A stretch of 43,741 bases of DNA, taken from positions 1 through 43,741 of the forward strand of contig CALXDC010000020.1 in assembly GCA_944386975.1 (NCBI GenBank), written 5' to 3'. Source of the stretch: an uncultured Oscillospiraceae bacterium (lineage in GTDB: Bacteria > Bacillota > Clostridia > Oscillospirales > Oscillospiraceae). This document shows positions 1 to 43,741 of this stretch, one piece after another. Position 1 is the first letter of the stretch. Every line of letters begins with the position of its first letter. Both the position numbers and the translations under genes were made by a program. The notes under the pieces were generated by a model. It was given only the letters and a program-made list of their open reading frames with translations, was not told the DNA's origin and ran no database searches.

Positions 1-393
1 CTGGGCGCCACTATGCACATGGACGGCTCCTGCTTCTCCTGCATCCTGAAGATCATGTTCCTCTTCGGCGTGTTCGGTAAGCCCATCAACGGATTCGGCG
101 ATCTGGCGCTGATGGTGGTGGTGGCCGTGCTGTCCTCCGTGGGCATGAGCGGCGTCCCCGGCGGCGGCTATATCGGCGAGTTCATCATGTGCTCCATCTT
201 CTTCCCCGACCAGCTGGAGGTGGCCTACGGCATCGCCATTACCATCGGCAACCTGGTGGACCCCCCGGCTACCATGATCAACTCCGCCGGCGACTACGTC
301 GTCAGCTATGTGGTCTCCCGGTTCGTGGACGGCAAGGACTGGCTCCAGAAGGCCATCGCCGAGGGCCGTGTCCAGGGCGTCTCCAAGAAGTAA
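1..393 (+). CDS. Dicarboxylate/amino acid:cation symporter, C-terminal part (5' end outside window)
   Basis: The frame is open from the first base, so this is the last ~130 residues of a longer gene. The motifs LGATMHMDGS and SGVPGGGYIG match the signature loops of the DAACS (glutamate/C4-dicarboxylate:cation symporter) family, usually LGATxNMDG and GVPGGG. The later stretch NLVDPPATMINSAGDYVVS corresponds to the TM8 ligand and sodium site, usually DxxRTMxNVxGD. In this family the protein couples Na+ or H+ entry to dicarboxylate or acidic amino acid uptake across the inner membrane. Two family residues look replaced: His instead of Asn in the MDG loop, and ATMIN instead of RTMVN, where the Arg normally contacts the substrate side chain. 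Substrate is therefore uncertain. It ends at TAA and is followed 27 bp later by a strong terminator. Confidence 0.8.
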   Translation: MGATMHMDGSCFSCILKIMFLFGVFGKPINGFGDLALMVVVAVLSSVGMSGVPGGGYIGEFIMCSIFFPDQLEVAYGIAITIGNLVDPPATMINSAGDYVVSYVVSRFVDGKDWLQKAIAEGRVQGVSKK

Positions 394-420
394 GCCTCTT
401 CTCCCCGCGCGCAGACGGCT

Positions 421-454
421 CCCCCGCAGGAGGGTTTCTCCTGCGGGGGTTTTT
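421..454 (+). terminator. Intrinsic terminator of the symporter gene
   Basis: A perfect 12-bp GC-rich stem (421-432 with 438-449, loop GGTTT) is followed at once by a T5 run. It ends the symporter transcript before the sigma-factor operon. Confidence 0.9.
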
Positions 455-574
455 CTCTCTCGTGGGGCCCTCCCTCCCATCAATGCAATTTTTTCTGTCC
501 CCGTTGGGATATTTCCTCCCTCTCCAGGGTCTTATAGGTGAAAGGCCTTTCAAGGAACACAGAAGGAGATCACT

Positions 575-1048
575 ATGACAGATCAGGAATTCGCCGCCTG
601 CGCCGGGCAGTATCTGGACATGGTCTACCGCATTGCCCTCAACTACTTCGGCCCCCGCCGCCAGGACGCGGAGGACGCCGCCCAGAACGCCATGCTGCGG
701 CTATGCCGGACGGACGCCCCCTTCGAGGGGGAGGAGCACCTGCGCCGCTGGCTGGTGCGGGTGACCCTCAATGAGTGCAGGCGCCTTGGCGCCTCCCCCT
801 GGCGGCGGCGGACGGTACCCCTGGAGTCCTGCCCCGAGCCGGTTTTTCCCGACCCCGGGCAGCAGAGCCTCTTCCGGGAGGTGATGGCCCTGCCGGGAAA
901 ATACCGGGTGCCCCTGTACCTCTACTACTACGAGGGGTACTCCGTGGAGGAGGTGGGGCGGCTGATGGATCTGAAGCCCTCCACGGTACAGACCCGGCTG
1001 GCCCGAGGGCGGGAGCGATTGAAGAAGATTCTGACAGAGGAGGAATGA
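575..1048 (+). CDS. ECF-type RNA polymerase sigma factor
   Basis: 157 residues, the usual ECF length. The N-terminal half holds a sigma-2 region (MVYRIALNYFGPRRQDAEDAAQNAMLRL as spread over residues 16-43), the C-terminal half a sigma-4 helix-turn-helix (YYYEGYSVEEVGRLMD, then KPSTVQTRLARGRERLKK). It would direct core RNA polymerase to a small regulon. ATG at 575 has AGAAGGAG 7 nt upstream. The anti-sigma-like gene starts 3 bp after its stop, so the two are co-transcribed; this arrangement normally means the membrane partner holds the sigma factor inactive until a signal arrives. I see no clear housekeeping promoter upstream, which would fit autoregulation by the sigma factor itself (inference). 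Regulon and signal unknown. Confidence 0.9.
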   Translation: MTDQEFAACAGQYLDMVYRIALNYFGPRRQDAEDAAQNAMLRLCRTDAPFEGEEHLRRWLVRVTLNECRRLGASPWRRRTVPLESCPEPVFPDPGQQSLFREVMALPGKYRVPLYLYYYEGYSVEEVGRLMDLKPSTVQTRLARGRERLKKILTEEE

Positions 1049-1051
1049 CCG

Positions 1052-2068
1052 ATGCAGGAAACATACCGGAAACTCTTTGACCAGGTCCATGCCTCCCAGC
1101 GGCTGCAAAAGGAGGTAGCGCAGATGAGAGAACAGAGAAACGACGCCCCCCGCCGCCGGATCGCCCCCGGCGCGCTGCTGGCGGCGATCCTGGTGGTGCT
1201 GGTGCTGGCGGGCACCACCCTGGCCGCCGCCGGCGGGAGCCTTGGCGACTGGTTTACGCAGAAGTGGGGCGAGGAGACCGGCGGCAGCATGACCCAGCAG
1301 CAGGCCCAGGTGATCGACAGCCTCACCCAGAAGGTGGGAGAGAGCCGGACCTCCGGCGACGTCACCGTCACCGTGGACAGCCTCACCGTAGGCGGCGACG
1401 CCCTCTGGGCGCTGCTGGATGTGGAGGGACTCCGCTTTGACAGGAGTAAGAAATACTCCTTTGATCGGATCGGCGTGGAGATTCTGCCGGACCCCAGTGA
1501 AGGGGCAGTCGGCGGCGCGGGCTGCAGCCTGGGCAGCATCGGCGTGACGGAGAGCGGCGCGGTGCGGATGCTGCTGGAGTTCACCGGCGTATTTTCCACC
1601 GGCAACCAGATCAACAGCGGCGGCTATGCCCTGGAGCTGCGGCTCCACGATCTGGTCCGCTGCCGCCAGGGCGGAGAGGACGAGGTCATCGCCCAGGGGG
1701 AGTGGAGCTTCTCCATCCCCCTGACGGTGGATAGCCTGTCCCCGGTGATCTCCATCGAGAGCGCCCTGGTGAAGGGGGAGATGCTCCAGGAGGGGGCGGA
1801 CGGCGCGCTGGAGAAAGTCACCCAGGAAGTCGAGCTGCGGGATATCACTTTCACCGCCACCGGCGTCTCCTTCTACACTGAGGAGAGCAGTGAGCTCCTG
1901 GATGTGGCGGCCATTTTCGCAGACGGTACGGAGGTGGCCTCCAACGGCGGCGGCGGCAGCCGCATGGAGGACGGCAGCTGGTACGGCTCCTGCCAGTGGC
2001 CGGTGCCCATCGATGTGGAGACTGTGACCGCCCTGCGGATCGGAGAGACGGAGATCCCCATTCCCTGA
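1052..2068 (+). CDS. Membrane-anchored anti-sigma factor-like protein (DUF4179-like architecture)
   Basis: 338 residues. Residues 1-37 are a charged cytoplasmic helix region (MQETYRKLFDQVHASQRLQKE), residues ~38-60 a single transmembrane helix (GALLAAILVVLVLAGTTLAAA), and residues ~61-338 an extracytoplasmic domain rich in beta-strand-like segments. This is the build of DUF4179-type anti-sigma partners found beside Clostridia ECF factors. No zinc-binding ZAS motif (HxxxCxxC) is visible, so it is not a classical zinc anti-sigma domain. Position directly behind the sigma gene, with only 3 bp between them and the GGAGGA site inside the sigma 3' end, suggests translational coupling. Function is inferred from context and topology; the sensed signal cannot be read. 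Confidence 0.75.
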   Translation: MQETYRKLFDQVHASQRLQKEVAQMREQRNDAPRRRIAPGALLAAILVVLVLAGTTLAAAGGSLGDWFTQKWGEETGGSMTQQQAQVIDSLTQKVGESRTSGDVTVTVDSLTVGGDALWALLDVEGLRFDRSKKYSFDRIGVEILPDPSEGAVGGAGCSLGSIGVTESGAVRMLLEFTGVFSTGNQINSGGYALELRLHDLVRCRQGGEDEVIAQGEWSFSIPLTVDSLSPVISIESALVKGEMLQEGADGALEKVTQEVELRDITFTATGVSFYTEESSELLDVAAIFADGTEVASNGGGGSRMEDGSWYGSCQWPVPIDVETVTALRIGETEIPIP

Positions 2069-2079
2069 GAGAAACGGAG

Positions 2080-2108
2080 TTGACAATTGCCCTATCCTGT
2101 GCTATGAT
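2080..2108 (+). promoter_or_regulatory. Sigma-A promoter for the MATE gene
   Basis: TTGACA (2080-2085), 17-bp spacer, TATGAT (2103-2108): near-consensus. It lies just after the anti-sigma stop and starts a ~120-nt leader before the MATE start codon. Confidence 0.88.
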
Positions 2109-2128
2109 GCCCTCACCATAGAAGAGAA

Positions 2129-2217
2129 CCCCCTCCCCGGTCGCCGGATCGGGGAGGGGACGCACCCGAACCCCACGCCGCAGGCCTTTGAAAGTGTGGG
2201 AGTCCGGGTGCTTTTTT
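2129..2217 (+). promoter_or_regulatory. Two-hairpin leader with terminator-like second hairpin (putative attenuator)
   Basis: Hairpin 1 is a perfect 9-bp stem (2130-2138 with 2151-2159). Hairpin 2 pairs GCACCCG (2162-2168) with CGGGTGC (2205-2211), has a second paired block CCCAC/GTGGG inside, and is followed by T6 at 2212-2217. The MATE ribosome site starts only 7 nt later, so a terminator-shaped structure sits between a strong promoter and the gene it should express. That is the geometry of transcription attenuation. I see no leader peptide ORF and could not match it to a known riboswitch class (the loops lack the ACGR of guanidine-II). Confidence 0.6.
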
Positions 2218-2236
2218 GTAGAAGGAGGTCATGACC

Positions 2237-3550
2237 ATGAGAGGGCTCAGGGGGCAGTTCGTCCGGTATGTGTCCCTGAATATGCTGGGGATGGCAGGGC
2301 TGTCCTGCTACATCCTGGCGGACACGTTCTTTATCGCCAAGGGCATGGGGGGCGACGGCCTCACCGCGTTGAATCTGGTACTGCCGGTGTACAGCGTCAT
2401 CAACGGCCTGGGGCTCATGATCGGCATGGGCGGCGGCACCCGCTACGCCATCTCCAGAAAAGGAAGCGTCTTTCCCTCCGCCCTGGCCCTGGCGGCCATT
2501 CCGGCGGTGCTCTTCCCCCTGCTGGGCCTGTTTGGGAGCCGTCCCCTGGCGGCCCTTTTAGGGGCGGAAGGGGCGGTGCTGGATATGGCGGCGGAGTATC
2601 TCCGGGTGCTTCTCCTCTTCACCCCCATGTTCCTCCTTAACAATATTTTGGTCTGCTTCGTCCGAAACGACGGGGAGCCGAGGCTCTCCATGGCGGCCAT
2701 GGCGGTGGGGAGCCTTTCCAATATTGTGCTGGACTACGTCTACATCTTTCCCTGCGGTATGGGCATGTTCGGCGCGGCCCTGGCCACCGGCACCGCCCCG
2801 GTAGTGGGAACCCTGCTCCTGACCCCCTATCTCCGGGGGAGGACCTGCGGCTTCTCCCTTCGGAAAGGCCGGGCGCGGCCCGCCGCCTGGGGAGACATGG
2901 CCCTTTTAGGGATGCCCTCCCTCATTGGGGAGCTGTCCTCCGGGACGGTGATTCTGGTATTCAACAGCCTTCTCCTGGGTCTCGGGGGCAACACCGCCGT
3001 GGCGGCCTACGGCGTGGTGGCCAACTGCGCATTGGTGATCACCGCCCTCTTCACCGGGGTGGCCCAGGGCGTCCAACCCCTCATCAGCGAGGCCTGGGGC
3101 GGCGGGCGGCCCGGGGAGGCCGCCCGGCTCATCCGGTGGGGGAGCCTCCTCACCGTGGCGCTGGCGGTGCTGGTGTACCTGCTGGCGGCGGTGTGGCAGA
3201 CCGGCCCCCTGGTGGCCCTCTTCAACGAACAGGGGGACCCGGTGCTGGCGGCCCTGGCGGAGGAGGGAATTCGCCTCTACTTTCTGGCCTTCTTCTTCCA
3301 GGGGGTGAACATCGTGGCCGCTACCGGCTTCAGCGCCATGGAGCAGGGACGGCGGGGCTTTCTGGTCTCTCTCCTCCGGGGTCTGGTGCTGGTGATCCCC
3401 GGGGCGGTCCTCATGGCGGAGCTGTGGGGGATTACCGGGGTGTGGCTGGCCTCCGCCGCAGCGGAGGGTCTTACCCTGGTCCCCACCCTCCGGTGGCTTT
3501 TTGGGGAAAAGAAGAGAAAAAAGAGCGGAAACTTGGAGGAAACCCCTTGA
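2237..3550 (+). CDS. MATE family efflux transporter
   Basis: 437 residues with about 12 hydrophobic segments, the MATE norm (~440-460). The N-terminal part (GLSCYILADTFFIAKGMGGDGLTALNLVLPVY) and the mid-protein repeat (GMPSLIGELSSGTVILVFNSLLL then GVAQGVQPLISE) are typical MatE repeats 1 and 2. Such proteins export cationic drugs or metabolites using a Na+ or H+ gradient. An earlier in-frame ATG at 2231 leaves only 2 nt after the GGAGG (2224-2228); the ATG at 2237 has 8 nt and is preferred. It has its own promoter and attenuator-like leader, and its stop codon lies inside the -35 of the next gene, a MerR-type regulator. Substrate unknown; context suggests inducible toxin or drug export. Confidence 0.9.
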   Translation: MRGLRGQFVRYVSLNMLGMAGLSCYILADTFFIAKGMGGDGLTALNLVLPVYSVINGLGLMIGMGGGTRYAISRKGSVFPSALALAAIPAVLFPLLGLFGSRPLAALLGAEGAVLDMAAEYLRVLLLFTPMFLLNNILVCFVRNDGEPRLSMAAMAVGSLSNIVLDYVYIFPCGMGMFGAALATGTAPVVGTLLLTPYLRGRTCGFSLRKGRARPAAWGDMALLGMPSLIGELSSGTVILVFNSLLLGLGGNTAVAAYGVVANCALVITALFTGVAQGVQPLISEAWGGGRPGEAARLIRWGSLLTVALAVLVYLLAAVWQTGPLVALFNEQGDPVLAALAEEGIRLYFLAFFFQGVNIVAATGFSAMEQGRRGFLVSLLRGLVLVIPGAVLMAELWGITGVWLASAAAEGLTLVPTLRWLFGEKKRKKSGNLEETP

Positions 3551-3577
3551 CTGTCAACCTGCTTCACCCTTTATAAT
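3547..3577 (+). promoter_or_regulatory. Promoter with 19-bp spacer for the MerR-RDD gene
   Basis: TTGACT (3547-3552) and a perfect TATAAT (3572-3577) are 19 bp apart. A 19-20 bp spacer is the hallmark of promoters that MerR proteins untwist to activate. The sequence TTGACTGTCAA at the -35 is itself an inverted repeat. The TGA stop of the MATE gene (3548-3550) lies within the -35. Confidence 0.7.
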
Positions 3578-3608
3578 GGCCGTAGAAACGCGAGAGGGGG
3601 ACCGTTTT

Positions 3609-5066
3609 ATGAACATTCAGGAGGTGGAGAACCGAACCCGGCTGAGCCGGGCCAACATCCGCTTCTATGAGAAGGAGGGGCTCATCGCCCCGGAGCGGAG
3701 GAGCAATGGCTACCGCAACTATACCCAGGCGGAGGTGGACGCTCTGCTGCGCATCCGGCTCCTCCGGGAGCTGGGCTTTTCCCTTCAGACGGTGGGCCAA
3801 ATTCAACGGGGAGAGCTGGACTTCCAGGAGATGCTGGAGCGGCGCATCCGGGAGACGGAGCAGGAGGAGCGGCGGCTCCAGTCCACCCGTGCGGTATGCG
3901 CCGCCATGCGGGAGGCGGGGGCGGAGTACGCCACCCTCAACGCCCAGATCTACCTCAACCAGTTTTACCGGGGCCTCACCGACCCGCCCCGGCGGCCCAG
4001 CCCCCTGGCGACGGATGTAGTCCCCCCGGACCCCCACCCCTGGCGGCGGTGGATGGCCCGGAGCCTGGACGGCATGCTGCTGAGCGTCCTGTTTGTTTTC
4101 GTCTGGTGTATCCCGCTGCACCACTTCCTCCAGGGGGTCAGCAACCTGGGGTCCACAGTGATGGGCGTGATTTTGATGCTGGCCCTGGAGCCGGTGCTGC
4201 TGCACTTCTTCGGTGCCACCCCGGGGAAATGGCTCATGGGCATCTCCATTCGCAATGAGGACGGGGAGAAGCCCTCCTGGCCTCAGGCCTGGCTGCGGAC
4301 CTGGGGGGTGCTGCGGTGGGGCCACGGCTTCTACATCCCCATCTACAACCTCTACCGGGGCTACCGGTGCTACAAGGCGGAGATGGACGGCGCGGTCCAG
4401 GAGTGGGACCGGGAGGCGGAGACCACCCTCTGCTTCCGGGACGTCCGCCTGTGGCGGCCCTGGGCCGTGGCGGGGAGCTATGCCCTTCTCTTTGGCTGCA
4501 TGTTGCTCATCGGTCTGGCCTCCCTGCTGCCTCCCAACCGGGGGGACCTGACGGTGGAGGAGTTTGTGGAGAACTACCAGTGGTATGCCCGGCAGCTGAA
4601 CTATAGCGACACCTGGCAGCTCCAGGAGTCCGGAGAATTTGTGCGGCGGGATCCCTCTGTGATCATCGTACCGGAGCCGGAGGCTCCAGCGCCCCTCCAG
4701 TGGACGGTGGAGGACGGGGTCCTCACCGGGATCACTATGGAGATCCGCAAGCGGGACTCCCGCGATCAGGAGAACAGTGCGCGAGTGAAAGAGCAAAGCA
4801 ACTACAGTCCCACGGTCCAGCAGCTGGCGGTCATGGCTATTGTGGGGGCCAGAGCGCCCGTTTTCTCAGGTCTCGATATTCTGAATGATGCGCAGGCGTG
4901 GGGCGGAGAAGTGGAGAGCAGTGTGGCTGACCTGGTGGGCGTGACATTGGAACGGAAAACGGATATGGTGGGATATGATGTCATCATGGGCAATATGCTG
5001 ATCCTTCAGGACAGGGCGAACGCGGGCTCCATGGATATGTCTGTGAACATCACCATAGAAGAATAG
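3609..5066 (+). CDS. MerR-type regulator fused to an RDD membrane domain and an extracytoplasmic domain
   Basis: 485 residues. Residues 1-70 are a MerR winged helix (TRLSRANIRFYEKEGLIAPE, then NGYRNYTQAEVDALLRIR), residues 70-115 the long dimerisation helix. Residues ~146-306 are an RDD domain: R146..R151..D154 in WRRWMARSLDGML, then TPGKWLMGISI with a following NEDGE, and several hydrophobic helices (~156-171, 183-200, 286-306). Residues 307-485 form a ~180-residue domain outside the last helix. So the DNA-binding head is tethered to the membrane. Start: ATG 3609, after GAGAGGGGG; a longer frame from 3501 overlaps the MATE gene and starts well before the MerR domain. The promoter has MerR-type 19-bp spacing, so autoregulation is likely, and the adjacent MATE gene is the obvious target. 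Ligand unknown. Confidence 0.85.
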   Translation: MNIQEVENRTRLSRANIRFYEKEGLIAPERRSNGYRNYTQAEVDALLRIRLLRELGFSLQTVGQIQRGELDFQEMLERRIRETEQEERRLQSTRAVCAAMREAGAEYATLNAQIYLNQFYRGLTDPPRRPSPLATDVVPPDPHPWRRWMARSLDGMLLSVLFVFVWCIPLHHFLQGVSNLGSTVMGVILMLALEPVLLHFFGATPGKWLMGISIRNEDGEKPSWPQAWLRTWGVLRWGHGFYIPIYNLYRGYRCYKAEMDGAVQEWDREAETTLCFRDVRLWRPWAVAGSYALLFGCMLLIGLASLLPPNRGDLTVEEFVENYQWYARQLNYSDTWQLQESGEFVRRDPSVIIVPEPEAPAPLQWTVEDGVLTGITMEIRKRDSRDQENSARVKEQSNYSPTVQQLAVMAIVGARAPVFSGLDILNDAQAWGGEVESSVADLVGVTLERKTDMVGYDVIMGNMLILQDRANAGSMDMSVNITIEE

Positions 5067-5081
5067 CACGATTTTTCATTA

Positions 5082-5122
5082 AAAAAGAACCGCTGCAGAG
5101 CGATCCCTCTGCAGCGGTTTTG
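5082..5122. terminator. Bidirectional terminator between convergent genes
   Basis: A perfect 13-bp stem AACCGCTGCAGAG (5088-5100) with its complement at 5107-5119, flanked by an A-tract on the left and TTTT on the right. It serves the MerR-RDD gene (+) and the VTT gene (-). Confidence 0.9.
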
Positions 5123-5830
5123 TTATAATTCGTGGCGGCGCTTTTCTTCCCGCCGGGCGCTGATGCGGTTGTAGAGCCACAGCCCCAGAAGGCTGACAAG
5201 AAAGGTGGCGGCGAAGACCACGGCGGCGAAGAGATAGTTCTCATCCCCCACGGCGGCGCCGCCTGCGGTGGAGGTGGCCACCGAGGGAATCCGGGCCACG
5301 GCGGCGATGAGGAGCCACTTGGAAAAGCGGATGTCCGTCAGCCCGGCAAAGTAGGACAGCAGGTCCTTGGGGGTGCCTGGAATAAAAAGGACCAGAAAAA
5401 TGAGGAAATCCCGCCGCCTGCTCTGGTGAAGAAACCGCAGAGACTGGATCTTTTCCCGGGAAAAGAACACCTCCACCAAGGCGGTACCGAACCGGCGCAC
5501 CAGCAAAAACACCAGGACGCTGCCGAGAAAAATACCCAAAAGACAGAGGAAGGTCCCCTCCCAGAAGCCGAAGGCGTAGCCCGCGGCAATCTCCAACGGC
5601 TCCCCGGGGATGAGGGCGATGACCACCTGGAGGATCATCATCCCCAAAAAGGCCAGACTGCCCCAGATCCCGTGGCCGTCCACCCAGGTGCGGAACCGCT
5701 CCGGCTCGCCGGCCAGGGCTACCATGGGGCGGCCGATATACCAGCCTACCACTCCCGTCAGTGCCAGAAACAGCACAAAGGCCGCCCCGGCCAGCAGCCG
5801 CCTGCGGCGCTGGGGATCCATATGGGACAC
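5123..5830 (-). CDS. TVP38/TMEM64 (VTT domain) family membrane protein
   Basis: 235 residues with five or six hydrophobic helices. The core MILQVVIALIPGEPLEIAAG, followed by GFWEGTFLCLLGIFLGSVLVFLLVRRFG and FIPGTPKDLLSYFAGLT, is the VTT (SNARE-associated/DedA-like) domain with its re-entrant loop prolines. Family members act in the cytoplasmic membrane in lipid scrambling or transport; the exact substrate here is not known. The start is GTG at 5830 because GGAGGGG lies 7 nt upstream; ATG at 5821 (MDPQRRR) is possible but poorly spaced. A promoter reading leftward (TATACT at 5887-5892) sits 57 bp upstream. Single-gene transcript ending at the shared terminator near 5088-5119. Confidence 0.88.
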   Translation of the reverse strand: MSHMDPQRRRRLLAGAAFVLFLALTGVVGWYIGRPMVALAGEPERFRTWVDGHGIWGSLAFLGMMILQVVIALIPGEPLEIAAGYAFGFWEGTFLCLLGIFLGSVLVFLLVRRFGTALVEVFFSREKIQSLRFLHQSRRRDFLIFLVLFIPGTPKDLLSYFAGLTDIRFSKWLLIAAVARIPSVATSTAGGAAVGDENYLFAAVVFAATFLVSLLGLWLYNRISARREEKRRHEL

Positions 5831-5886
5831 GGTCCGTCCCCTCCTCTCTGCCCGGTCCTGGGAACCGGACCGATATCGTTACGGAT

Positions 5887-5915
5887 AGTATACCCCAGAA
5901 ACCGCCGGGAAACAA
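5887..5915 (-). promoter_or_regulatory. Promoter of the VTT gene
   Basis: On the minus strand TTGTTT (5910-5915), 17-bp spacer, TATACT (5887-5892). Confidence 0.65.
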
Positions 5916-6029
5916 CCGTATTTTCCCAGTTCCGCGGCCTGGCGGTACCACACATCTGTGAAACCGTCTAAAAGAAGACGGTGGAATTTGTCAATATGTC
6001 CAAAAGAGGAGAATATATCTGTATTAATA

Positions 6030-6059
6030 TTGACAAAGAAAACAACGAGTTGCTATGAT
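6030..6059 (+). promoter_or_regulatory. Promoter of the lacI-malQ operon
   Basis: TTGACA (6030-6035), 18-bp spacer, TATGAT (6054-6059) in an AT-rich pocket. The operator cluster begins 18 bp downstream of the -10. Confidence 0.85.
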
Positions 6060-6076
6060 AGGGGCATCCGACGTTT

Positions 6077-6112
6077 GGAAACGTTACCGGGAACGATACC
6101 GGGAACGTTACG
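6077..6112 (+). promoter_or_regulatory. Three tandem LacI-type operators
   Basis: Three abutting 12-bp units: GGAAACGTTACC (6077-6088), GGGAACGATACC (6089-6100), GGGAACGTTACG (6101-6112). Each has the AACG/CGTT core typical of LacI/GalR operators. They start about 12 bp past the expected transcription start, so binding would block RNA polymerase. An extra inverted pair ACGTTT-GG-AAACGT (6071-6084) overlaps the first unit. Autoregulation by the adjacent LacI protein is inferred. Confidence 0.75.
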
Positions 6113-6134
6113 ATTTGAAGTGAGAGGGACGCCC

Positions 6135-7187
6135 ATGACCATCAAGGATATCGCCCGGCTGTGCGGCGTCAGCGTCAGCACCGTGTCCCGGGTGTTAAAC
6201 AACCGGCCCGACGTAAGTCCGGAGGTCCGCCAGCGGGTGCTGTCAATGGTGGAGGACCACAACTACATCCCCAACAACAGCGCCCGGGATCTGGTGAAGA
6301 CCCAGTCCGACACTTTGGGGGTGGTGGTCCGGGGCATGTCCAACCTGTTTTTCGCTGAGGTGCTGAAGGCGGTGACCCAGACCATCGACAGCCGGGGCTA
6401 CACCGCCGTCATGCGCCAGATCGGCAGCGACGGCGACGAGTTGAAGACCGGAGCCGTTCTGGAGCGGGAGAAGAAGCTGCGGGGCCTGCTGTTTCTCGGG
6501 GGGCGGTTTGACTACACCCCCGGCGAGGCGGCTCTTTTGAATGTGCCCTTCGTCTGCTGCTCCTATACCAATTGGTTCGGCAGCCTCAGAGAAGAGGACT
6601 TCGCCTCCGTCTCCATCGACGACCGGGCGGCGGCCCACCAGGCGGTATCCCATCTCCTGGCCCTGGGCCACCGGCGCATCGCCGCCGTGGTGCCCAGCCG
6701 GTCCGACCGGTCCATCAGCGAGCTGCGGTACATGGGCTACCGGGCGGCGCTGGCGGACTGGGGGATCCCTCCGGACCCGGCGCTGGTGGCGGAGTGCGGG
6801 GGCTGCTTTGAGATGGCGGAGGCCTACGCCGCCGTGGAGCGGCTGCTGGCCGCCGGGGCAGAATTCACCGCCCTCTTCACCTTGTCGGACACCATGGCCA
6901 TGGCGGCCATCAAGGCCCTGACGGACCACGGCGTCCGGGTGCCGGAGGACTGCTCCGTGGTGGGCATCGACGGCATCCCCCTCTCCGCCTACACCGTCCC
7001 CACCCTCACCACCCTGGTGCAGCCGGCGGAGGAGATGGGCCGGGAGAGCGTGGCCCTCCTCCTCAGCATGGTGGAGGGGACCGGCGGCCCCCGCCACGTC
7101 CGAATGGAGACGACTTTACGACAGGGCAGCTCCTGCGCGGCGGTCCGGCAGCCAGTCGTCCCCCATAAATCTGTGGAAAGAGAGTGA
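6135..7187 (+). CDS. LacI family transcriptional regulator (probable MalR-like)
   Basis: 350 residues. Residues 1-53 are the LacI helix-turn-helix and hinge (TIKDIARLCGVSVSTVSRVL, then YIPNNSARDL). Residues ~60-340 are a type I periplasmic-binding-protein fold with the expected SDTMAMAAIKAL and VVGIDGIPLS blocks. It should repress DNA in the absence of a sugar ligand. The start is ATG 6135 with GAGGG upstream; the longer frame from 5958 runs through the promoter and operators and is rejected. It lies 9 bp upstream of a 4-alpha-glucanotransferase gene in one operon, pointing to maltodextrin or another alpha-glucan as the signal. Three tandem operators directly downstream of its own promoter suggest tight autoregulation. 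Confidence 0.9.
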   Translation: MTIKDIARLCGVSVSTVSRVLNNRPDVSPEVRQRVLSMVEDHNYIPNNSARDLVKTQSDTLGVVVRGMSNLFFAEVLKAVTQTIDSRGYTAVMRQIGSDGDELKTGAVLEREKKLRGLLFLGGRFDYTPGEAALLNVPFVCCSYTNWFGSLREEDFASVSIDDRAAAHQAVSHLLALGHRRIAAVVPSRSDRSISELRYMGYRAALADWGIPPDPALVAECGGCFEMAEAYAAVERLLAAGAEFTALFTLSDTMAMAAIKALTDHGVRVPEDCSVVGIDGIPLSAYTVPTLTTLVQPAEEMGRESVALLLSMVEGTGGPRHVRMETTLRQGSSCAAVRQPVVPHKSVERE

Positions 7188-7196
7188 GAGAATCGA

Positions 7197-8675
7197 ATGG
7201 AACGCAGCAGTGGTATTTTATTGCACATTTCCTCCCTGCCCTCCCCCTACGGCATCGGCACTCTGGGCAAGGAGGCCTACCGTTTTGCCGACAGCCTGAA
7301 GGCGGCCAACCAGAAATATTGGCAGCTCCTGCCTCTTGGACCCACCAGCTATGGCGACAGCCCCTACCAGAGCTTTTCCACCTTCGCTGGAAACCCCTAT
7401 TTCATCGACCTGGACCTGCTGGTGAAGGACGGCCTGCTCCATAAGAAGGACCTGGCAGATTTGACGTGGGGGGACGATCCCAGCCAGGTGGACTACGGCA
7501 AGATCTATGAAAACCGCTTCCCCGTGCTCTATGCCGCCTATCAGAAGGGCTGGAAGCGGGACCGCGAGGCGGTGGAGGCCTTCCAGAAGGAGAAGCGGTG
7601 GCTCCACGATTACGCCTTCTTCATGGCTCTCAAGCGCCACTTCGGCATGAAGAGCTGGATGGAGTGGGAGGATGACGACATCCGCCTGCGGAAAAGTGAG
7701 GCCATGAAAAAGTACGAGGCTCTCCTCCAGGACGACATCCAGTTTTACACCTACCTCCAGTTCCTTTTCTTCCGCCAGTGGACGGCATTGAAGGAGTATA
7801 TCAACCACCTCGGCATCAAAATCATCGGAGACCTGCCCATCTATGTGGCCATGGACAGCGCCGACGTGTGGGCGGAGCCGGAGTTCTTCCAGCTGGACGA
7901 GGACAAAAAGCCCAAGGAGATCTCCGGCGTGCCCCCGGACTACTTCTGCGAGGACGGCCAGCTGTGGGGCAACCCCATCTATGACTACGACAAGATGAAG
8001 GCCGACGGTTTCGGCTGGTGGATCCGCCGGGTGGAGGGCGCGGCCCAGATGTTCGATGTGATCCGCATCGACCACTTCCGGGGTCTGGAGAGCTACTGGG
8101 CGGTGCCCTACGGGGAGCCCACCGCCCGCAACGGCCAGTGGCGCAAGGGGCCGGGAATGGACCTCATCCGGGTGCTCACCGGCTGGTTCAGCGGTCTGTC
8201 CTTCATCGCCGAGGATCTGGGGTTTTTGACGCCGGAGGTGGCCCAGCTTCTCAAGGACAGCGGCCTTCCCGGCATGAAGGTGCTGGAGTTCGCCTTTGAC
8301 CCCCGAGAGCCCAGCAACTACCTGCCCCACACCTATGACCGCCACTGCGTCTGCTATGTGGGCACCCACGACAACGAGACGTTGGTCCAGTGGGAGAAGG
8401 CCATGGACAAGAAGACCATCGCCTACGCCCGGGAGTATCTGGGCATCGACAAAACCCAGGATCTCCCTCAGGCGGTGATCCGGGCGGGAATGCGCAGCGT
8501 AGCCGACACCTTCGTGGTCCAGATGCAGGACTGGCTGGGCCTGGGGGCGGAGTCCCGGATGAACGCCCCGGGCATCGGCAGCGGCAACTGGCGCTGGCGG
8601 ATGCTGCCTGGCGCCTTCGACAAGAAGCTGATCCAGCAGATCGCCCGCTGCACCCGCATCTACGGCAGAGGATAA
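7197..8675 (+). CDS. malQ: 4-alpha-glucanotransferase (amylomaltase, GH77)
   Basis: 492 residues, typical for bacterial GH77. It transfers alpha-1,4-glucan chains between maltodextrins in the cytoplasm, releasing glucose. Visible signatures: N-terminal SGILLHISSLPSPYGIGTLG, QLLPLGPTSYGDSPYQ, IGDLPIYVAMDSADVW, the nucleophile Asp292 in VIRIDHFRG, the acid/base Glu339 in FIAEDLG, and the transition-state Asp392 in GTHDNET. All catalytic residues are present. ATG 7197 follows the regulator stop by 9 bp with a weak GAGAG site, which suggests translational coupling. Control is expected from the upstream LacI-type protein. No glycogen phosphorylase or maltose transporter lies nearby. Confidence 0.96.
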   Translation: MERSSGILLHISSLPSPYGIGTLGKEAYRFADSLKAANQKYWQLLPLGPTSYGDSPYQSFSTFAGNPYFIDLDLLVKDGLLHKKDLADLTWGDDPSQVDYGKIYENRFPVLYAAYQKGWKRDREAVEAFQKEKRWLHDYAFFMALKRHFGMKSWMEWEDDDIRLRKSEAMKKYEALLQDDIQFYTYLQFLFFRQWTALKEYINHLGIKIIGDLPIYVAMDSADVWAEPEFFQLDEDKKPKEISGVPPDYFCEDGQLWGNPIYDYDKMKADGFGWWIRRVEGAAQMFDVIRIDHFRGLESYWAVPYGEPTARNGQWRKGPGMDLIRVLTGWFSGLSFIAEDLGFLTPEVAQLLKDSGLPGMKVLEFAFDPREPSNYLPHTYDRHCVCYVGTHDNETLVQWEKAMDKKTIAYAREYLGIDKTQDLPQAVIRAGMRSVADTFVVQMQDWLGLGAESRMNAPGIGSGNWRWRMLPGAFDKKLIQQIARCTRIYGRG

Positions 8676-8688
8676 ATAGAAAACAAAC

Positions 8689-8724
8689 AGGACCGCTGCG
8701 GAGATACGCCTCCGCAGCGGTCCT
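8689..8724. terminator. Bidirectional terminator between malQ and the ABC transporter operon
   Basis: A perfect 15-bp stem (8689-8703 with 8710-8724). On the minus strand it is followed by a T-rich stretch (GTTTGTTTTC), on the plus strand by a weaker TGTCCTGTTTT. Confidence 0.85.
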
Positions 8725-8742
8725 TGTCCTGTTTTACGCAGC

Positions 8743-9468
8743 TCAGTGGAGCACCTTGCTCAAAAACTCCTGGAGTCTGGGGTTCTGAGGCCGGGAGAAG
8801 ATGTCCTCCGGCTTCCCCTCCTCCATCACATGGCCCTCGTCCATGAACAGCACCCGGCTGCCCACCTCCCGGGCAAAGCCCATCTCGTGGGTGACCACCA
8901 CCATGGTCATGCCGTCCTGGGCCAGCTCCTTCATAACCTCCAGCACCTCACCCACCATCTCAGGGTCCAGGGCGCTGGTGGGCTCGTCAAAGAGCATCAG
9001 CTTGGGCTTCATGGCCAGGGCCCGCACAATGGCGATGCGCTGCTTCTGACCGCCGGAGAGCTGGGCGGGATAGGCGTCCGCCTTCTCCTCCAGCCCCACC
9101 CGCTTGAGAAGGGCGGTGGCGGTATCGTCGGCCTCCGCCTGACCCATCAGCTTGGTCCGCACCGGAGCCAGGGTGATGTTCTTCCGAACGGTCATGTTGG
9201 GGAAGAGGTTGAAGTGCTGGAACACCATGCCCATCTGCTGGCGGATCTTGTCGATATCCGCCTTGGGATCGGTGACCACGGCGCCGTCAAAGGTGATGGT
9301 GCCTGCCGTGGGGGTCTCCAGCAGGTTCAGGCACCGGAGGAAGGTGGACTTGCCGGAGCCGGAGGGCCCGATGATCACGACCTTCTCTCCGGGGTAGATG
9401 TGCTGGTCGATGTTGTCCAGCACCAGGTTGTCCCCGAAGGCCTTGGAGAGATGTTTAACGTCGATCAC
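8743..9468 (-). CDS. Polar amino acid ABC transporter, ATP-binding protein
   Basis: 241 residues, the family norm. Walker [10 protein letters not shown] (residues 34-42), Q-loop QHFNLFP (84-90), signature LSGGQ (137-141), Walker B LMLFDE (157-162) and the switch His in VVTHEMGFA. The sequence is that of GlnQ/ArtM-type subunits. It starts with GTG and its first 14 bases overlap the 3' end of the permease gene, so translation is probably coupled. With the permease and binding protein it forms a three-gene uptake system for a polar amino acid. Which amino acid (glutamine, arginine, cystine) cannot be decided from sequence alone. Confidence 0.93.
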
Positions 9469-10216
9469 TTTGCCGCAGCCTCCTTTCCAGTTTGCCCTGG
9501 AGCCAGCTGAAGATCAGCACCAGCACCAGATACATGGCCGCCGTAATCAGGTAGGGGGCCATAGGCTCATAGGTTTTGGTGACGATGGCCCGGGCAAAGT
9601 AGACGATCTCCTTGCCCGATACCACGGAAATCAGGGATGTATCCTTGAGCAGCACGATAAACTCGTTGCCCAGGGAGGGCAGAATGGCCTTGAAGGCCTG
9701 GGGGATCACCACAAAGCGCATGGTGTCCAGATAGCCGAGACCCAGACTGCGCCCCGCCTCCATCTGGCCGGGGTCCAGAGACATGAGGCCGCCCCGAATG
9801 ATCTCCGCCACATAGGCTCCGGAGTTGATGCCCAGGGTGAGGGCGCCCACCAGGGTCTTCTCCCGGCTGGTAGCGAACACGGCAAAGCCCATGATCATCA
9901 GCTGAACCATCATAGGCGTACCCCGGATGATGGTGACATACACCCGGCACACGGCGTTGACGATCCCCAGGAAGGGATTATGCCGCCCTGGACGCTGCTG
10001 GTCGTGGGCGGTACGGACAGTAGCCACCAGCACGCCCAGCACCACGCCGATGGCCAGTGCGATCACCGTCACATAGAGGGTGGTACTCAGCCCCTTGAAG
10101 TAGGTGAGCCACCGGTCCTCGGCAAACCATGCCTTATAAAACTGCATGTAGGCGTCCTGAAAGAAATTGGGATTCTGCAAAGCCTTGAAGGACTCATACA
10201 GTGCTGTGGGATCCAT
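9455..10216 (-). CDS. Polar amino acid ABC transporter, permease
   Basis: 253 residues. The N-terminal ~40 residues are a short extra segment; TM1 ([26 protein letters not shown]) follows. The family motif [12 protein letters not shown] and the EAA-loop [24 protein letters not shown], which contacts the ATPase, are clear, followed by [25 protein letters not shown]. It forms the membrane channel of the importer, normally as a homodimer. ATG 10216 has AGAGGAGGAA 4-10 nt upstream. It is preceded by a stable hairpin separating it from the binding-protein gene and overlaps the ATPase gene by 14 bp. Confidence 0.93.
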
Positions 10217-10243
10217 GGGGTTCCTCCTCTCTCTCTAAATGCG

Positions 10244-10275
10244 GCAAAAGGAGCGGCACAGGCCGCCCCTTTTGC
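10244..10275 (-). repeat. Stem-loop between binding-protein and permease genes
   Basis: A 14-bp stem with one mismatch (10244-10257 with 10262-10275, loop ACAG). There is no T-run after it on the minus strand, so it is not a standard terminator. Such intercistronic stems are known to protect upstream mRNA and reduce read-through, keeping the binding protein in excess. Confidence 0.7.
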
Positions 10276-10291
10276 GGAACCGAAGGTCAGA

Positions 10292-11176
10292 TTACTCGGC
10301 AGAGATGTACTTGGCCACGATGGTGTCCAGGGTGCCGTCGGCCTGCAGCTCGCTGAGGGCGGTCTGCACAGCCTCCAGGAGACCGGCGTTGCCCTCGTCC
10401 ACGGCGATGCAGTAGTCCTCCTCCACCCAGGTACCGGGCAGAATGGTCAGGCCCTCGTTGGCGGCCACATAGGCCTCGGCGGGACCCTGATCGATGATGA
10501 CCGCGTCGATGGCGCCGTCCACCAGCGCCTGGACAGCCAGAGCGCCGTTATCGTAGGCCAGCACGTTCTCCTCACCGTAGCCGCCGTTCTCGGGGGTATC
10601 GGAGGCGTAGATGTAGCCGGTGGTGCCCCGCTGGGTGCCGATGAGCTTGCCGTCGCCCAGGTTGTCCATGGTCACGTCGGAGCCCTCCTTGACGATGACC
10701 ACCTGGATGCCGGTGGCGTACTTGTCAGTGAAGTCCAGCTCCTCATCCCGGTCCTCCCGGTAGCTGAGGCCGGCCAGCACCACGTCGGCGGCGTTGTTCT
10801 GCACCGCCATCAGGGCGGAGTCAAAGTCCATGTCGTCGATGACCAGCTCCAGGCCCAGCTTCTCGGCGATGGCCAGGGCGATCTCCACATCAATGCCCTC
10901 GTAGCTCACGCCGTCCTCGCCCACATAGGGGCCGGAGGTGCCGTCTGCCACCATCTCATAGGGAGGGAACTGGCAGTTGGTGGCCATGATCAGCTTGCCC
11001 TCTTCCACCAGGTTGAGGGAGGTGTCGCCGGTGTTCTCGTCGCCGGTGCCTTCGTTGGTGGAGGCGTTGCCGCCGTTGTTGGCGCTGCCCCCGTTGTTCG
11101 TGGTGGTGTTGCCGCAGGCGGCCAGCAGCGTGACCATCATGGCGGCAGCCATCACCAGCGCAAATAACTTCTTCAT
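10292..11176 (-). CDS. Amino acid ABC transporter substrate-binding lipoprotein
   Basis: 294 residues. A lipoprotein signal peptide (KKLFALVMAAAMMVTLLAAC) ends at the lipobox Cys20; then comes an Asn/Gly/Thr-rich linker and an SBP_bac_3 domain (MATNCQFPPYEM, YEGIDVEIALAIAEKLG, VVLAGLSYREDRDEELDFTDKYATG, GTQRGTTG, VDGAIDAVIIDQGPAEAYV). It would sit on the outer face of the membrane and deliver a polar amino acid to the adjacent permease/ATPase. The ATG at 11176 directly precedes the signal peptide; a longer in-frame start at 11218 lies in the leader and is rejected. It is the first gene of its operon, with a strong promoter at 11230-11258. Confidence 0.94.
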   Translation of the reverse strand: MKKLFALVMAAAMMVTLLAACGNTTTNNGGSANNGGNASTNEGTGDENTGDTSLNLVEEGKLIMATNCQFPPYEMVADGTSGPYVGEDGVSYEGIDVEIALAIAEKLGLELVIDDMDFDSALMAVQNNAADVVLAGLSYREDRDEELDFTDKYATGIQVVIVKEGSDVTMDNLGDGKLIGTQRGTTGYIYASDTPENGGYGEENVLAYDNGALAVQALVDGAIDAVIIDQGPAEAYVAANEGLTILPGTWVEEDYCIAVDEGNAGLLEAVQTALSELQADGTLDTIVAKYISAE

Positions 11177-11229
11177 CGCAGGATCTTCCTTTCTTTGGGA
11201 CCGCTGGACGCGGTCCAAGTTGTACTGGT

Positions 11230-11258
11230 ATTATATCTGTATAAATATTCCTGTTCAA
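11230..11258 (-). promoter_or_regulatory. Promoter of the amino acid ABC transporter operon
   Basis: Minus strand TTGAAC (11253-11258), 17-bp spacer, TATAAT (11230-11235), in an AT-rich stretch (about 11225-11380). Confidence 0.88.
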
Positions 11259-11385
11259 TAGGCAAGGTTCACAAATTTGCCAAAATTGATAAAAAAATCC
11301 CTGTTAGTTTTCTAATGTTTTCCTCTCGGCTGCTGCATATATCAGATCATTTATGAATATATTCACCATCTATCCAATATACCCG

Positions 11386-13293
11386 TCAGGAATCCATCCG
11401 GTTGATGGCGTAGGAGATGTAGTGCTCGCCATAGAGGGTGTCATAGATCACATCCTCCCAGGCGGTGTAGAAGTCCTCGGCCTCCGGGCTGAGGGCGTCC
11501 ACCAGTTCCCCCTGGGCGTCCACCCGCATACTGCCCCATCGGTAGGTGAGGAGGCTGCGGCCCGTCTCTCGGACCCAGGCGAAGTAGGGGGTGTTGGAAA
11601 CTCCCGCGAGGCCCAGAATCTCCGCCCCCATCATGTTGGCGGCCAGATCCCGGCGGCCCTGGGTCATGCCGGGCAGGTCGTAGTTGGCCCAGAGGAGGTA
11701 GTCGGTGGACAGCATCTCCTGATAGTCCTTCGCGGTCCACTGGGCGCTGGAGGAGTCGGTGATATAGCCCAGCTTGGAGTAGACGGAGTCCTCCTCGGAG
11801 AGGAACATGCTGGCGGTATGGTCCCCGGCAAACACCAGGATCACCGGCTCCTCCACCTGGGAGAAGTAGTCCACCAGCCTGCCCAGCATCTGGTCGGCAT
11901 ACCAGATACCGTCGGTGTAGCACTGGAGCACCGCCAGCTCCTCCTCCGTCATGCGGCTGCTGGACACGGTCACCGGGTCCTCGTCGTACCGTCCTGCGTA
12001 GTAGGGCTGGTGGTTCTGCATGGTCATGGTGTAGATGTAGCAGGGGTCCTCCCGGTTCTCTTCAAAGAGGGAGATGATCACGTCGGCGCTGGAGTTGTCG
12101 TCAAAGTAGCCCCCGGCGTAGGTACCCTGCTGCATGAACTCCTCAAAAAAGTGCATCTCGTCAAAGCCGACGCGAGGGAAATTGACGGCCCGGTTGTACA
12201 ACTCGCTGGTGTGGGCGTGAAAGCCGATGGTGCGGTAGCCGTTGTCGCTGAGGGTCCGGACATAGGAGGGCAGGGCGGCGTACTCCTCCGCCGACAGCTC
12301 CGTGTTGGCTTTGGCGGGGTCCAGCATGGTACTGGGCACGCCGGTAAAAGTCTCGATCTCCACCCAGCCGGTGCCGCCGCCGCTGGTGACGCTATAGAAC
12401 CGGCCGTACTGGGCGGAATCCTGGAGGGCATGGTAGTTGGCCGCCGGGTCCTCGGAGAAGTCCACGTTGGGCAGCCGGGTCACGTCCATAAAACTCTCGT
12501 TCATGACAAAGATGATGTGGGGTTTTCCTTCCGCCCTGGTCTGGGCGTTCTGATCCTGATACATGTCCCCCAGCAGCTTCATCATCCGCACCTCGCTATA
12601 GTCCTGGGAGCCCTGGTTCTTTGCGCCGATGAGGGCGCTGAGGAGGCTGAGAGGCACGCCGCAGGCGCCGTCCCGGTCCGCCTGGACGGCATAGGTCTCA
12701 TACTGAACGGTACAGAAGGGCTCGGCCCATCCGGCCACCGCCACCGCCAGTACCACCAGGGCCGTCCCCGCCGCCGCCGCGCTCTGGCGAAAGGAGGGGC
12801 GGCGTTTTCTGCCTCTCACGTCCAGGACTGTCCCCAGCACCGCCAACAGCACCACTGCCGCCAGAGCGGAGATGGTGACGGCGGAAAAGGTGATGCGGTC
12901 CATGGCGAAGCCGGCCACATTGCGGAGGTTCCCGGCCAGGGCCAGGTCGCTGAGCCGCAGAGGCTCTCCATTGATGACGGCCTTGTAGTAGCTGACCAGG
13001 GTCAATCCCACAGGGCCCGCCTGGGCCAGCAGCAGCGATACCCCCACCAGCCGGGTCAGGCCCCAGAGGATCACCGTTCCGCAGGCCAGCAACAGCCACA
13101 AAAGAGCAGCGGCCTGGAGGTGACCGCCCATCCAGGCGGCGGCCTCTCCCCAGCTCTGGAGGCTGATGGCCTGGCAGATCAGCACCGCTGCCCCCGGCCC
13201 CAGCGCCAGCAGGAGAATGCGAAGAATGGCCTCCACCCCAAGTCCTCCCGGTAAAAGGAAGCGCCTCTCCGCCGCCTGTGTCTGTAACTCCAT
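11386..13293 (-). CDS. LTA synthase family (sulfatase-fold) membrane phosphoglycerol transferase
   Basis: 635 residues. The first ~190 residues carry about five transmembrane helices; the rest is an extracellular sulfatase-fold domain. Key residues match LtaS-type enzymes: metal ligand Glu266 in FVMNESF, probable nucleophile Thr308 in SGGGTGW, His428 in QNHQPYY, and Asp491-His492 in FAGDHTASMF. The family moves glycerol phosphate from phosphatidylglycerol onto lipoteichoic acid or related glycans. The start at 13293 (ATG, MELQTQ) is chosen because AGGAAAGGA lies upstream; the longer frame opens with an unsupported TTG at 13359. It lies alone between the rplL terminator and the ABC transporter promoter. 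Whether it makes LTA or decorates another glycolipid cannot be told. Confidence 0.88.
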   Translation of the reverse strand: MELQTQAAERRFLLPGGLGVEAILRILLLALGPGAAVLICQAISLQSWGEAAAWMGGHLQAAALLWLLLACGTVILWGLTRLVGVSLLLAQAGPVGLTLVSYYKAVINGEPLRLSDLALAGNLRNVAGFAMDRITFSAVTISALAAVVLLAVLGTVLDVRGRKRRPSFRQSAAAAGTALVVLAVAVAGWAEPFCTVQYETYAVQADRDGACGVPLSLLSALIGAKNQGSQDYSEVRMMKLLGDMYQDQNAQTRAEGKPHIIFVMNESFMDVTRLPNVDFSEDPAANYHALQDSAQYGRFYSVTSGGGTGWVEIETFTGVPSTMLDPAKANTELSAEEYAALPSYVRTLSDNGYRTIGFHAHTSELYNRAVNFPRVGFDEMHFFEEFMQQGTYAGGYFDDNSSADVIISLFEENREDPCYIYTMTMQNHQPYYAGRYDEDPVTVSSSRMTEEELAVLQCYTDGIWYADQMLGRLVDYFSQVEEPVILVFAGDHTASMFLSEEDSVYSKLGYITDSSSAQWTAKDYQEMLSTDYLLWANYDLPGMTQGRRDLAANMMGAEILGLAGVSNTPYFAWVRETGRSLLTYRWGSMRVDAQGELVDALSPEAEDFYTAWEDVIYDTLYGEHYISYAINRMDS

Positions 13294-13510
13294 CTGCCCG
13301 AACCGTCCTTTCCTGAAAGGCGGCGCATCCCGCCGGGATCTCTCCCGCTTGCCGGTCAAACGCCCCGTTGTGTCCGCATTATCTTACGCTTTTCCGCCGA
13401 TTTTGTCAAATGGTAATGGTTTTCTTCCCATCTTGCGCCATTTTCCAAAACAAAGCTGAAACGCTTTTCTCCGCTCTCAGAGAGGAAGCGCCTCCTCCCC
13501 CGCAGTGCAA

Positions 13511-13550
13511 AAGAAAAACCGCTGCAGAACTTGTGGTTCTGCAGCGGTTT
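13511..13550 (-). terminator. Terminator of the rplJ-rplL operon
   Basis: Perfect 15-bp stem AAACCGCTGCAGAAC (13516-13530) with 13536-13550; on the minus strand it is followed by TTTTTCTTTT. It cuts the operon off right after rplL. Confidence 0.93.
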
Positions 13551-13572
13551 CGGAGACAAAGAAAGAGAAAAC

Positions 13573-13947
13573 TTACTTGATCTCGACCTTGGCGCCGGCC
13601 TCTTCCAGCTTCTTCTTCAGCTCCTCGGCATCGTCCTTGGACACAGCCTCCTTCAGAGTCTTGGGAGCGCCCTCGACGAAAGCCTTGGCCTCGCCCAGGC
13701 CCAGGCCGGTGATCTCGCGGACAACCTTGATGACCTTGATCTTGGCAGCGGCGTCGAAGCCAGCCAGAACCACGTCGAACTCGGTCTTCTCCTCAGCAGC
13801 GGGAGCAGCAGCGCCGGCAGCGGGAGCAGCCATGGCGGCGGCGGACACACCGAACTCCTCCTCCAGAGCGTGAACCAGCTCGCTCAGCTCCAGAACGGTC
13901 AGAGCCTTGATTTCCTCGATCATAGCAGTAACTTTCTCAGTAGCCAT
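13573..13947 (-). CDS. rplL: 50S ribosomal protein L7/L12
   Basis: 124 residues, standard length. The N-terminal dimerisation domain ([20 protein letters not shown]) is followed by an Ala-rich hinge ([18 protein letters not shown]) and the C-terminal factor-binding domain ([20 protein letters not shown], then [19 protein letters not shown]). It forms the ribosomal stalk that recruits elongation factors. ATG with AGGAGGT 8 nt upstream. It follows rplJ by 56 bp and is followed by a strong terminator, so unlike the usual bacterial order no rpoB follows in this operon. Confidence 0.98.
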
Positions 13948-14003
13948 TGTAGTAAACCTCCTGATAAGATATTTGTTAAAATAAATTGTAGTGGGTTGCT
14001 GAA

Positions 14004-14543
14004 TTACTCAGCGGCGGGAGCCTCGGCAGCGGCCTCCTCGGCGGGAGCGCCCTGCTTCTCGGCGATCTGCTTGAGCACGCAGGCCAGACCGGAAATGGGG
14101 GCCAGCATGGTGCCCAGAACCTGGGCCTGCAGAACGGGCAGAGCGGGGATGGCAGCCAGGGCGTTGATGGTCTCCATGGGGATCACCTTGCCGTCCATGA
14201 AGCCGCCCTTGATCTCGAACTTGTCCTGCAGCTTCTTGGCAAAGTCGGCCACAATGCGGGCGGGGGCCACGGGATCGTCCTTGCAGATGGCAAGGGCGGT
14301 GGTGCCGTTGAGCAGACCGTCCAGCTCATTCATGCCGACGTTGTCCACAGCGAAGCGCAGCAGGGTGTTCTTCACCACGGCGTACTCCACATTGTTCTTG
14401 CGGAGCTCCACGCGCAGCGCGGTATCCTCAGCCACGGTGATGCCCTTGTAGTCCACCAGCACACCGGCGGCAGCGCTCTGCAGCTTTTCTGTCAGGGAAG
14501 CAACGATGGCCTGCTTCTCGCTCAGAACTTTTGCGTTAGGCAT
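14004..14543 (-). CDS. rplJ: 50S ribosomal protein L10
   Basis: 179 residues with the L10 N-terminal rRNA-binding domain ([55 protein letters not shown] as successive blocks) and the Ala/Glu-rich C-terminal helix that carries L7/L12 dimers. The start MPNAK at 14543 has GGAGGTG 9 nt upstream; a longer open frame reaches 14747 but runs through the leader RNA. It is preceded by an L10 leader with a terminator hairpin, so feedback control by the L10(L12)4 complex is expected. Co-transcribed with rplL. Confidence 0.97.
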
Positions 14544-14595
14544 TCTTGTTTTCACCTCCATTAGATTTCGCGGGGAAACTTTGGTGCGTTCAAGA

Positions 14596-14705
14596 AAAGG
14601 AAAAACGACCCTTCGCGCAAAGACGCGGAGGATCGTGCAAATCAAACTGATCAGCTCTCCTCGGCAGGACTTACGGCTTTCGCCACCTGCTGTCTTTGGA
14701 ACGCA
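14596..14705 (-). ncRNA. Ribosomal protein L10 leader RNA with attenuator
   Basis: On the minus strand, shortly after the promoter, the RNA contains CCAAAGACAGCAGGTGG ... TCCTGCCGAGG (about 14702 down to 14658), the conserved kink-turn and internal loop to which L10 binds. Downstream the sequence ACGATCC pairs with GGGTCGT (14605-14636 region) with an inner CGCG/CGCG pair, followed by TTTTT (14605-14601): an intrinsic terminator before rplJ. The layout fits the known L10 autoregulatory leader of Firmicutes. Confidence 0.88.
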
Positions 14706-14711
14706 ACAAAT

Positions 14712-14740
14712 ATTATATTCAAGGCCCAACCAAAAGTCAA
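14712..14740 (-). promoter_or_regulatory. Promoter of rplJ-rplL
   Basis: Minus strand TTGACT (14735-14740), 17-bp spacer, TATAAT (14712-14717). It shows that rplJL has its own transcript separate from rplKA. Confidence 0.88.
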
Positions 14741-14807
14741 GCCCCAAATATGCAATTTTCTCCCCTTTTCACGCCGAAGGCACAGAATCAATCTGTTTTT
14801 TTGAGGA

Positions 14808-15023
14808 CATGCGCCTCAAAAAAACACATTGACCTGCGCGCCCTGGGCGCGCGCACCAGTGCGCACACTGGTGAGGGGGGAGGTCGAGGGGGGACAACGT
14901 CCCCCTTCGAAGAAAAAGTCATGCGCCTCAAAAAAACACATTGACCTGCGCGCCCTGGGCGCGCACACCAGTGCGCACACTGGTGAGGGGGGATCCTCAA
15001 GGGGGGACAAAGTCCCCCCTTGA
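14808..15023. repeat. 112-bp hairpin unit in two tandem copies (rplA-rplJ intergenic)
   Basis: Copy 1 begins at 14808 and copy 2 at 14920. Over their first ~73 bp (from CATGCGCCTC to GTGAGGGGGG) they differ by only one base. Each copy has three hairpins in the same order: GCGCGCC-CTG-GGCGCGC, ACCAGTG-CGCA-CACTGGT (14855-14872 and 14967-14984), and a 12-bp G6/C5-6 stem (14884-14910 and 14997-15023) whose sequence differs between copies but whose pairing is kept. On the minus strand this lies between the rplA stop and the rplJ promoter, so it may end the rplA transcript. No coding potential is convincing. Confidence 0.8.
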
Positions 15024-15031
15024 AGATAGTT

Positions 15032-15724
15032 TTACATCATCTTCGCGGTGGAGACCTTCACGCCGGGGCCCATGGTGGAGGCGGCGACGCAGCTCTTCAC
15101 ATACTGGCCCTTGGCCGCGGAGGGCTTGGCCTTGATGATGGCGCCCATGAGGGCGTTGAAGTTGTCGGTCAGCTTCTCAGGACCAAAGGAGACCTTGCCG
15201 ATGGGGCAGTGGATGATGTTGGTCTTGTCCAGACGGTACTCAATCTTACCGGCCTTGGACTCCTGGACGGCCTTGGCCACGTCGGGGGTCACGGTGCCGG
15301 CCTTGGGGGAGGGCATCAGGCCCTTGGGGCCCAGCAGCTTACCCAGGCGGCCCACCACGCCCATCATGTCGGGGCTGGCGATGACCACGTCGAAATCGAA
15401 CCAGTTCTCCTTCTGGATCTTCTCCACCATATCCATCTCGCCCACGTAGTCGGCGCCGGCAGCCTTGGCGGCCTCGGCCTTGTCGCCCTTGGCGAAGACC
15501 AGCACGCGGACATTCTTGCCGGTGCCGTGGGGCAGCACGATGGCGCCGCGGACCTGCTGGTCGGCGTGACGGGAGTCGACGCCCAGCTTCACGTGGAGCT
15601 CCACGGTCTCATCAAACTTGGCGGAAGCGGTCTTGCAGATCAGAGCCATGGCCTCGGCGGAATCATACTGCACGCTGCGGTCGATCTGCTTGGCGCTCTC
15701 TTTATACTTCTTACCTCTAAACAT
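15032..15724 (-). CDS. rplA: 50S ribosomal protein L1
   Basis: 230 residues, standard length. Typical blocks are [46 protein letters not shown] as successive segments, and [19 protein letters not shown]. It binds 23S rRNA at the L1 stalk and assists tRNA release. It starts 14 bp after the rplK stop in the same operon. Downstream are the tandem hairpin repeats rather than a simple terminator. Confidence 0.98.
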
Positions 15725-15738
15725 CTCTCAAGCCCTCC

Positions 15739-16164
15739 TTACTCGCCTACGATAACGCCCATGCTGCGCGCGGTGCCGGCGATCATGCTCATGGCAGCCT
15801 CCAGGCTGGCAGCGTTCAGGTCGGGCATCTTGGTCTCGGCGATCTTCTGGACGTCGGCCTTGCTGATGGTGGCGACCTTGGTCTTGTTGGGCACGCCGGA
15901 ACCGGACTGGATGTTGCAGTACTTCTTGATGAGCACGGCAGCGGGAGGAGTCTTGGTGATGAAGGTGAAAGAGCGGTCGGAATACACGGTGATGACCACG
16001 GGAATGATCATGCCCATGTCGTTCTTGGTGCGCTCATTGAACTCCTTGGTAAAGGCGGCGATGTTGACGCCGTGCTGACCCAGAGCAGGGCCAACAGGGG
16101 GCGCGGGGGTTGCTTTGCCTGCAGGAATCTGCAGCTTGACGTATCCTACGACTTTCTGTGCCAT
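15739..16164 (-). CDS. rplK: 50S ribosomal protein L11
   Basis: 141 residues, exactly the usual length. It begins [20 protein letters not shown] and has [11 protein letters not shown] and the C-terminal rRNA-binding part [11 protein letters not shown]11 forms the GTPase-associated centre. The ATG at 16164 has GGAGGTG 6-8 nt upstream; a GTG 9 bp earlier would give three extra residues and overlap the ribosome site. It is separated from nusG by a 129-bp spacer with an imperfect GC-rich stem near 16255-16286. Confidence 0.98.
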
Positions 16165-16293
16165 CTTGGGCACCTCCTTGAAAAAATGTGGTGGTGGCGG
16201 GATCTTGGATCCCTCCCACGAAAAAACCGCAAAGGGCTATACAGTCGTTTGCGTTTGGCTGGCGCGCCTTACGGCGCCGCGCCCAGCCGGCGC

Positions 16294-16821
16294 TCAGTCC
16301 TCCAGGACCTCCACCTGATCCAGCTCCAGCTCCACGGGAATCTCCCGGCCGAACATGGTGACCACCACGGTGACCTTGTTCTTCTCGGGCTGGATCTCGT
16401 CCACCACGCCGGTGAACGTGGCCATGGACCCGTCGGTGATGCGGACGTGGTCGCCCACCTTGTACTGGACGACAATCTCCCGCTTCTCCATGCCCAGGGC
16501 CAGCACCTCGTCCTCGGTGAGGGGAATGGGGTTGTTGGCGTTGCCGACGAAGCCGGTGACGCCCCGGACGTTGCGGACCAGGTGCCAGGTGTCGTCGGTC
16601 ATCACCATCTTCACCAGCACATAGCCGGGGAAGACCTTCCGCTCCACCTCCTTGGTGGCGCCGGAGTCGGTGACCTCGGTAACCGTCTCCATGGGAATCT
16701 GCATGTCCTGGATCATATCCTGCATGCCCCGGTGGGTGACGGCCTTCTCGATGGTGGTTTTGACGGCGTTTTCATAGCCGGAATAGGTATGGATCACATA
16801 CCACTTTGCGCTTTCAGACAT
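16294..16821 (-). CDS. nusG: Transcription termination/antitermination protein NusG
   Basis: 175 residues. The N-terminal NGN domain begins KWYVIHTYSGYENAVKTTIE and includes RKVFPGYVLVKMVMTDDTWH and VRGVTGFVG; the C-terminal KOW domain includes GDHVRITDGSMATFTGVV. It binds RNA polymerase and controls pausing, termination and coupling to the ribosome. It follows secE by 13 bp in the classical secE-nusG arrangement. Confidence 0.97.
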   Translation of the reverse strand: MSESAKWYVIHTYSGYENAVKTTIEKAVTHRGMQDMIQDMQIPMETVTEVTDSGATKEVERKVFPGYVLVKMVMTDDTWHLVRNVRGVTGFVGNANNPIPLTEDEVLALGMEKREIVVQYKVGDHVRITDGSMATFTGVVDEIQPEKNKVTVVVTMFGREIPVELELDQVEVLED

Positions 16822-16834
16822 GTTCCGCTACCTC

Positions 16835-17050
16835 TCAGCCGCCGAAGGCGGACAGAAGGGTGGAATAGGCCAGACCGGCCACGCCGTCGAACAGCCAGAT
16901 GAACACGCCGATGCACAGCGTGCACAGAATCACAGTGACGGTGTTCTTGGCCACCTTGCTGCCGGAAGGCCACACGATCTTCTTCAGCTCGCTTTTCATC
17001 TCACGGAACCAGCGGCCCCGATCCTTCTTGGCTTTCTTTTCTTCAGACAT
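16835..17050 (-). CDS. secE: Preprotein translocase subunit SecE
   Basis: 71 residues, the short single-membrane-span form. A basic amphipathic helix (GRWFREMKSELKKIVWPSGSK) precedes the only transmembrane helix (NTVTVILCTLCIGVFIWLFDGVAG). It clamps SecY in the translocon. It lies between rpmG and nusG, as in most bacteria. Confidence 0.96.
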   Translation of the reverse strand: MSEEKKAKKDRGRWFREMKSELKKIVWPSGSKVAKNTVTVILCTLCIGVFIWLFDGVAGLAYSTLLSAFGG

Positions 17051-17067
17051 GACAAAATCCCTCTCTC

Positions 17068-17217
17068 TTACTTGGTCTCACTGTGGACCGTGTGCTTTCT
17101 GCAGAAGGGGCAGTACTTGTTCATCTCCAAGCGGTCAGGATCGTTCTTCTTGTTCTTGACGGTGTTGTAGTTTCTCTGCTTGCACTCGTTGCATCTCAGG
17201 GTGATTTTCACGCGCAT
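17068..17217 (-). CDS. rpmG: 50S ribosomal protein L33 (zinc-ribbon form)
   Basis: A 49-residue gene read directly from the sequence: it begins [17 protein letters not shown] and ends [14 protein letters not shown]. The four cysteines C9, C12, C36 and C39 show it is the zinc-binding (C+) L33 type. ATG 17217 has AAGGAGGTG upstream. It is the first gene of the rpmG-secE-nusG-rplK-rplA operon, 17 bp before secE, and is preceded by a promoter at 17351-17379. Confidence 0.96.
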
Positions 17218-17350
17218 CTAACGGCACCTCCTTTGTAGTGTATGCGGGGGTCTCCCGCACCGAATTGCCTCCCTGACGGGAAGGGGCCCTTTGTGCGCCA
17301 AAAGCGAAAACGCGCGCAAAAAGAAAACCCCATTTCCACAGGTAATGTTT

Positions 17351-17379
17351 ACTATACCACTCCCCTCTGGAAAGGTCAA
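17351..17379 (-). promoter_or_regulatory. Promoter of the rpmG-secE-nusG-rplKA operon
   Basis: Minus strand TTGACC (17374-17379), 17-bp spacer, TATAGT (17351-17356). The ~130-nt leader before rpmG contains a GCGGGAGACCCCCGC hairpin. Confidence 0.85.
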
Positions 17380-17422
17380 CAGGAATTTTGGAGAAAATGC
17401 TGCTTTTTTTCACAAAAATCTG

Positions 17423-17431
17423 TGGTATAAT
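17423..17431 (+). promoter_or_regulatory. Extended -10 promoter of ruvX
   Basis: TGG-TATAAT at 17423-17431 matches the TGnTATAAT extended -10; the -35 region is only a T-rich stretch. It fires away from the rpmG promoter. Confidence 0.7.
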
Positions 17432-17463
17432 CGGACTACTACTGTAAATGAAGGAGGTTCTCC

Positions 17464-17886
17464 ATGCGCATCATGGCCATCGACTACGGCGACGCCCACA
17501 CCGGCGTGGCCATCTCCGACCTCACCGGCTTTCTGGCGGGGTACACCACCACCATTCACAGCCGGAAGGCAGAGCTGGTGGCGGACGGCATTGGAAAGCT
17601 GATGGAGGAGTACGGCGTCACGGAGCTGGTGCTGGGCCATCCCCGGAACATGGACGGCACCCTGGGGCCCCGGGCGGAGAAGGCGGAGGCCTTCGCCAAG
17701 GTGCTGGAGGAGCGGTTCCATCTGCCGGTCCATTTGTGGGACGAGCGGCGGACCACCATCGACGCCCACAACATCCTGGCGGGCGCCGGGCAGAACGCCA
17801 AAAAGCGGAAGCAGACCGTGGACGCCGTTGCGGCGGCCCTCATTTTAGAAGGCTATCTCACCTACCGCCGCAGCCATCAGAGCTAA
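17464..17886 (+). CDS. ruvX: Putative Holliday junction resolvase / pre-16S rRNA nuclease (YqgF)
   Basis: 140 residues, standard for YqgF/RuvX. RNase H-like fold with Asp7 in AIDYGDAHTGVAISD, the second acidic site around ELVLGHPRNMDG, LWDERRTT, and the C-terminal acidic site in VDAVAAALILEGYL. The family cleaves Holliday junctions or trims 16S rRNA precursors; the rRNA role is the better supported one in bacteria. The usual basic residue after DYG (D-x-G-x-K/R) is His/Thr here, a small deviation. ATG 17464 has GGAGG 7-8 nt upstream. Followed by a HAD phosphatase in the same direction. Confidence 0.93.
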   Translation: MRIMAIDYGDAHTGVAISDLTGFLAGYTTTIHSRKAELVADGIGKLMEEYGVTELVLGHPRNMDGTLGPRAEKAEAFAKVLEERFHLPVHLWDERRTTIDAHNILAGAGQNAKKRKQTVDAVAAALILEGYLTYRRSHQS

Positions 17887-17932
17887 GAGCCCCTTCTCTT
17901 TTCATTCTCACCATTTCAGGAGCGATCCAACC

Positions 17933-18595
17933 ATGTATCACACCATTTTCTTTGACTTAGACGGCACTCTTACAGATTCCAGTGAGGGGATTTTCAAATG
18001 TTTCCACTATGCGCTGGACTGCATGCACGCCCCTCCTCTGCCTCAGGGGGAGGAATTTCAGATCATCGGCCCGCCGCTGGAGGACTCCTTTGCCCGCCTG
18101 TGCGGTTTCTCTCCAGAGGACTGCGTCAAGGCCCTGGGCTTTTTCCGCCAGCGTTACCGGACGGAGGGCTGCCGGGAGGTAAAAATTGTGCCGGGAATGC
18201 GGAAGGCCCTGGAGACCCTGCGGGCGGCCGGGCTTCGACTGGCGGTGGCCTCCAGCAAGGAGGAGCGGGGCTGTCACCTGGTGCTGGAGGCCCTGGGCAT
18301 CCACGACTGCTTTGACTGCATCTCCGGCCACAACGTAACCCTCGCCAGCACCAAGGAGGCGGTGATCCGCGCCGCCATGGAGCAGATGGGCCTCCCCGAC
18401 GCCTCCGGCGTTTTGATGGTGGGGGACCGGAAGTATGACGCCGACGGAGCCGCCGCCGTGGGCATGGACTGTCTGGGGGTGGATTTCTGTGGCTTTGCCC
18501 CTGCGGGGGAGCTGGAGGCCCACGGGGTCCTCGCCGTCGTCCATACCGCCCAGGAGATGACGGAATACATTCTGGCCCATAGCCAAAAGATATGA
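17933..18595 (+). CDS. HAD family hydrolase (phosphoglycolate phosphatase-like)
   Basis: 220 residues. HAD motif I FFDLDGTLTDSS (Asp8, Asp10), a helical cap region (~15-80), motif II in LAVASSKEE, the conserved Lys after it, and motif IV GDRKYDADGAAAVGM. This is the subfamily IA layout of Gph/PpaX-like small-molecule phosphatases. The real substrate is not readable. It starts 46 bp after ruvX and is probably on the same transcript, ended by the hairpin at 18597-18636. Confidence 0.88.
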   Translation: MYHTIFFDLDGTLTDSSEGIFKCFHYALDCMHAPPLPQGEEFQIIGPPLEDSFARLCGFSPEDCVKALGFFRQRYRTEGCREVKIVPGMRKALETLRAAGLRLAVASSKEERGCHLVLEALGIHDCFDCISGHNVTLASTKEAVIRAAMEQMGLPDASGVLMVGDRKYDADGAAAVGMDCLGVDFCGFAPAGELEAHGVLAVVHTAQEMTEYILAHSQKI

Positions 18596-18596
18596 A

Positions 18597-18636
18597 AATA
18601 ACCTCCGCTTCCAAAATAAAGGAAGCGGAGGTTATT
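18597..18636 (+). terminator. Long-stem terminator after the HAD gene
   Basis: A perfect 16-bp stem (18597-18612 with 18621-18636) with an 8-nt AT loop; the 3' side ends in TTATT followed by TTGG. Only a modest T-run, but a strong stem right at the gene end. Confidence 0.75.
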
Positions 18637-18669
18637 TTGGTTCTGACGAGGGGTTTGTTGTTTTGTCGG

Positions 18670-18767
18670 TGGCCGACGGTGTACTGTCTGGTGTTATGCC
18701 TCCGGCGGGTGACTTTTCTCGCGGAAGAAAAGTCACCAAAAGTCCGCTCAGAACCTACGGTTCTAAG
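18670..18767 (+). repeat. Left inverted end of the 536-bp element
   Basis: Contains the 12-bp stem GGTGACTTTTCT (18708-18719) with AGAAAAGTCACC (18726-18737), loop CGCGGA, then a second hairpin AGAACC-TAC-GGTTCT (about 18750-18764). Confidence 0.85.
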
Positions 18768-19107
18768 GACTCCCTTATCCTGACGTGGAACGATAGTCCC
18801 CCCTGACTATCGTTATCCCCGTTGCCTCCGACGCTCCGTTGACGTGTCCGCTACAGACTAATACCGCGCTTCGGCGCGCTGCCCTGGCGAGTAGACGATG
18901 TCTGTTTCGTCTATCGCTCTTCCGCATCTGAACTGCTGCGGCGGCGGCAAGTCTTACAGTATCGGAAATTGCAGAAGCCCCAACAACCACCATGGTAGCG
19001 CGCTTAAAGCGCGGAAAGAGGGGAACCCGGTCACCCCGCTGCTGCGTCAGAGGCATCCTATCTCCAATAGAGCATCAGGACCAACAGTACAAGGAAACAA
19101 AGGAGTT

Positions 19108-19205
19108 CTTAGAACCATAGGTTCTAAGTCAACTTTTGCCTACTTTTCTTTGACGAGAAAAGTAGGCCGCCGGAGGCAAAACACCATTCGAAACACCGTC
19201 GGCCA
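19108..19205 (-). repeat. Right inverted end of the 536-bp element
   Basis: Read on the minus strand it has the same two hairpins as the left end. The main stem is GCCTACTTTTCT with AGAAAAGTAGGC, loop CGTCAA. Three adjacent pairs are changed on both sides of the stem relative to the left copy (G-C to C-G, T-A to C-G, G-C to T-A), so pairing is kept. Confidence 0.85.
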
Positions 19206-19241
19206 GAAGAGAAGAAAAATGCCGTCAGCCGGTGGCGGCAT

Positions 19242-19284
19242 AAAAAGGCCCGCTGCGGGAGCGCACTCCCACAGCGGGCTTTTT
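19242..19284 (-). terminator. Terminator of thrC
   Basis: Minus strand: a ~20-bp stem of AAGCCCGCTGTGGGAG with its near-complement, followed by TTTTTA. One internal mismatch. Confidence 0.88.
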
Positions 19285-19291
19285 GACTCTC

Positions 19292-20533
19292 TTACTCCAC
19301 AACGATGCCGTTATCGGCAAAGGCCTTCAGCAGCAGGTCCATGTCGCTGGGGATGGAGATGGGCTCCCCGCAGGCCTTGATGGCGTTGGCAACATCCTTC
19401 AGGCCGTTGCCGGTGACCACGCTGACCACAGTGGCGTCCTTCTCGATCTTCCCCTCCTCGCACAGCTTCTTGAGGCCCGCCGCACCGGTGACGCCGGCAG
19501 GCTCGCCGAAGACGCCGCAGGTCCGGCCCAGCAGCTTCTGGGCAGCCATGATCTCCTCGTCGGTGACGTTGACCGTCAGGCCGTTGGACTCCCGGATGGC
19601 CATAAGGGCCTTGTCCGCGTTCCGGGGCACACCCACGGCGATGGAGTCCGCCAGGGTGTTCTCCTCCATGGGATGCCAGGGCTCCCCGGTCTCGATGGCC
19701 CGGTTCAGGGGGCAGCAGCCCGCCGCCTGGGCGGAGATCAGCCGGGGCAGCTTGTCGATGAAGCCGATGGCGTACAGGTCCTTCAGGCCCTTCCAGAGTC
19801 CCGCGATGGTGCAGCCGTCGCCCACGGAGATGGCAATATAGTCCGGCGCCTTCCAATTGAGCTGCTCCATGATCTCCAGCGCCACCGTCTTCTTACCCTC
19901 GGAGAGATAGGGATTGATGGCGGCGTTGCGGTTGTACCAGCCCCACTTGTCGATAGCCTGCTTGGAAAGCTCAAAAGTCTCCTCATAGCTGCCCTGAACG
20001 GAGATCACCGTGGCGCCGAAGGTCATCAGCTGGGCCACCTTGCCCTTGGGGGCCCGGGAGGGGACGAAAATATAGGTCTTGATTCCCGCCGCCGCGGCGT
20101 TGCCCGCCAGAGAGGAGGCGGCGTTGCCGGTGGAGGAGCAGGCGATCACCTTGGCCCCCGCCTCCCGGGCCTTGGCCACCGCCATGGCGCTGGCCCGGTC
20201 CTTCAGGCTGGCGGTGGGGTTGATGCCGTCATCCTTCACATAGAGCTTGGCAATGCCCAGCTCCCCCGCCAGCCGGTCCGCCTCATAGAGGGGGCTCCAG
20301 CCCACCCGCAGGGGGGTGTCGGGAGTATCCTCCTCCACCGGCAGCAGCTCCCGGTAGCGCCACATGGAGTTGTTCTGCCGCTTCGCCAGCTTCTCCTTGG
20401 TCAGCACCGTCTTGATGTAGTCGTAGTCATATACGATGTCCAGAATCCCGCCGCACTCACAGGTGGTGAGATCCGGGGTGGCGGCGTAGGTCTTGCCGCA
20501 CTTGACACACTTGCCGTATTTTACATTTTTCAT
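19292..20533 (-). CDS. thrC: Threonine synthase
   Basis: 413 residues. PLP-dependent fold type II enzyme converting O-phosphohomoserine to threonine. An N-terminal zinc-ribbon-like segment (Cys9, Cys12, Cys25, Cys27) precedes the catalytic domain. The PLP lysine is Lys111 in NPTASLKDRAS; the phosphate-binding loop SVGDGCTIAGLW and the ACSSTGNAASSLAG block are present. This is the longer, plant/archaeal-like class I form with the zinc segment. ATG with GAAGGAGA upstream. Promoter about 50 bp upstream; single gene with its own terminator. No hom or thrB neighbour. Confidence 0.94.
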   Translation of the reverse strand: MKNVKYGKCVKCGKTYAATPDLTTCECGGILDIVYDYDYIKTVLTKEKLAKRQNNSMWRYRELLPVEEDTPDTPLRVGWSPLYEADRLAGELGIAKLYVKDDGINPTASLKDRASAMAVAKAREAGAKVIACSSTGNAASSLAGNAAAAGIKTYIFVPSRAPKGKVAQLMTFGATVISVQGSYEETFELSKQAIDKWGWYNRNAAINPYLSEGKKTVALEIMEQLNWKAPDYIAISVGDGCTIAGLWKGLKDLYAIGFIDKLPRLISAQAAGCCPLNRAIETGEPWHPMEENTLADSIAVGVPRNADKALMAIRESNGLTVNVTDEEIMAAQKLLGRTCGVFGEPAGVTGAAGLKKLCEEGKIEKDATVVSVVTGNGLKDVANAIKACGEPISIPSDMDLLLKAFADNGIVVE

Positions 20534-20583
20534 AGTAGCTCTTCTCCTTCTTGCGGCGCGGTCCCCCGCGCCCTCTTAAGGGC

Positions 20584-20612
20584 AGTATATCAGACGGCGG
20601 AGAAAAAGTAAA
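20584..20612 (-). promoter_or_regulatory. Probable promoter of thrC
   Basis: Minus strand TTTACT (20607-20612), 17-bp spacer, TATACT (20584-20589). A hairpin-rich leader follows. The rest of the 347-bp gap up to 20880 holds the acylphosphatase promoter and otherwise nothing I can assign. Confidence 0.6.
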
Positions 20613-20795
20613 GGAAGGACCGCGTCCTGTCCCTCCTTTCTCTCCGATGCTCCGGGAGCACCGCGCAAAGGGCGTTGTACGCCGCTTCGCCATAAAGCGT
20701 CTCACTTCGGCTCAATGCCATGATTTCGGCATGCATCTTATAAAAAAGTTAACGCTCTTCTTTATTTCCCCCATTTTGCAGAACAAAATTCTCTC

Positions 20796-20824
20796 TTGCG
20801 CCGGTCGCCGCGCTGTGGTAGGAT
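20796..20824 (+). promoter_or_regulatory. Possible promoter of the acylphosphatase gene
   Basis: TTGCGC (20796-20801), 17-bp spacer, TAGGAT (20819-20824): a modest match, 57 bp before the start codon. Confidence 0.5.
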
Positions 20825-20880
20825 ACGGAGGACAAGCTCCCCTGTGAAACAGGGAAAATTCCATCACGCAGGAGAATACT

Positions 20881-21177
20881 ATGATACCATCCCATGAGCG
20901 CCGCGCCTACCGTTTTACCGGTCACGTCCAGGGCATCGGCTTTCGCCGCAGCCTCAGCCGGGCCGCACAGCACCTGAAGCTCACCGGCTGGGTCCGCAAC
21001 ATGCCCGACGGCTCCGTGGAGGCGGAGGTCCAGGGGCCCGCCGCCGCACTGGACCACCTTCTGATCGCTCTGCGCATCGCCGGGCCCTGGATTCCCAAGC
21101 CCACCGTCCGCTGGACAACTGTGCCTCCGGTGCCCGGTGAGGAGTCCTTCCGCATCCGTCATGATGGGGAGAGGTAA
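20881..21177 (+). CDS. acyP: Acylphosphatase
   Basis: 98 residues, the standard single-domain size. It hydrolyses acyl phosphates such as acetyl phosphate or 1,3-bisphosphoglycerate. The phosphate-binding loop GHVQGIGFRRSLSRAA holds catalytic Arg22, and GWVRNMPDGSVEAEVQG holds catalytic Asn40, both required residues. ATG with CAGGAGA 7 nt upstream. Single gene, followed by a GC-rich hairpin. Confidence 0.94.
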   Translation: MIPSHERRAYRFTGHVQGIGFRRSLSRAAQHLKLTGWVRNMPDGSVEAEVQGPAAALDHLLIALRIAGPWIPKPTVRWTTVPPVPGEESFRIRHDGER

Positions 21178-21206
21178 AATTTTCCAATTTTGTAAAAAGC
21201 GACGAA

Positions 21207-21241
21207 AGCGCGCGCCCCGGGACAGATCCGGGGCGCGCGCT
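21207..21241 (+). terminator. Terminator-like hairpin after acyP
   Basis: Perfect 14-bp stem, nearly all G-C (21207-21220 with 21228-21241), loop GACAGAT. The tail GGGATTTCT is only weakly U-rich, so efficiency is uncertain. Confidence 0.65.
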
Positions 21242-21340
21242 GGGATTTCTCCATCTATCTGATCGGCCATTTCAGACCGTTCGTTTTTCCTCCTGCTTAG
21301 GGCCTGTTTCCGGGCACAGAACACACAAGAACGTCCGGGA

Positions 21341-21607
21341 TCAGGCGCTCTTCTTGACGCCGCCCATCATGTAGCCGGCAATGGTCACGATATCGGCCTG
21401 GCAGGTGGCGAAGAGCTTCAGGCTCTGGATGGCCTCGCCCTCCATCTGGCTGCTCCGCAGAATTTCGCGGTTTTCCTGGCTGCGCAGATCCAGGATCTGA
21501 TCGCCGTTGACCATATATACAGGCTCTTTGCAGCGGTCAACGGTGTCAAACAGGCCCTGCACATCCTCCATATTCAGGATCGTGATGCCATACATTTTCT
21601 TGTCCAT
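21341..21607 (-). CDS. Small conserved-looking protein of unknown function, possibly HPr-like
   Basis: 88 residues, soluble, with no signal or membrane helix. Start ATG 21607 has AAGGAGG 8 nt upstream; a frame extension to 21670 lacks support. The spacing of hydrophobic positions (VQGLFDTVDRCKEPVYMVNG, ILDLRSQ, then AIQSLKLFATC) is reminiscent of degenerate HPr-fold proteins in Clostridia, which often keep a V-D-A/L-R-S strand but lose the phosphorylated His. No His is present at all in this protein, so a PTS phosphocarrier role is excluded. Its promoter is back-to-back with that of the AraC regulator gene, so the two may be linked in regulation. Function not assigned. Confidence 0.7.
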   Translation of the reverse strand: MDKKMYGITILNMEDVQGLFDTVDRCKEPVYMVNGDQILDLRSQENREILRSSQMEGEAIQSLKLFATCQADIVTIAGYMMGGVKKSA

Positions 21608-21640
21608 TGTAAGAACCTCCTTCGTTTGGTTTACACGCAC

Positions 21641-21690
21641 ATCATACCCGCTCCAACCCCCTTGAAACAATAAGGAAAAAGACGTATAAT
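21641..21690. promoter_or_regulatory. Divergent overlapping promoters (88-aa gene and AraC gene)
   Basis: Plus strand: TTGAAA (21662-21667), 17 bp, TATAAT (21685-21690) for the AraC gene. Minus strand: TTGTTT (21665-21670), 18 bp, TATGAT (21641-21646) for the 88-residue gene. The two -35 boxes overlap, so the promoters compete. Confidence 0.75.
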
Positions 21691-21726
21691 ATAAAAAAAG
21701 CGACTTGGGTGAAAGGAGGAACAGGT

Positions 21727-22659
21727 ATGTCGCTACAAAAATGCGGGCTGAACCTGAACCGGGACAGGCGGGAACTGCGCCCCCACGGCACGCCGGAATT
21801 CCCCTGTGCCGGGTATCTGGCCTATCTCACCGCCCGGGCTGAGGACGATATTGAGTGGCATTGGCACGAGGAGCTTGAGGTTTTATATGTGGAGCGGGGC
21901 AGCATTCAGCTGACCACGCCGGGCAGCGCTATGCTGCTGGAGTGCGGCGACGGGGCCATTATCACCTCCAACGTCCTCCATTCCGCCCATACAGACTCCT
22001 ACTGCGAGCTTCACTCCATTGTCTTCCGCAAGGAGATCCTTACCGGCGGCGACGACACCATTTTTGCCCGGCGATACATCCAGCCGGTGCTGGACTGTCC
22101 CGCCCTGCGGTGTGTGCGGCTGGTGACGGAGGCGGATCTGGATATCCTCAGCCATCTGTACGCCGCCTTTCAATCCCTGCGCAATGGAGGTGTGGGGTTT
22201 GAGCTGATGACCCGGTGCTACCTCTCCCGCATGTGGCTGCAGTTTTATCTCTCCCACACAGAGGAACTGGAGCAGCAGCGGCAGCACTCCTCCATCGCCG
22301 GCAGCGACGGGGAGCGGATGCGGGTGATGCTGGATTTCATCCACCAGAACTACGCCCAGCGGATCGACCTCACTCAAGTGGCGCAGGAGGCCAACATCGG
22401 CCCCCGGGAATGTCTCCGCTGCTTCCAGCGGACCATCGGCATTTCCCCGGTCCAATACCTATTAAAATATCGGGTCAGCGAGGCCGCTCATCTGCTGCGG
22501 ACCACCCAGCAGTCCGTGGCGGAAATCGCCATGGCCTGCGGCTTCGACTCCCCCAGCAACTTCACCCAGACCTTCAAGCGGTTTTACGCGGTGACGCCCA
22601 AGGTCTACCGCCAGAGCGGGCAGAACGCCCCCTCCCTCTCCGGGGTGCCGCTGGAATAG
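21727..22659 (+). CDS. AraC family transcriptional regulator
   Basis: 310 residues. Residues ~20-140 are a cupin-like sensor (EWHWHEELEVLYVERGSIQL, LLECGDGAIITSNVLHSAH), residues ~200-300 the double helix-turn-helix (LDFIHQNYAQRIDLTQVAQEANIGPREC and SVAEIAMACGFDSPSNFTQTFKRFYAVTPKVYR as successive blocks). Such regulators usually activate sugar or stress genes on ligand binding. The start ATG 21727 has GGAGG 7 nt upstream; a GTG at 21709 lies before the ribosome site and is rejected. No sugar-uptake or enzyme genes lie next to it, so the target is unclear; the divergent 88-residue gene is the nearest candidate. Confidence 0.92.
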   Translation: MSLQKCGLNLNRDRRELRPHGTPEFPCAGYLAYLTARAEDDIEWHWHEELEVLYVERGSIQLTTPGSAMLLECGDGAIITSNVLHSAHTDSYCELHSIVFRKEILTGGDDTIFARRYIQPVLDCPALRCVRLVTEADLDILSHLYAAFQSLRNGGVGFELMTRCYLSRMWLQFYLSHTEELEQQRQHSSIAGSDGERMRVMLDFIHQNYAQRIDLTQVAQEANIGPRECLRCFQRTIGISPVQYLLKYRVSEAAHLLRTTQQSVAEIAMACGFDSPSNFTQTFKRFYAVTPKVYRQSGQNAPSLSGVPLE

Positions 22660-22663
22660 CCGC

Positions 22664-22698
22664 GAAAAAAAAGGATCCCCCGCAGAGCGGGGGATCCT
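22664..22698. terminator. Bidirectional terminator between AraC gene and iscU
   Basis: Perfect 12-bp stem AGGATCCCCCGC (22672-22683) with 22687-22698. On the minus strand it is followed by T8, a strong terminator for the isc operon; on the plus strand by GTTCCATTTTTC. Confidence 0.9.
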
Positions 22699-22731
22699 GT
22701 TCCATTTTTCTTGAGGCCGCCGGGGAGACGC

Positions 22732-23184
22732 TTACTCCTCCTCCGCCCCGTGGTCGTGGCCGCAGCAGCCGCCCTCACAAGCGGCGCACTTGCTCACGTC
22801 ACAGGGCTGGCCCAGCCGCTCATAGTAGTTGGCTACCGCCGCCTTGATGGCCTGCTCTGCCAGCACAGAGCAGTGGACCTTTACGGCGGGCAGACCGTCC
22901 AGGGCCTCCACCACCGCCTGGTTGGTCAGCTTCAGGGCCTCGTCGATGGGCTGGCCCTTGATGAGATCCGTGGCGATGGAGCTGGTGGCGATGGCGGAGG
23001 CGCAGCCGAAGGTCTGGAACTTGGCGTCCTGGATGACGCCGTCCTCAATCTTCAGATACATCTTCATAATATCGCCGCACTTGGCGTTGCCCACCTCGCC
23101 CACGCCGTTGGCGTCCTCAATGATGCCCACGTTGTGGGGGTGCGCAAAATGCTCCATTACCTTATCACTATATCCCATTGCCAT
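22732..23184 (-). CDS. iscU: Iron-sulfur cluster scaffold protein IscU/NifU-type, with Cys/His-rich tail
   Basis: 150 residues. It assembles Fe-S clusters on Cys36 (GNAKCGD), Cys61 (FGCASA) and Cys105 (VHCSVLA), all in place, with the acidic Asp38 next to the first cysteine. Usual length is ~125-145; here residues 128-150 form an added tail with Cys128, Cys133, Cys136, Cys140, Cys141, His143 and His145. I take ATG 23184; a GTG at 23193 is only 3 nt from the AAAGGA, and an ATG at 23178 is also possible. It is the last gene of the iscR-iscS-iscU operon, 30 bp after iscS, and ends before a strong terminator. Confidence 0.93.
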   Translation of the reverse strand: MAMGYSDKVMEHFAHPHNVGIIEDANGVGEVGNAKCGDIMKMYLKIEDGVIQDAKFQTFGCASAIATSSIATDLIKGQPIDEALKLTNQAVVEALDGLPAVKVHCSVLAEQAIKAAVANYYERLGQPCDVSKCAACEGGCCGHDHGAEEE

Positions 23185-23214
23185 CGTTGACACGCATCCT
23201 TTCTATTTCTGTAC

Positions 23215-24405
23215 TCAGTCCTTATAGGGATTTTCCCGGGTTTCCATCATGTGGGCCCACACAGGGCTCATCTCCCGGAGGGTCCGGACCACCTGGGGCA
23301 CCTGCTCCAGCATGTAGTCCACCTGCTCCTCGGTGTTGTACTCGCACAGGCTCAGCCGCAGGGAGCCGTGGGCAATCTCATGGGGCAGGCCGATGGCCAG
23401 CAGCACGTGGCTGGGGTCCAGGGACCCGCTGGTGCAGGCGCTGCCGGAGCTGGCGCAGATCCCCGCCAGGTCCAGGCGGAGGAGAAGGCTCTCCCCCTCG
23501 ATGCCCTCAAAGCAGAAGCTGACCATGCCCGGCAGCCGGTTCACCGGGTCGCCGGTGAGGCGGGAGTAGGGGATCTTGCTGAGGCCCTCGATGAGCCGGT
23601 CCCGCATGGCGCCGACCTTCCTGGCGTTTTCCTCCATGTGCTCGCAGGCCTCACGGAAGGCCACGGACATGGCGATGATGCTGGGCAGGGCCTCGGTGCC
23701 CGCCCGCTTGCCCCGCTCCTGGGCGCCGCCCTCGATGAAGGGCTTCAGGGGGATCCCCTTCCGGCAGTACAGGGCGCCGACGCCCTTGGGGGCGTGGAAC
23801 TTGTGGCCGGAGAGACTCAGCATGTCGATGTGCTGCTCCACCACGTTGATGGGCAGGTGGCCCGCCGCCTGAACGGCGTCGGTGTGGAAGAGAACGCCGT
23901 GCTTGTGGCAGATCTCCCCGATCTGAGAGATGGGCTGGATAGAGCCGATCTCGTTGTTGGCATACATCACCGTCACCAGGGCGGTATCGGGGCGGATGGC
24001 CGCCTCCAAGTCCTCAGGCCGAACCACGCCGTTGTCGTACACCGGCAGATAGGTGACCTCAAAGCCCTCCTTCTCCAGCACCGCCAGGGTGTGGAGCACG
24101 GCGTGGTGCTCGATGGGAGTGGAGATGAGGTGGCGCTTGCCCTTGGCCGCTCCCTCATGGGCGGCAAAGCGGATGGCCCAGTTGTCCGCCTCGGTGCCGC
24201 AGCCGGTGAAGTAGATCTCCCGGGGCTGAGCGCCCAGATACTTGGCCATGGTGGCCCGGGCTTCCGCCAGGGCGTCGGCCGCCTCCTGGCCCTTCTGGTG
24301 GAGACTGGAGGGGTTTCCGTACACATCCCGCAGGGCCGTGGTCATGGCCTCCAGGGCCGCGGGGCTCATGGCTGTGGTGGCCGCGTTGTCCGCATAAACA
24401 AACAT
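23215..24405 (-). CDS. iscS: Cysteine desulfurase (IscS/NifS)
   Basis: 396 residues. PLP enzyme that removes sulfur from cysteine for Fe-S assembly. PLP lysine Lys202 in [16 protein letters not shown] ring contacts in [10 protein letters not shown] and [11 protein letters not shown], and the catalytic persulfide Cys324 in [17 protein letters not shown]. The cysteine-loop length matches group I (NifS/IscS) enzymes. ATG 24405 follows AAAGGAAG, which overlaps the end of iscR (17-bp gap); a GTG at 24426 lies before this site and is rejected. Partner scaffold IscU lies directly downstream. Confidence 0.96.
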
Positions 24406-24422
24406 CTTGACACTTCCTTTTC

Positions 24423-24908
24423 TCACGTATTCCTATCCGAAGATAGGAGATTTTCCGAATTTTCGGAGCACCGGCCCTCCGCGCGGCAGCGGCTGTCGAT
24501 GCGCCGCTGCTTGTCCACCAGGTCGGCCAGGGTCACATGGTCCACCACGTTGGCGATGGCCCGGTCCACCTGCTCCCACAGGTCCAGCGTCACGCACTGC
24601 TTGCACTTGGCGCACTGGTTCACCGTGTCGTCCAGGCAGGACACCGGGGCGATGCTCCCCTCCACCGTCCGCAGAATCATGCCGACGGTGTAATCGTCAG
24701 GCTGTTTTGTCAGGTGGTAGCCGCCCTTGGCGCCCCGCACGCTTTTGACGTATCCCTCCCGCACCAGCACCGGGATCACCTGCTCCAGATATTTTTCACT
24801 GATCCCCTCCATGGCGGCCACCGTCTTCACCGACAGGTTCTGGTCCTCATGGAGCGCCAGCGCCAGCATCAGATACAGGGCGTACCGGCTTTTTGTGGAT
24901 ACTTTCAA
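24423..24908 (-). CDS. iscR: Rrf2 family Fe-S sensing regulator (IscR-like)
   Basis: 161 residues. The N-terminal winged helix ([44 protein letters not shown]) is typical Rrf2. Four cysteines, Cys91, Cys99, Cys102 and Cys105, make a C-x7-C-x2-C-x2-C ligand set that fits Fe-S binding. It should sense cluster status and repress the operon it heads. The start codon is TTG at 24908, chosen because GAGGTG lies 7-8 nt upstream and the family N-terminus [11 protein letters not shown] begins exactly there; a TTG start also keeps regulator levels low. A large palindromic operator covers its promoter. Confidence 0.93.
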
Positions 24909-24930
24909 CGTGCTTCACCTCGCCTGTCCG

Positions 24931-24971
24931 AATTTCAATTCCTATTATATTGTAGGAATTGAAATTGTCAA
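24931..24971 (-). promoter_or_regulatory. isc operon promoter with overlapping palindromic operator
   Basis: Minus strand TTGACA (24966-24971), 16-bp spacer, TATAAT (24944-24949). A perfect inverted repeat with 14-bp arms (AATTTCAATTCCTA at 24931-24944; complement at 24953-24966) and an 8-bp centre covers the -10 and the spacer. Binding there would exclude RNA polymerase; the IscR-like product is the likely ligand. Confidence 0.88.
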
Positions 24972-25031
24972 GTAGTATTTCCCATTCCGGAAAAAATAAT
25001 CGTCCACCCCGGGGACTCTCCCCGGCGGCGC

Positions 25032-25063
25032 AAAAAAACATCCCCTCCCGGCGGGAGGGGATG
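25032..25063 (-). terminator. Terminator of the AI-2E family permease gene
   Basis: Minus strand: CATCCCCTCCC/GGGAGGGGATG stem followed by T7. Confidence 0.92.
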
Positions 25064-25071
25064 AAGACCTG

Positions 25072-26271
25072 TTACGGCGTTTTCTCCCGGTCCTCCTTGG
25101 GACCGTGCTCTCTGTAGCTGCGGGAATCGGTGGGCAGCCCCTTCTGTTCCAGCCGCCAGGCGGTGTATTTCCGGATGGCGGTATAGATGCAGGCGAAAAG
25201 GGGCACTCCCACAAACATGCCGACAATTCCCCACAGCCCGCCGCCCACCAGAATGGCCACGATGACCCAGAAGCTGCTGATACCTGTGGAATCCCCCAGG
25301 ATCTTGGGCCCCAGAATGTTGCCGTCGAACTGCTGGAGCACGATGATGAAAATGATGAAGTAGAGGCACTTCATGGGGCTGTCCAGCAGAATGAGGAAGG
25401 CGCAGGGAATGGCCCCCAGGAAGGGACCGAAAAAGGGAATCACGTTGGTCACCCCCACCACCACGCTGACCAGCGGGGTGTAGGGGAAATCCAGAATGCT
25501 GGAGCCGATGAAGCAGAGGATGCCGATGATGAGGGAATCCAGAAGCTTGCCCCGGAAAAATCCGCTGAAAATCCGGTTGACCTCCTTCACGCCCCGGATG
25601 ATCTGGGGCGCCCGCTTCGTGGGGAAGAAGCTGTACACCATTTTGCAGCCGGTGGCGGCAAAGCCCTCCTTGGTGGCCAGCAGATACACAGACACGATGA
25701 TGCCCACCAGCAGGTTTTTCAGGAAGTTGAACACCCCCAGAAATCCGCCGGTAACAGCGGTGATGGCCGTCTCCACCCGGGGCTGGAGGGTGGTTTTCAG
25801 CCAGTCCACGCCGTCCTGGTAGTACCGCTCCAGCATCTCCGAGAGAATCCGCTCCGCATCGGGGTTGTCCTCCAAAAAGCGTTCCCCCCAGGCCACCATG
25901 GTCTTGTAGTATTTCTCCGCGTTGTTCACCAGGGACACCAGGCTCTGGTAGAGCTGCGGCAGGAGAATACTCAGCAGCACATAGAAAAACAGGGCCACCA
26001 CCGCCCAGGTGATAAGGATGCACAGGGCCCTTGGCCACATGCCCCGCTTGTTTGGATCGGGGAACAGCTTTCGCTCCAGCCAGTTGACCACCGGCGTCAG
26101 CACGTAGGCCAGCACAAAGCCGTAGCTCACCGGGGCCAGGATTCCCACCAGCTTCCGGAAATAGACGATCAGCACGCTGTCCTGGAAAAAAATGTCATAA
26201 AACACCAGAACGCCGCAGATCACCGCAAACGCCGTGAGGCCCCAGCATATGTAGGGATTCTGTTTTCTCAT
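25072..26271 (-). CDS. AI-2E family transporter (PerM/YtvI-like permease)
   Basis: 399 residues with 7-8 hydrophobic helices. The N-terminal pair (YICWGLTAFAVICGVLVFYDI, LAPVSYGFVLAYVLTPVVNWLE), a long soluble helical region (~110-170), and the conserved C-terminal half (VVVGVTNVIPFFGPFLGAIP, LQQFDGNILGPKILGDSTGIS, VGGGLWGIVGMFVGVPLFA) are diagnostic of the AI-2E/UPF0118 family. The family name comes from E. coli TqsA; members also act as Na+/H+ antiporters, so the cargo here is unknown. Highly charged C-terminal tail. It has its own promoter, which shares a palindromic -35 with the divergent lipid kinase. Confidence 0.92.
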   Translation of the reverse strand: MRKQNPYICWGLTAFAVICGVLVFYDIFFQDSVLIVYFRKLVGILAPVSYGFVLAYVLTPVVNWLERKLFPDPNKRGMWPRALCILITWAVVALFFYVLLSILLPQLYQSLVSLVNNAEKYYKTMVAWGERFLEDNPDAERILSEMLERYYQDGVDWLKTTLQPRVETAITAVTGGFLGVFNFLKNLLVGIIVSVYLLATKEGFAATGCKMVYSFFPTKRAPQIIRGVKEVNRIFSGFFRGKLLDSLIIGILCFIGSSILDFPYTPLVSVVVGVTNVIPFFGPFLGAIPCAFLILLDSPMKCLYFIIFIIVLQQFDGNILGPKILGDSTGISSFWVIVAILVGGGLWGIVGMFVGVPLFACIYTAIRKYTAWRLEQKGLPTDSRSYREHGPKEDREKTP

Positions 26272-26309
26272 GCCGGCGGACCTCTCTTTCCCCTTTTTTC
26301 TTGTCTTTC

Positions 26310-26361
26310 AGTTTACCCGACTTGAAAAAGAATTGCAATACCTCTTCGCCTATGTTATACT
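26310..26361. promoter_or_regulatory. Divergent promoters sharing one palindromic -35
   Basis: The hexamer TTGCAA (26333-26338) is its own complement. To the right, 17 bp then TATACT (26356-26361) serves the lipid kinase; to the left, 17 bp then TAAACT on the minus strand (26310-26315) serves the AI-2E gene. Confidence 0.7.
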
Positions 26362-26421
26362 CCTCTTTATCAAATCTTAATCCACTCCCAAGACTGTTCG
26401 TGCCAGCGAGGATCGTATAGT

Positions 26422-27321
26422 ATGGACAAAACGCTGCTGCTGATCGTCAACCCCAAGGCCGGAAAGCGCCGGTCTCGGGAATTCTTTTTTGACGTCTTCT
26501 CCATCTTCTCTGAGGCGGGCTATCTCGTCTCCCTGCGCCAGACCCAGGGGCCCGGGGACGCAGTCCGCATCGCCCGGGAGGAAGCCGCCCGGTTTGATCT
26601 GGTGGTGTGCTACGGCGGAGACGGTACCCTCAACCAGGTGGTCAACGGGCTTCTGACGCTGCCCGCCCCGCCGCCGCTGGGCTATATCGCCGGGGGGAGC
26701 ACCAACGACTTTGCCGCTACCCTTCAGCTGCCCGCCGACCCGGTGGAGACCGCCCGGGCCATTGTGAACAGCAGCGCCGGCGCGCTGGATGTGGGGCAGT
26801 TCAACCAGCGGATGTTCATGTACGTGGCCTCCTTCGGCGCCTTCACCAAGGCCTCTTACTCCGCCCCTCAAAACGTCAAAAACGACCTCGGACATTTCGC
26901 TTATATTATTGAAGGCATGAAGGACCTGTCCAGCCTCCGCTTCTACCCCGCCCGCATTGACGCAGACGGGGAGGTGTTTGAGGGTCGTTTTCTCTTCGGG
27001 GCCATTGCCAACGCCACCTCCATCGGGGGACTGATGAAGCTGAAGCAGGAGGACGTGGTGCTGGACGACGGGAAATTCGAGATGCTGCTGTTTCCGGAGC
27101 CGAAAAACGCCAATGACCTCAACGACATGGTCCGCGCCCTGCTGCTGCAGGATTACTCCGGCAACGGCCTCATTCTGCGCCACGTCTCCCACATCACCGT
27201 AGAATCTCCGGAGGAGCTGTCCTGGTCTCTGGACGGGGAGTTTGAGGGGGGCGGCCGGCGGGCGGACATTGTGAATCTCCACCGCCGCCTGACGGTGCAG
27301 ATGGGGCAGAGGAAGAGTTAA
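26422..27321 (+). CDS. Diacylglycerol kinase-like lipid kinase (YegS/BmrU family)
   Basis: 299 residues, usual length ~300. Nucleotide-binding elements VNPKAGKRRSREFF and CYGGDGTLNQVVNGL (GGDGT at 65-69) and the YIAGGSTNDFAATLQLP loop are the catalytic signature of DAGK_cat proteins; the C-terminal beta-sandwich (residues ~130-290) follows. It would phosphorylate diacylglycerol or a related lipid at the membrane, recycling it into phospholipid; LTA synthesis in this organism would generate diacylglycerol (context inference). ATG 26422 has GAGGA 9 nt upstream. Single gene; the terminator lies ~100 bp downstream, and the AT-rich stretch between contains nothing recognisable. Confidence 0.9.
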   Translation: MDKTLLLIVNPKAGKRRSREFFFDVFSIFSEAGYLVSLRQTQGPGDAVRIAREEAARFDLVVCYGGDGTLNQVVNGLLTLPAPPPLGYIAGGSTNDFAATLQLPADPVETARAIVNSSAGALDVGQFNQRMFMYVASFGAFTKASYSAPQNVKNDLGHFAYIIEGMKDLSSLRFYPARIDADGEVFEGRFLFGAIANATSIGGLMKLKQEDVVLDDGKFEMLLFPEPKNANDLNDMVRALLLQDYSGNGLILRHVSHITVESPEELSWSLDGEFEGGGRRADIVNLHRRLTVQMGQRKS

Positions 27322-27424
27322 GACTTTTGTAACATCTGCCCCTATCTTTTGTAAAATCTCTTCTCTATCATAAGACTTGCAAGAGACAATAACTTCTTTT
27401 CATCCAATCTTCCTAAACCATAGA

Positions 27425-27465
27425 GGAAACAGGAGCGGTCACCCCGCTCCTGTTTCCTTTTATTT
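27425..27465 (+). terminator. Terminator downstream of the lipid kinase
   Basis: Perfect 14-bp stem GGAAACAGGAGCGG (27425-27438) with 27444-27457, then TTTTATTTT. Confidence 0.9.
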
Positions 27466-27510
27466 TGATGCTTTCCGCCGGGGCTCCCCTATAGCCCTTT
27501 CGGCCCAAAG

Positions 27511-27551
27511 AAAAAGGCCCGCCGCGCGCCGGAAGGCGCGCGGCGGACCTT
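27511..27551 (-). terminator. Terminator of clpB
   Basis: Minus strand: AAGGTCCGCCGCGCGCC/GGCGCGCGGCGGGCCTT stem of ~17 bp with a GGAA/TTCC loop, followed by TTT. Confidence 0.92.
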
Positions 27552-27558
27552 ATGAAAA

Positions 27559-30171
<2,613 letters not shown>

Positions 30172-30212
30172 TGTTCTGCGCCTCCTTTGGGCTCATCTCT
30201 CATTTCCAGCTC

Positions 30213-30241
30213 ATTGTACACCTGTTCGAGGCGGTTGTAAA
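30213..30241 (-). promoter_or_regulatory. Promoter of clpB
   Basis: Minus strand TTTACA (30236-30241), 17-bp spacer, TACAAT (30213-30218). The CIRCE lies 9 bp upstream of this -35. Confidence 0.7.
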
Positions 30242-30249
30242 GAGAAAAA

Positions 30250-30276
30250 TTAGCACTCTCATGTCGAGAGTGCTAA
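30250..30276. promoter_or_regulatory. CIRCE element (HrcA operator)
   Basis: TTAGCACTC (30250-30258), 9-bp spacer, GAGTGCTAA (30268-30276): a perfect match to the CIRCE consensus. HrcA binding here should repress clpB until heat or misfolded protein titrates GroEL. Confidence 0.97.
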
Positions 30277-30309
30277 TTTTCTGTGAACGGACTGTGAACT
30301 TTTGCGGCG

Positions 30310-30483
30310 CTACTCCTCCGGGTCGTCCTGCCGCTTCTTCTCCCGGAGAGTCCAGAGGATGAAGGCCCCCATGGTGGCGATGGCGAACACGGCTCCGGCA
30401 TTGGGCCAGTTTATCCAGTTGTAGAAGATGCCGTCAGCAAAGAAGCCCACCAGAATGGTAATGAAAAAGGCAAAAATCGGCAT
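30310..30483 (-). CDS. Small membrane protein, 57 residues, unknown function
   Basis: Read directly from the sequence: it begins MPIFAFFITILVGFFADG, then YNWINWPNAGAVFAIATMGAFILW and a charged tail LREKKRQDDPEE. Two hydrophobic helices with the basic tail inside suggest a hairpin in the membrane. AAAGGAGGG lies 7 nt before ATG 30483, a very strong site. It starts 13 bp after the XRE-type membrane regulator, so it is almost certainly in that operon and may be its regulatory partner or target. It ends 33 bp before the CIRCE. I do not recognise the family. Confidence 0.8.
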   Translation of the reverse strand: MPIFAFFITILVGFFADGIFYNWINWPNAGAVFAIATMGAFILWTLREKKRQDDPEE

Positions 30484-30496
30484 AGATTTCCCTCCT

Positions 30497-31801
30497 TTAA
30501 TAACCTGTCAAGCCCCAGTCGGCGGGGTCGTCATACTGGTAGTAGCCCACATAGCCCTGCTCGATCAGCTCCAGCTGTGCTTCCTCCCCGGCTGTCTCCG
30601 ACACCGGCAGCAGGGCGTTCTCAACTCCTCCCCGGACGGTGGTCCGGCCGTACTCGTCGGTGACCACCAGAGCATAGCAGAAGGTATCCCCCTCCTTCGC
30701 CGGAATGGATACGGCCTCAAATTTCACAAAGCTGTGGCCCTCAAAGCCGTGGTAGTTGGCCGGCTTCTCAATGGGGGTGCCCCAGGCCACAAACTGCCGG
30801 TTGTGGAACAAACCCACCTTCACCTCCGACACCGCCGCCACGCTGTCCGATGCCGCCGGCGCAGCGCTCCCATAGCTGCTTCCCTCCGAAATCCTGTAGG
30901 TGAGAATGTTTTCCGGAATGGACAGAGTGCCGTCCTGCCAAACCGCCTCGTCAAGGGCCCAGATATCGTCCAGGTCCACCTCGGGGATGGTCATGCTGTA
31001 CAGACTGTCAAACTGCTGCAGCAGCTGGGTTTCCCGGGTCTCCCCGTCCAGGAACACCACCGACACCAGGATACTGTCCACCAGGGGGCAGTCAAATTCG
31101 GCGGAGAAGGTCTGGCCCTCCGTAAGCTCCGCCGGGAAGGTCAGCACCTCCCCATCGCACTCCGCCAGAAACTGGGCGGTCATCCCCTCCCGGTAGGTCT
31201 TGGGCACGGCGGAGGCGGTGATGGTCGCCGTTCCGGCGGCGGGGTCCACCGCCGTCCACTGGGCGTCATAGTCGGCAGTGAGACTGTTCTGGGCCTGGAG
31301 GATCTCCTCCACCCGGCTGCCGATGCTGTTGATCTGGCTGTTCACCGAGCCGGAGATATTTCCCACGGCGTTCTGAAGGCTGTTGTACTGGTCCTCCAGC
31401 TTTGTCAGCTGGCCGGACAGCCAGAAGAGCCCCATGGTGAGGCACAGGGCCGCCACGATCACCGCCCCCTTCAGCACCCGCTTTCTCCGGCGGGACAGGG
31501 GCTTTGGCTGGGCGGCGATATACCGGCCCACGATCTCCTCCACCAGCTTCAGCTGCTCCTCCGTGAGTTCGTCATGAGAGCCGCCGCTCTCCTTGGGCTG
31601 CTCCTCCTCCACACCTAAAAGCCACCCCACGGAGACCTCGAAGAGCCTGCTGAGGGCCACCAGCTTCTCAATCTCCGGCAGGGAGGTGTCGCTCTCCCAC
31701 TTGCTGATGGACTGGCGGCTGACGCCAAGGGCTTCCCCCAGGGCCTCCTGGGAGAGATTCTGTTCTTTTCTCTTCTGGGCGATGCGCTGTCCCATGGTCA
31801 T
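30497..31801 (-). CDS. XRE-type regulator with one membrane helix and an extracytoplasmic domain
   Basis: 434 residues. Residues 3-63 are an XRE helix-turn-helix (RIAQKRKEQNLSQEALGEALG, VSRQSISKWESDTSLPE). After an acidic linker and basic patch (PLSRRRKRVLK, 101-111) comes one transmembrane helix (~112-129), then a predicted coiled coil (~130-172) and a beta-rich outer domain to the end. The DNA-binding head is thus inside and a sensor outside. ATG 31801 is preferred (AAAGGGG 9 nt upstream) over ATG 31810, which abuts the ribosome site. An extended -10 (TGG-TATGCT) lies at 31825-31833. Co-transcribed with the 57-residue membrane protein. Signal and targets unknown. Confidence 0.85.
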   Translation of the reverse strand: MTMGQRIAQKRKEQNLSQEALGEALGVSRQSISKWESDTSLPEIEKLVALSRLFEVSVGWLLGVEEEQPKESGGSHDELTEEQLKLVEEIVGRYIAAQPKPLSRRRKRVLKGAVIVAALCLTMGLFWLSGQLTKLEDQYNSLQNAVGNISGSVNSQINSIGSRVEEILQAQNSLTADYDAQWTAVDPAAGTATITASAVPKTYREGMTAQFLAECDGEVLTFPAELTEGQTFSAEFDCPLVDSILVSVVFLDGETRETQLLQQFDSLYSMTIPEVDLDDIWALDEAVWQDGTLSIPENILTYRISEGSSYGSAAPAASDSVAAVSEVKVGLFHNRQFVAWGTPIEKPANYHGFEGHSFVKFEAVSIPAKEGDTFCYALVVTDEYGRTTVRGGVENALLPVSETAGEEAQLELIEQGYVGYYQYDDPADWGLTGY

Positions 31802-31947
31802 CTTTTCCATCCCCTTTCGCCGTCAGCATACCAGAATTTTTCGAAAAAAGGCCACCAACCGGAGGGTTCTTTTTGTCAACCAGCGGTTTACATGGCCCTG
31901 TAACGCCTGATTTCTCCATGTTTTCTGCCTCTATTATAATGCGTACA

Positions 31948-32152
31948 GAACAAAGCCGCAAGCTTTGTTCAAGTGCAAGGTTTTTGGACAAAATTGCCCA
32001 AAAACCTTGCACCTTCCGCTGGCGCATTGAAACGCGCCAGCGGAAATACGCATTGTAACAATGGCTGAATTCCATAAAAACGGCTCGAAGGAGCCGTTTT
32101 TATGGAATTGCGCGGCTACCGCCGCGTGAAGAAACCGATTTTCGGTTTCTTC
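31948..32152. repeat. Array of consecutive perfect hairpins (array 1)
   Basis: Six perfect stems in 205 bp, almost end to end: 9 bp (31948-31970), 15 bp (31973-32012), 12 bp (32014-32045), 19 bp with a GAAG loop (32068-32109), 6 bp (32111-32126) and 11 bp (32128-32152), with a small CATTG-TAA-CAATG between the third and fourth. No coding frame explains it. The rest of the 31811-32222 gap holds the XRE gene promoter and the terminator of the anti-sigma gene. Confidence 0.85.
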
Positions 32153-32169
32153 CGCAGACATTATTATAA

Positions 32170-32208
32170 AGGAAGGGACCCGCCTTGGCAAGAGACGGGT
32201 CCCCTCCT
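32170..32208 (-). terminator. Terminator of the second sigma/anti-sigma operon
   Basis: Minus strand stem AGGAGGGGACCCG/CGGGTCCCTTCCT, 13 bp with one mismatch, followed by TTTATAAT. Confidence 0.75.
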
Positions 32209-32222
32209 GTTTTTGACAGGGA

Positions 32223-33713
32223 TCACTGGTAGGTATAGAGCGCGTACCGCTCCCCGGTGAGGGCGGTCTCCCCGAAGGCAAGGCTGCCGTACCAGCCGGG
32301 CACCGCCTCCTCATTCACCACCCGGGCAGTCTGGCCGGTAAAGGAGAGATTGCTGCCGGCAAAGGGCAGGAGTTCATAGCCGCAGAGCTCCTTGTCCGCC
32401 ATGTCCGGCGGGCCGGAATTGAGGCTGGCGGCCTTGGTGTAGGCGGCCTCCACCTGGACGCTCTCCCCGGCGGGGATGGTCACCTGGGTGGTAAACCATA
32501 CCACCCGGTCCGCCCGGGTCTTCCGGGCCAGAAGGCCCTCCTGCAGCAGCGGCAGTTCCTCGCCATCCTCCAGCACGCTGTCCGCGGCGGCGGCGTAGAG
32601 GAGCTCCCAGGAGCCCTCGTATCCGCCCTGGGCGGCCCGGTCCGTCTGCCGGTCCCAGTAGTCCTCCGCCACTATCCGGAGGACCTCCTCCAGGGTGGTC
32701 TCCCGGCGGCTGAGAGTGCCGGTCACGTTGCTCAGCTCCTCGCCGGGGTCACAGCCGCCGTCCTCGTAGCCCTGGAGACGGGGATTTTCGATGTCCTCTC
32801 CCAGGACGATGAGCAGCCAGTCCCCGCCGTCGCTGACAGAACCGGAGGCGGTATAGTGGGTCACATCCCCCGTCTCCCGGCTCATACCTTGGAAGCCATA
32901 CTGCAGCACGGTGGTCTCCGCTGGGTCATAGGTGAACTCCAGAGCAAGGGTGGCGGCGTCCTCCCCCGCCGGTCCCCGCTGGCCGGACACGGTGTAGACG
33001 ATGGCCTCCATGCCGCTGAGTTCCTCCGGACCGTCCAGGGCGGCGGACAGATAGCCCTCGTCCGCCAGCAGCTCCGCCCAGTTCTCCCACATGGCGCTCT
33101 CCTCCCGGCTCATGGCGGCCCCAACCGCCATGTCCGCCGCTGTCGTCCTGCCGTCCACGGTGATCGCCGGGGCGTCCAGATCCCGCAGATTCCCCGCCAC
33201 CGGATAGAGCAGGGTGACGGTCTGATCCGTGTCGGCGGAATTGGTGAGAGTGTAGCGGTCGGTGACGCCGATGCGCCAGCGATCCTCCCAGGTATCTGTG
33301 TCCTCCCCGTAGCCGGTAAAGTCCAGCGCCACCGTCCGCTCCGCCGTGACGGCGTCGTTTTGCTCCCTAAGGGTCAGGGACAGGATGGGCCCGGCGGGAT
33401 CGGTGAAGGAGGGCTCGGAGGCGATGGTTTCCTCATCCGCCGCTGTGCCGTTCTCCTGGGTGTCCCCCCAGCTGCTGCCATCGCTGCCGCCGGCGTCGCC
33501 GCCGTTAGCCGCCATATCAGCTGACATCCCCCCCAGGCCGCCGGAGGCGAACAGGGCTCCCAGGCCGATGACCACCGCCAGGCAGGCGGCCAGGGCCGCC
33601 CACCGCCGCAGACCCACGCGCCTGCGCACGAACCGGTAGGTCTGGGCCGCCTCGATGAGGTCGTCCTTCAGCTCGGTGACAGCCTCGAAGATCACTTCGC
33701 TCCTTCTGCTCAT
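32223..33713 (-). CDS. Membrane-anchored anti-sigma factor-like protein
   Basis: 496 residues. Residues 1-36 are cytoplasmic and charged (SEVIFEAVTELKDDLIEAAQ), ~37-57 one transmembrane helix (WAALAACLAVVIGLGALFA), ~60-100 a Gly/Ser/Asp-rich linker, then a ~390-residue extracytoplasmic domain without a motif I recognise. ATG 33713 overlaps the sigma-factor stop (ATGA), with GGAGGGG upstream, so translation is coupled. The longer open frame to 34133 is a shadow of the sigma gene. The layout resembles the first sigma/anti-sigma pair at 575-2068, but the outer domain is larger and not obviously related. Function by topology and context. Confidence 0.78.
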   Translation of the reverse strand: MSRRSEVIFEAVTELKDDLIEAAQTYRFVRRRVGLRRWAALAACLAVVIGLGALFASGGLGGMSADMAANGGDAGGSDGSSWGDTQENGTAADEETIASEPSFTDPAGPILSLTLREQNDAVTAERTVALDFTGYGEDTDTWEDRWRIGVTDRYTLTNSADTDQTVTLLYPVAGNLRDLDAPAITVDGRTTAADMAVGAAMSREESAMWENWAELLADEGYLSAALDGPEELSGMEAIVYTVSGQRGPAGEDAATLALEFTYDPAETTVLQYGFQGMSRETGDVTHYTASGSVSDGGDWLLIVLGEDIENPRLQGYEDGGCDPGEELSNVTGTLSRRETTLEEVLRIVAEDYWDRQTDRAAQGGYEGSWELLYAAAADSVLEDGEELPLLQEGLLARKTRADRVVWFTTQVTIPAGESVQVEAAYTKAASLNSGPPDMADKELCGYELLPFAGSNLSFTGQTARVVNEEAVPGWYGSLAFGETALTGERYALYTYQ

Positions 33714-34267
33714 ACGGCGATCCCCTCCTCCTCCAAGTAGCGCCGCAGGCTCTCCCGCAGGCGCAGCAGCCGCTTGGTCATGGCATTGGGGGCCATGCCC
33801 GCCTCCCCCGCCAGGTCCTTCACGCTCTCTCCGTTCCAGTAGCGGCGGATGAACACCGCCCGGTCCGCCTCCCCGCAGCCCCGGAGCCACCGGCCGATGA
33901 GGTCCGCCAGCTCCCGGGCGTCCGCTGTCCGCTGGACGGTGTCCGGGGCAGGAACGCAGTCCTCCAGCTCGCTGAGGAGCACCTCTATGCCCGCAAACCG
34001 CTTTTGGGCGTGGCGGGCGCGGTAGCGGCTGAGGGACAGATTGCGGACGATCCGGCCCAGATAGGCCCGGAGGCTGTCGGGCCGGGTGGGCGGAATGGTA
34101 TCCCAGGTCTTTCCGTAGGCGTCGCTGACGCACTCCTCGCTGTCCTGGAAGCAGCTGAGGATATTCATGGCGATGCGCAGGCAGAAGGGGCCGTACTTCC
34201 GGTCGGTCTCCGTGATGGCCTGCTCGTCCCGCCGCCAGTACAACTCAATAATCTTCAGATCTTCCAT
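33710..34267 (-). CDS. ECF-type RNA polymerase sigma factor
   Basis: 185 residues. Sigma-2 region in ALTETDRKYG-like start, KYGPFCLRIAMNILSCFQDS and ECVSDAYGKTWDTIPPTRPD; sigma-4 helix-turn-helix in FIRRYWNGESVKDLAGEAGM and APNAMTKRLLRLRESLRRYL. Typical of Clostridia ECF factors paired with large membrane anti-sigma proteins. ATG 34267 has AAAGGAG 9-10 nt upstream; an extended -10 is seen at 34330-34338. Overlaps the partner gene by 4 bp. Both sides of this two-gene operon carry hairpin arrays. Confidence 0.9.
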   Translation of the reverse strand: MEDLKIIELYWRRDEQAITETDRKYGPFCLRIAMNILSCFQDSEECVSDAYGKTWDTIPPTRPDSLRAYLGRIVRNLSLSRYRARHAQKRFAGIEVLLSELEDCVPAPDTVQRTADARELADLIGRWLRGCGEADRAVFIRRYWNGESVKDLAGEAGMAPNAMTKRLLRLRESLRRYLEEEGIAV

Positions 34268-34329
34268 GGCGCGCTTCTCCTTTCACCCTTCACTCTCTAC
34301 GACGCCAAAGGGCCGCCGGTTCTGCCACC

Positions 34330-34338
34330 AGTATAACA
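34330..34338 (-). promoter_or_regulatory. Extended -10 promoter of the second sigma operon
   Basis: Minus strand TGT-TATACT, a TGnTATAAT-type extended -10 with a weak -35. Confidence 0.6.
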
Positions 34339-34492
34339 AATTTTTCAGGAAAGGGAAGAAAAAGCCTCGCAGAGTTTGCGCTGAATGGCGCAAATCAAAT
34401 GAAATCCATTTTCTTTTGCGACCAGGTTCCCTCCTCGCGGCATAGCCGATCTTCGCGCTAAGAGCCTCGGTGCGCTCGGTTGCGCTCCGAAA

Positions 34493-34713
34493 CGCGCCTG
34501 CGGGCGCGATGTGGCCTACGCGGAAAACATGCCACCGGCATGTTTTCTGATCGCTGCGGCGGCGGAGAAAATACTTTGCAGCTCGCAAGTGTGGGAATGG
34601 TCCGCTATAAGTGGACCATTCCTGCGCGCGGCGAGCTGTGCCGCTGTCGAAAAAGTGGCCAAGGCCACTTTTTCGACAGACAGAAAGCCGCAGAGAGGTT
34701 GTCTCTGCGGCTT
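34493..34713. repeat. Array of consecutive perfect hairpins (array 2)
   Basis: Within 221 bp: CGCGCC/GGCGCG (34493-34508); an 11-bp stem (34523-34547); an 8-bp outer stem CAGCTCGC/GCGAGCTG (34579-34638) enclosing a 10-bp stem (34594-34622); a 17-bp stem (34644-34679); an 11-bp stem (34685-34713). All pairings are perfect. No coding frame. From 34714 to 34961 I see only a small CGGGGA/TCCCCG hairpin (34819-34834) before the glpK promoter. Confidence 0.85.
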
Positions 34714-34961
34714 ACTATATCACAAGAGGGATACCACGGCCTGCCAAGGGTATGACCCAAGGGGCTTTTTCTGTGGATGTTCGCGGCACTCATCTCCTTT
34801 CCTTCCGGTTAAAGCGAGCGGGGACGTCTCCCCGTTTATGTTGTGTTCCCTGTTGACACCGTCAGAATATGCCATCTTTTTGAACCGGGTGTGGACCGAA
34901 GGTAAACAAATCGTGAACATGTAGCCTGCACAAAAAAGTGGTAGCTTTTACAGGTTCCTTT

Positions 34962-34970
34962 TGGTATAAT
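34962..34970 (+). promoter_or_regulatory. Extended -10 promoter of glpK
   Basis: TGG-TATAAT at 34962-34970; the -35 match is weak. The start codon is 45 bp downstream. No catabolite (cre) site is evident. Confidence 0.7.
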
Positions 34971-35014
34971 GCTATAAAGAACCGTCCCCGCCCGGGACCC
35001 AAGGAGGAACAACT

Positions 35015-36505
35015 ATGAAGCAGTACATCATGGCATTGGACGCCGGCACCACCAGCAACCGCTGCATCCTGTTTGACCGGGAGGGCAACGTGTGCACCAT
35101 GGCCCAGAAGGAATTCCGCCAGATTTTCCCCCAGCCGGGCTGGGTGGAGCACAAGGCCCCGGAGATCTGGGCCACCCAGCTGGGCGTAGCGGTGGAGGCC
35201 ATGGGAAACTTAGGCGTCAGCGCCAAGGATATCGCCGCCATCGGCATCACCAATCAGCGCGAGACCACCATTGTCTGGGACAAAAATACCGGCGAGCCGG
35301 TGTACAACGCCATTGTCTGGCAGTGCCGCCGCACCAGTGAATACTGCGACCAGCTGAAGGATCAGGGCCTCACCGAGTGGTTCCGGGAGAAAACCGGTCT
35401 CGTCATCGACGCCTACTTCTCCGCCACCAAGCTCAAATGGATTCTCGACAACGTGGAGGGGGCCCGGGAGCGGGCGGAGCGGGGGGACCTGCTGTTCGGC
35501 ACCGTGGACACCTGGCTCATCTGGAAGCTTACCGGCGGCCGGGTCCATGTGACGGACTACTCCAATGCCTCCCGCACCATGCTCTTCAACATCCACACCC
35601 TCCAGTGGGACCAGGAAATTCTGGACAAGCTCCAAATCCCCGCCTCCATGCTGCCCACAGTGATGCCCAGCAGCTGCGTCTACGGGGAGACGGACCCGGG
35701 CCTCTTCGGCGGGGCCATCCCCATCGCCGGAGCCGCCGGCGACCAGCAGGCCGCCCTCTTCGGTCAGGCCTGCTTCGACACCGGAGACGTGAAGAACACC
35801 TACGGTACCGGCTGCTTCCTCCTCCTCAACACCGGCGACACCCCCATTCCCTCCCGCAGCGGCCTGGTGACCACCATCGCCTGGGGCCTGGGGGATAAGG
35901 TAACCTACGCGTTGGAGGGCTCCATCTTCACCGCCGGCGCCGCCATTCAGTGGCTCAGGGACGAGATGTTCCTCATCGAGTCCGCCGCCGACTCGGAGTA
36001 CCATGCCAACAAGGTGCCCGACACCAACGGCTGCTATGTGGTGCCCGCCTTCACGGGTCTTGGCGCCCCCCACTGGGACCAGTACGCCCGGGGCGTCATT
36101 GTGGGTCTCACCCGGGGGGTGAACAAAAACCACATCATCCGGGCCACCCTGGAGTCCATCGCCTACCAGGTCAACGACGTTTTGAAGGCCATGTGGGTGG
36201 ACAGCTCCATCCCCCTCAACAGCCTTCGGGCCGACGGCGGCGCCGCCGCCAACAACCTCCTCCTCCAGATCCAGGCGGACATCATCCAGGTGCCCATCAA
36301 CCGCCCCCGCTCTGTGGAGAGCACCGCCACCGGTGCGGCCTATCTGGCGGGTCTCGCCGTGGGCTTCTGGAAGGACCAGGAGGAGCTGCGGGAGCGGTGG
36401 GGCATCGACCGCACCTTCATGCCCCAGATCTCCAAGGAGGAGCGGGACAAGATGGTCCAGGGCTGGAACCGGGCGGTGATCCGCTCCTTTGACTGGGCCC
36501 GGTAA
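35015..36505 (+). CDS. glpK: Glycerol kinase
   Basis: 496 residues, family norm. It phosphorylates glycerol with ATP in the cytoplasm. Signatures of FGGY kinases: [16 protein letters not shown] at the N-terminus, [15 protein letters not shown], the substrate loop around [23 protein letters not shown], and the C-terminal [22 protein letters not shown] 35015 has AAGGAGGAAC upstream. It stands alone with its own promoter and terminator; no glpF or glpD neighbour is in the window. The His that HPr phosphorylates in many Firmicutes enzymes cannot be placed with certainty here. Confidence 0.97.
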
Positions 36506-36524
36506 CCCCCTGCCTTGACAACTG

Positions 36525-36556
36525 GTTCCCGAAGCCTGCGGCTTCGGGAACTTTTT
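36525..36556 (+). terminator. Terminator of glpK
   Basis: Perfect 12-bp stem GTTCCCGAAGCC (36525-36536) with 36540-36551, loop TGC, then T5. Confidence 0.95.
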
Positions 36557-36561
36557 CGTCC

Positions 36562-36596
36562 AAAAAGCGGCCCGCCGGGTAGGAAACCGGCGGGCC
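36562..36596 (-). terminator. Terminator of the DUF3793-flavodoxin operon
   Basis: Minus strand GGCCCGCCGG/CCGGCGGGCC stem (36569-36578 with 36587-36596) followed by GCTTTTT. Confidence 0.9.
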
Positions 36597-36651
36597 AGGG
36601 AGGATGTATCTACGCCGTTTGCGCGCACAAGTCAAACGGGAGATCGCAAGC

Positions 36652-37083
36652 TTATTGGGCGGCAAAGCCGCTGCCGAAGGCCCTGCACCGGGCGAGGCCG
36701 TCGTCGTCGGGGGCGTCGTTGATCATCAGCCCCTCCCCGCGGTAGAGGTCCGCCCCGGCCTTGGCCGTCCGGTCCTGCCAATCCCGCATCCACTGGCCGT
36801 CGCCCCAGCCGTAGGAGCCGAAAAGGGCCACCTTTTTCCCGGAGAGCTTCCCCTCCAGGGCGGTGAAGAAGGGCTCGAACTCGCTCTCCTCCAGCACCTC
36901 GTCCCCCATGGCGGGGCATCCCAGAGCAAGAAGATCACAGTCCGACGCTTCGTCGGGGGTGATGTCCGACACGGTGCACAGCCGCACCTCCGCCCCGGCC
37001 TCGCGGCCTCCCTGAGCGATGGCGGCGGCCATGGCCTCCGTGTTTCCGCTGGCGGACCAATAAATTACATACATCTGGCGCAT
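36652..37083 (-). CDS. Flavodoxin
   Basis: 143 residues. FMN phosphate loop WSASGNTEAMA near the N-terminus, then LLALGCPAMGDEVLE and ALFGSYGWGDGQWMRDW, the two loops that stack on the flavin. It carries electrons in place of ferredoxin, usually when iron is scarce. ATG 37083 has GGAGG 7 nt upstream. It follows the DUF3793 gene by 19 bp, and both are behind a pair of inverted-repeat boxes that look like metal-regulator sites, which fits an iron-limitation role (inference). Confidence 0.93.
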   Translation of the reverse strand: MRQMYVIYWSASGNTEAMAAAIAQGGREAGAEVRLCTVSDITPDEASDCDLLALGCPAMGDEVLEESEFEPFFTALEGKLSGKKVALFGSYGWGDGQWMRDWQDRTAKAGADLYRGEGLMINDAPDDDGLARCRAFGSGFAAQ

Positions 37084-37102
37084 CGTATACCTCCAAAAAA
37101 TT

Positions 37103-37678
37103 TCAATGGGTCTCTTCCTCCTGCCCCTTTACCGGATGAAACATCTCCAGCAGGGGACACACGGCAAGACGGCGGCACAGGGCGTCCCGGCAGTGGTCGT
37201 AGCGCTGGAACCGGCGGCAGGCCGCCTCCCGGTCACCATAGACCTTCCACCGGCCCGAGAGCTTGTAGTTTTGTCCCCGGTGGCGGCAGAAGCCCTCCAC
37301 GTCCTCCGGGGGATACCCCAGGAACAGGCCGATCTCATGGGGGAACGTCTCCCCCTCCAGCCGCTCCACCAGCCGCTCCAGCAGCGCCTCCGCCCCGCCC
37401 TCGGAAGGATATCCCGCCTGCTCCAGCAGGGCCCGCACCCGTGGACAGTCGAGACACCGCTCCAGGCAGGCGGGGCGGTACACCAGCAGCAGCGTCCGCT
37501 GCGCTCCCCGGCGCAGCGCCCGCAGCCGAATCCCCCGCCGGGCCAGATCACCGGCGTACCGCTCCACCTCCCCGCAGGCGGCGTTGGGCCAGGTGAACAG
37601 GTCCGCCGCCTTGATGCCCGCAAGGGAAGGGGCACAGTGGTAGGCCAGCGCCCCTTCAAAGGTTCTCGGATGGTCCAT
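37103..37678 (-). CDS. DUF3793 family protein
   Basis: 191 residues. Family hallmarks: HCAPSLAGIKAADLFTW near the N-terminus, the central PHEIGLFLGYPPEDVEGFC, and the C-terminal GRWKVYGDREAACRRFQRYDHC. Many cysteines (about ten), which may bind metal or haem. The molecular role is unknown, but in Clostridia the gene is commonly next to flavodoxin or iron-uptake genes. Here it is first in an operon with a flavodoxin. ATG 37678; GGAGGCAGCGGAGAG precedes it. Confidence 0.9.
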   Translation of the reverse strand: MDHPRTFEGALAYHCAPSLAGIKAADLFTWPNAACGEVERYAGDLARRGIRLRALRRGAQRTLLLVYRPACLERCLDCPRVRALLEQAGYPSEGGAEALLERLVERLEGETFPHEIGLFLGYPPEDVEGFCRHRGQNYKLSGRWKVYGDREAACRRFQRYDHCRDALCRRLAVCPLLEMFHPVKGQEEETH

Positions 37679-37701
37679 CTCTCCGCTGCCTCCCCTCTTC
37701 T

Positions 37702-37717
37702 GTTAGTTTTAGCTAAC
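37702..37717. promoter_or_regulatory. Inverted-repeat operator box, proximal
   Basis: GTTAG-N6-CTAAC. Lies 24 bp upstream of the DUF3793 start. Same architecture as the box at 37761-37776. Confidence 0.7.
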
Positions 37718-37760
37718 TTCTCCGTCTGAAAAATGCGGGGCCTTGTCCCGCCGCGTTTGT

Positions 37761-37776
37761 GTTAGTATCAACTAAC
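37761..37776. promoter_or_regulatory. Inverted-repeat operator box, distal
   Basis: GTTAG-N6-CTAAC again; on the minus strand the two boxes agree at 13 of 16 positions. Half-sites resemble those of DtxR/IdeR-type iron repressors, though spacing differs, so the binder is uncertain. Confidence 0.7.
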
Positions 37777-37848
37777 TGCAAAAAGTGTACCACAACGCAA
37801 CCCTGCTGTCAACCGCTTTTTTGCCCCTTCTCTGGGAAGATTTACAGC

Positions 37849-37878
37849 TTGCCCCTCCCCCCCATCCTCCTGTATACT
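37849..37878 (+). promoter_or_regulatory. Promoter of the cell-wall hydrolase gene
   Basis: TTGCCC (37849-37854), 18-bp spacer, TATACT (37873-37878). Confidence 0.6.
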
Positions 37879-37912
37879 CGTAGCCGTATCACGAGAGAAA
37901 GGAGGAACGAGT

Positions 37913-38707
37913 ATGAAACCCAAGCTATTGACCTGCCTGCTGGCCCTTCTGGTGATCTTTCTGGCCTCCGGACGGGCCGGCGCCATGGCGTTGGAGGTGG
38001 ATGGCCAGGTGGTCAGCACCGCCGTCCAGGTGAAGGACGGGGTATCCTACGCCCCTCTGCGGCAGGTGCTGGCAGGCCTGGGGGACTGGGAGATCACCTG
38101 GGACAACAGCATCCGTACCGCCAAGGCCAAGGGAGAGCTGTTCACTCTGGCCTTCCCGGTTGGGAGCAAGACTGCCCTGGTGGACGGCTACGCCTTCGAT
38201 CTGGGGGCGCCCATTTACCTTTTCAACCACACCACCTATGTACCGGTGCGGGCGGCGGCCAACCTGGCTGGGGCCGAGGCCGTCTGGAACGGGCGGAACA
38301 AGCCTATTACCCTGGTCCCCCGGACTACATACCGCAGCCACTCCCAGGAGGATTTCTACTGGCTCAGCCGCATCATCAGCGCTGAGAGCCAGGGGGAGTC
38401 TCTGCTGGGCCAGCTGGCGGTGGGCCACGTGGTGCTCAACCGGGTGGAGGACGCCCAGTTCCCCTCCACCATCAAGGAGGTCATCTTCGACACCCAGTAC
38501 GCCGTGCAGTTTGAGCCGGTGGCCAACGGCTCCGTCTACTGGGAGCCCACGGCCCGGAGCATCCTAGCGGCCAAAATGGTGCTCAACGGCACCCGGGTGG
38601 TGGACCGGTGCATGTACTTCTACGCCCCGGCTCTGTCCGAGGGAACCTGGATCAACCAGAACCGGACCTACTACACCACCATCGGCTGCCACAAGTTCTA
38701 CTTGTAA
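37913..38707 (+). CDS. Secreted cell-wall hydrolase (SleB-type) with copper amine oxidase-like N-terminal domain
   Basis: 264 residues. A Sec signal peptide (KPKLLTCLLALLVIFLASG, cleavage near Ala24) precedes a Cu_amine_oxidN1-like domain (~27-135; EVDGQVVSTAVQVKDGVSYAPLR and YVPVRAAANLAGAEAVW as its two repeats), a probable wall-binding module. Residues ~148-264 are Hydrolase_2 (SleB): WLSRIISAESQGESLLGQLA with catalytic Glu158, VGHVVLNRVEDAQFP, and the C-terminal FYAP...NRTYYTTIGCHKFY. SleB proteins are lytic transglycosylases acting on spore cortex or wall. ATG with AAAGGAGG upstream. Role in germination versus growth cannot be told. Confidence 0.93.
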   Translation: MKPKLLTCLLALLVIFLASGRAGAMALEVDGQVVSTAVQVKDGVSYAPLRQVLAGLGDWEITWDNSIRTAKAKGELFTLAFPVGSKTALVDGYAFDLGAPIYLFNHTTYVPVRAAANLAGAEAVWNGRNKPITLVPRTTYRSHSQEDFYWLSRIISAESQGESLLGQLAVGHVVLNRVEDAQFPSTIKEVIFDTQYAVQFEPVANGSVYWEPTARSILAAKMVLNGTRVVDRCMYFYAPALSEGTWINQNRTYYTTIGCHKFYL

Positions 38708-38730
38708 AAAGAGCGTGAGGGCGGTACAAT
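38702..38730 (+). promoter_or_regulatory. Promoter of the TIGR04255 gene
   Basis: TTGTAA (38702-38707, including the upstream stop codon), 17-bp spacer, TACAAT (38725-38730). Confidence 0.65.
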
Positions 38731-38761
38731 GGGGGCAAATGTATCCGCAGGAGGTATCGCT

Positions 38762-39553
38762 ATGCTGCTCTCCCAACAGCCCCGCACCCATTTCAACCGT
38801 CCCCAGCTGCGGGAGGTGATCTGTCAGCTCCGCTTTCCCGCCATTCTGACCATCGACACCCAGGAGCCCGCCGCCTTTCAGGAGGCCATCCGCCGGGAGT
38901 TTCCCCGGTATGCCCGCAAGCAGGACCGTGTGGCCCCCAAGGTAACTCTGGTGAACGGCGCGCCCCAGGTGGAGAACCAACCCTCGGTGACCAACCACAC
39001 CTTCGTATCCCAGGACAACAAGTGGAAGCTGAATCTGACCCGGGAGTTCATCTCTCTGTCCACCCTGGCCTATGGCGGGTGGGAGGAATTCGCCCACCGG
39101 CTGGATCTGCCTCTGGCCCAGTTCATCCGCACCTACAACCCCGCTTTTTTCCAGCGGCTGGGGCTGCGGTATGTGAACCTGTTTTCCAGAAGGGACCTGG
39201 GGCTGGAGGAGGAACCCTGGAGCGAGCTGTTCACCGACCCCTATCTGGGCATTCTCTCCCAGGAGGACGTGCGGGAGGAGGCCACCGTCAAGTGCAGCGT
39301 GGATTTTGACACCGCACTGGACGGCAGCTGCCGGGCGAGAGTCCACGCCGGTCCCGGACTCATCAAAGCCAATACGCCCAACGTCCCCCAGGACAAGGAG
39401 GTCAAGTTCGTTTTGGACCTGGATCTCTTCATGGGCGGCGAGCTGGCCCCGGCCTACGCCGCCGGAGCCCTGGAGACCCTCCATGCCCATTCCACGGAGC
39501 TGTTTTTAGGGGCCCTCACCGACAAGTTATACCGGGCCATGGAGCCCCGGTAA
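38762..39553 (+). CDS. TIGR04255 family protein
   Basis: 263 residues, soluble, no signal peptide. The N-terminal LREVICQLRFPAILTI block, the centre SQDNKWKLNLTREFISLSTLAYGGWEEF, and RTYNPAFFQRLGLRYVNLF match the sporadically distributed TIGR04255 family, whose function is unknown; some members occur near toxin or defence genes, but nothing here suggests that. The start ATG 38762 has GGAGG 7-8 nt upstream; an earlier ATG at 38729 lies in the promoter. Single gene with a perfect bidirectional terminator. Confidence 0.85.
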   Translation: MLLSQQPRTHFNRPQLREVICQLRFPAILTIDTQEPAAFQEAIRREFPRYARKQDRVAPKVTLVNGAPQVENQPSVTNHTFVSQDNKWKLNLTREFISLSTLAYGGWEEFAHRLDLPLAQFIRTYNPAFFQRLGLRYVNLFSRRDLGLEEEPWSELFTDPYLGILSQEDVREEATVKCSVDFDTALDGSCRARVHAGPGLIKANTPNVPQDKEVKFVLDLDLFMGGELAPAYAAGALETLHAHSTELFLGALTDKLYRAMEPR

Positions 39554-39564
39554 TCCCCTGAATC

Positions 39565-39599
39565 AAAAAAAGATCCCTCCTGAGGAGGGATCTTTTTTT
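39565..39599. terminator. Perfect bidirectional terminator
   Basis: A7-GATCCCTCC (39565-39580) pairs exactly with 39584-39599, ending in T7. Serves the TIGR04255 gene (+) and the DegV gene (-). Confidence 0.97.
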
Positions 39600-39605
39600 G
39601 CGTTG

Positions 39606-40451
39606 TCACAGGGCGGCCACGTAAGCCATGCCGAAGGCCCCGGGCCCCACGTGGGTGCCGATGGTGGCGCCGATGCGGCAATCGTGGAGACGGCTGGGCA
39701 GGGTGTTCTGCTGGCGCAGCAGGGGGATCAGCTCCTCCTTCTTCTCCACGTCGCTGGTGTAGAGGAAATAGGAGGGGAAGGCGTCGTCCACGGGGTTGTT
39801 GGCGATGAGCTTCAAAAAGCTCTTGGTGGCGGCCCCCATGCCGAAGGCCTTGGAGGCCACGGTCACCCTGCCGTCCTTCACGGCGATGATGGGCTTGAGC
39901 CGGGACACGGTGCCGATGGCCGCCTGGGCGGCGGAGAGACGGCCCCCCTTCCGGAGATACTCCAGCGTATCCACCACGGCGTAAATCCGGATACGGTCCT
40001 TCAGCCGGTTCACCTCGTCGGCGATGCTGCCGGCGTCCAGGCCGCTGTCCCGCAGCTTGCAGGCGTAGTTGATGAGAATCTGCATGCCCGCAGTGGCGGT
40101 GATGGAATCCACCAGGAAAACCTGGTCATAGCCGCACATCTGCTTGGCAATGAAGGCGCTCTGGAAGGTGCCGCTGAGGGTGCCGGACAGCAGGATGCAC
40201 ACCACGCTGTCTCCGGCGTCCCGGGCGGCCTCAAACTCCTGGAGGAAGACCTCCGGAGAGGGCTGGGAGGTGGTGGGGTGGTACTCCCCGGCGGTGAGGA
40301 GCTTGTAGAAGAGATCGTGGCTCAGGTTCTTGCCGTCGTAGTAGGAGGCAGGGCCGAAGTGGACGCTGATGGGGATGGTGGTCACCCGGCGGATCTGGGC
40401 CTTCTCGGCGGGCATGTCGGACGCGGAGTCGGTGATGATGCGCACAGCCAT
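39606..40451 (-). CDS. DegV family fatty-acid-binding protein
   Basis: 281 residues. N-terminal RIITDSASDMPAE, the lipid-contact loop LLSGTLSGTFQSAFIA, and the C-terminal IGTHVGPGAFGMAYV are the DegV signature. In Firmicutes these proteins (FakB type) hold fatty acids for phosphorylation by FakA, feeding exogenous fatty acids into phospholipid. No fakA gene is in the window. ATG 40451 has GGAGG 9 nt upstream; the longer open frame to 41033 crosses the promoter and is rejected. Single gene. Confidence 0.94.
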   Translation of the reverse strand: MAVRIITDSASDMPAEKAQIRRVTTIPISVHFGPASYYDGKNLSHDLFYKLLTAGEYHPTTSQPSPEVFLQEFEAARDAGDSVVCILLSGTLSGTFQSAFIAKQMCGYDQVFLVDSITATAGMQILINYACKLRDSGLDAGSIADEVNRLKDRIRIYAVVDTLEYLRKGGRLSAAQAAIGTVSRLKPIIAVKDGRVTVASKAFGMGAATKSFLKLIANNPVDDAFPSYFLYTSDVEKKEELIPLLRQQNTLPSRLHDCRIGATIGTHVGPGAFGMAYVAAL

Positions 40452-40548
40452 GGTACGGTACCTCCATAAAAAGTCTGGGGGGAACCCCCGATTACATGGA
40501 AAAGGAGCGGCGAGGGTCCCCGGCGCTCCTGCGGTTGTTTCCAAGGTG

Positions 40549-40577
40549 ACTATAGACGGGGCCGGAGAAAAAGTCAA
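40549..40577 (-). promoter_or_regulatory. Promoter of the DegV gene
   Basis: Minus strand TTGACT (40572-40577), 17-bp spacer, TATAGT (40549-40554). Confidence 0.8.
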
Positions 40578-40677
40578 GAATAACTTTGAATTTTTTCCAT
40601 TTTTCAGAGAAAACACGGAACAAAATCCCAAAATCTTCGTCTCATTGTATAGAATGGCGGAAGGAGCCCCGGGACGG

Positions 40678-40707
40678 TTGACGGCGCCGCCGCCGGAATG
40701 GTATGAT
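40678..40707 (+). promoter_or_regulatory. Promoter of the lipoprotein pair
   Basis: TTGACG (40678-40683), 18-bp spacer, TATGAT (40702-40707) with a TGG extension just before the -10. Confidence 0.8.
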
Positions 40708-40734
40708 GCGGATAGGAAAAAGGAGGGACCCGCC

Positions 40735-41970
40735 ATGAAACGCCGCGGACTGTTGCTGCTGTTTGCCCTGGCGCTGTGCCTGTGCGCCTGCGCCTCCAGG
40801 GAGGAGCAGGAGAACGCCCCGGAGGAGAACGCCGCGGAGCGCCTGGAAACCTCCGCAGAGGCCCCGGTGAACCCCTTGGAGGACATGGAGGACCCGGCGG
40901 AAGAACCCCCGGAGGAGAATCCGGAACGTCTCACAGAGGCTCCGGAGCACTCTTCGGAGCCCTCGGAGAACACCGTGCAGGCCCCCGGGGAGGATGGAGA
41001 GGACCTGGGGACTCTGCTCCAGCCCAACGACAAGGAGCCCTTTACCTTTTATCCCTTTACCCTGGACGGAGAGGAGAGGGAGATCTGGTCGGAGGAGACC
41101 ACGGCATGGCTGCTGGAGCGGCTGGGGCCGGTGGAGGAGGAGATCTCCATTCCGGAGTACGACGGCATGGAATTGTACAAGGTCTACCGCCTGGCGGGGG
41201 GCAGCGAGATGTGGTGCACCACCGACAGCGCGAACCGGACCACGCCGGAGGTAACGACACAGCTGTGCGTGGCCACCGACGCCGTGGCGGTCTGCGGCAT
41301 CCGGGTGGGAGACCCCTGGACAAAGGTGGCGGCGTCCTACCGGATCAACGAGCCCCGGCGGACGGAGGATTCCTGGGGCGCGGAGGGTTGGCTTCTCTAC
41401 GGGGAGATCGGGCACATGAAGACCTACGGGTTTCTGGCCCTCGATGAGGAGGGACGGCCCGCCTATCTATTCTATGGGAATGAACGCTCTCTCTGGTTCG
41501 CCCTGGACAAGGACGGGGCGGTGAAGGAGATCTGGTACAACGACGGCGGCGGTCTGGGCGGGCACTATGAGGCGCCGGAGACCCTCTATCCCTATGACGG
41601 CATTGCCGGCGGAGGGGCGCTCTCCTGCCGCGGGTGGCTGCAAAGCGACGTGCGCAGGCCCCTGTCCGCCGACTATATCACTCTGGACGGCGCTGTGGTC
41701 ACCGTCTCCTACCGGATGCTGCCCACGGAGTCGGCGGACCGGTTCGCCGCGGACCGGGCGGCGGAGATGCAGGACGCCGTCGTCCTCCTCCTGGGCTTCC
41801 CGGAGGCGGAAACGGTGCGGTTCGTCTATTGGGACCCCCTCCATGACGACCGCTTCTCCGAGACGGCCATCACCCGGGACATGGCCGAGGAGGCCCTGAA
41901 GGCCCCCATCGCCGTCCCCGCGGACGGGGACTGGAGCGCCTTTGACCGGCAGCTGCGCGCGGCCGGCTGA
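40735..41970 (+). CDS. Lipoprotein of unknown function, paralogue 1
   Basis: 411 residues. Signal peptide with lipobox LCAC (acylated Cys19), then a ~70-residue Glu/Pro-rich linker likely to span the wall. From residue ~91 (LGTLLQPNDKEPF) comes a module ending near residue 268, with the marker CGIRVGDPWTKVAASY and later GWLLYGEIGHMKTYGF. A second, different region (~300-395; SADYITLDGAVVTVSY, AEMQDAVVLLLGFPEAETVR) vaguely recalls DUF4825 but I am not sure. ATG 40735 has AAGGAGG 9 nt upstream. The downstream gene is a clear paralogue with the same signal peptide and ribosome site. No enzyme motif; a surface or sensor role is only a guess. Confidence 0.8.
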   Translation: MKRRGLLLLFALALCLCACASREEQENAPEENAAERLETSAEAPVNPLEDMEDPAEEPPEENPERLTEAPEHSSEPSENTVQAPGEDGEDLGTLLQPNDKEPFTFYPFTLDGEEREIWSEETTAWLLERLGPVEEEISIPEYDGMELYKVYRLAGGSEMWCTTDSANRTTPEVTTQLCVATDAVAVCGIRVGDPWTKVAASYRINEPRRTEDSWGAEGWLLYGEIGHMKTYGFLALDEEGRPAYLFYGNERSLWFALDKDGAVKEIWYNDGGGLGGHYEAPETLYPYDGIAGGGALSCRGWLQSDVRRPLSADYITLDGAVVTVSYRMLPTESADRFAADRAAEMQDAVVLLLGFPEAETVRFVYWDPLHDDRFSETAITRDMAEEALKAPIAVPADGDWSAFDRQLRAAG

Positions 41971-42014
41971 GGGCGGCGATCCCCGTGACACAGACAGAAA
42001 AGGAGGACCCAGCC

Positions 42015-43721
42015 ATGAAACGACACGGACTGCTGCTGCTTGCCCTGGCGCTGTGCCTGAGCTTGTGCGCCTGCGCCCCCAAGGAGGAGGAAACGGGCCC
42101 GGAGAAGGAAGCGGTAAACCTGGAGGACCTCCTCCAGCCCAACGACAAGGAGTCCTTCGGCTTTTTTGACCCCGCCGTCAACGGGGAGCCTGTGATGGAT
42201 GAGGACTGGAAGGAGCTTCCCGCCGCCTATTTTCTGGACCTTTTCGGGGAACCCTCCGAGATCACCCTGCTCCCCACATTATATACCTCGGGATGGGACC
42301 TGGAGAAAGTCTACCACTTTGCAAACGGCTGTCAGCTGTGGGTCTCCGTGGAAGACGACTGGGAGACGCCCGGCACGGTCTGGAACTTCTGCGTAGCCGG
42401 CCTTTCGGAGACGGACCTCAACGGCATCCGCATCGGAGACGGTCTGGAGAAGGTGCTGGACACCTTCCAGATCGGTGAGGCCCAGCGCCGCACCCGGGAG
42501 GACGGCAGCGAGGTATGGATGCTCTACGGCGAAGAGCGCCATGAGGGGACCTACGGCCTCATCGAGATGGAGGAGGACCGCCCCACCCGGGTGCTCTACA
42601 GCAGCGAGGGCTTTTTCCTGGTCTTTCCCCTGGACGAGGAGGGGAAGGTCTCCCAGCTCTGGTACAGCCGCAACGCCTGGCTGGGTCCCTATCCCATCCC
42701 CGAGACCCTGTATGACTACGACCTGATCCTGGACTACGCCTCCCGGGAGGGGGCGGCCGCCTGCCAGGGGCATCTGCAGGGGGATCTCCGCAAGCCCATG
42801 GCGGATACGTACATCACCCAGGAGGGGACGGCCGTCACCGTCCGCTACCAGATGCCCCGGATGGAGGCGGGGGACCGGTTCACCGCAGACCGGACAGCGG
42901 AGATGCAGGACGCCGTTCTGATCTTCCTGGCAAGTCCGGAGGCGGAGACGGTGCAGTTCGTCTACGAGTATCCCCTCTACGACTATCGCTTTTCCGAAAC
43001 AGCCATTACCCGCGACATGGCCAAGGAGGCCCTGGGGGCTCCTATCTCCGCCCCCGCGGACGGGGACTGGAGCCGGTTTGACCGGCAGCTGCGGGAGGTC
43101 TACTGGTATCCGGAGACTGCCGACGGCGTGGACTTCGACCGCATTCTGGAGGAGGCGGGAGACCCCCTGCGCAGCAACGGGCAGGAGCCCCTGACTACTC
43201 CCCTGCTGGGGGACACGCCCCCCTGGAAGCTCTCCGAGGATGGGGCGGCGGCCCTGCTGGGGACCCCGGTATCCCAGGAGGACACACCGGTCTTTGACGG
43301 GGCGGCGGTCTACCGGATTTTCACCTACCCCGGCGGCTCCATGTCCGGCGGCTGGGTGGAATCCGGCGGCAAGGTGGAGAGCATCGGTGCGCTATACCTC
43401 ACCGGGGATGTCTCCCAGACCTTCTGCGGCATCCGCATCGGAGACAGCGCCGACACGGTGCTCCGTACCTTCCAGGTGGAAAATGCCCGGGAGTCCATCC
43501 TGCTGGAGTACGGCGAGGAGCGGGCCATGGTCCTCTACGGCGAGGTGATCCACATGGGCACCTTCGGCTATGCCGCCAAGGGGGAGGACGGGCGCTACAC
43601 CAGCATCGTCTACGGAGCCGGGGAGGCCGGGGTGGTGACCTTCTTCCTGGATGGGGCGGAACAGGTGTCCGCCATCCGCTTCCAGATGGAGGACCATATG
43701 CGTCTGCCGCCTGAGGAATAA
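42015..43721 (+). CDS. Lipoprotein of unknown function, paralogue 2 with a repeated module
   Basis: 568 residues. Lipobox LCAC (Cys20) with a short linker, then LEDLLQPNDKESF as in paralogue 1. Module A (~65-219) holds GIRIGDGLEKVLDTFQ; the central region (~250-345) is close to that of paralogue 1 (DTYITQEGTAVTVRYQ, SETAITRDMAKEALGAPI); module C (~402-557) repeats module A with CGIRIGDSADTVLRTFQ and MVLYGEVIHMGTFGYA. So it equals paralogue 1 plus one extra module. ATG 42015 has AGGAGG 9 nt upstream; the gap from paralogue 1 is 44 bp without a terminator, so they share a transcript. The GIRIGD-x6-TF pattern resembles small lipoprotein folds such as SmpA/BamE, weakly. Function unknown. Confidence 0.82.
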   Translation: MKRHGLLLLALALCLSLCACAPKEEETGPEKEAVNLEDLLQPNDKESFGFFDPAVNGEPVMDEDWKELPAAYFLDLFGEPSEITLLPTLYTSGWDLEKVYHFANGCQLWVSVEDDWETPGTVWNFCVAGLSETDLNGIRIGDGLEKVLDTFQIGEAQRRTREDGSEVWMLYGEERHEGTYGLIEMEEDRPTRVLYSSEGFFLVFPLDEEGKVSQLWYSRNAWLGPYPIPETLYDYDLILDYASREGAAACQGHLQGDLRKPMADTYITQEGTAVTVRYQMPRMEAGDRFTADRTAEMQDAVLIFLASPEAETVQFVYEYPLYDYRFSETAITRDMAKEALGAPISAPADGDWSRFDRQLREVYWYPETADGVDFDRILEEAGDPLRSNGQEPLTTPLLGDTPPWKLSEDGAAALLGTPVSQEDTPVFDGAAVYRIFTYPGGSMSGGWVESGGKVESIGALYLTGDVSQTFCGIRIGDSADTVLRTFQVENARESILLEYGEERAMVLYGEVIHMGTFGYAAKGEDGRYTSIVYGAGEAGVVTFFLDGAEQVSAIRFQMEDHMRLPPEE

Positions 43722-43741
43722 GGAAAAAGACAGCCGGGCTT

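Follow-up and report, generated by a model that had tools for sequence, protein, structure and literature searches.

In the window (the whole stretch of 43,741 nucleotides that was analysed, from an uncultured Oscillospiraceae bacterium) we found an element of 586 bp that we consider rather likely to be a copy of a non-coding, MITE/BIME-like repeat, with folded ends that act as a recognition signal and copies that have been partly homogenised by exchange. The repeat family, one of the Oscillospiraceae, is apparently undescribed. Comparison of the copies showed that there are many per genome in three species, nearly all with two inverted ends, that each end is constrained to a predicted H-type pseudoknot fold and then a hairpin, and that other genera, despite different letters, preserve the predicted pseudoknot pairing. 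The sequence-only reading of this DNA had known of no named family with this build, and none was found in the searches of Rfam and the literature that we made. Rfam 15 gave no family at gathering score over the element in the window; the sole match, above threshold, was a Ribosomal protein L10 leader (RF00557) elsewhere (14591-14717, minus strand). At E<=1, positions 18500-19400 gave ten sub-threshold matches, either in the flanks or at most touching the right edge of the element, and 20 loci of relatives gave only a tRNA. In the literature searched (few subscription journals, preprints outside its scope) we found no published description of the repeat.

The element runs from 18643 to 19228 (unstranded) and is bounded by the motif CTGACG ... 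CGTCAG, which is common to other copies. The limits first given to it (18670-19205) were too narrow, since the other copies place CTGACG at 18643 and CGTCAG at 19228. It lies between convergent genes, an upstream one (17933-18595, plus strand) that we take to encode a putative HAD-type hydrolase and a downstream one (19292-20533, minus strand) that is presumably threonine-synthase-like (translations read, without family search), and each gene has its own terminator-like hairpin at its 3' side, ahead of the element. The 98-bp ends are, as had been described, ungapped inverted copies (78/98 identical), and the repeat finder extended the inverted arm to 107 nt with 79% complementarity.

At the left end, on the plus strand, a perfectly paired stem 1 of 12 bp (GGTGACTTTTCT / AGAAAAGTCACC, 18708..18737; repeat finder and covariation) is combined with a stem 2 (18721..18747; covariation) between the loop GCGGA (18721-18725) and TCCGC (18743-18747) across the linker AAAAG (18738-18742), and is followed by a second hairpin, TCAGAACC-tac-GGTTCTAA with one C-A mismatch (18748..18766; alignment and covariation). 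The right end repeats this build on the minus strand, 459 bp away, with a perfectly paired 12-bp stem 1 (GCCTACTTTTCT / AGAAAAGTAGGC, 19138..19167; repeat finder and covariation), a stem 2 (19128..19154; covariation) between the loop GTCAA (19150-19154) and TTGAC (19128-19132) across AAAAG (19133-19137), and a second hairpin, TTAGAACC-tat-GGTTCTAA (19109..19127; covariation). The left end only carries in addition a small outer hairpin, GTCGG-tgg-CCGAC (18665..18677, plus strand), read from the sequence and with like ones in other copies by eye. The centre, for which at least four further stems had been claimed, contains three perfect ones of at least 6 bp with loops of 3-12 nt, namely a 10-bp stem (AACGATAGTC / GACTATCGTT, 18789..18814), a 7-bp stem (TAGACGA / TCGTCTA, 18892..18913, seen by eye in most alignment rows) and a 6-bp stem (18999-19013), all on the plus strand and from the stem search, and a fourth of 5 bp by eye (18865-18878). 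Two of these lie within a pair of inverted inner repeats (18864..18879, GC-rich, and 18997..19014, both plus strand) recognised by their pairing across copies, of which 16 pairs are kept, hardly varying, in at least 17 of 19 copies; pairs in the centre are mostly invariant, and hardly any covariation was found there across copies. The fold energy of the element is far below that of shuffles (z -14.6 and -15.1 on the two strands, 0/100 shuffles reaching either), to which the long inverted arms contribute most.

The claim that the loop bases of the main hairpin drift turned out to be wrong. At each end the five loop bases are complementary to five bases downstream of the hairpin, giving a predicted H-type pseudoknot, and loop and downstream bases co-vary as its second stem. 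The repeat-end unit measures 72 nt and consists of the 12-bp stem, the 5-bp loop-to-downstream stem, the A-rich linker and then the hairpin. From 192 candidate end cores, four were dropped by an anchor filter and ten by a stem-1 filter (at least 9/12 pairs), leaving 178 from three species. A short A-rich linker is present in 152 of these (AAAAG 106, AAAAA 45, AAACG 1), in which the loop/downstream combinations GTCAA/TTGAC, GCTGA/TCAGC, GCGGA/TCCGC, GCCAA/TTGGC and GCGAG/CTCGC occur and stem 2 has five pairs in 127 ends, four in 24 and three in one, the pair most often lost being the outer one (loop G to A). In the predicted fold, a 5-nt linker would be tight for spanning a 12-bp stem.

Pairing holds in 97.7% of cells over the 37 distinct rows, and both sides have changed in 10 of the 25 pairs (five in stem 1, four in stem 2 and one in the second hairpin). 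The covariation score was 0.327, compared with a shuffled mean of 0.112 (0/500 shuffles reached it) and at most 0.073 in slid controls; this score, the percentage paired and the number of cells changed on both sides were each above all 500 shuffles. Two of the five covariation measures were unremarkable because the variation consists of a few cassettes: the ten pairs changed on both sides compare with 7.7 in shuffles (reached by 12/500, a weaker measure), and the 16 pair types with a shuffled mean of 19.4 (reached by all 500). Related copies inflate these 37-row counts, so that the test with one hairpin per genome, described below, carries the weight. An outer hairpin around TGAC gave a minor signal, with arms of at least 5 bp in 52 of 158 ends versus 32.4 in shuffles (maximum 43).

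Among the other 26 of the 178 ends, 24 were scorable and have an insert between stem 1 and its downstream partner, 63-64 nt long in 22. This insert, starting ATCTCCGCGCTAAG, sits directly 3' of stem 1 in the pseudoknot linker (for instance in the copies L012, L021 and L041) and could represent another small element or an additional structural domain. Insert-bearing ends keep at least four of the five stem-2 pairs in 21/24 cases and three in the remaining three (shuffled mean 8.6, 0/2000 reaching the observed number).

Homologous copies, for which the sequence-only reading had proposed to search, exist elsewhere. In its own draft genome (G000) 151 BLAST pieces were found; 43 loci were examined, 40 of them distinct once three duplicates are set aside (two facing ends in 37, a half in one, two cut by contig ends), counts that are lower bounds because 40 of 72 first-look candidates were scored; three places matched by the covariance model R1 (C9:64891, C10:54534 and C65:47) lie outside the counted loci. 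The search covered 40 genomes, own included, of which 13 match; every one of the 10 other genomes of the genus is among the 13, and two of the matching genomes, G004 and G006, represent species with many close copies. Between inner landmarks 60 copies measure about 500-910 bp and one half 236 bp, and among the own-genome loci examined in this 90% complete draft no end pairs wider than about 0.9 kb were found. A coding element was rejected, as none of 61 elements has a gene call wholly inside it; with the same home-made caller, 11 have a flanking call that overlaps the edge or half. Contig ends interrupt the copies L051 and L052 and copies on several G004 contigs, so draft assemblies probably undercount the repeat. 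A module like CCCTCGGTTGCCGGGACCGGC followed by a T-run recurs, by eye, just outside many copies (e.g. L004, L015 and L049) whatever the gene direction, and may be a further repeat or a portion of a longer element. The L011 copy holds within its centre another GC-rich repeat, which has inverted ends of its own (about 1745-1945). Phages, plasmids and viral contigs yielded no copies with the window element or the hairpin pattern as query, nor did plasmids with an end of a relative.

Across the family we searched with model R1, built without the pseudoknot, so that it carries the stem-2 letters but no stem-2 pairs. Of the 150 genomes of the family that were searched, it matches 52 (own included), which belong to 44 of 106 genera. 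Hairpins were selected as a perfect stem of at least 10 bp with TTT or TTC within and a purine run after it; stem 1 is thus partly a selection criterion, and both the end-core and the cross-genome tests bear on stem 2 and the linker only. Of 104 such hairpins at loci of other genomes, 74 have a stem 2 of at least 4 bp, 20 one of 3 bp and 10 none, against 29/183 with at least 4 bp in a cross-genome control. When one random hairpin per genome was taken from 35 genomes (drawn mainly from R1 matches and representing about 24 labelled genera, with seven same-genus genomes, four other genera present twice and the record WQSH without a genus label), a match of at least 4 bp was found in a mean of 30.8 genomes (minimum 29), versus 6.6 (maximum 12) with partners permuted, and 43 distinct stem-2 strings occur over these genomes, overlapping registers included. 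The selection for structure that the sequence-only reading had suggested is supported by this permutation and by the covariation score, both of which point to constraint on the folded strand. G437 is a weak case, with a stem 2 of 3 bp or none in 16 of 17 hairpins. Inward-facing end pairs in other genomes are 370-490 bp apart in 21 of 27 cases (nine genomes) and 515-776 bp in the other six. A class-wide search at E<=0.001 matched 10 of 291 genomes. Two of them are its own and another member of the family; the remaining eight are weak, and their loci have 3-bp stem-2 matches (G311, G328, G300) or nothing. Among the matches listed for Oscillibacter sp. ABMPRH_166_1 (JAAVZX; L124-L202) there are many like-stemmed hairpins, several directly after stop codons, with a different continuation; these hairpins and those of bacterium SpSt-1139 (DSAB), with a similar stem and no stem 2 by eye, were rejected as members.

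The linker itself appears to follow a rule. Among the 56 distinct rows (34 genomes) that have both a purine run and a stem 2 of at least 3 bp, the A-run of the linker has the length of the T-run in stem 1 in 13/13 rows for a length of three, 17/24 for four, 10/15 for five (the rest six), 2/2 for six and 1/2 for two. The base after the T-run also relates to that after the A-run: C goes with G in 31/31 rows and A with G in 2/2, and G goes with G, C and T in 8, 8 and 7 rows. Dropping the stem-2 filter adds a few exceptions, and T4-G stems divide between AAAAG and AAAAA. Such a parallel register of A-run and T-run would suit a third strand along stem 1, and ordinary pairing of the two is also possible.

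We placed 57 of the 61 copies with respect to genes called by the home-made caller: 38 lie between same-direction genes, 15 between convergent and four between divergent ones. The background of 209 gene pairs, which takes in the gaps that bear elements, has 153 same-direction, 26 convergent and 30 divergent ones. An exclusive placement in convergent gaps, hinted at by the terminator-like flanks of the window copy, was rejected on these numbers (38/57 same-direction), and convergent gaps are enriched (15/57 versus 26/209, Fisher p = 0.02). For divergent gaps the difference is not significant (4/57 versus 30/209, Fisher p = 0.18). H-type pseudoknots are classical RNA folds, and this fold, the strong fold energy, the excess between convergent genes and the fewer (p = 0.18, not significant) divergent placements are in line with ends that, transcribed from neighbouring genes, act in 3' UTRs as stability, processing or protein-binding sites for which the repeat is kept. 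We regard this as unlikely, though with some claim to attention, since with inverted ends one transcript carries one end sense and the other antisense, the terminator-like hairpins of both neighbours in the window precede the element, and Rfam gave no match above threshold. The same convergent excess, together with the intergenic, multi-copy nature and long inverted arms of the repeat, fits a rearrangement site or a BIME-like element of chromosome structure that would extrude a single strand or cruciform between transcription units and so serve gyrase or nucleoid proteins. Gene order at the window copy does differ from that in G004 and G006: in the loci read there, both flanking genes lack this neighbour as well as an adjoining copy of the element (in the case of the threonine-synthase gene of G004, the comparison covers the last 82 bases on the contig concerned). 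Nevertheless, this break is a single case, an anecdote, and the 38 placements between same-direction genes also argue against such a function, which we consider improbable.

For 16 of the 38 own-genome loci tried, both flanks lie within a single locus of G004 or G006, and at 15 of these at least one end is present. The proposed check for empty sites in relatives yielded one, since G006 lacks the L011 copy at the corresponding position. Conversely, 112 G004/G006 end pairs (some repeated) were compared with limited stretches of G000 and no empty place was found, indicating that most copies are old. By eye, CCATACCG stands on both sides of the L011 copy, at unequal distances from the CTGACG/CGTCAG boundary. 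Comparable sites are shown by this comparison of loci to be mostly common to the sister species, and many end cassettes differ. At orthologous sites, with a flank identity of about 78-95%, 21 of the 35 end pairs differ by at least 3 of 30 core bases and 14 keep their type, so exchange is incomplete; over whole ends the median identity is 0.842 for the same site and 0.824 for other sites (p = 0.054). Shared sites with differing end types indicate that the sites themselves endure and that exchange has replaced many of their end cassettes, although some memory is retained.

This bears on the compensating changes described for the window copy. The paired stems and their matched changes stood; their origin by change in place was not supported, as each of the two window end types is found complete in dozens of other copies. 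With both types widespread and orthologous ends hardly more alike than others, there is no need to suppose that the three matched changes arose in place. The differing cassettes at orthologous sites, and the existence of one hybrid stem with three mismatches among the 178 ends (GCCTAC.../...GTCACC), also agree with an explanation free of selection on the fold, in which template switching at quasi-palindromes and gene conversion between copies keep the hairpins perfect and matched changes are mutational bookkeeping. The stem-2 partner, however, lies outside the hairpin, beyond the reach of within-hairpin correction, and matches across a linker of 5 or roughly 68 nt and, with 43 strings, in 35 genomes; already weakened by the insert and cross-genome tests, this explanation seems to us very improbable.

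Of the origins first suggested, a MITE moved in trans is a candidate, with a repeat family that is real, one empty site, no clear target duplication and no partner transposase found. A Y1/RAYT transposase (PF01797) gave no match in its own draft genome; in the 10 other genomes of the genus it is present in G001, G006 and G009, out of step with copy number. The repeat resembles MITEs as generally known and as described in PMC2229807 in being short, non-coding and multi-copy, with terminal inverted repeats (107-nt arms, 79%) around no coding gene. It differs in that no parent transposon or clear target duplication was found, the arms are only about 79% alike, and the ends are constrained by fold more than by sequence. 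According to PMC3733652, REP/BIME sequences (GTAG- and CGTC-tagged REPs) are high-copy, intergenic palindromic units with subtypes, often in opposite orientation and mostly between same-direction and convergent genes, all of which recalls the copy number, opposed ends, subtypes and gene placement found here. REPs are simple hairpins of 20-40 bp, whereas the present repeat spans about 0.6 kb and combines, at each end, a 12-bp stem and a predicted pseudoknot with a second hairpin. In place of an unpaired GTAG/CGTC tag on the hairpin, it has CGTC at the outer boundary and outer arm, and no RAYT partner was found in its own genome; the words 'pseudoknot' and 'Clostridi' are absent from the main text of that paper. 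PATEs of Haloquadratum, in the account of PMC3119063, are gene-free and multi-copy, with near-terminal palindromes into which small repeats are inserted, much like the linker insert here; that account gives them no terminal inverted repeats and a resemblance to IS605-type ends, in contrast to the inverted ends of our repeat, for which we found no IS605-type link. The hairpin ends of IS200/IS605 elements (IS608) are read as single-stranded DNA by means of short guide pairings and of base triplets that lie beyond the hairpin, as PMC5934647 and PMC8266576 describe, and short pairings outside a hairpin are likewise found here. The IS608 guide pairs with the cleavage site, whereas here the pairing is with the hairpin loop, and the own genome has no Y1 transposase match.

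Under the MITE/BIME-like reading that we favour, a trans-acting factor (a recombinase, transposase or binding protein) would recognise the folded end in single-stranded DNA or in RNA and may also have spread the element, and gene conversion or repeated invasion between copies would swap whole end cassettes, leaving only self-consistent folds. More tentatively, and as something we would not yet call probable, the repeat may represent an undescribed, family-wide class of mobile or regulatory element with ends recognised via a pseudoknot formed in a single strand. A third strand would probably take part, since the A-run of the linker and the T-run of stem 1 match each other in the manner of a base-triple code. 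Descriptions of bacterial interspersed palindromes mostly concern simple hairpins, and here a pseudoknot is kept by covariation in a sample of 35 genomes of about 24 labelled genera. This covariation points to a partner molecule that reads shape and not sequence, and the pairing of the stems provides a handle for testing what the repeat does and what moves or maintains it.
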